Positions 1 to 64,000 of a DNA stretch of 64,000 nucleotides are shown piece after piece. The DNA is from Caulobacter sp. Lineage in GTDB: Bacteria; Pseudomonadota; Alphaproteobacteria; Caulobacterales; Caulobacteraceae. The DNA is taken from contig JAGHZU010000003.1 in NCBI GenBank assembly GCA_017745235.1, forward strand, positions 1-64,000, read 5' to 3'. Position 1 is the first letter of the stretch. Each line of letters begins with the position of its first letter. Below the pieces are notes generated by a model, which ran no database searches, was not told the origin of the DNA, and saw nothing but the letters and a program-made list of their open reading frames with translations. Position numbers and translations under genes: made by a program.

Positions 1-114
1 GCCAGCGCTTATTGAGTACGGACCCTAGCCGCCACAAGGTCTTATCGTCGCCTCTTTTGCTTCAGCTTGGCGTCAGGTTGCCAGACCAAACTTCGCCGTG
101 AGTTGGAGCGGCGC

Positions 115-792
115 ATGCAAGTCTTTTGCGATTTCGACGGCACGATCGCCAAGGTCGACACCACCGATCTGGTCCTGAGCAAGCTGGCTGCGCCGGCCTG
201 GGAGGATCTTGAGGCGCAATGGGCGCGCGGCGAAATCACCGCGGCCGAGTGCATGCGCGGCCAGGTCGCGCTGATCGGCGGCGACGATCAGGCGCTGGAC
301 GCCGTACTGGACGGCGTGGAGCTGACCGAAGGCTTCGCGGCTTTCGTCGCCTGGTGCGAGGCCAACGGCGTGCCCTTGACCGTGGTCAGCGACGGCGTGG
401 ACTACTTCATCGCCCGGATCCTCGACCGCCACAGCCTGGGGCACCTGCCGGTCATCGCCAATCGGCTGGTCGGCAACGCCGAGATCGGGCGGCGGCTGGA
501 GCAGCCCTGGTCGCGCGCCGGCTGCGCCGCCGGGTCCGGCGTCTGCAAGTGCCAGGTCGCGACCAAGGCCGACGAGCGCGCCAGCCAGACCGATGAGCTG
601 ATGGTCTTCGTCGGTGACGGGCGCTCCGATTTCTGCGTCGCAGGTCGCGCCGACCTGCTGTTCGCCCGCGACAAGCTGGCCGCCTACGCCCGTTCGCGCG
701 CCATGCCCCATCACGAGTTTTCCGACTTCCACGTCATCACCACGACCCTGGCCTCGATCCGCCAGCGCCTGCCCCGACGCGCGGCCGTCTAA
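115..792 (+). CDS. HAD-superfamily phosphatase (MtnX / phosphoserine-phosphatase-like)
   Basis: MQVFCDFDGTIAKVDTTDLVL HAD motif I and VGDGRSDFCVAGRADLLFA motif IV; internal ATG at 115 preferred over the ORF-track start at 67. Confidence 0.85.
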   Translation: MQVFCDFDGTIAKVDTTDLVLSKLAAPAWEDLEAQWARGEITAAECMRGQVALIGGDDQALDAVLDGVELTEGFAAFVAWCEANGVPLTVVSDGVDYFIARILDRHSLGHLPVIANRLVGNAEIGRRLEQPWSRAGCAAGSGVCKCQVATKADERASQTDELMVFVGDGRSDFCVAGRADLLFARDKLAAYARSRAMPHHEFSDFHVITTTLASIRQRLPRRAAV

Positions 793-810
793 TCCCCCTG
801 GAGATCCTCC

Positions 811-2211
811 ATGTACGATTCTGAACACGCGGCCGACCTGTCGGCCGACGAAGCCCGCCTGCGCGCGCTCGAAGCCGAGTACTGCTCGTACGGCGACACG
901 GTGCACTACCTGCCCGACCCGAAGTTCTTCGCCGGCTGCGAGGGCTCGTTCATGTACGATGCGCGCGGCCGCGAGTACCTGGACCTGCAGATGTGGTACT
1001 CGGCCGTGAACTTCGGCTATCGCAATCCACGCCTGAACGCGGTCGCTCACCGCCAGCTCGACACCCTGCCCCAGGTCGCCAGCCAGTACCTGCACCGCGA
1101 GAAGGTCGAGTTGGCCGCGATGATCGCCCAGGACGCCGAAAAGAAGTTCGGCCGCAAGGGACGCGTCCACTTCAACGTCGGCGGCGCCCAGGCCGTCGAG
1201 GACTCGCTGAAGCTGGTGCGCAACGCCTCGGGCGGCAAGCAGCTGATGTTCGCCTTCGAGGGCGGCTACCACGGCCGCACCCTTGGGGCCTCGGCGATCA
1301 CCTCGTCCTACCGCTATCGCCGCCGCTACGGCCACTTCGGCGACCGCGCCCAGTTCATCGAATTCCCGTACCACTTCCGCGGCCCCAAGGGCATGAGCAA
1401 GGAAGAATACGGCCACTACTGCGTTCAGAAGTTCGCCCGCCTGTTCGAGACCGAATACAACGGCGTACTGGACGTGAAGACCGGCCAGGCCGAGTACGCG
1501 GCTTTCTACATCGAGCCTATCCAGGGCACCGGCGGCTACGTCATCCCGCCGATGAACTTCTTCCCTGAATTGAAAAAGGTGCTGGACCAGTACGGCATCC
1601 TGCTGGTGGTCGACGAGATCCAGATGGGCATGTTCCGCACGGGCAAGCTCTGGTCGATCGAGCACTTCGGCGTGCAGCCCGACGTGCTGGTGTTCGGCAA
1701 GGCCCTGACCAATGGCCTGAACCCCCTGTCCGGCGTCTGGGCCCGCGAGGAGCTCATCAATCCGGAAGTCTTCCCGCCAGGCTCGACCCACTCGACCTTC
1801 AACTCCAACCCCATGGGCACCTCGGTGGCGCTGGAAGCCCTGAAGATGGTCTCGGAGGTCGATTACGGCGCCCAGGTCATGGACAAGGGAGCCTACTTCC
1901 TGGACGGCCTGAAGGAGCTCCAGAAGCGTTGGCCGCAAATCGGCGACGTCGACGGCCTGGGCCTGGCCCTGCGCGCGGAGATCTGCCAGGCCGACGGCTT
2001 CACGCCCAACAAGGCCCTGCTGAACAAGATGGAAGAGGTCGCCATGTCGGGCGAACTCGAGGTCGACGGCAAGACCATGGGTCTGATCCTCGACGTCGGC
2101 GGCTACCACAAGAACGTCATCACGCTCGCGCCCTCGCTGGAGATCAGCAAGGATGAGATCGACCTGGCCCTGAAGCTCCTGGATGCGGTGCTGCGCCGGT
2201 GCGTCGACTGA
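811..2211 (+). CDS. class III (PLP-dependent) aminotransferase
   Basis: FAFEGGYHGRTLGA, LLVVDEIQMGMFRTGKLW, VLVFGKALTNGLNPLSG (PLP lysine) and STFNSNPMGTSVALEAL motifs; 466 aa. Confidence 0.93.
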   Translation: MYDSEHAADLSADEARLRALEAEYCSYGDTVHYLPDPKFFAGCEGSFMYDARGREYLDLQMWYSAVNFGYRNPRLNAVAHRQLDTLPQVASQYLHREKVELAAMIAQDAEKKFGRKGRVHFNVGGAQAVEDSLKLVRNASGGKQLMFAFEGGYHGRTLGASAITSSYRYRRRYGHFGDRAQFIEFPYHFRGPKGMSKEEYGHYCVQKFARLFETEYNGVLDVKTGQAEYAAFYIEPIQGTGGYVIPPMNFFPELKKVLDQYGILLVVDEIQMGMFRTGKLWSIEHFGVQPDVLVFGKALTNGLNPLSGVWAREELINPEVFPPGSTHSTFNSNPMGTSVALEALKMVSEVDYGAQVMDKGAYFLDGLKELQKRWPQIGDVDGLGLALRAEICQADGFTPNKALLNKMEEVAMSGELEVDGKTMGLILDVGGYHKNVITLAPSLEISKDEIDLALKLLDAVLRRCVD

Positions 2212-3134
2212 GCGATCGCCTGACCCCGGTGCTGCTGGACCTCGACGGCGCGTTCGAGGACCAGGGCGCGCTTGTCGAGGAAACCCTGGCGGCTGGCGGC
2301 GACCAGGTCGCCGCCCGCGACCTGGGCCCGGCGCTGCGCTTGTGGAGCCGCCCCCCGGCCCTGGAGGCCCTGCGCGATCGCCTTCGCCAGTCGGCTCCGG
2401 CCGGCCCAAGTCTGGTCTTCACCGGTTCGGGCGACTTCCACCATGTCTCGCCGCTGCTGATCGAGCGGGCGATCGAGGCGTCATGGAGCGGGCCGGTGAC
2501 GGTGCTGCACTTCGACAACCACCCTGATTGGGTGAGGTTCGAGAACGGCATGCACTGCGGATCGTGGGTGGGCCGCGCCGCCCGTCTGCCTGGGGTGGCC
2601 AAGGTCATCACGGTCGGCGTCTGCAGCCGCGACATCGCACACCCCACGTCCAGGAGCGCGCACCTGGACCTGGTGGAGGACGGACGGCTGGAGCTCTACG
2701 CCTACCGCGCCCCCGACGGCGGTTCGACCGTGCGCGTCGGCCGGGCGGCCTGGCCGACGGTCGAGAGCCAAGGCGAGGACGCCTTCATCGACTTCCTGTC
2801 CGCGCGCATACAGACCGACGCGGTCTACGTAACCATCGACAAGGATGTGCTGCGCCACGAGGACGCGGCCACCAACTGGGACCAGGGCCGGACTAGCCTG
2901 GCGTTCCTGGAGGCCATGCTCGCCCGGATCCTGGACGAACACCGCCTGATCGGAGCCGACGTCGTCGGCGACTGGACGCGCCCCCGCTACGGCGGCGGCC
3001 TGGCCGCGGGCCTGCTCAAGCGGGCGGAGGCGATGCTGGACCAGCCCTGGTCGCCGCCGCGCCCGGCGCTCCGCCAGGTGAACGAAGGCGTCAACCGGCG
3101 ACTGTTGCGCATGTTCGTGCAGACTGCGGCATGA
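2199..3134 (+). CDS. arginase/ureohydrolase-fold enzyme of unknown substrate
   Basis: metal-ligand-like motifs GSGDFHH, HFDNHPDW and TIDKDVL..D..TNWDQG; overlaps the aminotransferase stop by 13 nt. Confidence 0.8.
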   Translation: MRRLSDRLTPVLLDLDGAFEDQGALVEETLAAGGDQVAARDLGPALRLWSRPPALEALRDRLRQSAPAGPSLVFTGSGDFHHVSPLLIERAIEASWSGPVTVLHFDNHPDWVRFENGMHCGSWVGRAARLPGVAKVITVGVCSRDIAHPTSRSAHLDLVEDGRLELYAYRAPDGGSTVRVGRAAWPTVESQGEDAFIDFLSARIQTDAVYVTIDKDVLRHEDAATNWDQGRTSLAFLEAMLARILDEHRLIGADVVGDWTRPRYGGGLAAGLLKRAEAMLDQPWSPPRPALRQVNEGVNRRLLRMFVQTAA

Positions 3135-3496
3135 ACGGCTCGCTCGCCTCCGCCGCTGGCCTGCTGGCCTACTGCGTCGCCGCCGAGATCGCCCGCGAAC
3201 TCTGCTTCAAGGCGGCCGCCGACCGCGCCCAAACGGCATCCAACTATGCGCTGGCGCTGGCTGCCCAGCCCATCATGTGGCTGGGCCTGGCGTTCTGGAT
3301 CAGCGAGGCGATCAGCCTGGTGCTGGTCCTGGAAACCGTGCCGCTGTCGGTGGCCTACCCGATCACCAACCTGCCCTATGCCGGCATCCCCATCGCCGGC
3401 GCCCTCCTCTTCCGCGAACGGCTGACCCGCGGCCAGGTGGCCGGCGCGGCCCTGATCGCGGCCGGGGTGGTTCTGGTGGGAGCTTCCGGATTATGA
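3131..3496 (+). CDS. small multidrug-resistance/EamA-like 4-TM membrane protein (half transporter, ArnE/F-like)
   Basis: 121 aa, four hydrophobic helices, PLSVAYPITNLPYAGIPIAGALLFRERLTRGQVAGAALIAAGVVLVG typical of SMR/EamA C-terminal halves. Confidence 0.78.
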   Translation: MNGSLASAAGLLAYCVAAEIARELCFKAAADRAQTASNYALALAAQPIMWLGLAFWISEAISLVLVLETVPLSVAYPITNLPYAGIPIAGALLFRERLTRGQVAGAALIAAGVVLVGASGL

Positions 3497-4320
3497 CCTG
3501 CCCCACCGATCGCGGCTTCCGCCTGCGGGCTGAAGGCCGCCGCGGAGCCCTGCTGGTTCACGGCCTGACGGGCGCGCCCGACGAGATGAAGTTCCTGGCC
3601 AAGCGCCTGCATCGCCAGGGCTTCGACGTCATGGTTCCGCAACTGGCGGGCCATGGCGCGGACATGAAAACCCTGCTGGCCAGCACTTGGCGCGATTGGC
3701 TGGATTCCGTCATCGCCGCTTACGACGTCTTCAGCAGGGAGGTCGACGAGGTCTTCGTCGCCGGCATCTGCGTGGGAGGAGCGCTGGGCCTTGAGCTGGC
3801 CGCTCAACGTCCCGAGATCGCCGCCGCCGCCGTTTACTCCATGACCTTCGAGTATGACGGCTGGAACATGCAGGGCTGGATGAAGGGCGCCTTCCTGATC
3901 CAGGCCGTCGCAAACCTGCCCCTGGTGCGCGAAATCAGCTTCGCCGAGCCCTACCCTTACGGCCTCAAGGACGAACGCCTGCGCGAACGCGTCGCCAAGA
4001 CGCCGGAGAACTTCATCGACGGAGCCTTGGACCGGCTGCCGTTCGGGGCGCTGTTCCAGATGTATCGCCTCGGGCGCCACCTGGAACGGATCGGCGGGCG
4101 CATCGATACGCCCTGCCTGATCCTGCACGCCCGCGAGGACGACATGAGCCATCCCCGCAACGCCTGGCGACTGCGGCGGGCCCTGGGCGAACAAGCCCAG
4201 GTCCGAATGCTCGAGGACAGCTACCACATGGTCCACGTCGACCGGGAACGCGCCCTGGTGGCCGACCAGACGGGAGCCTTCTTCCTGGAGCACTCGCAGG
4301 GGAAGCCGTCCGATGGCTGA
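3493..4320 (+). CDS. alpha/beta hydrolase (carboxylesterase / serine aminopeptidase-like)
   Basis: ALLVHGLTGAPDEMKFLAKRLHRQGFDVMVPQLAGHG, nucleophile elbow GICVGG, DTPCLILHAREDD and SYHMVHVDRE; ATG at 3493 gives a 4-nt overlap with the upstream gene. Confidence 0.88.
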   Translation: MTCPTDRGFRLRAEGRRGALLVHGLTGAPDEMKFLAKRLHRQGFDVMVPQLAGHGADMKTLLASTWRDWLDSVIAAYDVFSREVDEVFVAGICVGGALGLELAAQRPEIAAAAVYSMTFEYDGWNMQGWMKGAFLIQAVANLPLVREISFAEPYPYGLKDERLRERVAKTPENFIDGALDRLPFGALFQMYRLGRHLERIGGRIDTPCLILHAREDDMSHPRNAWRLRRALGEQAQVRMLEDSYHMVHVDRERALVADQTGAFFLEHSQGKPSDG

Positions 4321-5851
4321 GGGCCGTGTTGTCGACACCCTGGCCGCGATCGATCGCGACGCCTGGGACGCGCTCTTTCCGGGCGAGACCGAGCGCTACG
4401 ACTATTTGGCCGCCGTCGAGGCCGCGGGGCTGGACGGCTTCGCCTGGCGCTATGTCCTGGTCGAGGAGGACGGTCGGCTTCTGGCCGCCGCCCCTGCCTT
4501 CATCACCCGGTACGCCCTGGAAACCACGGTTGAGGGCGCGACCCGGAGCGTGCTGCGAGCGCTCGGATGTATCGCGCCAGGTCTGGTTTCCCTGCGCATG
4601 GCCTGCCTCGGCTCACCCTGCACCGAAACCGCGCAGATCGGCTTGGCCGAGCACAAGCGCGGAAGCGCCGACCGCCAACTCCTGATGCGGACGCTTCTGG
4701 CGACCTTCGACGCGGCCGCCCGCGCGGACCGCTGCAGCCTGAGCTCCATCAAGGACCTCCCCGCCCTCGAAGTCGGGGCGTGGGGCGCTTCCCTGGCCCA
4801 TGCCGGCTACCATTCCGTGACCGGCCTGCCGTCGGCCGAGCTCGAGATCGACTTTCCGGACATCGAGACCTACCTGTCGCGCCTGTCGCCGGCCACGCGC
4901 AAGGACATGCGCCGCAAGCTGCGCGCCGCCGGAAACGTCCGCATCGAAATCCGCCGCAACCTCGATGGCCTGGAGGATCAGGTCCTCGCGCTCTATGCCG
5001 AGACACGGGCTCGCGGCGACCTGCAATTCGAGACGCTGACCGCGGACTACTTCACGGGCGTCCTGGAACGCATGGGCGAACGCGCGGCATGCGTGCTCTA
5101 TTTCGTCGAGGACAGGCTGCTGGCCGCCAACCTCGTCCTGCTCGACAACGGGATCCTGCTCGACAAGTTCTTCTGCATGAGCGCCCAGGGGCGCGACCAT
5201 AATCTCTACTTCCTGAGCTGGTTCACGAACGTCCAGTTGTGCCTGGATCGCGGTCTGCGCGGCTACCGCAGCGGCCAGGCCGCCTACGTCAACAAGGTGC
5301 GGCTAGGCAGTCGCCTGACGCCGGTGACGATGTACTTCCGCCACCGCAACCCGTTCGTCGATGGCGTACTGCGCGCGCTCGCGCCGCTGCTGGCGCCTGA
5401 TGCGCCCGACGCGACGCTCCCGAAACCGTCGGACCCACCTCCCGTTCCGGCCACCTTCCGCTCCCGTTGGGCCCGTCGCCTGCTCTTCCTGGCCCTGCCC
5501 TTGCTGGGCCTGGCCTACCAGGTCACCGCCATGGAGACGGCTCGGGCCATGACGGGCGTCCCGTTCGGCGCCGGCTGGCTTCTGACCGCGCTACGCCTGC
5601 CCTGGGCCCAGGCCCTGGTGGCGCTGGAAATCCTCGCCTTCGCCGTCTGGATGGTGGTGCTGTCAGAGGTCAAGCTCAGCGAAGCCTTTCCCCTGTCGGC
5701 GCTCAGCTATGTGCTGGTCGTGGCCGCCAGCTGGACCTTCTTCCACGAACCCGCCAGCCTGCTGCAAGTCCTGGGCGGCGCCGCCATCATGGCCGGGGTC
5801 TGGCTGATTGGCCGCTCCAGCGAGCCCTCTTCCGAAGAGCCGGCCCGATGA
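4313..5851 (+). CDS. fusion of a GNAT/FemAB-like acyltransferase (N-terminal) with an SMR/EamA-like 4-TM domain (C-terminal)
   Basis: N-terminal ~380 aa with LSPATRKDMRRKLRAAGNVRIE...YRSGQAAYVNKVRLGSRLTPVTMYFRHRN as in BioF2/FemAB-like GNAT proteins; C-terminal LLFLALPLLGLAYQVTAMETARAM...LSEVKLSEAFPLSALSYVLVVAASWTFFHEPASLLQVLGGAAIMAGVWLIG as in the second half of SMR/EamA. Confidence 0.8.
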   Translation: MAEGRVVDTLAAIDRDAWDALFPGETERYDYLAAVEAAGLDGFAWRYVLVEEDGRLLAAAPAFITRYALETTVEGATRSVLRALGCIAPGLVSLRMACLGSPCTETAQIGLAEHKRGSADRQLLMRTLLATFDAAARADRCSLSSIKDLPALEVGAWGASLAHAGYHSVTGLPSAELEIDFPDIETYLSRLSPATRKDMRRKLRAAGNVRIEIRRNLDGLEDQVLALYAETRARGDLQFETLTADYFTGVLERMGERAACVLYFVEDRLLAANLVLLDNGILLDKFFCMSAQGRDHNLYFLSWFTNVQLCLDRGLRGYRSGQAAYVNKVRLGSRLTPVTMYFRHRNPFVDGVLRALAPLLAPDAPDATLPKPSDPPPVPATFRSRWARRLLFLALPLLGLAYQVTAMETARAMTGVPFGAGWLLTALRLPWAQALVALEILAFAVWMVVLSEVKLSEAFPLSALSYVLVVAASWTFFHEPASLLQVLGGAAIMAGVWLIGRSSEPSSEEPAR

Positions 5852-6657
5852 GCCCGACTTCGACAGCCGCGCGGGCCAGGATAATCGCGATCGTCTCGGC
5901 GCTCTTCGCCTGCCTCGCAGAACCCTGCCTGGCGGCCGAACAGGCGCCCTCGTCCTACGGTCCCTGGACGGTGGATGTCGGCTTGGCGGCTCGCCTGCGC
6001 CCCGTGCACCTGGGAGCCAGCCGCTACACCACCGACCTGTTGCCCATCCTCGAGGTCAACTACGGCGACCGCCTCACGTTCAGCCTCGACGACGGCCTTA
6101 CCTTGGCGCTCTGGCGCAGCGGCGGCTGGTCGGCCGGCCCGGTGGTCGAGTACCGGCAATCGTACAACGACCGTCTTCCGCGCCGCGCCTACACCATGGA
6201 CGACGCGGTCGAGATCGGCGGCTTCATCAAGCGCCGCACCGCGATCGGCGAGTTCGAACTGCGGACCCGCAAGGCGGTGTCCGGCTACGACGGATGGTCG
6301 GGAGATCTCGCCTTCGACACCGGCGGTCAGGTCGCCCCGAACTGGAAGGTCGGCGCCGAAGCCCGCCTTTCGTGGGCCGACAGCAGCTTCTCCCGGGAAT
6401 ATTTCGGCCTGCGCCGCAATCCGGCTCGATCCATGTCGCTGCCGCGCTTCGGCGAGAACGACTTCTACAGCGCCGGCGTGGAACTGGACGCGGCGCGCGC
6501 GATCGGCCCGCGCTTGTCGATCGTGGCGACGATCAGCGAGGACCGCATCCTGGGCGAGGAATGGGAAAGCCCCCTGCTCGCCAGCCGCAACATCGTCACC
6601 GCCGGCCTGGGCCTGACCTATCGGTTCGGCCGCTTGGCGGAACCAGGAGAGCCGTAA
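5848..6657 (+). CDS. MipA/OmpV family outer-membrane protein
   Basis: signal peptide, YGPWTVDVGLAARLRPVHLGASRY, repeated amphipathic strands, C-terminal GLGLTYRF; ATG at 5848 overlaps the upstream stop. Confidence 0.8.
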   Translation: MSPTSTAARARIIAIVSALFACLAEPCLAAEQAPSSYGPWTVDVGLAARLRPVHLGASRYTTDLLPILEVNYGDRLTFSLDDGLTLALWRSGGWSAGPVVEYRQSYNDRLPRRAYTMDDAVEIGGFIKRRTAIGEFELRTRKAVSGYDGWSGDLAFDTGGQVAPNWKVGAEARLSWADSSFSREYFGLRRNPARSMSLPRFGENDFYSAGVELDAARAIGPRLSIVATISEDRILGEEWESPLLASRNIVTAGLGLTYRFGRLAEPGEP

Positions 6658-6659
6658 CC

Positions 6660-7586
6660 ATGGCCGCGCCGACAACGAACGCCAAGGGCGGGTTCATCTT
6701 CCGCTACACGGCCTGGGACGCCGCGCCGGCCCTGCTGGCCTATCTCCACCTGGCCCTTATCCTGGCGTTCTTCGTCGCGTGGCCCGCCCTGTCCTGGCCG
6801 GCGCGCCTGGCCGGCGGAGCGTTGTACGCCCTCTCCATCGGCTGGAACCTGGACTCGGTGTCCCACAACTTCATCCACAACCCGTTCTTCCGGTCCAAGA
6901 CGCTGAACCGGATCACCGAGTTCGTGCTGACGTTCTCGTTGGGCACGCCGCAAACGATGTATCGCTACGTTCATATGCGCCATCACGCCGGCAATTCGGA
7001 CCGACCGGGGCCCGACGGCGAAACCCTCGACCCGATCTCGATCTACAGGTACGGCGCCGACGGCAAGGCCGAGCCTATGCTGTCCTACGTCTTCCTGCAG
7101 TTCTGGCGCGACGACGGTCCCTTCACCGTGGCCCGGCGGATCCGCGCCAAGCGTCCGGCCGAGGCCCGCCGAGCGCTGGAGGAGTTCTGGGCGATGATCG
7201 CTCTCTACGGTGCGATGGCCCTGATCCATTGGCAATTCGTCGTCGTGCTGGCTCCGTTCTACTACCTCGGCCAAAGCCTCTCGATGCTGATTGCCTACTA
7301 CGAGCACCTGGGAGCCGATCCCGAGACGCCCGTGGCCACAGGGGTTTCGACCTATGGCCCGATCTACAATTTTCTCTTTCTCAACAACGGCTACCACGCC
7401 GAACATCATCACCAGCCGAAACGGCACTGGACCCAGATGAAGGCGCTGCGCGACGCCACGCGCGAGGAGCAGGCTCGCGCAGGGGTGCGGATCATCGGCC
7501 CCGCCCACATGTTCGGCTTCCTGGATCGCTCGTCCTGGGCCATCCCGACGGGGCGGCCACGCCGAGAGACCGAAAGAGCTGGATAA
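6660..7586 (+). CDS. fatty acid desaturase family protein
   Basis: histidine boxes HNFIHNP, HMRHHAGN and GYHAEHHHQP plus TM helices; 308 aa. Confidence 0.88.
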   Translation: MAAPTTNAKGGFIFRYTAWDAAPALLAYLHLALILAFFVAWPALSWPARLAGGALYALSIGWNLDSVSHNFIHNPFFRSKTLNRITEFVLTFSLGTPQTMYRYVHMRHHAGNSDRPGPDGETLDPISIYRYGADGKAEPMLSYVFLQFWRDDGPFTVARRIRAKRPAEARRALEEFWAMIALYGAMALIHWQFVVVLAPFYYLGQSLSMLIAYYEHLGADPETPVATGVSTYGPIYNFLFLNNGYHAEHHHQPKRHWTQMKALRDATREEQARAGVRIIGPAHMFGFLDRSSWAIPTGRPRRETERAG

Positions 7587-7613
7587 CGGAGCCGGCGCCC
7601 TTTTGGGGCGATC

Positions 7614-7636
7614 CCCCACCTCGGCCTGAGGTGGGG
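7614..7636. terminator. hairpin at the end of the eight-gene operon (weak or no U-tract)
   Basis: CCCCACCTC-GGCCT-GAGGTGGGG, perfect 9-bp stem, 28 nt after the desaturase stop. Confidence 0.5.
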
Positions 7637-7720
7637 CCGATACCGGCAGACGGGTTTCGCCGGATAGAGCGCCCCCGATTTCCCGGTCAGCATCATGGTC
7701 CTCTCCAAGGGGTTCCGACC

Positions 7721-8503
7721 ATGCACGCGCCGCGTCTCCTCACCGCATCCCTGGCCGCCGGCCTGGGATCCCTCGCCTTGGGATCCGCCGCCCAGGCACA
7801 GGACAAGGACTGGGAGGTGAACCTGACCCCCTATGTCTGGGTCGCCTTCCCGAAGGGCGACGTCCACGTGCAGGGCGAAAGGCGCGGCGGCGGTGGAGGC
7901 GGAGGGGGCGGCGACTCGATCATCAACGCCAGTTTCGACGACGTGAAGCTGTCGGGCGTGTTCACCGGCACGGGCGATATTCGCTACAAGCGCTTCGGCG
8001 TGCTGGGCGACCTGACCTACTACGAGATCAAGTCCGACAGCGACGTCTTCGTGGGGCCCATCCGCGCCATCAACGGCGAAGTGAAGGTTTCCGGCACCAA
8101 GGGCCTGATGGTGGGCTACTGGCGCGTCCATGCCGGCGACCGGGCCAATCTCGACCTGCTGGCCGGCGTCCACTACTTGGGCGTCAAGGTCGGCGCCACG
8201 GTCAACATCGCCGACGCCTCGTTCTCGGGCGATGTCGACAAGGACCTTTGGGACCCCGTGATCGGCGTGCGCGGCCAGGCGATGGTCAGCAAGCATTTCG
8301 GGGTGCGTGGCTTGGCCACTTACGGCGGCGGCGGGGACTCGGACTCCCTCTACGAACTGCAGGCCTACGCCACCTACCGCTTCTCGCATCGCGCCACCGC
8401 CCTGGCGGGATATCGCTACTATTCCACCAAGTGGGCCGATCGCCGTCTGGACTACGACGTTTCGTTCAGCGGCCCCCTGATCGGCCTGAACTTCACGTTC
8501 TGA
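7721..8503 (+). CDS. outer-membrane beta-barrel protein with a Gly9 tract
   Basis: signal peptide MHAPRLLTASLAAGLGSLALGSAAQAQ, alternating amphipathic strands, terminal Phe (LIGLNFTF). Confidence 0.75.
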   Translation: MHAPRLLTASLAAGLGSLALGSAAQAQDKDWEVNLTPYVWVAFPKGDVHVQGERRGGGGGGGGGDSIINASFDDVKLSGVFTGTGDIRYKRFGVLGDLTYYEIKSDSDVFVGPIRAINGEVKVSGTKGLMVGYWRVHAGDRANLDLLAGVHYLGVKVGATVNIADASFSGDVDKDLWDPVIGVRGQAMVSKHFGVRGLATYGGGGDSDSLYELQAYATYRFSHRATALAGYRYYSTKWADRRLDYDVSFSGPLIGLNFTF

Positions 8504-8504
8504 C

Positions 8505-9284
8505 CTAGCCTGACCTGCTGGCCAGATAGACCGTCGGGGCGACGCCTAAGGTGCGACGGAACATCGCCGTGTAGGCGCTGGGGCTTTCGTATCCGTGCTC
8601 CAAGGCCACCTCCAGAACGGAGGCCCCCGCCGCCAGCCGGGGCAGGCTGAGCAGCAGGCGCATGCGTCTCAACCACGCGCCGAAGCTCATGCCCAGTTCG
8701 CGATGGAAGAGGCGTGCCAGCGTGCGGCCGCTGACGTGCAACTCCGCCGCAAGCCTCTCCAGCGTAACCGGCGTCGAGGGGTCGGCGATCAACCGCTCGC
8801 ACAGGCGAGCCAGGCGAGGATCGCGCGGCAAGGCCACGTGCAGGCTCAGCCTGGGCGCGGCCTCGATCTCGTCGAGGATCAGGTCCATCACCCGCTCGTC
8901 CCGTCCTCCGAGAGCATAGTCCAGCGGAATGCGCGTCGCCGCGACGATCGCCTCGCGCAGGAAAGGCGACACCTCCAGAACCTCGCAGTTCGAGGGCAAC
9001 ACGGGGCGCGCGTCCTCCCGGACGAAGACGGTGCGCATGGAGACGAGGCCCCCGATCCGGATGGCGTGATCCTGATCCGGCGGCATCCAGAGCGCGCGGC
9101 CGGGCGGCACCACCCAACTTCCTCCGGGGCTGCTCACGGTCATAACCCCGCTCAAGGTGTGGATCAGTTGGGCCCGCCCGTGGCGATGCGGCGCGACGTG
9201 TTCACCATCGGGGTGTTCGCTCGCGAACGCCGCCACGGCTCGTGGCGAAGCCTCGCAGTCCTGAAAAGTGCGCATGATGTCCAT
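8505..9284 (-). CDS. AraC-family transcriptional regulator with N-terminal cupin
   Basis: HRHGRAQLIHTLSGVMTV cupin segment; AAELHVSGRTLARLFHRELGMSFGAWLRRMRL and VALEHGYESPSAYTAMFRRTLG HTH pair; ATG at 9284. Confidence 0.92.
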   Translation of the reverse strand: MDIMRTFQDCEASPRAVAAFASEHPDGEHVAPHRHGRAQLIHTLSGVMTVSSPGGSWVVPPGRALWMPPDQDHAIRIGGLVSMRTVFVREDARPVLPSNCEVLEVSPFLREAIVAATRIPLDYALGGRDERVMDLILDEIEAAPRLSLHVALPRDPRLARLCERLIADPSTPVTLERLAAELHVSGRTLARLFHRELGMSFGAWLRRMRLLLSLPRLAAGASVLEVALEHGYESPSAYTAMFRRTLGVAPTVYLASRSG

Positions 9285-9367
9285 TTGGCGACGACGAATG
9301 TCAGTTTCGCGAGAGAACGACAAGGCCGTCCACCTTAGACGGCAAGCCTCACCGCTGAGCAGAGGCC

Positions 9368-10855
9368 ATGCACAAACGCTTTCCCGGCCTGAGGGCCTGT
9401 CTTCTCCTGCCATCGCTCCTGGCCGGTTGCGCGCATGCGCCGCCTTCTCCCCGCCAGACCGCCATAGCTCCGCCTGACCGGCTCACCGACAGCATGGGGG
9501 TTCGTCCTGAAGCGCCGCCCTCCGATTGGTGGCGCCTCTATCAGGACCCGGATCTGGACGCCCTGGTCACGGAAGCCCTGGTGAACAATCTCGACCTGCG
9601 GGTCGCGTCCGCCCGCCTCCTGGAAGCTCGCGCGATGCTGGATCAGGCCCGCGGCCGGCGCATCCCTTCAACCGAGCTGACAGCTGGCGCGGGCCACGGC
9701 AGCACCCTCGAGGACCAGATCGCCGCCGCGGCGAAGGACGGCTCCTCCATCCGCACGGGGTCGCGCTTCAACCTCGGGACCAAGATATCGTGGGAGCTTG
9801 ACCTCTTCGGCCGCCTGCGGTCCGGCGTGACGATGGCGCGAACGGAAGCCGAAGCCGTCCAGGCCGAGGAGGATGGCGTGCGGGTCCTGGTCGCCGCGCA
9901 GGTGACCGACGCCTGGCTCCGCGCCTGCGGTTTCGCCCGACAGGCTGAAGTCGCGCGAGCCAACGTCGCGCTCGCGCAGCGCGCAAGCGATCTGGCCGAA
10001 CGCCTGCGGGCGGCCGGCGCAGGCCTGCCGATGGACGTGCTGCGCGCCGAAACCCTGGTCGCACAGACCCGCGCCGACGTTCCTCCGCTCGAAGCCGAAC
10101 GACATGGCGCCCTGGTCGAGCTCGCCGTCCTGACGGGGCGATCGCCGACCGATGCGCCAGCGTCAGCCTCGGCCTGTCGTCGACTTCCCTCGATCGAAGG
10201 CGCCCTTCCCGTCGGCGATGGCGCGGCCCTGCTCCGCCGCCGCCCCGACGTCCGGGCCGCCGAACATCGGATGGCGTCAAGCGCGGCAAGGGTCGGCGTG
10301 GCGCTGTCCGACCTCTATCCGCGCATCATGCTGGACGGCGGCGTCGCCAGTTCATCGCCGACGATCGAGGGCCTGGACGTCCGCGGCAATCACGTCTGGC
10401 GCGTGGGCCCGCTGCTGAGCTGGAGTTTCCCCAACACCAGCCTGGCCCGCGCACGCGTCGCCCAGGCCCGGGCTGGCGAGGCGGCGGCTCTCGCCCGGTT
10501 CGACGCCACCGTCCTGACCGCTCTGAAGGAGGTCAACCAGGCCATCGCCGATTACGACGCCGCCTTGGATCGCCGGTCCCAGCTGCGACAGGCGGCCGAA
10601 AGCAGCGCCCAGGCCGACGCCGTGACCCGAACCCGGCGCGCGGCGGGCGCGGCGACCGCCCTCGAGGCCCTGGACGCCGAGCGCGCCGACATCGAGGCGC
10701 AGGCCGCGCTGGCCGTCGCCGACACCCAGGTCGCCGCCGCCCAGGTCGTCCTCTTCAAGGCCCTGGGCGGCGGCTGGGAAGACGCCCCGTCCGCAGCCCT
10801 GATCGCTCCCTCCCAAACAGCCTCCGCCGCACCGTCGGCGGCCTTCGCGAAGTGA
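9368..10855 (+). CDS. NodT-family outer-membrane efflux lipoprotein
   Basis: lipobox LLAGC, DWWRLYQDPDLDALVTEALVNNLDLRVASARL, RRRPDVRAAEHRMASSAARVGVALSDLYPRI. Confidence 0.93.
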   Translation: MHKRFPGLRACLLLPSLLAGCAHAPPSPRQTAIAPPDRLTDSMGVRPEAPPSDWWRLYQDPDLDALVTEALVNNLDLRVASARLLEARAMLDQARGRRIPSTELTAGAGHGSTLEDQIAAAAKDGSSIRTGSRFNLGTKISWELDLFGRLRSGVTMARTEAEAVQAEEDGVRVLVAAQVTDAWLRACGFARQAEVARANVALAQRASDLAERLRAAGAGLPMDVLRAETLVAQTRADVPPLEAERHGALVELAVLTGRSPTDAPASASACRRLPSIEGALPVGDGAALLRRRPDVRAAEHRMASSAARVGVALSDLYPRIMLDGGVASSSPTIEGLDVRGNHVWRVGPLLSWSFPNTSLARARVAQARAGEAAALARFDATVLTALKEVNQAIADYDAALDRRSQLRQAAESSAQADAVTRTRRAAGAATALEALDAERADIEAQAALAVADTQVAAAQVVLFKALGGGWEDAPSAALIAPSQTASAAPSAAFAK

Positions 10856-11988
10856 CCACCGCCATGACCGATAACGCCGCCAAGCCCGCCTCGGCTGTCT
10901 CCACGGCCTCTCGCCTCACCCGCCGCCAGCTCGCCATCGGCGGCTGCTCCGTCGCCCTGGCGGCCGCCGCAGGCTGGGGCTTTCACCACTGGACCACGGG
11001 ACGCTTCCTGGTGGACACCGATAACGCCTATGTCCGCGCCGACGTGGTGACGATCGCGCCGCGCGTCGCCGGCGGCGTCCTCGTGGTCGAGGTGGCCGAC
11101 AATCAACGAGTCCGGGCCGGCGACGTGCTGGCCCGCATCGACGATCGCGACTACCGGATGAAGGTCGAGCAGGCGGAAGGCGCCCTCGCCTCGGCCCAGG
11201 CCGCCGTCGAGGCCCAGCTGGCTCGTATCGCCAATCTCGACGCCCGGTCGACCCAGCAGAAGAGCGCGATCGCCCAGGCCGCGGCTGCCATGGCCGCGCG
11301 CCAGGCCGACGCTCGCCTGGCCGATATCGAATACAGGCGCCAGGCGGACCTCGCCCGCCAGCAGGTGACCAGCGACCAGATCATGCAGGCGGCCGAGGCC
11401 GGGGCCCACCGAATGCGCGCGAGCGTGGCCGAGGCCCAGGCGGCCCTGGCTGCTGCTCGCGAACAGCAGCCGATCCTGGCGACCGAGCGCGCCGAAGCGA
11501 CGGCCGAGCTCGACAAGGCGCGGGGCGCGTTTCGCCTGGCGACGGCGGGCCTGGCGGCCGCACGCTTGGACTTGGAGCGCACGCTTCTCCGCGCCCCGGT
11601 CGATGGGCGCGTGGGCCAGCGGACCGTCAGGCCCGGCCACTACGTCGAGGCCGGCATGCCGTTGATGGCGGTGGTGCCCGACAACGCCTACGTGGTCGCC
11701 AATTACAAGGAGACCCAGACCGATCGCATGCGACCGGGCCAACCGGTCCGGATCAAGGTTGATGCGTTCGGCGGGGCCGTCCTCAGGGGCCACGTCGACA
11801 GCGCCGCCCCCGCCTCGGGCGCCCAGTTCGCGCTGCTGCCGCCTGACAATGCGACCGGCAATTTCACCAAGATCGTCCAGCGCCTCCCGCTGCGCATCCG
11901 GATAGACGCCGGCCAGCCGCGGGCGGCCGACCTTCGCCCCGGCATGTCGGTCGAAACGCAGGTCGACACACGGGACGCCCGATCGTGA
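10852..11988 (+). CDS. HlyD/EmrA-family membrane fusion protein
   Basis: DTDNAYVRADVVTIAPRVAGGVLVVEVADNQRVRAGDVLARID and RTLLRAPVDGRVGQRTVRPGHYVEAGMPLMAVVP. Confidence 0.93.
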   Translation: MTTAMTDNAAKPASAVSTASRLTRRQLAIGGCSVALAAAAGWGFHHWTTGRFLVDTDNAYVRADVVTIAPRVAGGVLVVEVADNQRVRAGDVLARIDDRDYRMKVEQAEGALASAQAAVEAQLARIANLDARSTQQKSAIAQAAAAMAARQADARLADIEYRRQADLARQQVTSDQIMQAAEAGAHRMRASVAEAQAALAAAREQQPILATERAEATAELDKARGAFRLATAGLAAARLDLERTLLRAPVDGRVGQRTVRPGHYVEAGMPLMAVVPDNAYVVANYKETQTDRMRPGQPVRIKVDAFGGAVLRGHVDSAAPASGAQFALLPPDNATGNFTKIVQRLPLRIRIDAGQPRAADLRPGMSVETQVDTRDARS

Positions 11989-13568
11989 GCGTCGCGACAC
12001 GAACGATCGAAGCCCCTTCCGAAGCCGTCTCGCTGCGCGCTTGGGTGGCGGTGCTGGCCGGCGTGGTCGGCTGCTTCATGGCCGGCATGAACGTTCATGT
12101 CACCAACGCCTCCCTGCCCCAGGTTCGCGGCGCGTTGGGCGCCTCGTTCGAGGAGGGCTCATGGATCACCACAGCCTATCTGGTGGCCGAGATCATCATC
12201 ATTCCGATGACAGGATGGCTGGTTTCGGTCTTCTCGATGCGGCGGGTGCTGATGGTGGGCGCAGCCGGCTTCGTCACCTTCTCGATCGTCTGCTCCCTGG
12301 CCCCGGACATAGGCGTCATGATCCTGGCCCGAGCGCTTCAAGGCGCGTTCGGCGGGGTGCTGATCCCGTTGTCCTTCCAGATCATCGCCACCGAACTGCC
12401 CTCGTCGAAACACCCCTTCGGCATGGCGCTCTTCGCCGTGGCCAACAACGTCGCCCAGGCCGCCGGCCCGTCGTTGGGCGGTTGGCTGACCGAGACCCAC
12501 AACTGGCGCTGGATCTTCTACCTCCAGGTCCCGCCCAGCCTGCTGCTGCTGGCCGCGATCGGCTGGGCGACTCCGCGCACGCCCCCTGCCCTGGAAAAGC
12601 TGCGCAACGGCGACTGGGCCGGAATCGCCGCCATGGCCATCGGCCTTTCGGCGCTGCAGATCATGCTTGAAGAAGGCGGCCGAAAGGATTGGTTCGCCTC
12701 ACCTTTCGTCGTCAACACCGCGATCATCGCCACCGTGGGCCTGGCCGCCTTCGTCATCATAGAGCTGCGACGCAGGGAGCCCTTCATCAACCTGCGCCTG
12801 CTGGGCCGCTATAACTTCGGGCTCGCCAGCCTGATGCAGTTCATGTTCGGCGCGGCCGTGTTCGGCGTGGTCTTTCTGGTGCCGAACTATTTCGCCGAGA
12901 CCCAGAACTACAACGCCCAGGCCATCGGCCTGACCATGATCCCCTATGGGCTGATCCAACTGGTCATGTCGTTCGCCACGCCGCGGCTGATGCGCTGGGC
13001 GGGCGTGCGCGCGATCATTATCCTGGGCTTTGTCGTGATGGCCGCCGGTTGCCTGATGAACATCCATCTGGACGCCGACGCCGCCGCCAACGTCATCGTG
13101 CCATCGCTGGTGGTGCGGGGCGTCGGCCAGTCGTTCATCGTGGTGGCGCTTGGGGTCATGGCCGTCAACGGCCTGGAAAAGTCCGAGGTGGGCTCGGCCT
13201 CCGGCTTGTTTTCGACCGTCCGCAACGTTGGCGGCGCCATCGGCATCGCCCTGGCCGGACAGTTCGTCGTGGAGCGCGAGAAACTCCACGCCAGCCGTAT
13301 CGGCGAGGCTGTCACTCCCTTCTCCATCGCCTTTCGCGAGCGCATGGGCGAAATGGTCGACCTGCTGAGCGGCCAGCACGTGAACCGGCACGCCGCGCTC
13401 TACGGGGAAGGCGCGGCGTCGGCTCGCCAGGCCAGCCTGGCCCTGATGGACCGCCTGGTCCATCATCAGGCGCTGCTCCAGTCCTACAGCGACGCCTTCC
13501 TCGTGGCGGGGCTCAGCATGCTGGTGTGCGCTCTAGGCGGCTTGGCCCTGAAGGTGGGCCGAAGATGA
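11985..13568 (+). CDS. DHA2-family (EmrB/QacA-type) MFS transporter
   Basis: 527 aa, ~14 hydrophobic helices, ASFEEGSWITTAYLVAEIIIIPMTGWL and RALQGAFGGVLIPLSFQI. Confidence 0.93.
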   Translation: MSVATRTIEAPSEAVSLRAWVAVLAGVVGCFMAGMNVHVTNASLPQVRGALGASFEEGSWITTAYLVAEIIIIPMTGWLVSVFSMRRVLMVGAAGFVTFSIVCSLAPDIGVMILARALQGAFGGVLIPLSFQIIATELPSSKHPFGMALFAVANNVAQAAGPSLGGWLTETHNWRWIFYLQVPPSLLLLAAIGWATPRTPPALEKLRNGDWAGIAAMAIGLSALQIMLEEGGRKDWFASPFVVNTAIIATVGLAAFVIIELRRREPFINLRLLGRYNFGLASLMQFMFGAAVFGVVFLVPNYFAETQNYNAQAIGLTMIPYGLIQLVMSFATPRLMRWAGVRAIIILGFVVMAAGCLMNIHLDADAAANVIVPSLVVRGVGQSFIVVALGVMAVNGLEKSEVGSASGLFSTVRNVGGAIGIALAGQFVVEREKLHASRIGEAVTPFSIAFRERMGEMVDLLSGQHVNRHAALYGEGAASARQASLALMDRLVHHQALLQSYSDAFLVAGLSMLVCALGGLALKVGRR

Positions 13569-13583
13569 TCGTCCGCTCGCCCC

Positions 13584-14675
13584 CTAGAAGCGCGCTTCGT
13601 CGCCCGTCATCGTGAGGCGCGCGCCAAGGGCGAGGCTGCGGCTGCGCAAGTCCCGCAAAACCACCTGCCCCTCTTCGTGCCCGGCCAACCTGGGCAGTCC
13701 CCGGGTGGCCAGGTCCTGCGGACCGCCCAGACCCGTCTCGTTGAGGACGATGGGCGCCAGGCGCGCCTGGACGCAGCGGCCGTTCGCGAACTCGCACTCG
13801 GCGATCGCGCCGCGCCAGGCCGGAGGCGGATACGCTCCGACCGGCTTCTCCGTTTGGAAAACGAAATTGCCCAGACCGTAGAACAGCGGCGCGCCTCGAT
13901 AGCGCTCCACGCCCTGCAACACGGGCGCTCCGTGGCCAGCGAAGACGGAAGCGCCGACGTCTACGCAACGTCGCGCCAAGGCCCGCTGCCAATCCGGAAC
14001 CTGGCCCATGTCCGGCTCCCAGTCGTGATCGTGGTGGCAGACGATCACGACGTCGGCATGCCCGCGCGCCTCCGCGACCGCATCCAGCACTCGCGCCAGA
14101 TCGTCCGCCTTTGGCGCGCCAAAGACGTCTCGACGCAGTTCGTTGACGCCTGGACGCGTGACGGTCGCCGCGCCGCCTTCGCGGATCTTGCCCGTGGCGA
14201 AGGCCACCAGCGCCACCTTGCCCGCTGCTGTCTGACGATAGCCCGGCGCGGCGGCGTGGGTCAGGTCTGGTCCGGAGCCGGCGAACGCCATGCCGGCCTC
14301 GCTTACAGCCCAAACCGTATCCAGAACACCGCCGGCGCCCAGGTCGAAGGCGTGGTTGTTGGCCGTCGCAACGAGATTGACGCCGACGCCCTGCAAGGCG
14401 GCCAAGACCGTCGGGTCGGCTGCGTGCAGGGTCAAGGCTTCGCGCGTGGGCGCCTGCGCCCTTGGCCCCTTGATGACCGTTTCGAGGTCCGTGAAGACCG
14501 CATCCGCGCGCGCCAGCCGCCGGGCCAAGGCCTTGCGTCCAGGCCATTCGGCGTCGGTCGGGCTATGTTCGATCAGGGCCTGGCCCAGCAAGGTCACCCG
14601 TAGCGGCCGCGCCCTTGCCAAGGCCGATGCGGGAGCCAGCGCCAGGCTCCCGCCCAAGAAGCTTCTCCGGTCCAT
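13584..14675 (-). CDS. CapA-family (poly-gamma-glutamate synthesis-type) protein with Tat signal
   Basis: MDRRSFLGGSLALAPASALARA Tat-like signal; FTDLETVIKG, LVATANNHAFDLG, VVIVCHHDHDWEPDMGQVPDWQRALARRCVDVGASVFAGHGAPVLQGVE. Confidence 0.88.
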   Translation of the reverse strand: MDRRSFLGGSLALAPASALARARPLRVTLLGQALIEHSPTDAEWPGRKALARRLARADAVFTDLETVIKGPRAQAPTREALTLHAADPTVLAALQGVGVNLVATANNHAFDLGAGGVLDTVWAVSEAGMAFAGSGPDLTHAAAPGYRQTAAGKVALVAFATGKIREGGAATVTRPGVNELRRDVFGAPKADDLARVLDAVAEARGHADVVIVCHHDHDWEPDMGQVPDWQRALARRCVDVGASVFAGHGAPVLQGVERYRGAPLFYGLGNFVFQTEKPVGAYPPPAWRGAIAECEFANGRCVQARLAPIVLNETGLGGPQDLATRGLPRLAGHEEGQVVLRDLRSRSLALGARLTMTGDEARF

Positions 14676-14832
14676 TTCGCCCCCTTGTTTCACTACAGCC
14701 TAGGCCGGTTCCCCTCGAAAGAACCACGTCATGCAGGTCCGGTATGACGGCATGCGATCCGCCAATGACCGGGGGATGGACTTGCCCGCGCGCGGGGCGC
14801 CCAGGTCATGTTTTTGGGCCGCCAGATAATCG

Positions 14833-14857
14833 ACCCCATACGTCAGGCGCATGGGGT
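14833..14857. promoter_or_regulatory. dyad upstream of TonB receptor, candidate operator
   Basis: ACCCCAT-N11-ATGGGGT perfect 7-bp arms, 122 nt upstream of the ATG at 14979. Confidence 0.4.
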
Positions 14858-14978
14858 AATCAGCTTGACCAATGCCGTTGCGCCGGAAAATCGCCCGCAC
14901 CTAGGCTTCGACACTGAGGGGGCGAGCGCCGGCCATGATCCGCGCGCCGCACATAACAACATGAGGGGAAATCACTCC

Positions 14979-17870
14979 ATGCATCCGCTGAAGCTGCGCG
15001 CGCTGTGCGCCGGAACCGCTTACGCCGCGCTCCTGACGGGTGGCCTCGCGACCCCCGCCCTGGCCCAGAACGCCCCGGCCGCCGCCTCCGACGGCGCCGC
15101 CGCCGTCGAGGAAGTCATCGTCGTCGGCTCGCGTATCCAGCGCAAGGACGCCGACACTGTGGGCGTCGTCACCACCATCACCGAACAGGACCTCAAGAAC
15201 TCGGGCGCGGGCTCCGTGGGCGAACTGCTCCAGAAGCTGCCCTCCGCCGGGGTCAGCCTCAGCAGCAACGGCACCCAGGGCACCTCGTACGGCGCCAGTT
15301 CGATCAACCTGCGCTATCTCGGCGGGGCCGAGGGCAGCGGCAACCGGGTGCTGGTGCTGGTGGACGGCCACCGCTGGGTCGACGGCGTCGGCCAGCGCGG
15401 CTTTCGCGACTTCGTTGATCTCAACACCATGCCGCTGGGCATGATCGAGGGCGTGGAGGTGCTGAAGGACGGCGCTTCAGCGATCTATGGCTCCGACGCC
15501 ATCGCCGGCGTCGTGAATATCAAGACCGCCCGCGACTTCGACGGCTTCAAGGTTCAGGCCAAGTACGGTGGCACGACCCATGGGGACGGCCAGTCCTATT
15601 CGGGCGTGCTGAACTACGGCAAGCGCTTCGAGAAGAGCGCCTTGCTGGTCTCGCTGAGCTACGTGAAGGACAAGCCGATCCTTACCTCGGCCCGCGACCT
15701 GACGCGCGTCACCCTGGTTCCCGCCACGGCGGTGGGCACCAGTCCCAACGGCCTCTATATCCTGCCCGGCCTGGCCAATAACGCCTACTTCGGCACCGCC
15801 GCCGGCTTCGGCTCGTCGGCCAGCCCAATCGCCTATACCCCGGGCTCGACCATTGGCGCGGGCAACCAGGCCGACAACGCCTTCCACACCGCCACCCTGC
15901 CCGGCGACTATTACAACACCCAAGCCCAGGGCATCTATTCGGCCGGCCCCAGCGAACGCTACGGCGTCTATGCCCGCTGGACGGCCGATCTCACGGACAA
16001 GGTCCGCTTCAAGGCCGAGGGCTTGCTGAACGAGCGCAAGTCGGACCAGCTGTTCTCGCCCGTCCTTCTGGACATCGGTGGCTCGGCCGGCACGATCCGC
16101 GGCTTCGCCATTCCCAACAACCAGACCTACAATCCATTCGGCACGGCCAACGGCGTTCCAACCGCCAACGCCCTGGCGTTCGGCGCCAATTCGGCCTGGC
16201 GCATCCGCAAGGTGATGACCGAGGTCGGCAACCGCGACAACGTCCAGGACGTGAAGACTTACCGCGTCGCGGGCGGCTTCGACGGCGACCTGAACCTGTT
16301 GGGCCGCGACTGGAAATGGGACGTCTACGCCCTCTACTCGAAGAACAAGATCGACACTAAGGCGCTCAACGGCGTCAACTACGACAAGCTTGCCTTGGGG
16401 CTGGGCTCGGCTTGCGCCACCACCGCCGGCTGCGTGCCGATTAACCTGTTCGGCCCCATGACCGCCGAACAGGCCGCCTACATCCGCTACACGGCGCTGG
16501 AATCCAACCAGACCGAAATCTTCGACGTCTCGGCCAACATCACCGGCGAACTCTTCCAACTGCCCGCCGGTCCGCTTTCGATCGCCGCGGGGGTCGAGCA
16601 CCGCAAGAACAAGGCTTCGGACAGCCCCGATCCGTTCGTCAACGCCCTGCCCACATACATCCCGACGCCGGCCCAGGGGTCGGCCTACGCCAGCAACACC
16701 ACCACCACCGTCCAGACCCGCAGCCCCACGGCGGGTGAGTACAGCCTCAACGAAATCTACGCTGAAGCCGCCATACCCCTGCTCAAGGACATGCCGCTGG
16801 CCAAGAGCCTGGATCTCAGCCTGGCCGCCCGCTACTCGGACTACGACACGGTCGGCGGCGACAGCACGATCAAGGTCGGCGCCGGCTGGCGGCCGATCGA
16901 GGACATCCTGGTGCGCGGCACCTACGCCCAGGGCTTCCGCGCTCCGTCGATCCTGGAGCTGTACCAAGGCGCGCGCCAGACCAGCTTCCAGGGCGCAGAC
17001 CCCTGCAACGGCGGGGCCTCGGCCAATCCCAACCTGCCGGGCTGCGCTGGCGTGCCGACGGGCTACAATCAGGCCAACTACAATCTGAACGGCCTGATCG
17101 CCGGCACCATCTCGGGCAACACCAAGCTGAAGGCCGAGACCGCCGACACCTACAGCGCCGGTGTGGCCATCAAGCCGCGGTTCGCGCCCGGCCTCAGCCT
17201 GACGGTCGACTGGTACGAAATCACCGTCCACGACGCGATCGCCAGCCAATCGGCGACCCAGATCCTCAGCCTGTGCGCTCAGCGCGGGGGCGTGTTCTGC
17301 GACCTGGTCACGCGTGACAGTTCGACTGGCGCCATCACCAACCTGCTGCAGGGCGTGCAGAACCTGGCCGAGATTAAGACCTCGGGCGTGGACAGCACCC
17401 TGCGCTATGAATTCCACAACGACCTGGGCCGCTTCGCCGCCGTGCTCGACACCTCCTACCTGGAGAGCTTCAAGACCACGAGCCCGAACCCCGCCGGCGG
17501 CCCCGCGATCTTCGATGAACGCGCTGGCAAGGGCGACCAGCCCCGCTCGACCTATCCGCATTGGAAGGGCCAGACCTCGTTCAGCTGGAACAACGGGTCG
17601 TGGAATGCGCTCTGGCGCGGCCGCTACATCGGCTCCACGACCGACGTCGTGAACACGGTGAAGGACGCCAAGACCAAGGCCATCTTCTACAACGACCTCG
17701 AAGGCGGCTATCAGTTCGAGAAGTACGACACCGCCATCAGCGTCGGGATCAGCAACATCTTCGACAAGGCGCCGCCGGCCTCGTACGCCAACGCCCCGAT
17801 CAACTACGACATCTACACCTACGACGCGCGCGGCCGGTACGGCTACGTCCGGGTCTCGGCCAAGTTCTAG
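14979..17870 (+). CDS. TonB-dependent receptor
   Basis: signal peptide, [25 protein letters not shown] plug, [25 protein letters not shown]-terminal [13 protein letters not shown] at 14979 precedes the signal peptide. Confidence 0.95.
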
Positions 17871-17875
17871 ACCTG

Positions 17876-17914
17876 GTGGGAGGCGGTCCTTGCCCCTTCC
17901 GCCAAGGCCGCCTC
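17876..17914 (+). terminator. intercistronic hairpin between TonB receptor and YfcC-type carrier
   Basis: GGGAGGCGG-T-CCTTG-CCCCTTCCGC-CAAGG-CCGCCTCCC (14 bp with one bulge) followed by TCTTCCTCC. Confidence 0.65.
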
Positions 17915-17949
17915 CCTCTTCCTCCGCACCCGACACGCCCCAGGACCCG

Positions 17950-19362
17950 ATGAGCCATTCCACCGATCCTCACGCCCGCCCGGAAGGGATGCGTCTCCAC
18001 CCCACCCTGGTCATGGTCTGGGTGCTGCTGCTGGCGGCGCTCCTGACCCACCTGATCCCGGCCGGCCAATTCCAGCGCCACGGCAAACTGGTCGTGCCCG
18101 GCAGCTATCACGCCGTTGAGAAGGTCGCGGGCCCCAGGGCGTTGCTGGCCCCCATGCCGCCTTCGGCCAAGGAGAAGCCCGCCCGCGCCGCCAGCGTCGT
18201 TTCCCTGGTCACGGTGATACCGGCCGGCCTGGCCAAGACCGCTCCGCTGATCTTCATGGTGATGTTCGTCGGCGGCATGTTCGCCGTCATGCGGGCGACC
18301 GGAGCCATCGACCGCGGGATCGATCGGCTGCTGCACGCGACCGCCGGCAATCTTTACGTCCTGACGCCGATCCTGATGCTGGTCGTCGCCTTGGGCAGCA
18401 CCTTTCTGGGCTTCATCTCCGAATATCTGGTCATCATTCCCATCGTGTCGGTGATCGGCCAGCGGATGGGCCTGCCCAACCTCTTCGCCATGGCTGTGGT
18501 CGGGGTGGCGGCCAAGATCGGCTACGCCGCCTCGGTCACCAATCCGGTCGCCCTGGGGGTGGCCCAGCCGCTGGCTGGCCTGCCCGTGTTCAGCGGCATG
18601 GGCCCCCGCCTCGCCGTCTTCGCCCTGTTCCTGGCCATCGGCGTCGCCTTCGTCCTGATGTACGTGCGCAAGGTCGCGCCCAAGGATGCGGCCCTCGCGG
18701 CCGAGCACCTGCCCAGCGAGAAACTGACCGTCCGCCAGACCGGCGTGCTGGTCACCCTGCTCGCGGGCTGCGTGGCCCTGGTTGTCGGCGCCCAACTGTG
18801 GGACTGGGGCAATCCCGAGCTGGCGGCCTTCTACGTCGCCCTCACCCTGGCCATCGCCGCCGTCGGCGGCCTGAAGGCCGGCCAGACCGCCGACCTGTTC
18901 GTCGAAGGCATGAAGTCGATGATGCTGGCCGGACTGCTGATCGGCCTGGCCGCCGCCGTCGAGATCATGCTGCGCGACAGCCAGGTGCTGGACACCATCA
19001 TCGCCAAGGCCACCAGCCTGGCCTCCGGCCACGCTCCGCCCGTCGTCGCCAACGCGCTGATGGCGATCGAGATGGGCCTGGACGTCGCCATCCCCAGCGT
19101 CTCCGGCAAGGCGACCCTGTCGATCCCGATCCTGGCCCCCATCGCCCAAGCCGCCGGCCTGGACGGCCAGACGCTGATCATCGCCTTCCTCCTGGGCAGC
19201 GGCCTGATGAACATGGTCACCCCGACCTCGGGCATGCTGCTGGCCTATCTGGCCACCGCCAAGGTCGGCTACGGCCAGTGGGTCCGTTTCGTGGCTCCGC
19301 TGCTGGCGATCCTGGTCGCGCTTGCTGTCGTGATCCTCGCCCTGGCGAGCATCCACCTGTGA
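17950..19362 (+). CDS. YfcC/DcuC-type (C4-dicarboxylate/basic amino-acid carrier family) membrane transporter
   Basis: THLIPAGQFQR, GTFLGFISEYLVIIPIV-like segment (STFLGFISEYLVIIPIVSVIGQRMG), AIPSVSGKATLSIPILAPIAQAAGLDGQTLIIAFLLGSGLMNMVTPTSG. Confidence 0.85.
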   Translation: MSHSTDPHARPEGMRLHPTLVMVWVLLLAALLTHLIPAGQFQRHGKLVVPGSYHAVEKVAGPRALLAPMPPSAKEKPARAASVVSLVTVIPAGLAKTAPLIFMVMFVGGMFAVMRATGAIDRGIDRLLHATAGNLYVLTPILMLVVALGSTFLGFISEYLVIIPIVSVIGQRMGLPNLFAMAVVGVAAKIGYAASVTNPVALGVAQPLAGLPVFSGMGPRLAVFALFLAIGVAFVLMYVRKVAPKDAALAAEHLPSEKLTVRQTGVLVTLLAGCVALVVGAQLWDWGNPELAAFYVALTLAIAAVGGLKAGQTADLFVEGMKSMMLAGLLIGLAAAVEIMLRDSQVLDTIIAKATSLASGHAPPVVANALMAIEMGLDVAIPSVSGKATLSIPILAPIAQAAGLDGQTLIIAFLLGSGLMNMVTPTSGMLLAYLATAKVGYGQWVRFVAPLLAILVALAVVILALASIHL

Positions 19363-19373
19363 GCGGCTCGGCT

Positions 19374-21248
19374 ATGATCGACCAGGCCCCGGCCTTCACC
19401 CCGCCTTCCGACGTCCATGTCACGCGAGACGTGATGGTCACCATGCGCGACGGCGTGCGCCTGGCGACCGACATCTACCGTCCCGCCAGGAACAGCGTCC
19501 CGCTGGACGTCGCCCTGCCGGTGCTGCTGGAGCGCACGCCCTATGACAAGCTGGGCGTCAATCACGGCGACCGCACGCGCGAGGATCCGGTTCCGAAATC
19601 CAAGCCGGAACTGGCGGTCGAGTTCGTGCGTGGCGGCTACGTCGTGGCCCTTCAGGATTGCCGGGGCCGCTACGCCTCTGAAGGCGCCTTCGAGAAGTAC
19701 CTGAACGAGGGACCTGACGGCGTCGACACGATCGAATGGCTGGTCACCCGGCCCTGGTGCGACGGCCGGATCGGGACGCTGGGGCTGTCGTACGGGGCCC
19801 ATGTGCAAAGCGCCTTGGCTTGCCTGAACCCGCCGGGCCTGGCGGCCATGTTCCTGGACTCCGGCGGCTTCTCCAGCGCCTTCCACTCGGGCATCCGCCA
19901 GGGCGGCGCGTTCGAGCTGAAACAGGCCACCTGGGCGTACAAGCACGCCTTGCTCAGTCCCGCCACGGCGGCCGATCCCGAGCGCCTGAAGGCCTTGAAG
20001 GCCCAGGATCTGACAGCCTGGTTCAAGCGGATGCCATGGTCGGAGGGCCACTCGCCGCTGAGTGCGGCGCCGGAATACGAGAAGTATCTGCTGGATCAAT
20101 GGCGCAACGGCCTGTTCAGCCCCTACTGGGAGCAAAACGGCATCTACGCCCGCGGCGCCTACGACGCCTACGCCGACGTACCGGTCGTGCACATGAGCAG
20201 CTGGTTCGACCCCTATTCTGTGACGGCGACCGAGAACTTCCTGGGCCTGACCGCCCGCAAGACCTCTCCGGTGAAGCTGGTCCTGGGACCCTGGACCCAC
20301 GGCCAGCGCTCGGTGACCTTCGCCGGCGACGTCGACTTCGGACCCGCCGCGCCACTGGACGGGGCCCTCGCCGGCAACTACGTGGCCCTGCGCCTGGCCT
20401 GGTTCGACGCCTGGCTGAAGTCGCCGGGCGGGACCGATCCCCTGCCCCCGGTCAAGCTGTTCGTCATGGGCGGAGGCTCGGGCCGCAAGACGCCCGAGGG
20501 CAGGCTGGACCATGGCGGCGAATGGCGCGACGAGACCGCTTGGCCGCCGGTTGGCGTTGAAACGGTCGACTACTTCCTGCACGCCGATGGAGACCTCTCG
20601 CCCGAGGCCCCTACGCAGGACGAGGCGTTCCGGGAATACGTCCACGATCCGGCCAGCCCGGTGCCGACCATCGGCGGGGCCATCGCCTCGGGCGCCCCGG
20701 TCATGGAGGCTGGCGCCTACGACCAGCGCGAGGGACCGGAAGTATTCGGCTGCGAGCCGCCCTATCACGCCCTCGCCGACCGCGACGACGTACTGGTCTT
20801 CCAGACCTCCCCCCTGGAGGCCGACCTCGAAGCGATCGGTCCCATTCGGGCCGAACTCTTCGTCGCCTCCGACTGCGTGGACACCGACTTCACGATCAAG
20901 CTGGTCGACGTGCATCCGCCCAGCCCGGACTATCCGGACGGCTACGCCATGAACCTGACCCATGGGATCCTGCGCGTGCGCTATCGCGAGGGCTTCGACC
21001 ACGAGACCCGCATGGAGCCCGGCCAGGTCTACGCCATCACGGTCGAGGCCTTTCCCACCGCCAACCGGTTCGTGAAGGGACACCGTATCCGGCTCGATGT
21101 CGCGTCCAGCAACTTCCCGCATTTCGACGTGAATCCGAATTCGGGCGAGCCCGAGGGTTACGGCCGCTCTCCCCGGCCGGCGCGAAATCGGGTCTATATG
21201 GATGCGGCGCGACGCTCGCGCCTGCTGCTGCCGATCCAGGCGCAGTGA
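19374..21248 (+). CDS. CocE/NonD-family hydrolase (peptidase S15-like)
   Basis: VTMRDGVRLATDIYRP, RGGYVVALQDCRGRYASEG, nucleophile LGLSYGAHVQ, VKGHRIRLDVASSNFPHFDVNPNSGEPEGYGRSPRPARN. Confidence 0.93.
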   Translation: MIDQAPAFTPPSDVHVTRDVMVTMRDGVRLATDIYRPARNSVPLDVALPVLLERTPYDKLGVNHGDRTREDPVPKSKPELAVEFVRGGYVVALQDCRGRYASEGAFEKYLNEGPDGVDTIEWLVTRPWCDGRIGTLGLSYGAHVQSALACLNPPGLAAMFLDSGGFSSAFHSGIRQGGAFELKQATWAYKHALLSPATAADPERLKALKAQDLTAWFKRMPWSEGHSPLSAAPEYEKYLLDQWRNGLFSPYWEQNGIYARGAYDAYADVPVVHMSSWFDPYSVTATENFLGLTARKTSPVKLVLGPWTHGQRSVTFAGDVDFGPAAPLDGALAGNYVALRLAWFDAWLKSPGGTDPLPPVKLFVMGGGSGRKTPEGRLDHGGEWRDETAWPPVGVETVDYFLHADGDLSPEAPTQDEAFREYVHDPASPVPTIGGAIASGAPVMEAGAYDQREGPEVFGCEPPYHALADRDDVLVFQTSPLEADLEAIGPIRAELFVASDCVDTDFTIKLVDVHPPSPDYPDGYAMNLTHGILRVRYREGFDHETRMEPGQVYAITVEAFPTANRFVKGHRIRLDVASSNFPHFDVNPNSGEPEGYGRSPRPARNRVYMDAARRSRLLLPIQAQ

Positions 21249-21266
21249 GCGCAAGCCGAGGGCCTG

Positions 21267-22190
21267 ATGAAGCTGAACCTGCGCAGCCTGGAAGCCTTCC
21301 GGGAGACCATGCTGAGCGGATCGGCCACAGCGGCGGCGGCGCGGATGGGCCTGACCCAGCCCGCCGTCAGCCGCCTGATCGCCCAACTGGAACAGGACGC
21401 CGGCTTCGAACTGTTCTATCGCGAGAAGGGTCGGCTGAACCCGACGCCCGAAGCCCTCATCATCTACGAGGAAATCGACCTGGCCTTCGGCGGGCTCGAA
21501 CGGGTCGACACGCTGGTGCGCGACCTGGCGACCTTCAACACCGGGATTCTGAAGATTGTCGCGCCGCCAAGCCTCTCGGAGGGCGTGTTGTCGGCCATCC
21601 TTCCGCGGTTCATGGCCCAGTTCCCGAAGGTGCGCGTAACCATCGACTCCCGCAGCACCGAGACGGCCCGCGCGATGGTCGCCAACCGAACCGCCGATTG
21701 CGGTTTCGTGAAACTGCCCCTGGACCGGGCCGACATTTCCACGGTCCTGCTGTCGTCCAGCGAGACCGTCTGCGTGCTGCCCGAGGATCACCCCCTGGCG
21801 GCGCATGAGGTCCTGACGCCGGAACTCCTTCGCTCCGAACCGCTGGTTCTGCTTGGCTACGGCACCTGGACCCGGCGCCAGATCGACGACGCCTTCCGCG
21901 AGCGCGGCGTGCGCCCCGAGGTCAAGCTGGAGACCCATACCGTCGGATCGGCCTGCGCCTTCGCCGCCGCGGGACTGGGGATCGCAATCGTCAACGCCCT
22001 GCTGGCGGGCGCCACCGTCCGGCCTGGCATGACCCTGAGGGTCTTCAGGCCCCAGATCCTGCACGACTACGCGTTCATGACCTCGGCCCTGGCTCCGCCC
22101 GGCCGTCTGGCGAGCGCGCTTCTGGAGGTGACGCAAGACTATTTCAATGGGCTGGACGGCAGCCTTGGCGGAGCGAAAGCGGACTCCTGA
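21267..22190 (+). CDS. LysR-family transcriptional regulator
   Basis: N-terminal HTH LRSLEAFRETMLSGSATAAAARMGLTQPAVSRLIAQLEQDAGFELF and a substrate-binding domain. Confidence 0.93.
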   Translation: MKLNLRSLEAFRETMLSGSATAAAARMGLTQPAVSRLIAQLEQDAGFELFYREKGRLNPTPEALIIYEEIDLAFGGLERVDTLVRDLATFNTGILKIVAPPSLSEGVLSAILPRFMAQFPKVRVTIDSRSTETARAMVANRTADCGFVKLPLDRADISTVLLSSSETVCVLPEDHPLAAHEVLTPELLRSEPLVLLGYGTWTRRQIDDAFRERGVRPEVKLETHTVGSACAFAAAGLGIAIVNALLAGATVRPGMTLRVFRPQILHDYAFMTSALAPPGRLASALLEVTQDYFNGLDGSLGGAKADS

Positions 22191-22206
22191 AGAACAGAAG
22201 GCGCGG

Positions 22207-23835
22207 CTATCCGCCCGGGTGAAGCCCCGGCGCTTCCTGGCCTGTGCGAGCGACATACTCGGTATAGCCGCCGCCGTACTGATGGACGCCCTCGGGGGTC
22301 AGCTCCAGCACCCGGTTCGACAACGCGCCCAAGAAGTGGCGGTCGTGCGAGACGAACAGCATGGTGCCCTCGAAATCGGCCAGGGCCGCGACCAGCATCT
22401 CCTTCGTCGCCATGTCCAGGTGGTTGGTCGGCTCGTCCAGCACCAGCAGGTTCGGCGGGTCGAACAGCATCTTGGCCATGACCAGGCGCGCCTTCTCGCC
22501 GCCTGACAAGACACGGCAAGGCTTCTCGACGTCGTCGCCGGAGAAGCCGAAGCATCCGGCCAAGGTGCGCAACGCGCCCTGCCCCGCCTGCGGGAACGAA
22601 CGTTCCAGGGACTCGAAGATCGTCTCCTCACCGTCCAGCAGGTCCATCGAGTGCTGGGCGAAATAGCCCATCCTGACGCTGGCCCCGATGTTGACCGCGC
22701 CCTGGTCGGGCTTGGTGTCTCCGGCCACCAGCTTCAGCAGCGTCGACTTGCCCGCGCCGTTGGCGCCCAGCACGCACCAGCGCTCCTTCCGACGCACCAG
22801 GAAATCCAAGCCCTCGTAGATCGGCTTGTCGCCGTAACCCTTGTGGATGTTGCGCAGGCTGATCACATCCTCGCCCGACCGCGGCGGCGTCTGGAACTCG
22901 AACTGAACGGCCTGGCGGCGGCGCGGCGCCTCGACGCGTTCAATCTTGTCCAGCTTCTTGACCCGGCTCTGCACCTGGGCGGCGTGCGAGGCGCGCGCCT
23001 TGAACTTCTCGATGAACTTGATTTCCTTGGCCAGCATCGCCTGCTGCCGCTCGTACTGCGCCTGGCGCTGGGCCTCGCTGAGCGCGCGCTGCTGGTCGTA
23101 GAAGTCCAGGTCGCCGGAGTAAGTGATCAGCTGGCCGGCGTCGATCTCGACCACCTTGCCGATGATGCGGTTCATGAAAGCGCGGTCGTGCGAGGTCATC
23201 AGCAGCGCGCCGTCATAGTTCTTCAGGAACGCCTCCAGCCAGATCAGGCTTTCCAGGTCCAGGTGGTTGGAGGGTTCGTCCAGCAGCATGCCATCAGGCC
23301 GCATCAGCAGGATGCGGGCCAGCGCCACGCGCATCTTCCAACCGCCAGAGAGCATGCCGACATCGCCGTCCATGCGTTCCTGGCTGAAGCTCAGGCCAGC
23401 CAACACTTCGCGGGCCCGCGCCTCCAGCGCATAGCCGTCCAGCTCCTGGAAGCGCTCCAGCACCTCGCCGTAACGTTCCATGACCGCGTCAAGCTGGTCG
23501 GCCCGGTCGGGATCGACCATGGCGGCCTCGAGCTCGGCCATCTCGGCGGCCAGGGCGCTGACGGGACCGACGCCATCCATCACCGCGGCGACCGCGCTCT
23601 GGCCCGACATCTCGCCGACATCCTGGCTGAAATAGCCGATCTTCATGCCGGGATCGATCGTCACCAGCCCGTCGTCGGGCTGCTCCTGACCGGTGATCAT
23701 GCGAAACAGTGTCGTCTTGCCGGCGCCGTTGGGGCCCACAAGCCCCACCTTCTCGCCCTTCTGGATGCCCATCGAGGCTTCGATGAACAGGATCTGGTGG
23801 CCGTTCTGCTTGGAGATGTTGTCGAGGCGGATCAT
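22207..23835 (-). CDS. ABC-F family ATPase (duplicated ABC domains, no TM)
   Basis: two Walker A (GPNGAGKTT, GANGAGKST), two signature (MLSGGWKMRVALARIL, VLSGGEKARLVMAKML); start MIRLDNISKQNG at 23835. Confidence 0.93.
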   Translation of the reverse strand: MIRLDNISKQNGHQILFIEASMGIQKGEKVGLVGPNGAGKTTLFRMITGQEQPDDGLVTIDPGMKIGYFSQDVGEMSGQSAVAAVMDGVGPVSALAAEMAELEAAMVDPDRADQLDAVMERYGEVLERFQELDGYALEARAREVLAGLSFSQERMDGDVGMLSGGWKMRVALARILLMRPDGMLLDEPSNHLDLESLIWLEAFLKNYDGALLMTSHDRAFMNRIIGKVVEIDAGQLITYSGDLDFYDQQRALSEAQRQAQYERQQAMLAKEIKFIEKFKARASHAAQVQSRVKKLDKIERVEAPRRRQAVQFEFQTPPRSGEDVISLRNIHKGYGDKPIYEGLDFLVRRKERWCVLGANGAGKSTLLKLVAGDTKPDQGAVNIGASVRMGYFAQHSMDLLDGEETIFESLERSFPQAGQGALRTLAGCFGFSGDDVEKPCRVLSGGEKARLVMAKMLFDPPNLLVLDEPTNHLDMATKEMLVAALADFEGTMLFVSHDRHFLGALSNRVLELTPEGVHQYGGGYTEYVARTGQEAPGLHPGG

Positions 23836-23954
23836 GGGGCGGTCTGCTAACGCGGGCGCGCCGAGAACGCCAGCCTTAGAGCCAATTCCCCGTGCAACGA
23901 TTAAGCCATCCCCTCGACATTCGGGACTCTCTCTGTCGCAAGGCAGCCTGGGTT

Positions 23955-24003
23955 GGGGCGCAACTCTTGGCTCGATGAAGCGTTGAGGCCCCGCGCCTTT
24001 TTT
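23955..24003 (+). terminator. hairpin plus T6 upstream of the kinase operon (attenuator or sRNA terminator candidate)
   Basis: GGGGCGCAACTCTT...AAGCGTTGAGGCCCCGCGCC followed by TTTTTT at 23998-24003; no plus-strand CDS ends here. Confidence 0.45.
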
Positions 24004-24024
24004 CGTTCGGGCCTTGGGGGGAAC

Positions 24025-24123
24025 ATGACTTCTGATCGGCAAATTTCATCGCGGATGGCCATCCGATCGCGCCTTCCCGCGCGCCGCTTGCCCGCGAGGA
24101 CTTCCCTGGCGCGACCTTCCTAG
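24025..24123 (+). CDS. putative 32-aa Arg-rich small ORF / leader peptide
   Basis: ATG at 24025 after TTGGGGGGAAC (purine-rich SD); MTSDRQISSRMAIRSRLPARRLPARTSLARPS; stop at 24121. Confidence 0.3.
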   Translation: MTSDRQISSRMAIRSRLPARRLPARTSLARPS

Positions 24124-24177
24124 ACCATAAAGCATAGCTTCTCTGGCGAAGCGCATTTCTTGAGTTTTGAGATAACT

Positions 24178-27100
24178 ATGTCTGCAGCCCACCCTCGCGC
24201 CCAGGCCTCTCGGTCGAACGTCGAGATCTGGAGCAGCCTGGCGCTGGCTCTTGTCCTGGCCTTCTTCCTGATCAGCGGGACCATCGCCTATCGCAACATC
24301 CAGATGCTGCGGACGAACAACCAGGCGATCATGCATTCCCACAAGGTGCTGATCGCGATCGACGACCTGCTGTCGACCACCCAGGACGCCGAAACGGGCC
24401 AGCGCGGCTATCTGCTCACGGGCAACGACCGCTACCTGGAGCCTTACCAGCGGGCTGTCACCGACGTCACGTCTCGCCTCGACACGGTGGCCTCCCTGAC
24501 CAAGGACAACGCCGCCCAGCAGGCGAACATCGTTCAACTGCGCCGTCATATCGACGCCAAGCTCGAGGAATTGCGCCAAACGGTCGACTTGCGCCGCACC
24601 GCTGGCGCCCAGGCTGCGCTGTCCGTCGTCGCCACCGACCGGGGCAAGGTCGAAATGGACGCCATTCGCAGCCAGCTTGACGTCATGCGGCGGGAAGAGG
24701 TGCGCCTGCGCCTCATGCGCATCGCCGAGATGGAAGAGGCCTACAAGACCGCCACCGCCAGCGGCGTGATGTCGGGCCTGCTGGGAGCGGTGCTGACCGG
24801 CGCCGTATTCGTGCTGATCCGCAGGGCCGCCCGCATAAGGGCGCGGCAAGCCTGGCTGCAGTCCGGCCAGATGGGGCTGGCCGCGGCGATGATGGGCGAC
24901 AAGTCCGTCGAGGACCTGGCCGACAGCATCCTGACGTTCCTGGCCGACTATCTCGGCTTCCAGGCCGCGGCCCTGTTCAAGAGCGAGCGGGGTCATTTCG
25001 AACGCATGGCGACTCTGGGCATGGCGCCCGACGCCCAGACGCCGCTCCGCTTCAATCTCAAGGAAGGCCTGCTCGGCAAGACCGCCGCCGAGGGCCGCTC
25101 GACGATCGTGCGCGACTTGCCCGACGGCTACATGACCATCGGCTCGGCCCTGGGTCAGGACAAGCCCAAGCACCTGGTCCTGGTGCCCACCCACGCCGAC
25201 GAGCGCGTCAACGCCGTGATCGAGATGGGCTTCCTGCATCCTGTCCAGGACGATGCGCTGGAACTGCTCGATCAGGCCTCGCCGGCCATCGGCATCGCCC
25301 TGCGCTCGGCCCGTTATCGCTCGGAGCTGCGTAACGCCCTGGAAGAAACCCAGCGCCAGGCCGAGGAACTGCAGGTGCAGAGCGAGGAGCTGCGCGTCTC
25401 CAACGAGGAGCTGGAAGAGCAGGGCCGCGCGCTCAAGGAGTCGCAGACCCGACTGGAACAGCAGCAGGTCGAGCTGGAACAGACCAACAGCCAGCTGGAG
25501 GAACAGGCCCTGACCCTGGAGACCCAGCGCGACGAACTGGAACGTAGCGGCGCCGCGATAGCCCTCAAGGCGCGGGAACTGGAGCAGGCCAGTCAGTACA
25601 AGTCCGACTTCCTGGCCAACATGTCCCACGAGCTGCGCACGCCGCTCAATTCGCTGCTGATCCTGTCCAAGCTGCTGAGCGACAACCCCGGCGGCAACCT
25701 GACGGCCGAGCAAGTGCGCTTCGCCCAGACCATCGAGTCCTCCGGCAACGACCTGCTGACCCTGATCAACGACATCCTGGATCTGTCGAAGATCGAGGCC
25801 GGCCACGTCGAGGTGCGTCCGGAAGCCGTGCCGCTGCAACGCCTGACCCGCGACCTGCGCCAGCTGTTCGAGCCGGTGGCCCGCGAACGCGGCCTGGATT
25901 TCGAGATCCAGATCGCCGAGGGCTGCCCCGCGGTCATCGAAACCGACCGCCAGCGGCTTGAGCAGGTGCTGAAAAACCTGCTGTCCAACGCCTTCAAGTT
26001 CACTCAGACCGGCGGGGTGCGGCTGAAAATCGCCCTCTATGGCCACGATGACATCGCCTTCGCCGTGACCGACACGGGGATCGGCATCGCCCGCGAGCAG
26101 CAGGAGAGCATCTTCGAGGCCTTCCGCCAGGCCGACGGCACGATCAGCCGCAAATACGGCGGCACCGGCCTGGGCCTGTCGATATCCCGCGAGCTTTCGC
26201 GCCTGCTGGGCGGGAAGATCGGCCTGGAGAGCGTCCCCGGCCAGGGCAGCACCTTCACCGTCACCGTCCCCCAGGCCTACGACGCCGCCCGCGTGGCGCC
26301 GCGCGAGCTGTCGATGGCCGAACCGAGCGCGGCCGCGCCGGCCTCCCCGGCCCAGCGCCCCGCTCCCCTGCCCCGCGCGGTGGACGACGATCGCGACAAC
26401 CTGGCTGGCGCCCGACGCGTGCTGCTGGTGATCGAGGACGACGACACCTTCGCCTCCATCGTGCGTGATCTCTCCCGGGAAATGGGGTTCCAGTGCCTGG
26501 TCGCGGGCACGGCCGAGGAGGCCCTGAAGCTCGCCCGCCAGTTCAAGCCCAGCGCGGTGGTGCTGGACGTCGGCTTGCCCGACGAGTCCGGCCTGATGGT
26601 GCTGGATCGTCTCAAGCGTGACGACGCCACGCGTCACATCCCGATCCATGTCATCTCGGCCACCGACCACAGCCAGACGGCGTTGTCGCTCGGCGCGATC
26701 GGCTACCGCGTCAAGCCGGTGAAGAGGGAGGAGTTGGCCGAGGTCCTCAGCACCCTGGAGGCCAAGCTGACCAGCAGCGTGCGACGTGTCCTGATCGTGG
26801 AGGACGACCTTGTGCAGCGCGAGGCTGTCGGCAAGCTGCTGTCGTCGGGCGACGTCGAGACCGTCGGAGTCGGAACGGCGGCAGACTGCCTGGAACAGCT
26901 GCGGACCCAGACGTTCGACTGCATGGTCCTGGACCTGTCGCTGCCAGACGCCTCCGGTTTCTCGCTGCTGGAAACATTGAGCCAGGACGACGACCACGCC
27001 TTCCCTCCCGTGATCGTCTATACCGGCCACGACTTGTCTCCCGACGACGAGCAGCGCCTGCGCCGCTATTCCAACTCCATCATCATCAAGGGAGCCAAGT

Positions 27101-27600
27101 CGCCCGAACGGCTCCTGGACGAGGTCTCTCTGTTCCTGCACCAGGTTGTGGCCGAACTGCCGCCCGAGCAGCAGAAGATGATCCAGAAGGCGCGCAACCG
27201 GGACGCGGTGCTGGAGGGCCGGCGCGTACTGATCGTCGAGGACGACATCCGTAACGTCTATTCGCTGAGTAATGTGCTGGAGCCGCGCGGCGCCGTGGTC
27301 GAGATCGCCCGCAACGGCCAGGAGGCGATCGAGGCCCTGGACCGCTCGGCGCAAGATCCCTCCCAGGTCATAGACCTGGTCCTTATGGACGTGATGATGC
27401 CGGTGATGGACGGCCTGACCGCCGCCCGCAAGATCCGCGACGACGCTCGATGGGCCAAGCTGCCCATCCTGATGCTGACGGCCAAGGCCATGCCCGACGA
27501 CCAGGAGCGCTGCATCGCCGCCGGCGCCAACGACTACATGGCCAAGCCCATCGACGTGGACAAGCTGCTCTCGCTCGTGCGGGTCTGGATGCCGAGGTAA
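24178..27600 (+). CDS. hybrid sensor histidine kinase: CHASE3-TM-GAF-coiled coil-HisKA-HATPase-REC-REC-REC
   Basis: DAETGQRGYLLTGNDRYLEPYQRA (CHASE3), long EELQ/SEELR coiled coil, FLANMSHELRTPLNSLL H-box, DTGIGI and GTGLGLSI, three receiver Asp segments (VVLDVGLPDESG, MVLDLSLPDASG, VLMDVMMPVMDG); ATG 24178 preferred over TTG 24160. Confidence 0.92.
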   Translation: MSAAHPRAQASRSNVEIWSSLALALVLAFFLISGTIAYRNIQMLRTNNQAIMHSHKVLIAIDDLLSTTQDAETGQRGYLLTGNDRYLEPYQRAVTDVTSRLDTVASLTKDNAAQQANIVQLRRHIDAKLEELRQTVDLRRTAGAQAALSVVATDRGKVEMDAIRSQLDVMRREEVRLRLMRIAEMEEAYKTATASGVMSGLLGAVLTGAVFVLIRRAARIRARQAWLQSGQMGLAAAMMGDKSVEDLADSILTFLADYLGFQAAALFKSERGHFERMATLGMAPDAQTPLRFNLKEGLLGKTAAEGRSTIVRDLPDGYMTIGSALGQDKPKHLVLVPTHADERVNAVIEMGFLHPVQDDALELLDQASPAIGIALRSARYRSELRNALEETQRQAEELQVQSEELRVSNEELEEQGRALKESQTRLEQQQVELEQTNSQLEEQALTLETQRDELERSGAAIALKARELEQASQYKSDFLANMSHELRTPLNSLLILSKLLSDNPGGNLTAEQVRFAQTIESSGNDLLTLINDILDLSKIEAGHVEVRPEAVPLQRLTRDLRQLFEPVARERGLDFEIQIAEGCPAVIETDRQRLEQVLKNLLSNAFKFTQTGGVRLKIALYGHDDIAFAVTDTGIGIAREQQESIFEAFRQADGTISRKYGGTGLGLSISRELSRLLGGKIGLESVPGQGSTFTVTVPQAYDAARVAPRELSMAEPSAAAPASPAQRPAPLPRAVDDDRDNLAGARRVLLVIEDDDTFASIVRDLSREMGFQCLVAGTAEEALKLARQFKPSAVVLDVGLPDESGLMVLDRLKRDDATRHIPIHVISATDHSQTALSLGAIGYRVKPVKREELAEVLSTLEAKLTSSVRRVLIVEDDLVQREAVGKLLSSGDVETVGVGTAADCLEQLRTQTFDCMVLDLSLPDASGFSLLETLSQDDDHAFPPVIVYTGHDLSPDDEQRLRRYSNSIIIKGAKSPERLLDEVSLFLHQVVAELPPEQQKMIQKARNRDAVLEGRRVLIVEDDIRNVYSLSNVLEPRGAVVEIARNGQEAIEALDRSAQDPSQVIDLVLMDVMMPVMDGLTAARKIRDDARWAKLPILMLTAKAMPDDQERCIAAGANDYMAKPIDVDKLLSLVRVWMPR

Positions 27601-27609
27601 CCGCCAGCC

Positions 27610-28434
27610 GTGCCCGAAGCGATCGAAGACCTTGAGATCCAGCTGCTGCTGGAAGCGCTCTACCAGCGCTACCACTACGACTTTCGCCACTATGCGCGGG
27701 CGTCGATCAAACGCCGCTTGACCCAGGCCCGCGCCCAATTGGGTTTTCCCACGATCTCGGCGATGCAGGATCGCGTCCTGCACGATCCGGCCATGCTGCC
27801 GCGCCTGCTGGACTATCTGACCGTCCAGGTCAGCGAGATGTTCCGCGACCCGTCGTACTTCAGGGCGCTCCGTGAAAAGGTGCTTCCGCACCTGCGCACC
27901 TATCCGTCGCTGAAGGTGTGGATCGCCGGATGCAGCACCGGCGAGGAGCTGTATTCCCTGGCCATCCTGTTCAAGGAGGAAGACCTCTACGATCGGACGA
28001 TCTTCTACGCGACGGATATCAACCCCGAAGCGCTGGCTGCGGCCGAGGCCGGGGTCTACACCCTGGAACGCATCCGCAAGTTCACCGAGAACCACCAAAA
28101 GTCCGGCGGGAAATCATCGCTCTCGGACTACTACACCGCCGCCTACGGTCGCGCGGTGTTCGACAAAGGCCTGCGCAGCCGGGTCGTCTTCTCGGACCAC
28201 AGTCTGGTGACCGACGCGGTGTTCGGCGAGATGCACCTGATCTCATGCCGCAACGTGATGATCTATTTCGACCGAGCCTTGCAGGACCGCGCCGTCGGCC
28301 TCTTCCATGAATCCTTGGCGCGCAAGGGCTTCCTGGGGCTTGGATCGAAGGAAAGCCTGCGCTTTTCGGCCCATGCCGGCGCTTTTTCCGAGTTCGTACC
28401 CTCCGAGAAGATCTACCAGAGGCGCGAGCCATGA
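27610..28434 (+). CDS. CheR-type protein-glutamate methyltransferase
   Basis: YLTVQVSEMFRDPSYFRALREKVLP, WIAGCSTGEELYSLAILF, ISCRNVMIYFDRALQDRAV; GTG start. Confidence 0.93.
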   Translation: MPEAIEDLEIQLLLEALYQRYHYDFRHYARASIKRRLTQARAQLGFPTISAMQDRVLHDPAMLPRLLDYLTVQVSEMFRDPSYFRALREKVLPHLRTYPSLKVWIAGCSTGEELYSLAILFKEEDLYDRTIFYATDINPEALAAAEAGVYTLERIRKFTENHQKSGGKSSLSDYYTAAYGRAVFDKGLRSRVVFSDHSLVTDAVFGEMHLISCRNVMIYFDRALQDRAVGLFHESLARKGFLGLGSKESLRFSAHAGAFSEFVPSEKIYQRREP

Positions 28435-29000
28435 CGCCGGCCCGCACGATCGTGATCGGCGCCTCGGCGGGGGCTGTCCAGGCGCTGCTGGTCCTGCTGC
28501 CCGCCCTGCCCGCCGACTTCGCCTTGACCGTGCTGGTCGTTGTGCATGTGCCGCCCGATCGCGACAACGTGCTGGTGCCGCTGCTGCGCGCCAAATGTCT
28601 CCTTCCGGTCAAGGAGGCCGAGGACAAGGAGCCGATCGCCGCTGGCGTGATCTACTTCGCTCCCTCCGACTACCATCTGCTGGTCGAGCCCGACCGGACC
28701 CTGGCCCTTTCCGCCGACGAGCCCGTCAATTACTCGCGCCCCTCCATCGACGTGCTGTTCGAAAGCGCGGCCGACGCCTATCGCGAAGAACTGGTCGGGG
28801 TGATCCTGACCGGAGCCAACCACGATGGCGCCGCCGGGCTCAAGGCGGTGGCCGACGCTGGCGGCGTGGCGATCGTTCAGGATTCCGGCGAGGCCTACGC
28901 CACCGCCATGCCCGATGCGGCGCGGGAAGCCAGCCCCACCGCCCTAACCATGAACCTGGATGCGATCGCGTCCTATCTGTCGAGTTTGGAAACCGCATGA
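28431..29000 (+). CDS. CheB-type methylesterase domain protein lacking a receiver domain
   Basis: IVIGASAGAVQALLVLLPALP (Ser), VVVHVPPDR (His), GVILTGANHDGAAGLKAVADAGG (Asp). Confidence 0.92.
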   Translation: MTPARTIVIGASAGAVQALLVLLPALPADFALTVLVVVHVPPDRDNVLVPLLRAKCLLPVKEAEDKEPIAAGVIYFAPSDYHLLVEPDRTLALSADEPVNYSRPSIDVLFESAADAYREELVGVILTGANHDGAAGLKAVADAGGVAIVQDSGEAYATAMPDAAREASPTALTMNLDAIASYLSSLETA

Positions 29001-30136
29001 CGAGCGCGGAGAAGCCGATCAACTTTCTGCTGGTCGACGACCTGGAAGAAAACCTGCTGGCGCTCGAGGCGCTGCTCCAGCGCGAAGGCCTGCGTTGCCT
29101 CAAGGCTCGTTCGGGCGAAGAGGCGCTGGAACTGTTGCTGGCGCACGAGGTCGCCCTGGCTCTGCTCGACGTCCAGATGCCCGGCATGGACGGCTTCGAG
29201 CTGGCCGAGTTCATGCGCGGCAGCGAACGGGCCCGCCATATCCCGATCATCTTCGTCACCGCCGGCGCGGCCAACAGCCAGCGCCGCTTCCGAGGCTATG
29301 AAGCGGGCGCAGTGGACTTCATCCAAAAGCCGATCGAAGCCCACGTCCTGCGCAGCAAGGCGAACGTCTTCTTCGACCTCTACCGGCAGCGCCAGCAGAT
29401 CGAAGCCCAGCGCGACGAACTGGAGGCCGCCGCCCACGCCCTGCGCCGGGCCGATCGCCACAAGGACAGTTTCCTCGCCGTGCTGGCCCACGAGCTGCGC
29501 AACCCCGTCGCGGCGTTGAGCGGCGGCCTGCACCTGCTCAACAAGGACATCCCGCCCGAGCGCGCCAAGGACATCCGCTCCCGCATGGACCGGATGCTCG
29601 AGCACCTGACCCATCTGGTCGACGATCTGCTGGACGTGTCCAGGGTCAGCCAGGGCAAGATCTCGCTCAAGAAGGAGCGGATCGAACTGAACCAGGCGCT
29701 CCGCTCGGCCATCGAGGCCAGCCAGCACAATCTTGACGCCGGGGGGCACCAGTTCGTCGTGGAGATGCCTCAGGCCCCGATCTGGCTGGACGCAGATCAC
29801 ACCCGCCTGGCCCAGATCGTCGCCAACCTGCTCAACAACGCAGCCAAGTACACGCCATCAGGCGGCACGGTCTCGCTGATCGCGGGCCTACACGACGGGG
29901 CGGCCAGGATCATCGTCTCGGACACGGGCGTCGGCATCCCGGCCGACATGCAGTCGAAGATCTTCGAGATCTTCGCCCAGGTCGAGGATCACCTCGGCAA
30001 GGCCCAGGGGGGTCTTGGCATCGGCCTCGCCCTGGTCAAGCAACTGGTCTCGCTCCATGGCGGCTCGATCACCGTCGAAAGTCCGGGCCCCGACATGGGA
30101 TCCACCTTCACCGTCAGGCTGCCCGTGCTTCCATAG
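28997..30136 (+). CDS. REC-HisKA-HATPase response-regulator/kinase
   Basis: NFLLVDDLEENLLALEALL, LALLDVQMPGMDG, FLAVLAHELRNPVAAL, DTGVGIPADMQSKIFEIF; ATG 28997 overlaps cheB stop. Confidence 0.92.
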   Translation: MTSAEKPINFLLVDDLEENLLALEALLQREGLRCLKARSGEEALELLLAHEVALALLDVQMPGMDGFELAEFMRGSERARHIPIIFVTAGAANSQRRFRGYEAGAVDFIQKPIEAHVLRSKANVFFDLYRQRQQIEAQRDELEAAAHALRRADRHKDSFLAVLAHELRNPVAALSGGLHLLNKDIPPERAKDIRSRMDRMLEHLTHLVDDLLDVSRVSQGKISLKKERIELNQALRSAIEASQHNLDAGGHQFVVEMPQAPIWLDADHTRLAQIVANLLNNAAKYTPSGGTVSLIAGLHDGAARIIVSDTGVGIPADMQSKIFEIFAQVEDHLGKAQGGLGIGLALVKQLVSLHGGSITVESPGPDMGSTFTVRLPVLP

Positions 30137-30144
30137 CCTCACCG

Positions 30145-30173
30145 ATGGCGCTTCTCAGGCTCAGAAGCGCCAT
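30145..30173. terminator. bidirectional terminator shared by the convergent kinase and autotransporter genes
   Basis: ATGGCGCTTCT-CAGGCTC-AGAAGCGCCAT perfect 11-bp stem; overlaps the autotransporter's last codons TGG CGC TTC TGA. Confidence 0.65.
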
Positions 30174-33100
30174 TTGAGCTCGGCTCGCCCGCCCTGGTCG
30201 GTCGAACGATCGGAATAGGCGCCGCTATACGAGACGCCGAGTTGAAGGCCCGAGCCGAACTCGAGTTTCAGCCCGAGATCGACAGCCGCCTGGGTTCGAT
30301 CGATCGGCAAGCCTCGCACCTGGAACGCCGCACCGCGAGCGAAGGCCAGATCGACTTCCGGCGTGCGGCCGTCCAGCACGTTCCGCAGCGCCGCCGAGGC
30401 GTCCAGCCCGAGCCGGGCCCCACCGAGATCCCAGCCCGTCTGGACCCTGAGGCCCAATTCGCCATAGACCGTCTCGAAACCTTTCTGGCCGCCATGGAGC
30501 GCGGCCGCTCCCCCACGCTCGTCCATATCGGCGTCGAACAGCGAAACGTAGGTCAGTCCTGCGAACGGTCGAAAGCCCACGCCCTTGAAGCGGGTCTTCA
30601 CAGCCACCTGGCCGAAGCCCTGGAAAGTGCTCGCGCCATATTTGTCGGCCAATCGTTCGCTAAGCTCGCCGAACGCCACCTGCCGCTGCGACGATATGGT
30701 GTGACGCCCGTAAGCCGCGCCCAGTTGGATCGACACCGCCCCATAGGCGCCCAACACGCCGCCACCGGCCTGATAGCTGTCGGACTTCTGGGTAGCGTTG
30801 TTCGAACGGAATTCACTGCTGTCGTAGCTGAACGCCACTCCGCCGCGCCAACGGCTGTTGAACGAACCGTCCATCCCCGTCACGAACCCGTCGATCGACC
30901 GCTTGTAGCCTTGAGCCTCGGCCGTACCATCGACCTTGCGGCGCGAGCTCAGCACCCTGCCCCAGCCCTCCAGGCCTTCCACGCCCGCCGCCTGTTCGCG
31001 CGCCAGCATCGCCTCGCGCATGAAGCGGCTGTCCTCAACCAGCGAGGCGCGGAAAGTGGCGTAGTCGGAGCCGGACAATTGGTCGAAAGCCGCCCGGGCC
31101 TCCGCGGCGGTCAACGCCACCGTCGCATCGTAAACCGCGTGGCCCGCGCCCAGCGCCTCGACGGCGGGCGCGACCGCGCCCTGGTTGCTCGTCTGGGCCA
31201 CGGCGCTGAAATCGAGACCATTGCGCTTGAGGTTCAAGGTCACGGCATTGACCCCATAGGCCAGGGTCGGCGAGAGGAAGGCCAGGTTCGAGGTGACCTC
31301 GGAGAACGTCCCTGTAACGCCGCCGGCGGCGGTCAAGATCGTGTAGTTGGTGTTGGCGGCGTACGAGCCGTTGGCCGCCAGAACGCTGACCTTGGCCCCG
31401 CCCTGGATCGTGGCGGCGCCGTTGACCACAACCTTGTCGCCCTGTCCGGCTGCATTGGTCTCCACCTCGAAGACGCTGCCGGCCAGGAAGCTCAGGTCGC
31501 CCGCGACCGTGAGCGTTCCGATCGAATTGCCGGGCGCGAGGGTTCCGGCGATCCGGCCCGCACCGATCATGCCCGAGCCCTGCAGACGCCCGCCGGTCAG
31601 GACTTCGACCACTCCACCCAACGAGCCGTTGACCGACAGCAGATCGGCGCCTCCCCCGCCCACACGGGTCACGCCCAGGAAGCCCGAGCTGTCGCCCGTG
31701 AAACGCACGAGGCCTCCACCGCGCACCAGCACAGCGCCCGCGCCGCTGAGCGCGCCGGCATAGACGCCGTCGGTCGCCTGATCGAAGACGAAACTGGCGC
31801 CCTGCCCCACATCCGCATCGCCTGTGAACAGCATAGACTTGGAAACCAGGCTCCCACCGGTCACGCGCCAGTCGGCGCTGCTGGCGCCGGCCAGGGTCAG
31901 GATTCCGCCCCCCGCCTTGACCATCGCGCCCGAGCCGTCAATCGCGCCTTCGAAGGTGGCGTCAACGGCCTGATCGAACACCACCCGCCCCTCATTGCGG
32001 ACCGCACCGCGGATGGAGCTGGCGTCGCCGACCAGGGTCCCGCCCTGGACCACCGTGCCGCCCGTATAGGTATTGGTTCCCGTAAGGACCAGCGTGCCCA
32101 GGTCGGTCTTGACCAGCTTGGCCCCGCCCGTCAGCACAGCGGAGATCGTGACCGTGATCGCCTCGCCTGCTGCACTACCGTCGCCGACGCGGAACACCGC
32201 CTGCTCGCCCGCCAAGGCCAGTGGGCCGCCCGCCAGGCTATAGCCGTTCGAGGCGAACTGCATGCCCGTGGCGCCGACCTGACCGTCGCCATTGTCGATC
32301 GTCACGACGCCGCCGGCTCCCTGGAACACGGCATAGCCCGGCGCCGGTCTCATAGGACCGTTCGACAGGCCGTCGGCATTGGTCCAGTTCCGCCCCCCAA
32401 GACTCCAGACCCCGGTTCCCCCGTCGACCTGGTTGTTGTCGTGACCCGCCGCGGCTCCGCCGTCCCAGAAGGCGAGCGGCGTCCCGGTGGCGTTGACCAG
32501 ATTGATCCGGCCCGCCGTCGCGGTCTGCACAGCCAATTCCTGAGCCGCCACACCTTCAACGCGGCCCAGCACCAGGCCGTTGTCGATAAGGCGACCGCCA
32601 TAGTCGAACAGGCGATAGACTCCCGCCCCGAAGTCCGGCAGCGCCGTCACGTTCAGCACGCCGTCCAACGTCAGATCTCCCGCCACATCGAACAACGCCG
32701 GGCTCGAGAACCGCGAGAGCGAGACATCGACCACCGAACCCGACGACAGGGTCAGCGCGCCCATCGAAAGCGTGCGACCCGATCCGCCCGCCAGACGCCC
32801 CCCGTCGGCCACCGAGACCCCGCCCTCGATGACGCCATCGCCGGTCAGGGTTCCGCCCCGAACTTCCAGCGCTCCGTCCACCCGCCCCGCCACGGTCAGC
32901 GAACCGCCTTCGACCCGCACGCCCGCCCCGGTGATCTCTCCATTGAGCACCGACGCGCCGGACTGTTGGGTCACGACGCCACCGCGCAGGTTGGCGTCGA
33001 TCGTCGCGCCGTCGAGGACGTAGGCGCCGGCCGACAGGCTCCCACCGCCTGCAAGCACGCCACCCAAGGCCACCGATCCGACGGTTTCGCGGAAACCGCC

Positions 33101-36100
33101 CAGGTCCAGCGTCGCGCCGGCGGCCACGGTCACGACCGCGGTGTCGGCCAGGCGCTCGTCCGCGCCCAGGCGCAGCGCGCCGCCGTCGACATGCACGGCT
33201 GAGCCCCCCGAGGTTCCGTTCAGCAGAGTGACGCCGTCCTGCTGGTAGATAGCTCCGCCGCCCAGGTCGTGATCGATGGATCCGCCGAGGAACTTGTAGA
33301 GCACCGCGTTCAGCGTACCGCCGCCCACCAGATGGCCCTGGATGGTGAAGTTGGCGACGATCTCATCGAAGCCGTTCAGGTCCAGGATCGCCCCGTTCAG
33401 CACCTCCAGCGTGGAGTCGTCGGCCAGGACGCCCGCCGCGCCCAGTCGCAGCGTGCCGCCCGATACCCGGGTCAGGCCCGAATAGGTGTTGGAGCCCGTC
33501 AGGGTCAGAACGCCCGCGCCCGTCTTCGTCAGGCCGCCAGAACCGTCGATCACGCCTGAGAACGTGGTGCTTCGGTTGTCACCGCCCAGGAGCAAGGTGT
33601 TGGCGCCCAGCGAGACCCGGCCGCTCCCCGTCAGGCTCCCGACCGTCACGCCGTTGGTCACACCGGAGATGTCAAACCCGCCGTCGGCGGTCACCGACGA
33701 GTTGGCCAGGGAACCGCCGCCGGACAGCGCCAGCGTCGCACCGTTCGCGACCGTGGTCGCGCCGGTATAGATGTTGGCGCCGCTCAGCGTGCTGGAGCCG
33801 GCCGCGAAGGTGACGCCTGCGTCGCCCTGGATTGTTCCGGAAAACGCACCGCCATCCGTCAGGGTCAGGGTGTCTTTCAGGATCACCAGGCCGCCGCCCG
33901 ACAGGCCCGCCACGGTTAGCGGCGCGGCCGCGTCACGAGCGTCCAGCGTTCCATCGATGGTCAGTGCTCCGCCGCCCAGCGAGCCGGTCAGAAGCAGGCT
34001 CGCGCCGCCCCCCACCTCCGTGCCGCCCCCATATGTGTTCGCCCCGGTCAAGGTCAGGGCTCCCGAGGTCAGGCGCACGCTCCCGTCGCCTCCAATCGCG
34101 CCCGTAAACCTTCCTCCGCCCTTGATCGTGAGCTTGTTGGTCCCCAGCAGCACATCACCCGCGCCGCTTAGGCCACCGATCGCGGTGTCGTAGGAATACT
34201 GGCCAATATCGAGGATCCCTTCGACCCGCATCGCGCTCGCGAAGTCGGCTGCCGCGGTGTAGAGCGTCGCCCCCGCATCGATCACGGTATCGCCGGTATA
34301 GGCTTGGGTTCCCGTCAGTCCCAGCCACCCGCCCAGCAGGTGAAGGCCCCCCGTGCCGGTGATCGACCCGAGAAACTCATCACCCGGGTCGACCAGGGTC
34401 AGGGTCGAAGCGCCCAGGGCGATCGTGCCGCTGCTGCCCGACACCCCTGCGATCGTCGCGCCGCCGGTCGTCAGCCCGCTCAGATCCAGAACGGAGTCGT
34501 ACATCGACACCCACGCCCGCTCGCCCAGCGTTCCCGCGTCCGCCAACGCCAGGGTTCCCAGTTCCACCCACACGTTGCGCAAGTCGTTCTGGCCGGTCAG
34601 CGTCAGCTTGCCCGTGCCCTCGCTATAAAGCGTGCCGACCCATTCGGGATTGGCCGCGCCCTGGATCGTGCCGGCGAAGACACCCTCGCCGTCGTTGACC
34701 ACATGCAGCGTCCCCAATAGCCCCAGCTTGACCTTGCTTCCCGCTACGCCGGAGAAATTGTGGACGGTCGTCATCGAACCGATGATGTCGTAGACGCTCA
34801 GGTCCAGCACCGCGCTGGCGCCGGTCATCGCCACCGAGGACGCGCTATCGATCGCGTTGGGATCGCTGAACCGCAGCGCGCCGCCAGCGATGGTCACCGA
34901 GCCGGTGAAATCGCCCTGGCGATAAAGGCGGGTGACCCCTCCCCCGTTCTGGACGAAGGCGCCGTCGCCGTTCAGGCTCTCGATCGTGAAGTCGTCGGCG
35001 CGGTTCACCGTCAACGTGCCGCCGCCCAGCGTGATCGGGCCCAGCATGCCGCCGGTCGCGGTCACGCCCAGCGTAAGGCTGGCGTCGTCGATCAAGGTGG
35101 TCGCGCCGGCGTAATTCAGCGCACCGGTCAGGGTCAGCGCGCCCCCGCTGACCTGAAGGCCGCCGGCGCCGTCGAAATCCCCCGACAAGGCAGCGCCCGC
35201 ACCTTCCGCGTTCACCGTCAGGGTGTCGTCCAGGGTCACCGCGTTGGCGATCGTCAGCCCCTCGGCAAGGCTGATTCCGCTAGGCGCGCTCACGGTGATC
35301 CCGCCCGTCCCGAACGCGTCATTGGTCAGCGCCCGCACCACGCCGCCGGAAAGGACCGTGCCCTGAGTGTAGGTGTTGTGGCCGGCCAGGGTCAGGACGC
35401 CCGCGCCGCGCTTGATCAGCACGCCGCCATAGCCCGTGGAGCCCTGCTCACCGACCACACCGTCGAGCCTCAGGTCGTTGGCCCCCTCGATCGCAAGGTT
35501 GGCGTAGACTGACGTCCCGCGCGCTATGAAGACGTCGTTGGCCAAGGCGACAGTCTTGTTGGACTCGAGCTTGCCTTCCAGGTTGCCTACGAACAATGCG
35601 CCCACGCCAAGGGCCGCGCCGTCGCCGACAATCAGCCGCGAGCCGTTGTCGAGGGCAGTCCCGCCGGCGTAAGTGTTGGCCGCGTCGAGCACGAGCGTAC
35701 CCTGCACGGCCTCCACCGCCATCGTGTCGCCGCTTATGACGCCGGCCATGGTCAGCGAGCCGGTCCCCTGCTTGGCGAAGATACCCGTGCCGCCTACAGC
35801 GCCCGCGTAGCGAGTGTCGGTGGCCTGGTCGATCACCAGGCGATAGTTGGGATCCACCAGTTCGATCTCGCCCGAGGTCCCGCTGAGCGCCCCCATGATC
35901 CGGCCGAACCTGTGGACCACCAGCTTACCGCCGTTGAAGTCGATCGCCCCGTACGGCGGAAGCGCGCCAGGCGCGGCCATGACCACGGTCCCGCCATTGA
36001 AGTGGGTCGTCCCGGCATAGGTGTTGTTGCCGGTCAGGGTCACCTTGCCAGCCCCGGTCTTGGTCAGCCCCCCGGCGCCCGAGATGACGCCATCGACCGT

Positions 36101-37021
36101 CGCTTCGCCGGCGGCGACATCAAGCGTCATGTCGCCGGCCAGCGTCAGCGGATTGTAGTTGGCCAGCGCGATGCCGTCGGCCAGCTTCAATGTCGTGCCC
36201 TGCGAGGCCGTGAGCTGGCTCAGCCCGATCCCCTGGTTATGAATGACCGAGATCGTACCCTGCTGCAGCAGTGTGCCGTTGTAGCTGTTGTAGTTGTTCA
36301 GGATCAGTGCGCCGGCGCCTTGCTTGACCAGCTTGCGCCCGGCGCCGCTGATCGATCCGTCCAACTGGATGTCGTAGTCACCGCCGATGGTCAGCGAGCC
36401 CGAGGAAGGGCTGCGGATGACGATGTTGTTCGACAGCACGACGTCCCGGCTGGCCTCGATCACAGCGGCGCTTTGCCAAGCGTAGATCTCGGACGCCCCC
36501 AGGGCGGTGTTGCGGCCGACCAGCAGCGTTCCGCCGTAGAGGTCCACCTGCCCTGTGAAGTCGTTGTCGCCGGTGATGGCCAGCGCGCCGCCCCGCACCG
36601 CCACCGTGCCCCAGCCGCCGGTGATGCGTCCGGTAAGGGACAGGGCGCCCAGGCCCCGCTTCTCGAATACAGCGGCCTCGTCCGCGCCGCTGACATCAAG
36701 ATCGCCGGAGTAGGTCGAGTTGATCGCCTGATCGACGCTCAGTGCGCCGTTCTGCAGCAGGATCGAGCCACTGCCCGTCAGAGAGGACATCGTCTCCTGC
36801 CAGCCGGCCATGGCCAGCGTGCCGCCGGCCATCACCAGGCCGCCGGTCAATTGATCGTTCGCGACCAGCGTGGTGGTGGTCCCTGCCTCGACCCGGGTGT
36901 CGGGGACCTGGGCGTGAACGGGGAGGCTCGCGGCCAGGGACATGAACGCCGTCGATCCGAGCAAGGCCAGGCGCAGGCGCGCGACGTTGGACATGGAAGG
37001 CTTGCGGCTGGATTTGGTCAT
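30161..37021 (-). CDS. giant autotransporter (type Va secretion) with many autotransporter-associated beta-strand repeats
   Basis: 2286 aa; signal MTKSSRKPSMSNVARLRLALLGSTAFMSLAASLPVHAQ; repeated GxGxLTLTGxNTYxGxTxVxxGTL units; C-terminal barrel ending ELKWRF. Confidence 0.95.
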   Translation of the reverse strand: MTKSSRKPSMSNVARLRLALLGSTAFMSLAASLPVHAQVPDTRVEAGTTTTLVANDQLTGGLVMAGGTLAMAGWQETMSSLTGSGSILLQNGALSVDQAINSTYSGDLDVSGADEAAVFEKRGLGALSLTGRITGGWGTVAVRGGALAITGDNDFTGQVDLYGGTLLVGRNTALGASEIYAWQSAAVIEASRDVVLSNNIVIRSPSSGSLTIGGDYDIQLDGSISGAGRKLVKQGAGALILNNYNSYNGTLLQQGTISVIHNQGIGLSQLTASQGTTLKLADGIALANYNPLTLAGDMTLDVAAGEATVDGVISGAGGLTKTGAGKVTLTGNNTYAGTTHFNGGTVVMAAPGALPPYGAIDFNGGKLVVHRFGRIMGALSGTSGEIELVDPNYRLVIDQATDTRYAGAVGGTGIFAKQGTGSLTMAGVISGDTMAVEAVQGTLVLDAANTYAGGTALDNGSRLIVGDGAALGVGALFVGNLEGKLESNKTVALANDVFIARGTSVYANLAIEGANDLRLDGVVGEQGSTGYGGVLIKRGAGVLTLAGHNTYTQGTVLSGGVVRALTNDAFGTGGITVSAPSGISLAEGLTIANAVTLDDTLTVNAEGAGAALSGDFDGAGGLQVSGGALTLTGALNYAGATTLIDDASLTLGVTATGGMLGPITLGGGTLTVNRADDFTIESLNGDGAFVQNGGGVTRLYRQGDFTGSVTIAGGALRFSDPNAIDSASSVAMTGASAVLDLSVYDIIGSMTTVHNFSGVAGSKVKLGLLGTLHVVNDGEGVFAGTIQGAANPEWVGTLYSEGTGKLTLTGQNDLRNVWVELGTLALADAGTLGERAWVSMYDSVLDLSGLTTGGATIAGVSGSSGTIALGASTLTLVDPGDEFLGSITGTGGLHLLGGWLGLTGTQAYTGDTVIDAGATLYTAAADFASAMRVEGILDIGQYSYDTAIGGLSGAGDVLLGTNKLTIKGGGRFTGAIGGDGSVRLTSGALTLTGANTYGGGTEVGGGASLLLTGSLGGGALTIDGTLDARDAAAPLTVAGLSGGGLVILKDTLTLTDGGAFSGTIQGDAGVTFAAGSSTLSGANIYTGATTVANGATLALSGGGSLANSSVTADGGFDISGVTNGVTVGSLTGSGRVSLGANTLLLGGDNRSTTFSGVIDGSGGLTKTGAGVLTLTGSNTYSGLTRVSGGTLRLGAAGVLADDSTLEVLNGAILDLNGFDEIVANFTIQGHLVGGGTLNAVLYKFLGGSIDHDLGGGAIYQQDGVTLLNGTSGGSAVHVDGGALRLGADERLADTAVVTVAAGATLDLGGFRETVGSVALGGVLAGGGSLSAGAYVLDGATIDANLRGGVVTQQSGASVLNGEITGAGVRVEGGSLTVAGRVDGALEVRGGTLTGDGVIEGGVSVADGGRLAGGSGRTLSMGALTLSSGSVVDVSLSRFSSPALFDVAGDLTLDGVLNVTALPDFGAGVYRLFDYGGRLIDNGLVLGRVEGVAAQELAVQTATAGRINLVNATGTPLAFWDGGAAAGHDNNQVDGGTGVWSLGGRNWTNADGLSNGPMRPAPGYAVFQGAGGVVTIDNGDGQVGATGMQFASNGYSLAGGPLALAGEQAVFRVGDGSAAGEAITVTISAVLTGGAKLVKTDLGTLVLTGTNTYTGGTVVQGGTLVGDASSIRGAVRNEGRVVFDQAVDATFEGAIDGSGAMVKAGGGILTLAGASSADWRVTGGSLVSKSMLFTGDADVGQGASFVFDQATDGVYAGALSGAGAVLVRGGGLVRFTGDSSGFLGVTRVGGGGADLLSVNGSLGGVVEVLTGGRLQGSGMIGAGRIAGTLAPGNSIGTLTVAGDLSFLAGSVFEVETNAAGQGDKVVVNGAATIQGGAKVSVLAANGSYAANTNYTILTAAGGVTGTFSEVTSNLAFLSPTLAYGVNAVTLNLKRNGLDFSAVAQTSNQGAVAPAVEALGAGHAVYDATVALTAAEARAAFDQLSGSDYATFRASLVEDSRFMREAMLAREQAAGVEGLEGWGRVLSSRRKVDGTAEAQGYKRSIDGFVTGMDGSFNSRWRGGVAFSYDSSEFRSNNATQKSDSYQAGGGVLGAYGAVSIQLGAAYGRHTISSQRQVAFGELSERLADKYGASTFQGFGQVAVKTRFKGVGFRPFAGLTYVSLFDADMDERGGAAALHGGQKGFETVYGELGLRVQTGWDLGGARLGLDASAALRNVLDGRTPEVDLAFARGAAFQVRGLPIDRTQAAVDLGLKLEFGSGLQLGVSYSGAYSDRSTDQGGRAELKWRF

Positions 37022-37077
37022 AGGTCGTCCCCGTCGGGGCGCGCGACCGCGGCCCCGCCCTGTCGTGCGAGTGCTGG

Positions 37078-37103
37078 AAAAAAGGCGCGCGCCCGGCGCG
37101 CCT
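37078..37103 (-). terminator. intrinsic terminator/attenuator between AraC gene and autotransporter
   Basis: minus strand AGGCGCGC-CGGGC-GCGCGCCT then TTTTT; 57 nt upstream of the autotransporter ATG. Confidence 0.65.
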
Positions 37104-37328
37104 CGATGTTTCGTTGTCGGTCGGCGCGCCGCTTAGGCGCCCGTCAGGCGCAGGCGCCCGAGGATGGTTCGGTAATGTTCAAGGAAGCCCCCGGTTCGTC
37201 GCCGTCGATCTAGGGTAGTGCCGTGCGGCGACGGCCTCGCGCCGTCAATTGCGGCGCCCAGGAGTTGAGACACATGAACAGAACTCTGAGACGAGAAGCC
37301 AGTTCGTCGGAAAGGCGACAAACGCGTT

Positions 37329-38351
37329 TCAGTCAGCGAGGCGGTTCATCCAATCGCCCCACAGCATCGGGCGGACAGGCGGCGAGGCGGCCAGTCGCTC
37401 GGGCGCGCCGGCGATCCGTTCCACCTTCTGCAGGCCGCGCGTCGCCCGGGCTTCGCTGGCGGTGTAGCCGTACTCGCGGCGGAACGCGCGGCTGAAGGCG
37501 GCCTCGTCGGCGAAGCCGTGGCTCAGAGCGATCTCGCTGATCCGCCGAAGCTCGTCGGGACTGCACAGCAGGTCGTGTATGCGTTGCAGGCGGCGCTGCT
37601 GGATGTAACGCGCCACGCCGCCCACGGGCTGGAACAGGCGATAGAGGCTGGCCCGCGACATGGCCAGACCGTCGCATAGCATCTCCGGGCCCAGATCAGG
37701 GGAGCTGAGATGCGCGTCGATCAATCGCCGGGCGCGTCCCAGTTGGGTGGCGTCCAAGACGCTGCGCGTCGGGCTGTCGCTGTCCTGATGCGGCTCGAGG
37801 CAGGATCGCATCAGCGCGACCGTGCTGTCGGCCATGGCTGGGCCGTCCTGGTTGGCCAGCCCGCCCGCCTGGCTGGCCAGCACCTTCATGAAGTCCGCGA
37901 AGATCCGGCCGCGCGCTCCGGTGATCACCCGCCCATGCAACGAGGCGACACCTTGCATGGCACCGTCCACCATGTCGCGCGGGATGAAGATGCAGAGGCA
38001 ATTCATCGGCGCCAGCGGCAACTCGATCGGCTGACCCAGGTCGATGACGAAGAGCATGCCTTCCGGCGTTTCGGGGGTGAAATCCAGGCGGATCAGATAG
38101 TGGTCGATGCCGTCCGCGCGGATCTTGGCGCTCGTGCGGGAATAGGCCAGGGCGTCGACATCGGTGCCGCCGAACGCCATCCGCCCCATCAGATACGTAA
38201 AGGCCGTGCCTCTGAAGGGACGGTCGAGCTCCCGGGCGGGGATTTCGAACATGGGCGCCATGGCGCGGTGCCAGGCGTCGAAACGTTCAGCTTCGGGGAA
38301 CTCGTCTGTCGAAAAGCGGATCAAAGGTATCTTGGGCGAGTTTTCCGCCAT
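37329..38351 (-). CDS. AraC-family transcriptional regulator
   Basis: C-terminal LCDGLAMSRASLYRLFQPVGGVARYIQQRRLQRIHDLL and ISEIALSHGFADEAAFSRAFRREYGYTASEAR; ATG at 38351. Confidence 0.92.
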   Translation of the reverse strand: MAENSPKIPLIRFSTDEFPEAERFDAWHRAMAPMFEIPARELDRPFRGTAFTYLMGRMAFGGTDVDALAYSRTSAKIRADGIDHYLIRLDFTPETPEGMLFVIDLGQPIELPLAPMNCLCIFIPRDMVDGAMQGVASLHGRVITGARGRIFADFMKVLASQAGGLANQDGPAMADSTVALMRSCLEPHQDSDSPTRSVLDATQLGRARRLIDAHLSSPDLGPEMLCDGLAMSRASLYRLFQPVGGVARYIQQRRLQRIHDLLCSPDELRRISEIALSHGFADEAAFSRAFRREYGYTASEARATRGLQKVERIAGAPERLAASPPVRPMLWGDWMNRLAD

Positions 38352-38700
38352 GCACTCATCTCGTACTGACTTGTCGGCCACATAGAGATGACGGCCGACC
38401 GGGCGTCGACCTCCGGTCGAGCAGGCTTGAACCCACCGCATAGCGCCCCTAATCCCGCCTCGGCAATCAGGGTTCTTTGATTTGAACGTCAGACCCGAAA
38501 GGCGGGCTCTGTTTTGAGGCTTCCGGGTCAACTGCCTCGCGAGCAGCGACGCGCCCCGAACGAGCGAGAACCTCCATGGTCCGGAAGACCTGAGAGGCCT
38601 GACGATCGACCTGGTCAACCCCGGCGTCGTCGGAAGCCGCCTGTGCTGGCGCGCACCGCGCCGGCCATCGCGCCTGGACAATCGCGCCGCCAGGGACCTG

Positions 38701-39591
38701 TCAGGCGGCGTAGTCCATCGCGCCCAGATCCGCCAGCAGACCCGGCCCTGTTGGACTCCACCCGAGGCGGGACCGCGTCCAGGCGCTGGAGGCGGGAAGG
38801 TCCATGGCCGCGAACATGGCCAGCCAGCCGAAATGCTCGGCCGCTTCCTGCGGCGACAGGCTGGTCACCGGCACGCCGAGACCCGCGCCGACCGCCGCCG
38901 CGATGTCGCGGACCGCCACGCCCTCTTCGGCCACGGCGTTGAACCGCTCTCCAGGACGGCCCTGTTCGGCCGCCAGGCGGTAGAGCCGGGCGACGTCATC
39001 GACATGGGCGGCCGACCAGCGGTTCAGCCCTTCCCCCACATAGGCGACGCGGCCCTTCTGGCGACACACGTCGATGTAAGGCGACACTAGGCCCTGCCTG
39101 CGAACGTCATGGACTTGAGGCAACCGAACCACCTGCACGTTGACCCCGGCGTTCGAAAGGGCCTGGCCCGCCGCTTCCGACGCCACTCGTGGATTGCCGT
39201 GCTCGAGATTGACCACGTGCTCCCTGGCGAGTTCGCCCGGCTCGGCCAGTCCTAGCCCGACACCCGAGGTGATGATCAGGGGACGAAGAGATCCGGCCAG
39301 CGCCTCTCCCATCGCGGTGATGACCCGAGCGTCCTTCTGGCAGTTCGCCACGAAGTTCGAGAAGTCGTGGTCGAAGGCCGTATGGATCACGGCGTCGGCT
39401 TTCGCCGCGCCGGCGCGCAGCGTGTCCGGAGCTTCCAGGTCGCCCAGGTGCGGCTCGGCTCCGGCCTTCGCCAGGACCTGGGCGCCGCTGTCCGAACGGG
39501 TCAGGCCGAGCACTTGGTGCCCCCCCGCCAAGAGCTCGGCGACGATCCTGGAGCCGATGAAGCCGGTCGCCCCAGTCAGAAAGATGCGCAT
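38701..39591 (-). CDS. NAD(P)-dependent epimerase/SDR-type oxidoreductase (atypical/extended SDR)
   Basis: MRIFLTGATGFIGSRIVAELLAGGHQVLGLTRS Rossmann motif. Confidence 0.9.
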   Translation of the reverse strand: MRIFLTGATGFIGSRIVAELLAGGHQVLGLTRSDSGAQVLAKAGAEPHLGDLEAPDTLRAGAAKADAVIHTAFDHDFSNFVANCQKDARVITAMGEALAGSLRPLIITSGVGLGLAEPGELAREHVVNLEHGNPRVASEAAGQALSNAGVNVQVVRLPQVHDVRRQGLVSPYIDVCRQKGRVAYVGEGLNRWSAAHVDDVARLYRLAAEQGRPGERFNAVAEEGVAVRDIAAAVGAGLGVPVTSLSPQEAAEHFGWLAMFAAMDLPASSAWTRSRLGWSPTGPGLLADLGAMDYAA

Positions 39592-39642
39592 GGCAAGTTC
39601 TCCAAATGGAATGCCTGCCCTGTAAACCGCTCCTATATGGTG

Positions 39643-39670
39643 TTATAGTAGTGACCTTATCCTATTATAA
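39643..39670. promoter_or_regulatory. AT-rich imperfect inverted repeat in the SDR/XRE divergent promoter
   Basis: TTATAGTA-N12-TATTATAA (7/8 complementary) within a conspicuously AT-rich intergenic patch. Confidence 0.4.
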
Positions 39671-39690
39671 TCAGTAACAGGCTTCCGCCC

Positions 39691-40536
39691 TTGCACGATA
39701 TCGCCTCGCTGGGCGCCTTCCTGAGGGATCGGCGCAAGCGGCTGGATCCGGCCGCCCTCGGCTTTCCAGCCACCCGTCGCCGCACTCCGGGGCTGCGCCG
39801 CGAGGAGGTGGCCCAGCGCGCCAACATCAGCCCGGGTTGGTACACATGGCTTGAACAGGGTCGAGGCGGCGCGCCGTCGGCCGACGTGCTCAACCGCATC
39901 GCCGCGGGATTGATGCTGACCGAACCCGAGCGGGAGCACCTGTTCATGCTTGGCCTGGGCCGCCCGCCAGAGGTCCGCTACCAGGCTGTCGACGGCGTTT
40001 CCCCCCGCCTGCAGCGCGTGCTCGACGCCTTCGAGGTCAGTCCAGCGATCATCAAGACAGCGACCTGGGACGTCGTGGCGTGGAACCGGCCTGCGGCCGC
40101 GATCCTGACCGATTACGGCGCCATGCCGGCCAAGGATCGCAATATCCTGCGCATGATGTTCAGCGACGCGCGCGCCAAGAACGCCCAGGAGGACTGGTTG
40201 ACCGTCGCCCGATACGTAGTGGGCGCTGTACGCGCCGACTCCGTACGCGCCGGCGCATCGGAGGAGATCGCGCGGCTGGTGGACGAACTTTCGGCGACCA
40301 GTCCCGAGTTCGAGGCCCTATGGCGAGACAACGACGTCAGCTCTCACGCCGACGGGGTCAAGCGGTTGCGGCATCCGCACCTCGGTCTCCTCCAGCTGGA
40401 GTTCTCGGCCTTCGCCGTGGACGGTCGCCCCGAGCTGGCGATGATGGTCTACAATCCGGCTTCGACCGCCGACGCTGACCTCATCCGCGCCTATCTCGCC
40501 CGCCGATCCGACGCCAGGACCCGAGCGGGGGCATGA
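39691..40536 (+). CDS. XRE-family regulator with MmyB-like ligand-binding domain
   Basis: LGAFLRDRRKRLDPAALGFPATRRRTPGLRREEVAQRANISPGWYTWLEQGRG typical MmyB-type HTH; TTG start. Confidence 0.9.
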   Translation: MHDIASLGAFLRDRRKRLDPAALGFPATRRRTPGLRREEVAQRANISPGWYTWLEQGRGGAPSADVLNRIAAGLMLTEPEREHLFMLGLGRPPEVRYQAVDGVSPRLQRVLDAFEVSPAIIKTATWDVVAWNRPAAAILTDYGAMPAKDRNILRMMFSDARAKNAQEDWLTVARYVVGAVRADSVRAGASEEIARLVDELSATSPEFEALWRDNDVSSHADGVKRLRHPHLGLLQLEFSAFAVDGRPELAMMVYNPASTADADLIRAYLARRSDARTRAGA

Positions 40537-40555
40537 CGCGCCGCCGTGCCGGAAC

Positions 40556-41251
40556 CTACGAACCTTGGTCGGAGGCTTCCGTCAAAGCCGCTCGGTTCAG
40601 AAGCGTCATTTGCGATCCATGAATGTCGATCAATTGGTCACGCCGCATCTGTTGCAGGGTTCGGTTGACGTGCACGAGGCTCAACCCCAACGTATCGGCC
40701 AGGATTTCCTGCTTGACCGGCAGGTGAAACACTTCCCCGCGCGTTTCGCCGATTTCCGCCAACCGCCCGTGCAGTTCGAGCAGCAGGTGAGCCATTCTCT
40801 CGTAAGCGGTCTGCCGGCCCAGCCGCACCACCTGATCGATCATTCGGCTCAATTGGGCCGCGGCTGCGCCAGCGAAGACCCGCCCAAGTCGTTCGACGCC
40901 GACCGTGAAGCCAGGTTTGGCGTAACGCACCTTCAGGGGCGTCAAGGCCATGGCCACGAGGGAGCGCTGGGAACCCGTCAGGAGGTCAAAGCCTACGCCA
41001 TCGCCGGGCAAGAAGAACGCCACGATCTGCCGGCGTCCGTCACGCAGGGTATGGGCCAGGCAAGCCCACCCCGAAAGCAGGAACATCGGCGGCGCGCCGA
41101 CAAGCCCCAAATCCCTGCCCGGCCGATAGCTTTCGATCCTCCCTAGCCGCGCCTCGAGCAAGGCCAGGTCCTCGTCCAGAAGAGACCCGAAACGCCGCAA
41201 TCGGCGCACGTACGCACTATCGATCGCGCGCCCTTCGAGGGCGGCTAGCAT
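40556..41251 (-). CDS. Crp/Fnr-family transcriptional regulator
   Basis: cNMP-like beta-barrel (FFLPGDGVGFDLL) and HTH LPVKQEILADTLGLSLVHVNRTLQQMRRDQLI. Confidence 0.9.
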   Translation of the reverse strand: MLAALEGRAIDSAYVRRLRRFGSLLDEDLALLEARLGRIESYRPGRDLGLVGAPPMFLLSGWACLAHTLRDGRRQIVAFFLPGDGVGFDLLTGSQRSLVAMALTPLKVRYAKPGFTVGVERLGRVFAGAAAAQLSRMIDQVVRLGRQTAYERMAHLLLELHGRLAEIGETRGEVFHLPVKQEILADTLGLSLVHVNRTLQQMRRDQLIDIHGSQMTLLNRAALTEASDQGS

Positions 41252-41449
41252 GACGCTCGAGGCCCGATGGACCAGGACCGCACGGCGGATTGTCTCATGG
41301 TCTGCTCCGTCCCACGCCGCGCCGCACCTGATCTTGATGTATGGCGGCCAACGCGGCGTGGGAGCGAAACGTCTTCCAAGAAAGGTCGTTCGGCTTGAGC
41401 GTGGAAAATCCCCGCATCGATGCGCGAGGCTCCTCGGTTCGAGCTGGGC

Positions 41450-43540
41450 CTACGAAGATGTCTCCTCGACAGGCCGCAACTGCGCCAGTTCGCCATGGCG
41501 CGCGCGAAGTCGCATGGCGCTCCCGCGCGCCCATAGCCGGTCCACCTCGATGGCCGTCCACCCCTCGGGAAGACAGACCGGCCGATCCGGCCAGCAAGCG
41601 CAATCGCCTTCCTTGATCCTCAGCCCTGTGAAGCCAAACAGCAGGCTGGAGATGAACCCGGCGATGTTGGCGAAGAAGGGGCCGGCCGGCACGTCCTCCG
41701 GAGACTTGTCGGCGCGATATTCGAGCGTCTGGTCGAAGCGACCAACGACGAAGCGTCCGTATCCTTCCTCCAGCAGCTTCAGCGCCAGGTCGCGATCCCC
41801 CTTCATGGCGGCCCAGGCTCCGTACAGCGCCGACAGCATGGGAGAGCCGACATAGCCGGGCCATTGCTCCAGATAAAAGGCCAGGGTCTTGCTCGCCGTC
41901 GCCGGTTCGGCGCGATACCCGTAGGGAAAGAGACCCATCAGCGGCGACGGCGTGGCTCCCTTCTCTTCGGTCCGGCGATAGCCGTCGTGGGCGGCGATGG
42001 CGCCGTCTGCGCGCATCGGCGGCTTTAGCCCCTCGGCCAGACGTGACCAGACGGCGGGAACCGGCTCGCCAAGGACGCCGGCCGTTGCGATTGCGTGATC
42101 CAGCACCACCGTGGCGGCCATGATGGTCAGGGCGTCATTGTCGACGGGCTCCCTGCGTTCGGCGGGACCGCCGTGCCGCACGAAGGCGTAACCATCTTCG
42201 CCCGAAGTCACCCGGCCTGCGATCCAGTCGGACACCCCCGCCAACACCGGCCAAGCCTGGTCGCGACGAAAACGCGCGTCGCCGGTGGCGGCCGTGTACT
42301 GGGCGAAGGCTCTGGCCACATGCAGGCTGACGTGATCTTCGCGCCACGCGCCGCTGGCGCCGCCCGGCGTCGCCTCTTCATAGCTCAGCGGACTGGCCTC
42401 CCACGGGAATTGCAACCCATTGCGCCCTAGAAGCTTGGCGTTGTTGCGGGCGGCGACCAGGCCCCTGCTGCGAAAATCCAGCAACGACCGCGCGGCCTGG
42501 GGCTGAAGCAGGGACAAAGGTTCGATCGCGAAGGCGTCGATGTCCCACATCACATGGCCGAAGTAGTAGTGATAGTCGTGCCAGCTGGCCAAGCCGAAGA
42601 TCGAGGTCGAACACGGCGAAGCCGAATGGACCGAGGCGTTCAGATAATAGAAGGCCGCATCCGCCAGGGCCTGCCATCGACGCTCGGCGCCGATCAGGCG
42701 AATCCGGCCCAACCACAGGTCGGTCCAGCATCGGCGGTTTTCCTCGCGCAACGCATCGAACCCCACGTCCTGCGCGCGGGCCAGCAGGCGGACAGCCTGA
42801 TAGTCGGGTTGGGCGTGCAGCGCGCTGGGAACCAGGCTGACGATCTGGCGCAACCGCACAGGCCGCCCGGCGCGCAGATCCAGGCCATAGGTCGTCAGGA
42901 TCGGAGCCAATTCGTGACCACGCGTCTGCCCCCGCTCCGCCCGGACGGAAACCTCCGACGCGAACGCAGCGCCACAGCGACTGACGCCGCCCGCGCCCTC
43001 CCAGGCCAGAACGCCGTCGCCCACCGTTTTGGCCTCGCCCGGCGTGTCTTGCCGTATGGCCGCCAGCCGCCCGCCTAATCCCTTGACGTCGACGAAACTG
43101 CGCCAATCCAGTCGGCAGGCCACGTCCGAGGTGACGATGAGTTCCTGGGCCACGATGGTCGGGTGCGAGCGGCTACAGAACGCCATCGCTTCCACGGTCA
43201 GGCGCCTTCCCCCGAGGTCCAAGGCGATGCGGGTGGTCAGTTCGCCTGTCGCGAAGTCTTGGACCTGTTCGAGAGGCTCGACAGCCTGAGGCGCGTCGCT
43301 GGACCAGACGCCGTCGACGGCCAGGTCCACGCCGAAGGGAAACGGCGCCTGGGCGATGGCTTCCACGCCCCGCTCAGGATGAACCCCGACGAAGCCGCTG
43401 ATCACCGCCATGCCGCTCTGGATCACGGTCTCACGCAGACGAAGACCGATAAGACCGTTCGACAGATAGGCGGGCAGCTCCGCGCCCCGCGCCCCCTTTG
43501 CGGGCGGAGGGCTGATCGGGCGAGTTTCGCTGTCTTTCAT
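41450..43540 (-). CDS. glycoside hydrolase family 65 protein
   Basis: LSNGLIGLRL N-domain, WHDYHYYFGHVMWDIDAFAIEPLSLLQPQAARSLLDFR, QFPWEASPLSYEEATPGGASGAWREDHVSLHVARAF (catalytic Glu region). Confidence 0.9.
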   Translation of the reverse strand: MKDSETRPISPPPAKGARGAELPAYLSNGLIGLRLRETVIQSGMAVISGFVGVHPERGVEAIAQAPFPFGVDLAVDGVWSSDAPQAVEPLEQVQDFATGELTTRIALDLGGRRLTVEAMAFCSRSHPTIVAQELIVTSDVACRLDWRSFVDVKGLGGRLAAIRQDTPGEAKTVGDGVLAWEGAGGVSRCGAAFASEVSVRAERGQTRGHELAPILTTYGLDLRAGRPVRLRQIVSLVPSALHAQPDYQAVRLLARAQDVGFDALREENRRCWTDLWLGRIRLIGAERRWQALADAAFYYLNASVHSASPCSTSIFGLASWHDYHYYFGHVMWDIDAFAIEPLSLLQPQAARSLLDFRSRGLVAARNNAKLLGRNGLQFPWEASPLSYEEATPGGASGAWREDHVSLHVARAFAQYTAATGDARFRRDQAWPVLAGVSDWIAGRVTSGEDGYAFVRHGGPAERREPVDNDALTIMAATVVLDHAIATAGVLGEPVPAVWSRLAEGLKPPMRADGAIAAHDGYRRTEEKGATPSPLMGLFPYGYRAEPATASKTLAFYLEQWPGYVGSPMLSALYGAWAAMKGDRDLALKLLEEGYGRFVVGRFDQTLEYRADKSPEDVPAGPFFANIAGFISSLLFGFTGLRIKEGDCACWPDRPVCLPEGWTAIEVDRLWARGSAMRLRARHGELAQLRPVEETSS

Positions 43541-43656
43541 CCTCGCGCAACGGCCGGGAAAGCCGTCCGATCCGCCCGACCTTGAATGATATGAACTGCA
43601 GCATCATCGCCGCGCTGGCCAGGATCAGCCTGGGCGATCGCCTCGTCGGTATCCAT
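43537..43656 (-). CDS. putative 39-aa small ORF translationally coupled to GH65
   Basis: MDTDEAIAQADPGQRGDDAAVHIIQGRADRTAFPAVARG, GGGAG SD 8 nt upstream, TGA overlaps GH65 ATG as ATGA; not in the ORF track. Confidence 0.35.
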   Translation of the reverse strand: MDTDEAIAQADPGQRGDDAAVHIIQGRADRTAFPAVARG

Positions 43657-43683
43657 CGTGAGAACTCCCGTGCCAGAGAAGAA

Positions 43684-43719
43684 GGCGCGCCCGCGCAGAG
43701 GGTTTCGCGCGGGCGCGCC
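43684..43719 (-). terminator. intrinsic terminator downstream of the small KGG-like gene
   Basis: GGCGCGCCCGCGC-N10-GCGCGGGCGCGCC perfect 13-bp stem; minus strand continues TTCTTCTCT. Confidence 0.7.
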
Positions 43720-43740
43720 ATCTGGAACTAGGCGCCGGGC

Positions 43741-43908
43741 CTAGCGGCGATCCTCCCAGCCCCGGCGAGCGGCTTCGGCATGCCCTTCGCGGTCTCCGAG
43801 CCAACCGCCCTGGCCGCGCCCACGGCCGCGTCCGCCACGATCGTCGTCGTCCTGGGACGTGGCGTTGGTCGACGCTGTTGCAGCGTCGGTCTCTTCCTGT
43901 CTGGCCAT
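43741..43908 (-). CDS. small KGG-like (stress-induced) hydrophilic protein, 55 aa
   Basis: MARQEETDAATASTNATSQDDDDRGGRGRGRGQGGWLGDREGHAEAARRGWEDRR; GW-GD-EGHAEAARRGW pattern; preceded by GGGGAAC; absent from the ORF track because <60 aa. Confidence 0.65.
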   Translation of the reverse strand: MARQEETDAATASTNATSQDDDDRGGRGRGRGQGGWLGDREGHAEAARRGWEDRR

Positions 43909-43974
43909 TGGGCGTTCCCCGCTTTGGGCTTGATCCCCGAGACGCCGTGAGCGGCGTGTCGGGTTGGCGGGGAT

Positions 43975-43997
43975 AACGGCGGCCGGGAGCCGCCGTT
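43975..43997. terminator. hairpin between the two small stress-type genes
   Basis: AACGGCGGC-CGGGA-GCCGCCGTT perfect 9-bp stem. Confidence 0.45.
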
Positions 43998-44060
43998 TCA
44001 GTCCATATCAAATGTAATAGATTGAAAACTCTGCAGTAATTTCGAAACTTCAATCCAAGA

Positions 44061-44279
44061 TCAGCCCCGCTTGCCTTCCGCCGGGTCGCCCTTCCCGCCT
44101 TTGAACGTGGCGCCGACCTCGGCCGCGTCAGGACCATCAGGCCCCGCCTGGGTTCGGGATTTCTCACTCGTCTTGCGGATCTTTCGCTCGCCGCCCAGCG
44201 CGGTGAACTCGCCCGGCGGCTCGGCTTCGTTCTCCGTGCGGCCGACGCTGTTGCCGGAGCTTTTGGGGGTCTGGGTCAT
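44061..44279 (-). CDS. small hydrophilic hypothetical protein, 72 aa
   Basis: MTQTPKSSGNSVGRTENEAEPPGEFTALGGERKIRKTSEKSRTQAGPDGPDAAEVGATFKGGKGDPAEGKRG; AGGAGACCGTCATG start context. Confidence 0.6.
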   Translation of the reverse strand: MTQTPKSSGNSVGRTENEAEPPGEFTALGGERKIRKTSEKSRTQAGPDGPDAAEVGATFKGGKGDPAEGKRG

Positions 44280-44450
44280 GACGGTCTCCTATCATCGCCC
44301 TGAGACAACGAAGGTCCGAACGAGGTGATCCGCCTTCCATCAAAAGGTGAAGCAGGACGCGATCTCATGAACACCGCATCCGGGGGACGGCCTTGTCCTG
44401 GTGATCGCCATCCATGAAGCGGGGCTGCGGCGCCGGATATCGTCAGCGCG

Positions 44451-45377
44451 TCATGAGCCGCCGTACGCCCAAGCCTCCCCCGTACCGAGCGCCCGCTCGA
44501 ACGCCTCGCGTCCACTACCGGCTAGCCACTCGCGAAAGGACAGCATGTCGGGATTGATCTTGCGAAGCGCGTCGAGATCCGCCCGGCCAGCCAGGCGCCC
44601 TGTGTCCAGTAATGCGGTCAACTTTGCGAGGAAGGGGTTGGCCGTCAGCACTTCGTCGGAAAATCGCTCGTAGGCGATCTGGCGTCCCGCGGCTTCGGTG
44701 AACAGGGCTTCCAGATCCCGCCCCGTGACGCTGTCACCAGCGATCTCGAGCGTCCGCCCACCAAATCGCGCCGGATCGGCGAAGATCGCGGCGACGATTC
44801 TACCGATGTCCTCCACAGCTACCAATTGCATCGACTGATCCGATTTGACGAAGAAGTTGAAGCGCCCCGCGTCGAGTCCGAAGCCGGGCATCGTCAGCAT
44901 CTCCATGAAGGTCGCCGGTCGGACGATGGTCGCGGTGATCGGCAGTGTGCGGATATGCGCCTCGATGCGGGCCTTGCTGTCGAAATGCCCCATTCCCGTA
45001 GGCTGGTCGCCGACGGCGCCGACCGAGGTGTAGACGAGATGCCCGACGCCGCTTTCGACCGCCAGATCGGCGATAGCCACGCCGAAACGTTCCTCTTCCT
45101 CGTCGCTCAAGCCGAGCACCGGTCCTTGGCCGGAGCTGGGTTGCACACTGAAGACCCCATGGACGCCCGCCATCGCCGCACGGATCGCATCGGCGTCGGC
45201 GAACTGGCCAGGCAGGAGCTCGACACCCATGCCAAGAAGGGCGACGGACTGCGCCGACGATGGGTTTCGAACCAGCGCCCGGACTGGCCAGTCGGCCTTT
45301 CGAAGCGCGGCGGCGACCGATCCGCCCTGCTGGCCGGTGGCGCCGAAGACCAGGATCGGCGGTTTGCTGTCAGACAT
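44451..45377 (-). CDS. NmrA-family NAD(P)-binding protein
   Basis: PPILVFGATGQQGGSVAAALRKADWPVRALVRNP; ATG at 45377. Confidence 0.92.
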   Translation of the reverse strand: MSDSKPPILVFGATGQQGGSVAAALRKADWPVRALVRNPSSAQSVALLGMGVELLPGQFADADAIRAAMAGVHGVFSVQPSSGQGPVLGLSDEEEERFGVAIADLAVESGVGHLVYTSVGAVGDQPTGMGHFDSKARIEAHIRTLPITATIVRPATFMEMLTMPGFGLDAGRFNFFVKSDQSMQLVAVEDIGRIVAAIFADPARFGGRTLEIAGDSVTGRDLEALFTEAAGRQIAYERFSDEVLTANPFLAKLTALLDTGRLAGRADLDALRKINPDMLSFREWLAGSGREAFERALGTGEAWAYGGS

Positions 45378-45476
45378 GAAACACCCTCGTGCTTGAACAA
45401 GGGCCACTCATTTATACCTCTGCGAGGCGACTGGAAGACGGCACATTTTCCAACCTCAGGCACAAGGCTGATACCT

Positions 45477-45902
45477 TTGGACCAACGGATCCATGGACGT
45501 CCCTATGAAGAGACCGAGAAGGGCCTTCGTTTCAGGCCTTGCGCGCCCCACGCCGTTCTCGCCCGGCTTGGCGACAAGTGGACCATCCTCGTCATGTCCC
45601 ATCTTGCGGCGGCGAACGGCCGGCCGGTGCGCTTTTCGACGCTCAAGAACGGCATCGAAGGGATCACCCAGCGGATGCTGACCCTCACACTCCGCAACCT
45701 GGAGCGCGACGGTCTTCTGGCGCGCCGCTACTTCGCCGAGACGCCGCCGCGCGTCGAATACGAACTGACCGAAATTGGCTCCAGCATGCTGCCCGCCCTC
45801 GAAGGGTTCACCTCCTGGATCCGGGACAACTGGCCTCGCATCGACGAGTGCCGGCGCGCATACGACGTGCGGGGCGGCGAGACGGCTGAAGCAGGCCGAT
45901 GA
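45477..45902 (+). CDS. HxlR-family transcriptional regulator
   Basis: LARLGDKWTILVMSHLAAANGRPVRFSTLKNGIEGITQRMLTLTLRNLERDGLLARRYFAETPPRVEYELTEIG; no ATG in frame, TTG at 45477 is the likely start. Confidence 0.88.
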   Translation: MDQRIHGRPYEETEKGLRFRPCAPHAVLARLGDKWTILVMSHLAAANGRPVRFSTLKNGIEGITQRMLTLTLRNLERDGLLARRYFAETPPRVEYELTEIGSSMLPALEGFTSWIRDNWPRIDECRRAYDVRGGETAEAGR

Positions 45903-45950
45903 TTGCGAGAGGCCGGACCATTCACGTTCCGGCCTCCCTCTCTTGCCGGC

Positions 45951-46664
45951 TCAGGCGCCGAAGGCGCCGTCGATGGTGTGCATCGCGCCGGTGACAAAGC
46001 CCGCTTCGGGTCCGGCCAGCCACGCGACCATTCCAGCAACCTCTTCCGGGCGGCCGTGGCGCTTGATCGCCATGAAGCCGTGCAGCAGATCCTTCATCGG
46101 GCCGTCGGCCGGGTTGGCGTCGGTGTCGATCGGCCCGGGCTGGACGACATTGATGGTGATCCCACGCGGCCCGAAATCTCGAGCCAGCCCACGAGCCAGA
46201 CCCTGGAGCGCCGATTTGCTGAGCGCATAGGACGCCATGCCCGGGACCGGCATGCGGTCGCCATTGACCGAGCCGATCACGATGATGCGGCCGCCCTCCG
46301 GCATCTGGCGCGCCGCCTCGACCGAGGCGTGATAAGGCGCGTGAATATTGATCCGGAAAAGCCGGTCGACGGCGTCCGGATCGAGCTCCAGAGCGTCGCC
46401 GAACACAGCGATGCCGGCGTTCACCACCAGCACGTCCAACGGCCCAGCGTCGCGGACGCGAGCGATGACGGCGTCACGGTCCGCACTATCGGTGAGCACC
46501 GCGGCGGCGCCGGTTTCGACCGCCAGCGCCTCGGCGGCCTGCGGCGAGCCGGCATAGGTAAAGGTCACGTCGGCGCCGTCGGCCACGAAGCGCCTGACGA
46601 TCGCGGCTCCGATGCCGCGGCTGCCACCCAGCACCAGAACGGATTTTCCTTTGAATACAGCCAT
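45951..46664 (-). CDS. bdcA: SDR-family cyclic-di-GMP-binding biofilm dispersal mediator-like protein
   Basis: KGKSVLVLGGSRGIGAAIVRRF...NIHAPYHASVEAARQMPEGGRIIVIGSVNGDRMPVPGMASYALSKSALQGLARGLARDFGPRGITINVVQPGPIDTDANP, near-verbatim resemblance to recalled E. coli BdcA. Confidence 0.88.
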   Translation of the reverse strand: MAVFKGKSVLVLGGSRGIGAAIVRRFVADGADVTFTYAGSPQAAEALAVETGAAAVLTDSADRDAVIARVRDAGPLDVLVVNAGIAVFGDALELDPDAVDRLFRINIHAPYHASVEAARQMPEGGRIIVIGSVNGDRMPVPGMASYALSKSALQGLARGLARDFGPRGITINVVQPGPIDTDANPADGPMKDLLHGFMAIKRHGRPEEVAGMVAWLAGPEAGFVTGAMHTIDGAFGA

Positions 46665-46739
46665 CACTAGCTCCTTGAGCATTTATTTAGTCATCGCTAC
46701 ATAAAATCCGCCCCGGCCGCGTCAAGGAATTTCATAGGT

Positions 46740-47324
46740 ATGATTACAAAAATATCCCGACCGCGTGGCCGCCCCCGCCGACTGGACGCCGAACAGGCCG
46801 TGGCGACCGCCCAGCGGCTGTTTCATTCGCGCGGATACGACGCGGTAAGCGTCTCTGACGTTACTCAGGAACTCAGCATCCATCCCCCGAGCCTCTATTC
46901 CGCCTTCGGCAACAAGGTTGGACTGTATGCTCGCGCCCTCGAGCGATACGGGACCCACGGCGCGATCCCTCTCTCGGAGATCCTCCGGGACGACCGGCCG
47001 GTCGCCGAAGCGCTGGCCGAGGTGCTGGAAGAAGCGGCCCGCCGCTATGCGGATCCGAACGCTGCGGGTTGCCTGGTCCTGGAAGGCGCCCGCTGCAACG
47101 ATCCGGAGGCGCGTGAGCTGGCGCGGGCCTACAACAGGGCCGCCGAGCAAGTGGTGCGCCACTACATTTCGACGCGCCACCCCGAGGCGGCGGACAGCAT
47201 CGCGGATTTCGTCAGCACCACCATGTCGGGCCTCTCCGCCAAGGCGCGCGACGGCTATGACGTCGAACGGCTGCTGGCGAGCGCGCGCCTCGCCGGCGCG
47301 ACCCTGCGGCAGGCTCTTCGCTGA
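46740..47324 (+). CDS. bdcR: TetR-family regulator (BdcR-like), divergent from bdcA
   Basis: RGRPRRLDAEQAVATAQRLFHSRGYDAVSVSDVTQELSIHPPSLYSAFGNKVGLYARALERY...ILRDDRPVAEALAEVLEEAARRY. Confidence 0.85.
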   Translation: MITKISRPRGRPRRLDAEQAVATAQRLFHSRGYDAVSVSDVTQELSIHPPSLYSAFGNKVGLYARALERYGTHGAIPLSEILRDDRPVAEALAEVLEEAARRYADPNAAGCLVLEGARCNDPEARELARAYNRAAEQVVRHYISTRHPEAADSIADFVSTTMSGLSAKARDGYDVERLLASARLAGATLRQALR

Positions 47325-47428
47325 AGGGTCGCGCGCGGGCCGGGAAGACTTACCCGCCCTGGCGGATCCGCTGGCGCGCCCGCCCATAGTCGATCGTGCG
47401 GATCAGGTCCGTCGCGGCCATCGGACCG

Positions 47429-48727
47429 TCAACCGAACGGCCCCAGCTTCGACTGGCTCAATCGAGCCATGGCGATCAGGATCAACACGCCAGTGATCAT
47501 GAGGATGGCGGCGAGGGCCAGCATCGGCGCGATGTTGCTGCCGGTCGCATCTCGCACGAGGGGCACAAGGTTCTGGGCGATGAAGCCGCCGAGGTTCCCG
47601 ATGGCGTTGATCGCCGCGATACCGGCCGCCGCTCGGGGTCCGCTGAGAAAACTCGGCGGCAAGCTCCAGAATACGGGCTGGGCCGCGAAGATCGCGGGGG
47701 CGGCGACGCATAGCATGGCGAACTTCAACGCGGGGCCGGGCAGGATCACGCTCAGGGTCAAGGCTATCGCGGCCAGCAGGATGGGTCCGGCGATGTGCCA
47801 GGCGCTCGCCCCATGGCGCGCGGCATGACGCGGCACGGCCCACAGCGCCAGGCCCACCAGAAGCCACGGCAGGACGTTGATCAGCCCGTTCACGGTGTTG
47901 GATACGCCAAAGGACTTGACGATCGTCGGCAGCCAGTAGCTCAAGCCATAGGCGCCCAACGGCATGCCGATGTAGAGGCCCGCCAGCAACAGAACGCGCG
48001 GGTCGAACATGGCCTTCCACGCCCCGCGATGGTCGGCGGCTTCGCCGTTGCGCTCAATGGACAAGACCTCCGACAGCCAGGCCTTTTGCTCACGCCCCAA
48101 CCAGCGGGCCTGATCCGGTCCGTCAGGCAATCGCCAAAGAACATAGGGCGCCAGCAGCACGGCCGGCGCGCCTGTCGCCAGGAAGACCCATTGCCAACCG
48201 GCCACACCCAACAGGCCGTCGAGGTCCAGCAGCATGCCGCCAACCGCCGCTCCGACGGCGTTGGCCAGGGCGCTGGCGATCATGAACAGACCCACCATCC
48301 GCGCGCGATGCGCCTGTGGATACCAGAGGGTCAGGACATAGAGCACGCCGGGGAAGAACCCCGCTTCGGTGACGCCCAGCAGAAACCGCAGGACGTAGAA
48401 CATCGCCGCGTTCTGGGTGAATCCGAGGGCCAGCGTGACCAGACCCCAGGTGAACATGATGCGCGCAAACCAGACCCGTGCGCCCACCCGGGCCAGGATC
48501 AGGTTCGAAGGCGCCTCGAACAGAAAATAACCGATGAAGAACAGCGACGCACCCAGGCCGTAGGCCGCCTCGCTGAGGCCCAGAGCCTGGACCATCTCCA
48601 GCTTGGCGTAGGACACGTTCTGCCGGTCGATATAGGCGATGAGGTACATCAGGCAGAACAGCGGCATCAGCCGCCGCGTCACCCGACCGACCGTGGCGCG
48701 CTCCATGTCGGGGGACGGATCAGGCAT
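47429..48727 (-). CDS. MFS transporter, anion:cation symporter (aldonate/phthalate-type)
   Basis: LMYLIAYIDRQNVSYAKLEMVQALGLSEAAYGLGASLFFIGYFLFEAPSNLILARVGARVWFARIMFTWG signature of the ACS family. Confidence 0.9.
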   Translation of the reverse strand: MPDPSPDMERATVGRVTRRLMPLFCLMYLIAYIDRQNVSYAKLEMVQALGLSEAAYGLGASLFFIGYFLFEAPSNLILARVGARVWFARIMFTWGLVTLALGFTQNAAMFYVLRFLLGVTEAGFFPGVLYVLTLWYPQAHRARMVGLFMIASALANAVGAAVGGMLLDLDGLLGVAGWQWVFLATGAPAVLLAPYVLWRLPDGPDQARWLGREQKAWLSEVLSIERNGEAADHRGAWKAMFDPRVLLLAGLYIGMPLGAYGLSYWLPTIVKSFGVSNTVNGLINVLPWLLVGLALWAVPRHAARHGASAWHIAGPILLAAIALTLSVILPGPALKFAMLCVAAPAIFAAQPVFWSLPPSFLSGPRAAAGIAAINAIGNLGGFIAQNLVPLVRDATGSNIAPMLALAAILMITGVLILIAMARLSQSKLGPFG

Positions 48728-48822
48728 GCGAAGATCTCTCTTGAACTTTCACGCTCGTTGCCGCGGCTGCGCCAGACGGGCCTGATTTCAGATCGCGTTT
48801 CAACATAGGACTTCCGGCCACG

Positions 48823-48868
48823 AAAAATTCGCCCGGGCCGGTCGGCTGACCGCTTCGGCCCGGGCGAA
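48823..48868 (-). terminator. intrinsic terminator of the second TonB receptor gene
   Basis: TTCGCCCGGGCCG-N15-CGGCCCGGGCGAA perfect 13-bp stem followed on the minus strand by TTTTT. Confidence 0.8.
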
Positions 48869-48897
48869 GCCGCACTGGGGGGGAAAGGCGGCGCGAG

Positions 48898-51894
48898 TTA
48901 GAATTCGTAGCGGATACCGACGTGATAGAACCGGCCCAGCAGGTCATAGAGCGCCGGGTTGGCGTCCAGGCCCGTATTGGTCTGGGGCGACGGCACGGGG
49001 TCCTTGTTGAACAGGTTGGCGACCTTGAAATAGGCCTTCAGGCCGTCCTTGATCTCGTACGAACCGCTGAGGTCGACATAGGTCGCGCCCTTCATCCGGT
49101 TGTAGTCGATCGTCGGATAGTTGTTGTTGTCCGCCGCGCTTCTGCCGACAGGGCAGGTTCCGGGGCCGCACTCGACGTACTGGCCGCCGATGACGCCATC
49201 GCTGAACCAGCGCTCCTGCAGGCTGAGCATGAACCGGTCGGAGGTCCAGGTCTGGACGGCCAGCACCTTCCAGTCCGGCGTGTTGCCCGAGTTCTGACCG
49301 GCGGTGTCGATGACAGAGCCGCCAGGGAAGCCCTGGTTGGTGACGTACTTGTGGACGTTCGTCGCCAGGGCCCGCAGATCGAAGTGGCCCGGCACGCTGG
49401 GCAGATCGAAGCGGTAGCTGGCTTCGATGTCGAAGCCGCTGGTCTTGATCGAGGCCAGGTTGAACACCTGCGCGTTGACGTAGGCGTTCGGCGGATTGAG
49501 GTCGAACAGGCCGCAGTACTGCGACAGGCCCGCGTAGCAGAAGTTGACCACCTGCTGGGCGGACAGGCTGGAAATGCCGCCGTCCAGCACGATGTTGTAC
49601 CAGTCGACCGACACGCTGAAGCCGGGTAGCCACTTCGGGTTCGAGAGGACCACGCCCAGCGTCGCGTTCTTGGCGATTTCCGGCTTCAGGTTGGGATTGC
49701 CGATCACGTTCTGGAGGATCAACACCGAACCGCCGGAGGGTTGGCCCGCAGGAGCGCCCGTCGAGGGAATGGTGAAGTTCGGGACCGTGGTCGTGACCGG
49801 GGCGGCGAACAGCTCCGACAGGTTCGGCGCGCGCACGTCGCGCGAGGTGACGGCCCGCAGGCGGACGCCGTCGATCGGCGTGTCCCAGGTCGCGCCCACC
49901 TTCCAGGTGTAGACCGTGCCCGAGGTGCTGTAGTCGGTCCAGCGGCCGGCGGCGTTGAGGTTGGCCTTGCCCGCGGCCTCGTTGTCGACCAGCGGCACGT
50001 TCACTTCGGCGTAGGCTTCCTTGACGTTGTACTCGCCGCGGCCCGAGTGATAGTTGCCCGCATACCAGTTGTTGCCCTGGGTGTTCAGGACGGGATCGGC
50101 CGGATAGTCGGCGGTGTAGGGCGAGGCCGCCGAACCGTCGCCATAGGGGTCGCCTTGGACGTGATAGGCCTCGCGGCGATACTCGGCGCCGACGGCCAGC
50201 GAAATCGGGCCCGCCCAGCCCTGGATCGGCTCGCCGCTGATGTTGATGCTGGCCACGTCCTGCTTCTGGACCGAGTGCTGGTACGGGCCGTTCTTGGGCG
50301 TGATGTAGGCCAAGGCTGCGTCGCTGGGCGTCTGACCGCCGAAGACGTTGATCGGCTGACACCCGTTGGCCCGGGCGGTGGGGTCGGCGCAGACGATCTG
50401 GCCGTTGAGCAGCGTCGCCTGGACGGCCTGCCGATAGTGTGGGTTCAGCAGGATGTCGCGAACGTGGATGTTCGTCGTGTTCTGGCCGTGCGTATAGTAG
50501 GCGTCATAGGACCAGTCCTTGCCGAAAGCGTTGAACTTGCCGTCGGCGCCGATCACCGCCCGGACCTGGGTCCGCGTCGGGTGGACCGAGATGTTCCGAG
50601 GCAGCAGCGCATTGCTGGTGCCGAAGGTGAACTGGGTGATGCCGGCAGTGGCGCAAGCCGCCGCGACGGAGGCCGGCAGGTAAGGGTTCGAGCACTGCAG
50701 GACCAGGCCGGTCGTGGCCGCGCCCGGATTGGGCTGGTTGGCGCTTTCGACACGCGCGACGTTCAGGGTGCCGTAGATCTCGTTGTTGTCGTCGATGTCG
50801 TAGGCGACACGGGTGTAGCCGTTCAGGCGCTTGATCTCGGACTGCAGCGAGGTGCCCACGCCCACGTTGCCCGACAGGTCGCCGCCGACGCAGAAGCCGC
50901 CGTTCGTATAGCAGCCGATCACCGCGCCGTTCGCGGCCTTGGACGGTACGCCGTTCGAGCCGTACTGGAATTGGAACGGGTTGCCGTTCTTGTCGAAGGC
51001 CGTGCCCTGCAACGGCCCGGCGCTGATGAGGCCGTACTTGGTGTACTGATAGGCTTGGGCGTGCTCGCGATAGAGGTACTGCGGCGAGCCGTCGTTGGTG
51101 ACGCCGCGATTGACGAGAGTGGCCGTCGTATACCAGTCGCGGCTTCCCGGAGCGTCCTCGCCGAAGCCGCCGGCCGGAACGCCGTCCTCGTCGTCGTATT
51201 CGCCGCTCAGCTGGACGTGCAGCTTGCCGCCCATGAAAGCCTTGCCGACCGCGACCTGGGCCAGGAATTGCTCGTTGTCGCCGTAGGTCGTGACGCCCGC
51301 CGCGAAGTTCGACTTGAAGCCTTCGAAGTGCTTGTCGGTGATGAAGTTGACCACGCCGCCAACCGCGTCCGAGCCATAGGAGGCCGAGGCGCCGCCGTTC
51401 ACGACGTCCACCCGTTGCACCAGCAGCTGCGGGAACAGGCTGATATCGGGAACGCCGGTGATGTTGGCCGGAACGACGCGTTGGCCGTCCAGCAGGGTCA
51501 GGGTGCGGATCGTGCCCAGGCCCCGCAGCGAGAACGAGGACAGCCCCTGCTGACCGCTCGAGGTGCTGAAGGTGCCGGTCGTCGCGCCTGTCGATCCCTG
51601 CAAGGACGGCAGCTGGGCGATGGTGGTGAAGACGTTGGGCTCGGCGTTGCGCTCCAGATCGGCCTGGCCGAGGGCCTGGGTCGGCGTGGGAGCGGTGAAG
51701 CCAGTGGAGCGGATGCGCGAGCCGGTCACCACGACTTCGGACAGGGACGTGGCGTCAGGAGCCTCCGCCGCCGGCGAGGGCTGCGTTGTCTGGGCGGCGG
51801 CCGACGCCGCCATCGCCATCAGAGCCATCGCGCTCGTCGCGAACAGAGCGCCTAAACCAGCCGATCCCCCGCCAGTGCGACCAACACCATTCAT
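48898..51894 (-). CDS. TonB-dependent receptor
   Basis: signal peptide, LSEVVVTGSRIRSTGFTAPTPTQALG, RVDVVNGGASASYGSDAVGGVVNFITDK, C-terminal YHVGIRYEF. Confidence 0.95.
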   Translation of the reverse strand: MNGVGRTGGGSAGLGALFATSAMALMAMAASAAAQTTQPSPAAEAPDATSLSEVVVTGSRIRSTGFTAPTPTQALGQADLERNAEPNVFTTIAQLPSLQGSTGATTGTFSTSSGQQGLSSFSLRGLGTIRTLTLLDGQRVVPANITGVPDISLFPQLLVQRVDVVNGGASASYGSDAVGGVVNFITDKHFEGFKSNFAAGVTTYGDNEQFLAQVAVGKAFMGGKLHVQLSGEYDDEDGVPAGGFGEDAPGSRDWYTTATLVNRGVTNDGSPQYLYREHAQAYQYTKYGLISAGPLQGTAFDKNGNPFQFQYGSNGVPSKAANGAVIGCYTNGGFCVGGDLSGNVGVGTSLQSEIKRLNGYTRVAYDIDDNNEIYGTLNVARVESANQPNPGAATTGLVLQCSNPYLPASVAAACATAGITQFTFGTSNALLPRNISVHPTRTQVRAVIGADGKFNAFGKDWSYDAYYTHGQNTTNIHVRDILLNPHYRQAVQATLLNGQIVCADPTARANGCQPINVFGGQTPSDAALAYITPKNGPYQHSVQKQDVASINISGEPIQGWAGPISLAVGAEYRREAYHVQGDPYGDGSAASPYTADYPADPVLNTQGNNWYAGNYHSGRGEYNVKEAYAEVNVPLVDNEAAGKANLNAAGRWTDYSTSGTVYTWKVGATWDTPIDGVRLRAVTSRDVRAPNLSELFAAPVTTTVPNFTIPSTGAPAGQPSGGSVLILQNVIGNPNLKPEIAKNATLGVVLSNPKWLPGFSVSVDWYNIVLDGGISSLSAQQVVNFCYAGLSQYCGLFDLNPPNAYVNAQVFNLASIKTSGFDIEASYRFDLPSVPGHFDLRALATNVHKYVTNQGFPGGSVIDTAGQNSGNTPDWKVLAVQTWTSDRFMLSLQERWFSDGVIGGQYVECGPGTCPVGRSAADNNNYPTIDYNRMKGATYVDLSGSYEIKDGLKAYFKVANLFNKDPVPSPQTNTGLDANPALYDLLGRFYHVGIRYEF

Positions 51895-51974
51895 CCCGCC
51901 ATCTCCCTCTTTTCTTTGAGGCCACCGACATGACCTAGGGGGACTGTGTCAGGCTCGCCGCGAGCGAACTATTA

Positions 51975-51984
51975 GACCATGGTC
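51975..51984. promoter_or_regulatory. palindrome GACCATGGTC (shared 14-mer GACCATGGTCGTAG)
   Basis: perfect 10-bp palindrome, 80 nt upstream of the TonB receptor start. Confidence 0.55.
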
Positions 51985-52016
51985 GTAGGCCCTCCCCCAC
52001 CGGGAGAGGCCAGCGG

Positions 52017-55000
52017 CTACCGTCCGCGCACGGCGTAGAGCGCGTGGTGGGTCAGGATGAACAGCATCCGCCCGTCCGGTCCGCCAAACAGCAGCTGCAA
52101 CGGACGCTCGGGCACGTCGATCCGCCCCAACGGCTGGCCGTCCGGCGCGTAGACGAAGACCTGGCCGTTGGCGACATGCACCCGTCCCTCGGGATCGACC
52201 ACCACGCTCTCGCCGCCGCGGTCGGCGAAGACCTTCAGGTCGGTCACTTGCCCCTTCGGACCGACCAGACCGCTATAGGTCTTGTTCTCGGAGCTATTGG
52301 CGACGAACACCCGCTGACCGGACCGAACCGTCGTGAAGCCGTAGGTATCCAGCGAATCCGAAAAGCGCAGGCCGCGATAGTCGGAGGGGCCCTGCTGGAA
52401 GACGCGATAGGCCGGCAGGACCAGGCTGCCGTCCGGCGAGACGTATTCGCGGACCTTCGGCACGGCCATCTCGCGGGCGAACAGTTCGGCCAGGGTGGCG
52501 AACTGATAGGTCTCAGGATCCAGTTGATCCCTGAACTCGGCGTTGTTCCACCAGTTGACCGGCAGCACCGTCGCCGCCCGCGGGTGGTCGGCCGCCGGGG
52601 TCGGCGCGATCACCGTGACCTCGGTGTCGGGGCTGCCCGGCTTGAAGCTGTAGACCGTGCCGTCACGGCCGTCGGACGACAGGACCAACAGGTTCCCCGA
52701 ACCATCAACGGCGAGATTGATCGGGTCCAAAGTGTTGTCCCGCACGATTGACAGCTTGCGGGCCTCCGACCAGCTGTAGATGCGCTGGTGGCGGCGGTCG
52801 GTGAAGTAGAGCGTTCCGGCCCCATCGACCGCGCCGCCGCCTAGCGAGAAGAAGCCGTCGGCCAGCTTCTCCAGCTGCGCGCCCGCCGGGAAGATCGAGG
52901 ACGTGACCGGTGAAGGCTTGGCCGGCAGGTCCAGCACGGCGAACTGCCGCTCGCGCGCCTCCAACCCGCTGGTGGCGTCTTGAATGGCGTTCTCGTACGG
53001 ATACTTGGTCAGGCGCAGGAAGGTCGCGCAGCCGTTCTCGTCGCAGGTCCCAACGCCGCTTTCGCCATTCACCGCCACGTTGCGGAAGCGGATGTCGCGC
53101 GAGTTGTAGACCTTGACCGCCGTCGGCGCAGGGCGCCGCGTCCGGGTCACCCGATAGCCGTGATAATTGGCCACCAGGATGTCGTGGGAGTCGCGGATTT
53201 CCAGCGAGACGGTGTCTTCGCCCTCCCCGGCCTCCTCCTCGGTCTGCGGCGCCAGGAGTTCCCAGTTGGCGACGCGGTTGAGCGTGATCTCGGTGCGCAC
53301 GTGGTGCTCGACCGAAGCCTGATAGATGCGGCCGGGCGTCTGGGTGTCCGACACGTAGATGCCCGAATAGGCGTAGGTGCTGGGGCTCCAGATGTTGGCG
53401 AAGGTCCCGCCGCCGCCATTGGTCACCCAAAGGCTGGGATATTGCCCCGCCCAGCGTTTGGCGGGATCGGCGTCGCCCGTGCCGTTGGCGTTGTACGGAT
53501 TGAACCGCGTCCCGTCGAAGAGGTCGGTGCCGTGGCCGCCCTGGAACTTGACGTCGTCGACCAGGGAGTCGGCGCCCGCCGTCCAAAGCAGGGCCGTGGC
53601 GCGCGGATTGATCCCTCCGGTGTTGAGGCCCAGGCCGAAGACGATGTTGTCGCCTTTGTCGGCCGAGGCGACCAGGGCCTTGGGCGCGCCGGCGCCCTGA
53701 TAGGCCGGAGTATGATCGGGCAAGACGATCTGGGTCAGGTTCGGATGCAGGCCGACCAGCACCGTATCGGCCCTTAGCTTCAGGGTGTCGGCCACCCGGT
53801 AGAAGCCGGCGGGAAAATAGACCACGCGGTGGGTGTCGATCGCCTTCTGGATGGCGGTCGTGTCGTCGGTGGTGTCGTCGCCCTTGGCGCCCAGCGCACG
53901 CACGTTCGCCCAGTCGGCGGTGGCCGGCAGGGCGCGGATCGCGGGGGCGCGTCGCGCCGGCAGGCTTGGGATCGCCTCGGCCTTCATGTCGGTCTTGTAG
54001 GTCCCCACCTGGCCCAGGCCCGGCAGGGTCAGTCCGTGGGTGAAGGACGAAACGCGGTAAGCCTTGCCCTTGCCCGCCTCGGTCTTGCCGCTGTCGCGGA
54101 AGCGGGCGAACACCGGCGTATTGGCGGCCAGCGCGCTTTCGAAGCCCACCTGTGTGTAGACGTTGTTCTCGTTGGAGATCACGACGCCGGCCTTGGAGAT
54201 GTTCTCGAAGCGGACGTCCTTGCCCCACAGCCAGTCGCCGTAGCCGCGGTCGATCTCGATTCCGACCGGCGCATCGCGCATAGCCACGTTCACGAGGGTC
54301 AGGCCGGCCTCGTGCTCGCGGATCGCCGCGTCGCGCTGACCTTCGAAGGTGGAATCCAGCAGCACGAAACCCCAGGCCGGCGAGGTCTTCTCGGCCAGGA
54401 TGCCGTAGCGCCCGCCCTTGAAGTGAAGGTCCTCGGCCTCGTTGGCGACCTGGTAGAGGCCCGCCAGGCCTGAACCGATGTCGAATTCCATATGGCTGAC
54501 GAAGGCGTGTTGGGCGGCGTGGAAGCGGATCGCCGTGGCCGCCGGATTACCCTTGCCGATCTTGAAGTCGATATTGGCCATGGCGCTGTAGAAGGTGCCG
54601 GGATTGGCGTCGGCCACATCCTTGTCGAACGGCACGCTGCCGGACGGCGGGAACGGCACGCGGCGAGCCGGATCGCGCTTGGCGCCGGCGAAGATCACCA
54701 TGTTGGCCACGCCCTTCTGGAAGCCCGGCGTGGAGTCGGGAAGCTCGATCAGCGGCCGCGTGGCGCCGACGCCGAACACCCGCACCCCGGGCCATAGGAA
54801 GAGGGTCCTGGTGATGCGGTAGCGGCCCGACGGCAGGAAGACTAGGCCGCCGCCGCCCTTGGCCGCGGCGGCGTCGATTGCGGCCTGGATGGCCGGACCA
54901 TCGTCCGCCCGCCCATCGCCCTTGGCCCTGACCACAACGGCTGCGGGATCATCGGGAGCGGTCGCGAAGACCGACACCGAAGCCCAGGCCGGTCCGGTCA

Positions 55001-55055
55001 CGGCCGTGCCCAGAGCGATCGAAGCCGCGCCCAGCGCGACCAGCCAAGTCTTCAT
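52017..55055 (-). CDS. secreted two-domain pectate-lyase-3/GH55-like beta-helix protein with C-terminal SMP-30/NHL-like propeller
   Basis: signal peptide; VVVRAKGDGRADDGPAIQAAIDAAAAKGGGGLVFLPSGRYRITRTL and NVRALGAKGDDTTDDTTAIQKAIDTHRVVYFPAGFYRVADTL; C-terminal AVDGAGTLYFTDRRHQRIYSW. Confidence 0.88.
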   Translation of the reverse strand: MKTWLVALGAASIALGTAVTGPAWASVSVFATAPDDPAAVVVRAKGDGRADDGPAIQAAIDAAAAKGGGGLVFLPSGRYRITRTLFLWPGVRVFGVGATRPLIELPDSTPGFQKGVANMVIFAGAKRDPARRVPFPPSGSVPFDKDVADANPGTFYSAMANIDFKIGKGNPAATAIRFHAAQHAFVSHMEFDIGSGLAGLYQVANEAEDLHFKGGRYGILAEKTSPAWGFVLLDSTFEGQRDAAIREHEAGLTLVNVAMRDAPVGIEIDRGYGDWLWGKDVRFENISKAGVVISNENNVYTQVGFESALAANTPVFARFRDSGKTEAGKGKAYRVSSFTHGLTLPGLGQVGTYKTDMKAEAIPSLPARRAPAIRALPATADWANVRALGAKGDDTTDDTTAIQKAIDTHRVVYFPAGFYRVADTLKLRADTVLVGLHPNLTQIVLPDHTPAYQGAGAPKALVASADKGDNIVFGLGLNTGGINPRATALLWTAGADSLVDDVKFQGGHGTDLFDGTRFNPYNANGTGDADPAKRWAGQYPSLWVTNGGGGTFANIWSPSTYAYSGIYVSDTQTPGRIYQASVEHHVRTEITLNRVANWELLAPQTEEEAGEGEDTVSLEIRDSHDILVANYHGYRVTRTRRPAPTAVKVYNSRDIRFRNVAVNGESGVGTCDENGCATFLRLTKYPYENAIQDATSGLEARERQFAVLDLPAKPSPVTSSIFPAGAQLEKLADGFFSLGGGAVDGAGTLYFTDRRHQRIYSWSEARKLSIVRDNTLDPINLAVDGSGNLLVLSSDGRDGTVYSFKPGSPDTEVTVIAPTPAADHPRAATVLPVNWWNNAEFRDQLDPETYQFATLAELFAREMAVPKVREYVSPDGSLVLPAYRVFQQGPSDYRGLRFSDSLDTYGFTTVRSGQRVFVANSSENKTYSGLVGPKGQVTDLKVFADRGGESVVVDPEGRVHVANGQVFVYAPDGQPLGRIDVPERPLQLLFGGPDGRMLFILTHHALYAVRGR

Positions 55056-55137
55056 GGCGAAACTCCCCTACCCGGCGATGGAACGTCCGATGCCGGCCCG
55101 CCGCGAAAACAAACGTAAGTCCGTGGTACGCCGCAAG

Positions 55138-58100
55138 TCAGGGCGTGACCGCATAGAGCGAATGATGAGTCAGGACGAACAGCGTGCGCTTGTCCTGTCC
55201 CCCGAAAACCAGTTGCAGCGGCCGCTCGGGCACGTCGATCCGGCCAGCCGGCTTGCCGTCGGGCCCGTACTGGAAGATCTGGCCGTTGGCGACGAACACC
55301 CGGCCCTGGCCGTCCACTGCGACGCTCTCGCCGCCGCGTTCGGCGAACACCTTCAGATCGGTCAGGGCGCCGCCAGCGCCGATCTGGCCGCTGTAGGTCC
55401 GCCCCTCGGACTCGTTGGTGACGAACACCCGCTCGCCGATCGCGCCGCCGATCAGGCCGTGGGCCTGCAGGCTGTCGGCCCAGCGCCAGCCGACATGGTC
55501 GGGCGGTCCCTGCTGCCAGACCCTGAACGCGGGCAGCGACAGGCTGCCGTCAGGAGAGACGTATTCCTGAGCTTTGGGTGCGCCGACGTCGCGGGCGAAC
55601 ATCTGCGCCAGGGTCGTAAACTCCCCGCTGGCCGGATCGTACTGATCCCGGAACTCGCCGTTGTTCCACCAGTTGACCGGCAAGAGCGTCGTGGCGCCCG
55701 GGCGCGCGGCCGTCGGCGTCGGGGCGATCACGGTCAGTTGGTCCTTAGGTCCGTTCGGATCGATCGAATAGACGCTGGCCTGCGGGCCGTACGAAGACAC
55801 CACCAGCAGCTTGCCCGAGCGGTCGACCGCCAGGTTGGTCGGGTCCAGAGAATGGTCACGCACCACCTCCAGCCCCTTGGCCGCCGTCCAGCGGTAGATC
55901 CGCTGGAAGCGCTTCTCGACGAAGTAAAGCGCCCCGTCCGCGCCCACGGTCGCGCCGGAGATGGACCAGAAGCCGGTCTCCAGCTTGCGCACCTTTGGAT
56001 CGACGGCCGTGGCGACGGGCGTGGCGTCGCCCTTCACATCCAGCACCGCGAATTCGCGCTCGCGCACCTCCTGCTTGCGGCTCTTGTCCTGGATGGCGTT
56101 CTCGAACGGGTACTTGCTGGCGCGGAGATAGGTGCCGCAGCCGATCTTGTCGCACAGGGCCACGCCGCTCTCGGCGTTTATATGGACGTTGCGGAAGCGG
56201 ATGTCGGTCGAGTTGAACAGCTTCACCGCCGTCTCGGCCGGGTGATACGACCGTGTGACCCGATAGCCGTGATAATTGGCGAACAGGATGTTGCGCGAGT
56301 TGCGCACCTCCAGCGAGACGGCGTCCGGCCCATCGCCGACCTCCTGCTCGGTCTGAGGCGCCAGGAATTCCCAATTCTCGACGTTGTCGAGCACGAACTC
56401 GTTGCGCACGTGGTGCTCGACCGAGACCTCGTAGATGTGACCCGGCGTCTTGGTGTCGCTGATGTAGAAGCCGGCCGACGCGAAGGTGTTGGGACTCCAG
56501 ACGTTGGCGAAGGTCCCGCCGCCGCCGTCGGTCACCCAGATGCTGGGGTACTGAGCGTCCCAGCGACCGTCGGCGACGGGATCGCCGCTGCGGGCCTGCA
56601 AAGCGCCGAGCGACTTGCCGTCCATGGTGGGCGTGCCGCCGCCGCCCATGATCTTGACGTCGGTGACTTGCGAGGCCGCGCCCGATCGCCAAAGCAGGGC
56701 CGAGGCGCGCGGATTGACCCTACCGGTGAAGACGCCGATCCCCGCCAGCAGGTTGTCGCCGCCCTTGGGCGTCTCCAGCACGGGCGCCACCGGCCCGACG
56801 CCGGCGTGGCGCGGGTTGTCGTCGGGAATCACCAGCTGGGTCATGGCCGGATGCAAGCCGATCAGCACGGTGTCGGGCCGCAGCTTCAAGGTGTCGGTGA
56901 CCTTGTAGAAGCCGATCGGTAGGTAGAGCACCTTGTGGGTGTCGATGGCCTTCTGCAGGGCGGCGGTGTCGTCGCTCGTGCTGTCGCCCTTCACGCCCAG
57001 GCTCTTGACGTTGATCCAGTCGGCCACCGGCGGCAGGGCGCGCAAGGCCGGCGACGCGGCGGCGGGCAAGGCCTTCAGCGGCGTCACGTCGGCGACGGTC
57101 TTGTGCTCGCCCATCCGCCCCAGGCCCGACAGGGTCAGGCCGTAGGTGAAGGTCCCCACCCTGTAGGCGCGGCCCTTGCCTGCCACCGTCCTGCCGCTGT
57201 CACGAAAACTCGCGAACACCGGGGTGTTGGTCGCCACGGCGTTGTCGAAGCCAACCTGGGTAAAGACGCTGTCCTCGGCCGAGATCACGACCCCCGCCTT
57301 GGAGACGTTCTCGAAGCGGACGTTCTTGCCCCACAGGCTGTCGCTGTAGCCGCGATCGATGTCGATGCCGACAGGCGTGTTCTTGATGGCCACATTGACC
57401 AGGGTCAGGTCGACCTCGTGCTCACGGATCGCCGCGTCACGCTGGCCGTCGAAGCTGGAGTCGATCAGGCTGAACTGCCAGGCCGGCGAGGTCTTCTCGG
57501 TGACGATCCCGTAGCGGCCGCCCTGGAAGTGGACATCCTCCATGATGTTGCCGGCCTGGTAGACGCCGGCGAAGGCCGAGCCCAGGCGGAAGTCCATGTG
57601 GCTGAGGAAGGCGTGCTGGGCCATGCGGAAGCGCACCCCCGCCGCGGCCGGATTGCCCTCGCCGATCTCGATGTCGATGTTGGCCATGGCCGAATAGAAG
57701 GTGCCCGAATTGGCGTCGCGCACCTTGTCGGTGGGCGGAACCACATTCGGCACCGGCACGGGAATGTCGCCCACCTGATACTGGTCGCCCCCCGTGAACA
57801 CGATCATCGCGCCCACGCCTTTCTGGAACCCTGGCGTGTCGGGACCCAGCAGCAGGACCGGCCGGGTCGCGCCCACACCAAACAGGCGCACGCCCGGCGG
57901 GACCAGGATCGTCCGGCTCAGGCGATAGCGACCCGACGGCAGGAAGACGAGACCGTGGCCGGTCGGATCGCGCGCGGCGTCGAGCGCCTTCTGGATGACG
58001 TCGGTGTCGTCGGCGCGGCCGTCGCCGGCGCCCTTGACGGTGATGGCACGAGGGTCGTCGGGCGCGGTGAGCAGGACGGAACCGGCATGGGCCAAGGTGG

Positions 58101-58143
58101 ACGTAGAGATCGCCAGAAACGCCGCCAGAAGGACCGCCCGCAT
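55138..58143 (-). CDS. tandem paralogue of the preceding beta-helix/propeller protein
   Basis: signal MRAVLLAAFLAISTSTLAHAG; same domain order; clear collinear identity (YVSPDGSL, GGESV.VD..GRV.VANGQ, GRIDVPERPLQL.FGG). Confidence 0.88.
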   Translation of the reverse strand: MRAVLLAAFLAISTSTLAHAGSVLLTAPDDPRAITVKGAGDGRADDTDVIQKALDAARDPTGHGLVFLPSGRYRLSRTILVPPGVRLFGVGATRPVLLLGPDTPGFQKGVGAMIVFTGGDQYQVGDIPVPVPNVVPPTDKVRDANSGTFYSAMANIDIEIGEGNPAAAGVRFRMAQHAFLSHMDFRLGSAFAGVYQAGNIMEDVHFQGGRYGIVTEKTSPAWQFSLIDSSFDGQRDAAIREHEVDLTLVNVAIKNTPVGIDIDRGYSDSLWGKNVRFENVSKAGVVISAEDSVFTQVGFDNAVATNTPVFASFRDSGRTVAGKGRAYRVGTFTYGLTLSGLGRMGEHKTVADVTPLKALPAAASPALRALPPVADWINVKSLGVKGDSTSDDTAALQKAIDTHKVLYLPIGFYKVTDTLKLRPDTVLIGLHPAMTQLVIPDDNPRHAGVGPVAPVLETPKGGDNLLAGIGVFTGRVNPRASALLWRSGAASQVTDVKIMGGGGTPTMDGKSLGALQARSGDPVADGRWDAQYPSIWVTDGGGGTFANVWSPNTFASAGFYISDTKTPGHIYEVSVEHHVRNEFVLDNVENWEFLAPQTEQEVGDGPDAVSLEVRNSRNILFANYHGYRVTRSYHPAETAVKLFNSTDIRFRNVHINAESGVALCDKIGCGTYLRASKYPFENAIQDKSRKQEVREREFAVLDVKGDATPVATAVDPKVRKLETGFWSISGATVGADGALYFVEKRFQRIYRWTAAKGLEVVRDHSLDPTNLAVDRSGKLLVVSSYGPQASVYSIDPNGPKDQLTVIAPTPTAARPGATTLLPVNWWNNGEFRDQYDPASGEFTTLAQMFARDVGAPKAQEYVSPDGSLSLPAFRVWQQGPPDHVGWRWADSLQAHGLIGGAIGERVFVTNESEGRTYSGQIGAGGALTDLKVFAERGGESVAVDGQGRVFVANGQIFQYGPDGKPAGRIDVPERPLQLVFGGQDKRTLFVLTHHSLYAVTP

Positions 58144-58202
58144 GCCGCTCTCCTTGTCACAATCCCTTACCGATAAGGGATCGCCGCAAGCCCGCCATCC
58201 TC

Positions 58203-58212
58203 GACCATGGTC
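58203..58212. promoter_or_regulatory. palindrome GACCATGGTC (shared 14-mer GACCATGGTCGTAG)
   Basis: second exact copy, in the divergent region between the beta-helix gene (start 58143) and gluconokinase (start 58307). Confidence 0.55.
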
Positions 58213-58306
58213 GTAGTTACGCCCCGTCGGAGGACCGCTAGAACCCGGCGACAACGCCCGCAGACTCCCGGCGCCTCGACCGGCGGGCCGATCTCAAGGA
58301 AGCCGC

Positions 58307-58861
58307 TTGTCGTCACCAGCTCGCCTCGCCCCCCCTCCCGGCCTCGCTGTCATCGCCATGGGCGTGAGTGGCAGCGGAAAGTCGACGCTGGGCGCGCTGC
58401 TGGCCGGCAAGCTCGACTGCCCATTCCTGGAAGGCGACGACTTCCACGAGGCGCGCGCCGTCGCCAAGATGAGCGCAGGCTGTCCCTTGGACGACGATGA
58501 TCGCTGGCCGTGGCTGGACCGGCTGGGCGCCGCCGTCGGTGACGCCCTTGCTTCCCGCGGCTTGGTCGTGGCCGCCTGCTCGGCGCTGCGCCGCAGCTAT
58601 CGCGAGCGGTTGCGCCGCGCGATCGGCGCTCCGGCACGCTTCGTGCTGCTGGACGTCAGTCCCGACGAGTTGGTGCGGCGCCTATCCCAGCGCGCAGGGC
58701 ACTACATGCCCGTCTCCCTGCTGGACAGCCAACTGGCCACCCTCGAGCGCCCCGACGCCGACGAGGGGGTATTCACGCTCGACGCCGTCGCCGGCCCCGA
58801 GCAGCTGTGCGAGATCGCCCACGCCTGGTTGACGGATAAGGCGCTGGCCTCAGGGCATTAG
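58307..58861 (+). CDS. gntK: gluconokinase
   Basis: VIAMGVSGSGKSTLGALLA P-loop, GDDFHEARAVAKMSAGCPLDDDDRWPWLDRLG; TTG start in the ORF track. Confidence 0.92.
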   Translation: MSSPARLAPPPGLAVIAMGVSGSGKSTLGALLAGKLDCPFLEGDDFHEARAVAKMSAGCPLDDDDRWPWLDRLGAAVGDALASRGLVVAACSALRRSYRERLRRAIGAPARFVLLDVSPDELVRRLSQRAGHYMPVSLLDSQLATLERPDADEGVFTLDAVAGPEQLCEIAHAWLTDKALASGH

Positions 58862-59527
58862 GCGCTTACGACCGCGAGACAGGTGCCAGCGCATGGCCAG
58901 CGCCGCGCCGTCGGCGTCCTGTGCCCGGATCGCTTCGACGATCAATTCGTGCTCGTGCATCATTTCCGCGATCACTTCCGGGGGGCGCGACCGGGAAATG
59001 TCGACGCCCGCCCTCATGATCCTGTCGACGTCGGGCTGCAAGGCCTCGAACGCCAGCAGGAAGGCGGGATTGGCGGTGGCCTGCACGATGCTGCGATGCA
59101 GTTCCATGTCTTCGGCGTGGGCGGGCGCGTTCGAGAGCAGCGCTGAGCGCAGCTTTGACAGCGCCGCCTCGATGCCATCCATTTCCTCGTCCGAACGGCG
59201 AACCGCCGCCAGCCGCGCCGCCTCGGCTTCGAGCACGAAGCGCACCTCGTAGCTGCCCAGGGTCGAGGGCAGTTCGGACAGTGACATGTAGGCGCCCAAT
59301 TTGTCGGACGGGCGGTTCTTCACGAATGAGCCGGCTCCGCGCCTGGCCTCGGTGATCCCGTCGGCGGCGAGCCGCACCAGAGCCTCCCGCACGACCGTGC
59401 GCGACATGCCGAACAATTCCGCCAAACGGGACTCGGAGGGCAAACGGTCGCCGACCATCAATCCGTCGGCGTTGATCATTTCCACAATGCCCGCGTACGC
59501 CTTGTCAGCCAGGCGTCCTTCGTTCAT
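58850..59527 (-). CDS. GntR-family regulator, FadR/FCD subfamily
   Basis: LMVGDRLPSESRLAELFGMSRTVVREALVRLAADGITEARRGAGSFV plus FCD domain; overlaps gntK 3' end by 12 nt. Confidence 0.92.
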   Translation of the reverse strand: MNEGRLADKAYAGIVEMINADGLMVGDRLPSESRLAELFGMSRTVVREALVRLAADGITEARRGAGSFVKNRPSDKLGAYMSLSELPSTLGSYEVRFVLEAEAARLAAVRRSDEEMDGIEAALSKLRSALLSNAPAHAEDMELHRSIVQATANPAFLLAFEALQPDVDRIMRAGVDISRSRPPEVIAEMMHEHELIVEAIRAQDADGAALAMRWHLSRGRKRLMP

Positions 59528-59821
59528 TCGCCTCTCTCCCGTCCCAGACCCCACTCCACGCTATTTCGGTCGCTGAAGGAAGCAGCCGTGGGCGGTGGAT
59601 CGCGGCGCCCTTATCTCCAGAACCTGTATGACAGATTTGGCGATAAAGCAGCGCTCCGGAAAAATGTTTACGTTCACATGTTCAAAACGGCTTGAATTTG
59701 TCCAACAGATATCGCTACCATCCTCAAGCGTAACCCAGGTCGCCGAGCGTAATTTGGCGATGAAGAGAAGGGCGCTGCACGCCGAACGCCGTGCGCAGGG
59801 ATGAAACGAAGGGGATCTGCA

Positions 59822-60082
59822 ATGACCGCGACAGCAGTCCGCGTCGACAATCGGGATCTGGCGGCAGCGTTTGGCGAACTCACACCGACCCAGCTGAAGG
59901 TTCTGGAAGGGGTCAACTCCGGGCTGCTCAACAAGCAGATCGCCTTCGACCTCGGTATCGCCGAAGCCACGGTCAAGGCCCACATGACCGCCTTGATGCG
60001 CAAGCTGAACGTCCACAACCGGACCCAGGCGGCGATCGCGGCGCAGGCCCTGGGCCTTGGCCCCCGACATATGTCCGCCTAG
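59822..60082 (+). CDS. stand-alone LuxR-type HTH protein (no receiver or ligand domain)
   Basis: [56 protein letters not shown]; ~86 aa; GAAGGGGAT SD. Confidence 0.88.
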
Positions 60083-60242
60083 CCGCCTTCGAGCGGCGCG
60101 AAGCCTGCTCCGCATCGCCACCGACACCAACTTCGCTCACCCGTTTTAAACAGGGCCTCGCTCTGCGGCGCCTCCGCGCAACCTCCGCAGGCTATCCGCC
60201 ATCGGTCAGCGGGTCTTTCCCGCAGTTTGATCGAAGGTTGCG

Positions 60243-61043
60243 ATGCGTCGGCGTCAAATGGGGTTCGTGGGGGTCCTGGCGACCCTGATCGCGCGCGCGG
60301 AGCCGGCCCTTGCGGCTCCGGCCGCCAATGATGCGCCGCTGCAGGTGGCGGTCGGGGCCGGGATGCTTTACCGCCCCGACTACTCCGGCTCGGACGACTA
60401 CGAGGTCCGGCCGCTTCCCTTCGTCATGCTTCGCTATGAGCGGGCCGGCTATGTGATCGAGATGGGCGGCGGGGGCGCCGTGGTCGACATCGCGCGCAGC
60501 CCCCGCCTCGTGTTCGGACCGCTGCTACATTATCGGCTGGGACGCCACGATGTCTCCGATCCCGTAGTGCGGAAGCTGCCGGACCTCGACGACGCGGTCG
60601 AGGCGGGCGCCCGCCTCGCCTACAGTAGCGACCTTGCCGGCGGCCGGCTCACCGCCGGCCTCGATTACCTGCACGACGTCTCCGGGGTCCACAATGGCCA
60701 GACCCTGCAGGCCAGCCTGTCCTTCGAGCGGTCGCTGTCGCCGCGGGTGGCGCTCGGAGCGCGGGTCACGGTGACCTACGCCGACCGGAGCTTCATGCGC
60801 AGCTACTACGGGGTCGACGTCGGCGCGGGGGCGAGCGGCCTGCCCAGCTACATCCCGGACCAAGGCCTGCAAGCGGGAGAAGCGGGCTTGAGCCTGCGGT
60901 GGAGCCCGGCCGCTCGATGGAGCGTGATCGGATCGGCGGCCTACGAGCGTCTCGCGGACGAGGCCGCGCGAAGCCCGATTGTCCGGCTGCGGGGATCCAG
61001 GGACCAGACCAGCCTTGCGCTGGGCGTGGTCCGGCGGTTTTGA
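60243..61043 (+). CDS. MipA/OmpV family outer-membrane protein
   Basis: VAVGAGMLYRPDYSGSDDYEVRPLPFVMLRYERAGYVIEMGGGGAVVDI, terminal LALGVVRRF. Confidence 0.88.
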   Translation: MRRRQMGFVGVLATLIARAEPALAAPAANDAPLQVAVGAGMLYRPDYSGSDDYEVRPLPFVMLRYERAGYVIEMGGGGAVVDIARSPRLVFGPLLHYRLGRHDVSDPVVRKLPDLDDAVEAGARLAYSSDLAGGRLTAGLDYLHDVSGVHNGQTLQASLSFERSLSPRVALGARVTVTYADRSFMRSYYGVDVGAGASGLPSYIPDQGLQAGEAGLSLRWSPAARWSVIGSAAYERLADEAARSPIVRLRGSRDQTSLALGVVRRF

Positions 61044-61063
61044 GTCCGGCGCCGATGGCACGT

Positions 61064-61993
61064 TCATTGGGCGACCACGTCTACGGTGGGTCGGCTGGCC
61101 GGCGCACCGAGGAGCAGGGGCGGCCTGACAGCGCAGGTCATGAGGTACAGCCGCTTTCGCGTGGCGAAGGCCTCGAACTTCGCGCTGCCCTCGACCGCCG
61201 CATAGCTGCGCAGATCGGTCTCGAACGCCAACCTGAGGAACCACGGAACCCGACGGCGGATCAGCGCCAGGCGCCGCGGGGTGTCCGCCCGGCAGGCGGC
61301 CACCACATGTTCGGTGATGTCGCGCCAGTCGCCCTGAAGGCCGGCGGCCCGCATCGCGGCGGCGACGCGCTCGACCTCCTCCGCCCGGCGCGTATCGCAA
61401 TAGAGGAGGACACCGCCCGGGCGCAGAACCCGGCGGACTTCCTGGAAGAAGCCAGCGAAGTCTCCGTAGTCATTGGAGGCCTCCACATTGACCACGACGT
61501 CGAATGCCCCGTCGGGGAAAGGCAGGGCGAGCGCCGACCCGCGCACGAACATCAGACCCGGGACATCGCCGTGCAGGCGGCGGCAGGCTGCGATCGCCTG
61601 CTCCGAGGCGTCCAGCCCGATCGCCTTCAGCGGAGAAGGCCAGAGGCGGGTCAGATGCGCCAGTCCCCCGCCCCGACCGCAGCTCACCTCGAGGAGATCG
61701 GTGGTCCGCCCCGGTCCGCCCCGTGCGCGCAGCAGGGCGAGGAGCTCGGCGTACATCTGCAACTGGTGGCGCTCGGGCGCGTCGCCAGCTGCCGGGGCGA
61801 AGCCATAGTTGTTGGTGGCGACCTCGCCCCAGTCGAGCCCGTAGAAGAGATTCCAGAGTCGATCCCGGGCGGCTCCGCCCCGTCGGCGACGCAGGCGCAC
61901 TGCGTGGCGCAGCAGCTGCGGCGCGGCCAGGAGGGCCAACACGACGGCGGCAAGGACGGCGAAGGCGGGGGTGGGCAAGGACAGGTTGGCCAT
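61064..61993 (-). CDS. membrane-anchored class I SAM-dependent methyltransferase
   Basis: N-terminal TM; LLEVSCGRGGGLAHLTRLWPSPLKAIGLDASEQAI, VVVNVEASNDYGDFAGFFQEVRRVLRPGGVLLYCDT. Confidence 0.9.
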   Translation of the reverse strand: MANLSLPTPAFAVLAAVVLALLAAPQLLRHAVRLRRRRGGAARDRLWNLFYGLDWGEVATNNYGFAPAAGDAPERHQLQMYAELLALLRARGGPGRTTDLLEVSCGRGGGLAHLTRLWPSPLKAIGLDASEQAIAACRRLHGDVPGLMFVRGSALALPFPDGAFDVVVNVEASNDYGDFAGFFQEVRRVLRPGGVLLYCDTRRAEEVERVAAAMRAAGLQGDWRDITEHVVAACRADTPRRLALIRRRVPWFLRLAFETDLRSYAAVEGSAKFEAFATRKRLYLMTCAVRPPLLLGAPASRPTVDVVAQ

Positions 61994-62103
61994 GGTGTGG
62001 GACGGGCTCCGTTCAGCAGGACGCCGACCCGCCTACGCGCCCAAGGTTGTGCTAGGGTGCGCCCGCGCCGATCCCTCCCCGCCCCTGACGTTCGTCCGCC
62101 CGC

Positions 62104-62778
62104 ATGACACGCATCCTGCTGATCGAGGACGAGCCCGAGATGGCGGCGCTTGTGGCCGCGAACCTCGCCAAGGCGGGCTTCCTGGTCGACCGTGCGGGCT
62201 CGCTCGAAGAGGCGCGCCACATCCTGGCCGTCGCCGAGTACGGCCTGGTGCTGCTCGATCGAGGACTTCCGGACGGCGACGGGGTGAAGCTTCTCCCCAT
62301 CATCCGGGCCCTTCAGCCCGGGACGCCGGCGATCGTCCTCACAGCGCGGGATGAACTCGACGAGAAGGTGGGAGGCCTCGACGCGGGCGCGGACGACTAC
62401 CTCACCAAACCCTTCTTCACCGACGAGCTCATGGCTCGCATCCGCGCGGCCCTGCGGCGACCCGGCGCGGAGCCCACGCCGCGGATCGTCTGCGGACGCC
62501 TCTCCTTCGCGCCCGATCGCGAGGAGCTGTTTGTCGGGGAAACGCCGCTGTTCCTGAAACGACGCGAGCTGCTGGTGCTGAAGGCGCTCATCCGGCGGGC
62601 GGGCCGCGTCGTCCAGCGGCACAGCTTGTTTGAGGCCGTCTACGGCCTCGACGACGAGATCCAGCCGAAGTCGCTGGACGGGCACGTCTCGCGCCTGCGC
62701 AAGCATCTTGCAGCTTTAGAGGCCGGCGTCGTGATCCACCCCGTCCGCAACGTGGGCTATCTCCTGAGGGCCGAATGA
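62104..62778 (+). CDS. OmpR-family response regulator
   Basis: RILLIEDEPEMAALVAANL, LVLLDRGLPDGDG, DYLTKPF; C-terminal winged helix QPKSLDGHVSRLRKHL. Confidence 0.95.
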   Translation: MTRILLIEDEPEMAALVAANLAKAGFLVDRAGSLEEARHILAVAEYGLVLLDRGLPDGDGVKLLPIIRALQPGTPAIVLTARDELDEKVGGLDAGADDYLTKPFFTDELMARIRAALRRPGAEPTPRIVCGRLSFAPDREELFVGETPLFLKRRELLVLKALIRRAGRVVQRHSLFEAVYGLDDEIQPKSLDGHVSRLRKHLAALEAGVVIHPVRNVGYLLRAE

Positions 62779-64000
62779 GACGGTTTTCGACCTCGCTTGG
62801 GGGGCGGCTCATCGCGTGGTTCATCGCCATGCAATCGTTGCTGGCGATCGCGGTGATCGCGCTGAAGTTCGTCCTGTCGCCCCAGCCCGGCGACCAGTAC
62901 GCCTTGGCGCACCTGAACGCTGCGAACCTGGTCGTCCGCTCGCTGGAGGACGGTCCGGGAGGGTCGCCGCGGATCGGCGACACGGCCGCGCTGCGCGCAT
63001 TCCGGCAAGACCGCCCGCAGGTGCGCCTGGCCGCGATCCGCGCCGGCCAACCGCTTGCCGGCTCGTCCAGCGACCTGGTGGGCGCCCTCGAGATGCAGGG
63101 CCTGCCCCGGTTCGCCAACGCCACCTTCGCCTTCACCCGAGGTCCGCTCGCAGGATCGATGGTCGTCGCCACCGCCGAGCAGACCCGTTGGGGCGAGGTC
63201 ACTGTCGTCAGCACGGGCAACCGTTTTCGGCTCGCGGATCTGCCGGCGCTTGCGGCGCAAACGGGCGGCAATGTCCTGCGCGTCATGGCCATCGTTCTGC
63301 TGGGCTCGATCCTGATCGTGCCGCTGGTGATCCGCAGGGCGCTGCGCCCCCTTGAGCGGGCCTCTGCTCAAGCGGCGCAGATCGACCTGCGCACCCGCCA
63401 GATGCGGCTGCCAGAGGGCGCCGGGGTGCCAAGCGAACTGGTGTCGCTCGTCCGTTCCATCAACATGGCTCTCGCGCGTCTCGACGAAGGCTTCAGCCGC
63501 CAGCAGCGCTTCGCGGCCCAGGCGGCCCACGAGATGCGGACTCCTCTGGCGATCCTCGCCGCCCGCATCGACAGCCAAGCCGAGGGCGAGGTCACCGCTG
63601 CGCTCCGCCGCGACGTGGAGCGGATACGGAGTCTGGTAGACCAGCTTCTCTTCGTGGCTCGGCTCGAACGCAGGGACGTACCGCTCGAGGAGCCCCTTGA
63701 CCTCGTGGCGTTGGCCAGAGACGTCGTGGCGGACTGCACGCCCCTGGCGCTCGCCGAAGGACGGGACCTAGCCCTCGTCCCGATGGTGACGCGGCTACCG
63801 ACGCACGGGGGTGTCGCCGTGCTGGAGAGCGCGCTCACCAACCTCGTGCGCAACGCGACCCGCGCCGAGCCGCCAGGCGGAACCGTCGAGGTGCGGGTGA
63901 CGACCGCTGGCGAAATCCATGTGATCGATCATGGCGGCGGGGTCGCAGACGAGGACGGGCAGAGGATCTTCGAGCCCTTCTGGCGACGAGAGCACAGGAC
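62775..64000 (+). CDS. sensor histidine kinase, truncated by window end
   Basis: MRRFSTSLGGRLIAWFIAMQSLLAIAVI...FAAQAAHEMRTPLAILAARI H-box, LTNLVRNATRAEPPGG N-box; ATG overlaps the regulator stop; not in the ORF track because no stop is in the window. Confidence 0.92.
   Translation, partial: MRRFSTSLGGRLIAWFIAMQSLLAIAVIALKFVLSPQPGDQYALAHLNAANLVVRSLEDGPGGSPRIGDTAALRAFRQDRPQVRLAAIRAGQPLAGSSSDLVGALEMQGLPRFANATFAFTRGPLAGSMVVATAEQTRWGEVTVVSTGNRFRLADLPALAAQTGGNVLRVMAIVLLGSILIVPLVIRRALRPLERASAQAAQIDLRTRQMRLPEGAGVPSELVSLVRSINMALARLDEGFSRQQRFAAQAAHEMRTPLAILAARIDSQAEGEVTAALRRDVERIRSLVDQLLFVARLERRDVPLEEPLDLVALARDVVADCTPLALAEGRDLALVPMVTRLPTHGGVAVLESALTNLVRNATRAEPPGGTVEVRVTTAGEIHVIDHGGGVADEDGQRIFEPFWRREHR

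Follow-up and report, generated by a model that had tools for sequence, protein, structure and literature searches.

A cluster of eight closely packed genes lies at the start of a Caulobacter sp. contig, and the question that it raises is what the encoded proteins make together. We analyzed the cluster within a 64,000-nucleotide stretch of DNA (here called the window) and compared it with homologous loci in other bacteria. In our preferred reading, to which we assign a probability of about 0.45, the genes would form an operon under regulatory control whose product, a cationic lipid or lipid-like conjugate with an amine group, is made in the cell and exported.

Gene layout and left boundary

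The eight open reading frames (ORFs) are complete, all lie on the plus strand, and span positions 115 to 7586 of the window, intact where a preliminary description had placed them. The first encodes an MtnX-like HAD-IB phosphatase (HAD; 115 to 792; 225 amino acids [aa]) that matches the Pfam profiles HAD (53.8 bits) and Put_Phosphatase as well as TIGR01489 (96.9 bits; cutoff, 81.6). It is followed by a class III PLP aminotransferase (AT3; 811 to 2211; 466 aa; Pfam Aminotran_3, 256 bits, E = 5.5e-76), an arginase-fold enzyme with a GTG start (ARG; 2199 to 3134; 311 aa; Pfam Arginase, 37 bits against a cutoff of 22, E = 3.5e-9), an ArnE-like first SMR half-transporter (SMR1; 3131 to 3496; 121 aa), and an alpha/beta hydrolase (ABH; 3493 to 4320; 275 aa; Pfam Hydrolase_4, 69.6 bits, E = 3.2e-19). 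The sixth ORF (4313 to 5851) fuses a tandem-GNAT transferase (GNAT; residues ∼1 to 360; FemAB_like, 40.3 bits) to a second SMR half (SMR2; residues ∼380 to 505). The last two encode a MipA/OmpV-family outer membrane barrel (MIP; 5848 to 6657; 269 aa; Pfam MipA, 104 bits, E = 1.6e-29) and a fatty acid desaturase/hydroxylase-like membrane di-iron enzyme (DES; 6660 to 7586; 308 aa; Pfam FA_desaturase, 112 bits, E = 4.8e-32). These Pfam scores exceed the respective cutoffs, which upholds the earlier family assignments; the two SMR halves fall just under the Pfam cutoffs and have ArnE (SMR1; 45 bits, cutoff 92; E = 9.9e-12) and ArnF (SMR2; 41 bits, cutoff 99; E = 1.8e-10) as their best NCBIfam matches.

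The intergenic spacing is, in order, +18, −13, −4, −4, −8, −4, and +2 nucleotides (nt), the last value following from a desaturase start at ATG 6660. This confirms the described gaps of 18 and 2 nt and overlaps of 4 to 13 nt, and the eight genes are, as had been proposed, very likely one transcription unit. Neither an intrinsic terminator nor a sigma-70-like promoter was conspicuous at the locus.

The start of the operon is probably not at position 115 but further upstream, on another contig of the same genome, C83, because the window opens in an insertion sequence and because of the gene order in the nearest relative. The first bases of the window are a contig end that lies within the right-hand end of the insertion sequence, with CTAG target bases (1 to 28; no strand assigned), and the 26-mer from this end occurs only at the ends of contigs C90, C101, and C156. 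The partner end motif closes C83 and opens C86 and is also present on C95 and C134. The end of C83 carries genes for a cyclopropane fatty acid (CFA) synthase, a response regulator, and a histidine kinase, the same three that lie left of the cluster in the nearest relative.

Conserved residues and predicted folds

AT3 is the most conserved protein of the cluster (70 to 94% identity among 34 homologues), with an invariant PLP-binding Lys297. The position of the carboxylate-binding Arg398 of GABA aminotransferase is Thr438 in 35 of 35 sequences, and no NCBIfam equivalog cutoff was reached among GabT, ArgD, OAT, BioA, and DABA aminotransferase (best score, 273.7 bits; cutoff, 552). In HAD, the motifs DFDGT and GDGxSD and a CxxxxxxCKC stretch are kept across 48 homologues. 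ABH has the nucleophile elbow GICVGG with a cysteine nucleophile, together with Asp216/Asp217 and His245, and no obvious signal peptide in its sequence; the nucleophile is Cys in most alphaproteobacterial members and Ser (GLSMGA) in others, while the acid and the histidine are kept in 49. The three His boxes of DES (HNFIH, HMRHH, and HAEHH), as read in the sequence, mark it as a putative membrane fatty acid desaturase or hydroxylase.

ARG is a member of the arginase/ureohydrolase family. Its motifs GSGD[FY]HH, DNHPD, and DKD are invariant (36/36), the six metal-binding His/Asp ligands are retained, and its predicted model resembles solved ureohydrolases (best Foldseek matches, TM of about 0.55), guanidinase and metformin hydrolase among them. 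Three residues after Asp254, where arginase has Glu277, all 36 sequences have Gly257, followed in every case by D/E258, and the Asn two residues past DxHxD is absent. By the residues that characterize a true L-arginase (Glu277 and the binders of free L-arginine; PMC10028609), ARG does not qualify as one. The peptide arginase family (UPF0489, PF12640) was rejected as well, with no match in eight of nine genomes and a best score of 12 bits against a cutoff of 27. Both the lack of the usual carboxylate-binding Arg in AT3 and Gly257 at the Glu277 site of ARG count against our preferred reading.

GNAT belongs to the FemAB-type transferase superfamily, given its tandem-GNAT fold and its FemAB_like profile, which was found in all 36 homologues; FemAB matched 3/36, and ATE_C, the arginyl-tRNA-protein transferase profile, matched 2/36 weakly (E = 0.14). 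The nearest solved folds are the aminoacyl-tRNA-dependent enzymes Sbb17/Sba18, FemX (E of about 1e-11), and the MprF synthase domain, yet identity to FemX and Sbb17/Sba18 is only 15 to 17%. Ordinary tandem acetyltransferases also match, and the fold by itself is no proof of an aminoacyl-tRNA donor. The model of the GNAT-SMR2 protein is weak over its SMR half (pLDDT, about 40 to 60).

Distribution and modular composition

To gauge conservation, we used loci fetched with ARG alone. HAD, AT3, SMR, ABH, and GNAT all accompany ARG in 70 of 80 loci, and order and strand are identical in 69 of the 70 complete ones, so the grouping is not due to chance; the preliminary description would have been undone by a gene order that varied among relatives. 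Of the 80 loci, 76 contain SMR1 and 69 contain SMR2, and both halves were collected from most loci and aligned; two ArnE/F-like half-transporters encoded together are usual. The GNAT-SMR2 fusion, which had been offered as a marker of the cluster, was seen in this genome alone among 105 loci; in no other locus do GNAT and SMR2 share one ORF. A 1-nt difference splits it in the nearest relative, so one or the other genome may contain a sequencing error.

The cluster occurs in Caulobacter, Phenylobacterium, Brevundimonas, Rhizobium, Agrobacterium, relatives of Brucella, Xanthomonas, and others, many soil and plant-associated bacteria among its hosts, and other Proteobacteria and plasmids carry homologous sets that are rearranged. 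In a 399-genome sample of the phylum, AT3 was present in every ARG-positive genome except one, in which the ARG match was weak and out of context. Ten genomes had AT3 without an ARG match, and seven of eight inspected neighborhoods among them held HAD, AT3, and ABH without recognizable GNAT or ARG, in searches with these families' own sequences that very divergent copies could escape. GNAT and ARG therefore behave as one module that is gained or lost together, and HAD, AT3, and ABH are the core and the widest-spread part of the cluster.

Acyl genes differ between loci (ACP, KAS, CFA synthase, and desaturases), and in three Phenylobacterium loci (L034, L044, and L045), the DES orthologue comes after ACP and KAS. 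The envelope cassettes are exchangeable: the outer membrane cassette takes the form of either a two-component system with MipA or FecI/FecR with a MacB-type pump. MipA is near the cluster in 57 loci, in none of them together with the pump; of the 21 Caulobacterales loci whose flanking sequence was sufficient, MipA is present in 8 and the pump in 13, so that each has exactly one of the two. With such fixed head group genes and swappable acyl, sensor, and outer membrane cassettes, the product should be findable by comparative lipidomics. No match to the cluster was found in PADLOC (antiphage defense) or in phage records, and a large ORF near one locus that resembled a nonribosomal peptide synthetase proved to be UvrA-like.

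A proposed pathway and its alternatives

We propose that AT3 would transaminate a small precursor, from which HAD may strip a phosphate, with ABH cleaving an ester or thioester. GNAT, acting like FemX or MprF, could then attach an aminoacyl (perhaps arginyl) or acyl residue, and ARG might hydrolyze the conjugate, for example, from arginyl to ornithyl with the release of urea. No tRNA is dedicated to ornithine, which would account for the joint occurrence of GNAT and ARG. The acyl chain would be set by the lineage-specific desaturases, CFA synthase, or ACP and KAS; the two SMR halves, as a heterodimer, would carry the product over the inner membrane; and the envelope cassette would sense it or hand it on. 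A narrower version, in which arginyl from Arg-tRNA is joined to the amine made by AT3, ARG leaves ornithyl and urea, and the split SMR exports the resulting lipid, is doubtful. If true, the transferase-arginase pairing would be a new route for placing ornithine onto lipids, and the coupling of a Fem-type transferase with an arginase that acts on lipids would represent a new kind of biosynthetic logic.

The amino-modified lipid or envelope conjugate suggested earlier gains from the ArnE/F-like pair, the FemX/MprF-like fold of GNAT, the acyl genes, and regulators closest to QseBC/PmrAB. A secreted metabolite is nearly as good a fit, since many loci swap MipA and the two-component system for the pump and FecI/FecR/TonB receptor cassette. 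Possible, if on the unlikely side, is a lipo-amino natural product (an antimicrobial, signal, or metallophore) that leaves through a tripartite pump or the envelope and is sensed by the receptor or the two-component system. In Caulobacter and Brevundimonas, genes for a MacB-type permease, HlyD, TolC, and an ABC ATPase lie directly downstream of the cluster and those for FecI/FecR and a TonB receptor directly upstream, and Xanthomonas sacchari and other nonalphaproteobacterial loci carry the pump too; the cluster is patchy and frequently plasmid borne, and the closest folds to GNAT are the natural product peptide synthases Sbb17/Sba18. However, no dedicated assembly-line enzyme was seen, two small SMR flippase halves would be odd for a soluble product, and most loci, including the MipA-bearing copy in the window, are without the pump. 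The pump and receptor cassettes nevertheless suggest a diffusible product in at least some lineages.

It is unlikely that the product is an amino sugar or amino polyol flipped in the manner of 4-amino-4-deoxyarabinose (Ara4N) onto lipid A or another envelope polymer for resistance to cationic peptides. The ArnE/F and PmrAB/QseBC similarities point that way, as do a DegT/ArnB-class aminotransferase adjoining the two SMR halves in loci outside the Rhizobiales (Roseomonas, Xanthomonas, and others), eptA and dgkA next to one Agrobacterium copy, and the role of MipA in Pseudomonas aeruginosa, where it is a co-sensor of polymyxin (PMC10936184). However, the loci's annotated genes include no glycosyltransferase and no homologue of ArnA, ArnC, ArnD, or ArnT, the ArnE and ArnF cutoffs are missed, and the acyl chain enzymes would be left unexplained.

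Less probable again is a membrane turnover pair, in which GNAT aminoacylates a phospholipid and ABH takes the residue off, as transferase and hydrolase share an operon in LpiA and AcvB (PMC13197417), and the fold matches of GNAT include MprF synthase domains. AcvB is periplasmic, whereas ABH has no obvious signal peptide, and since HAD, AT3, and ABH also exist without GNAT, the hydrolase is more likely to act in the core reaction. Guanidine metabolism features aminotransferases, arginase-fold enzymes, and SMR exporters, but an operon for the catabolism or detoxification of amines or guanidines is highly improbable even with guanidinase and metformin hydrolase among the fold matches of ARG, as it is at odds with acyl chain enzymes, a FemAB-type transferase, an outer membrane barrel, and regulators of the envelope type.

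The preliminary description had matched the cluster to no named pathway, and we likewise found none for this gene combination in curated families or open-access literature, where searches on the combination and on polymyxin and aminolipid contexts returned nothing relevant. The mangotoxin mbo operon overlaps only in an EamA transporter and the term desaturase, and a Rhizobium tropici acid stress paper makes no mention of arginase, desaturase, aminotransferase, or MipA. The recurring cluster may thus specify a conserved envelope or secreted amino-lipid undescribed in the sources searched, and it may bear on how these bacteria respond to cationic peptides and membrane stress.

Besides FemX and Sbb17/Sba18, three known systems resemble parts of the cluster. 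MprF and LpiA-AcvB likewise couple a tandem-GNAT transferase to a membrane flippase, with a hydrolase in the same operon. However, the MprF synthase is a DUF2156 protein, a profile not among the Pfam matches of the 36 GNAT members, which have FemAB_like instead; flipping falls to the MprF domain there and to a pair of four-helix SMR halves here; and the cluster adds AT3, HAD, and ARG and has a hydrolase that is probably cytoplasmic. OspR, the landornamide peptide arginase, shares the arginase-type metal site and is also an atypical arginase acting on a presumed conjugate, with Glu277 replaced by Ser (PMC10028609) where ARG has Gly257. OspR is of family UPF0489, with the motif surroundings EEH(N/H)EAF, whereas ARG is of PF00491, with GSGDFHH, and no precursor peptide was seen in the cluster. 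With arnBCADTEF, finally, the cluster shares an ArnE/F-like SMR pair, a DegT/ArnB-class aminotransferase in some loci, and PmrAB-like regulators, but no ArnA, ArnC, ArnD, or ArnT was seen, and the cluster has dedicated acyl enzymes, a FemAB-type GNAT, and an arginase-like enzyme.

Gene order and its conservation

Eight complete ORFs occupy positions 115-7586 on the + strand, with successive spacings of +18, -13, -4, -4, -8, -4, and +2 nt once the start of the desaturase gene (DES) is corrected to 6660. Domain calls concur with the families assigned in the preliminary description. Promoter or terminator patterns inside the gene run did not exceed the shuffled control. Past the operon end lies a palindrome, CCCCACCTCGGCCTGAGGTGGGG (7611-7636), without a T run, then an outer-membrane barrel-like protein (7722-8503) with nine consecutive glycines (ERRGGGGGGGGGDSI). 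Adjoining genes at 8505-13568, named by eye, form a second efflux cassette (NodT-like outer-membrane factor, EmrA-like, and EmrB-like) with an AraC-type regulator on the - strand beside the NodT-like gene.

Using the arginase-fold protein (ARG) as the sole query, we retrieved 80 loci. The phosphatase (HAD) was present in 74, the class III aminotransferase (AT3) in 78, the first ArnE/F-like half-transporter (SMR1) in 76, the alpha/beta hydrolase (ABH) in 78, and the tandem-GNAT transferase (GNAT) in 77. All five occurred in 70 loci, several of the incomplete ones being truncated by contig ends. The preliminary description had proposed looking for conserved gene order in related genomes, and order and strand are indeed common to 69 of the 70 complete loci. 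The cluster is patchy among relatives (7/61 genomes, all of the same genus), and plasmids carry it in Rhizobium, Agrobacterium, and others. On Agrobacterium plasmid pAt2788a, genes for a lipid A phosphoethanolamine transferase and a diacylglycerol kinase follow immediately (L139:16907-18942). Elsewhere in the phylum, homologous sets are rearranged; one, on a plasmid of Xanthomonas sacchari, includes KAS, ACP, a DegT aminotransferase, and a pump, and in another, on a Roseomonas plasmid, a glutamate-semialdehyde-aminomutase-like protein takes the place of AT3.

Core and additional modules

A sample of 399 genomes from the phylum gave ARG matches in 17 genomes and AT3 matches in 26; every ARG genome had AT3 except G307, whose ARG match is weak and out of context, and ten AT3 genomes lacked an ARG match. 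Seven of eight inspected AT3-only neighborhoods contain HAD, AT3, and ABH, some adding KAS, SMR, or a pump, and none of these seven has a recognizable GNAT or ARG. HAD, AT3, and ABH are therefore the core, and GNAT with ARG is an add-on pair. In the eighth (L179:9412-11732), the AT3 homologue (57%) overlaps a sulfotransferase gene, with no HAD, ARG, or GNAT nearby. On a Bartonella plasmid (L138:9926-15929), AT3-GNAT-ARG adjoin an AlgX-like protein and an MBOAT acyltransferase, with no SMR, ABH, or HAD nearby.

Acyl genes differ between loci: many have a desaturase between SMR1 and ABH, distinct from the terminal desaturase of the window's clade; the Rhizobium loci and the genome under study have a CFA synthase, and the Phenylobacterium and Xanthomonas loci have ACP and KAS.

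Upstream end and envelope cassettes

The window begins at base 1 of contig C101, and positions 1-28 represent one end of a repeat, the motif of which is confined to the ends of contigs C90, C101, and C156. In the same genome, a histidine kinase (HK) orthologue (79% identity) occupies the final bases of C83; in the nearest relative's locus (L012), HK directly precedes HAD. The terminal motif of C83 (G000:C83:62129-62154) also starts C86, with further copies on C95 and C134. As CTAG forms the junction of both end motifs with flanking DNA, these look like the ends of a multicopy IS with a CTAG target, breaking the assembly just upstream of HAD. The CFA synthase, response regulator (RR), and HK of C83 match L012 at 80.6% across 3.4 kb. 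Together with the position of HK, this makes the full arrangement likely to be CFA synthase-RR-HK-[IS]-HAD-AT3-ARG-SMR-ABH-GNAT/SMR-MipA-DES. We infer the C83-C101 join from gene order, because several contigs share the same end motifs.

Of 109 loci, 57 contain the MipA barrel and 25 contain a MacB/HlyD/TolC-type pump; the two never coincide. Within the 21 Caulobacterales loci that extend at least 6 kb downstream, 8 had MipA, 13 the pump, and none both or neither (Fisher P = 5e-6, which, the species being related, is not an independent-sample probability). A QseBC/PmrAB-like two-component system accompanies MipA in 6/8 of these loci, contig ends cutting the other two, and FecI/FecR accompany the pump in 11/13. 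Pseudomonas aeruginosa MipA binds polymyxins and is a co-sensor for ParS (PMC10936184), a lead to what MipA may do here by analogy.

Predicted chemistry and known relatives

Our preferred reading of these genes is that they synthesize a cationic amino-lipid, tailor its acyl part, and export it; the main rival is that the product is instead a secreted metabolite. Among open-access papers and curated models, we found none covering the whole cluster. All 36 GNAT members match Pfam FemAB_like, and the structural model, with a mean pLDDT of 81 and values mostly >90 in the transferase part, has Sbb17, FemX, and MprF synthase as its closest folds. From the pairing of this Fem-type transferase and a divergent arginase, we suggest that GNAT would aminoacylate with arginine and that ARG would subsequently convert the arginine to ornithine.

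Both SMR halves are ArnE-/ArnF-like, yet they score under the ArnE and ArnF cutoffs. The GNAT-SMR2 fusion (4313-5851) is found in this genome only; at the junction, a single nucleotide distinguishes it from the nearest relative (L012:10112-11631), and the fusion is thus either recent or a sequencing error. In ABH (3493-4320), the nucleophile is Cys (GICVGG) in most alphaproteobacterial loci and Ser (GLSMGA) elsewhere, a switch among otherwise homologous hydrolases.

AT3 retains the PLP lysine and falls below the cutoff of every named family; Thr438 occupies the position of the substrate-carboxylate-binding Arg of GABA aminotransferase in 35/35 sequences. ARG retains the ureohydrolase fold and six of six metal ligands, with Gly257, then D/E258, at the position of arginase Glu277. 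The peptide arginase OspR likewise lacks that Glu (PMC10028609); although the two share this absence, ARG lies outside UPF0489, membership of which was rejected by the family test.
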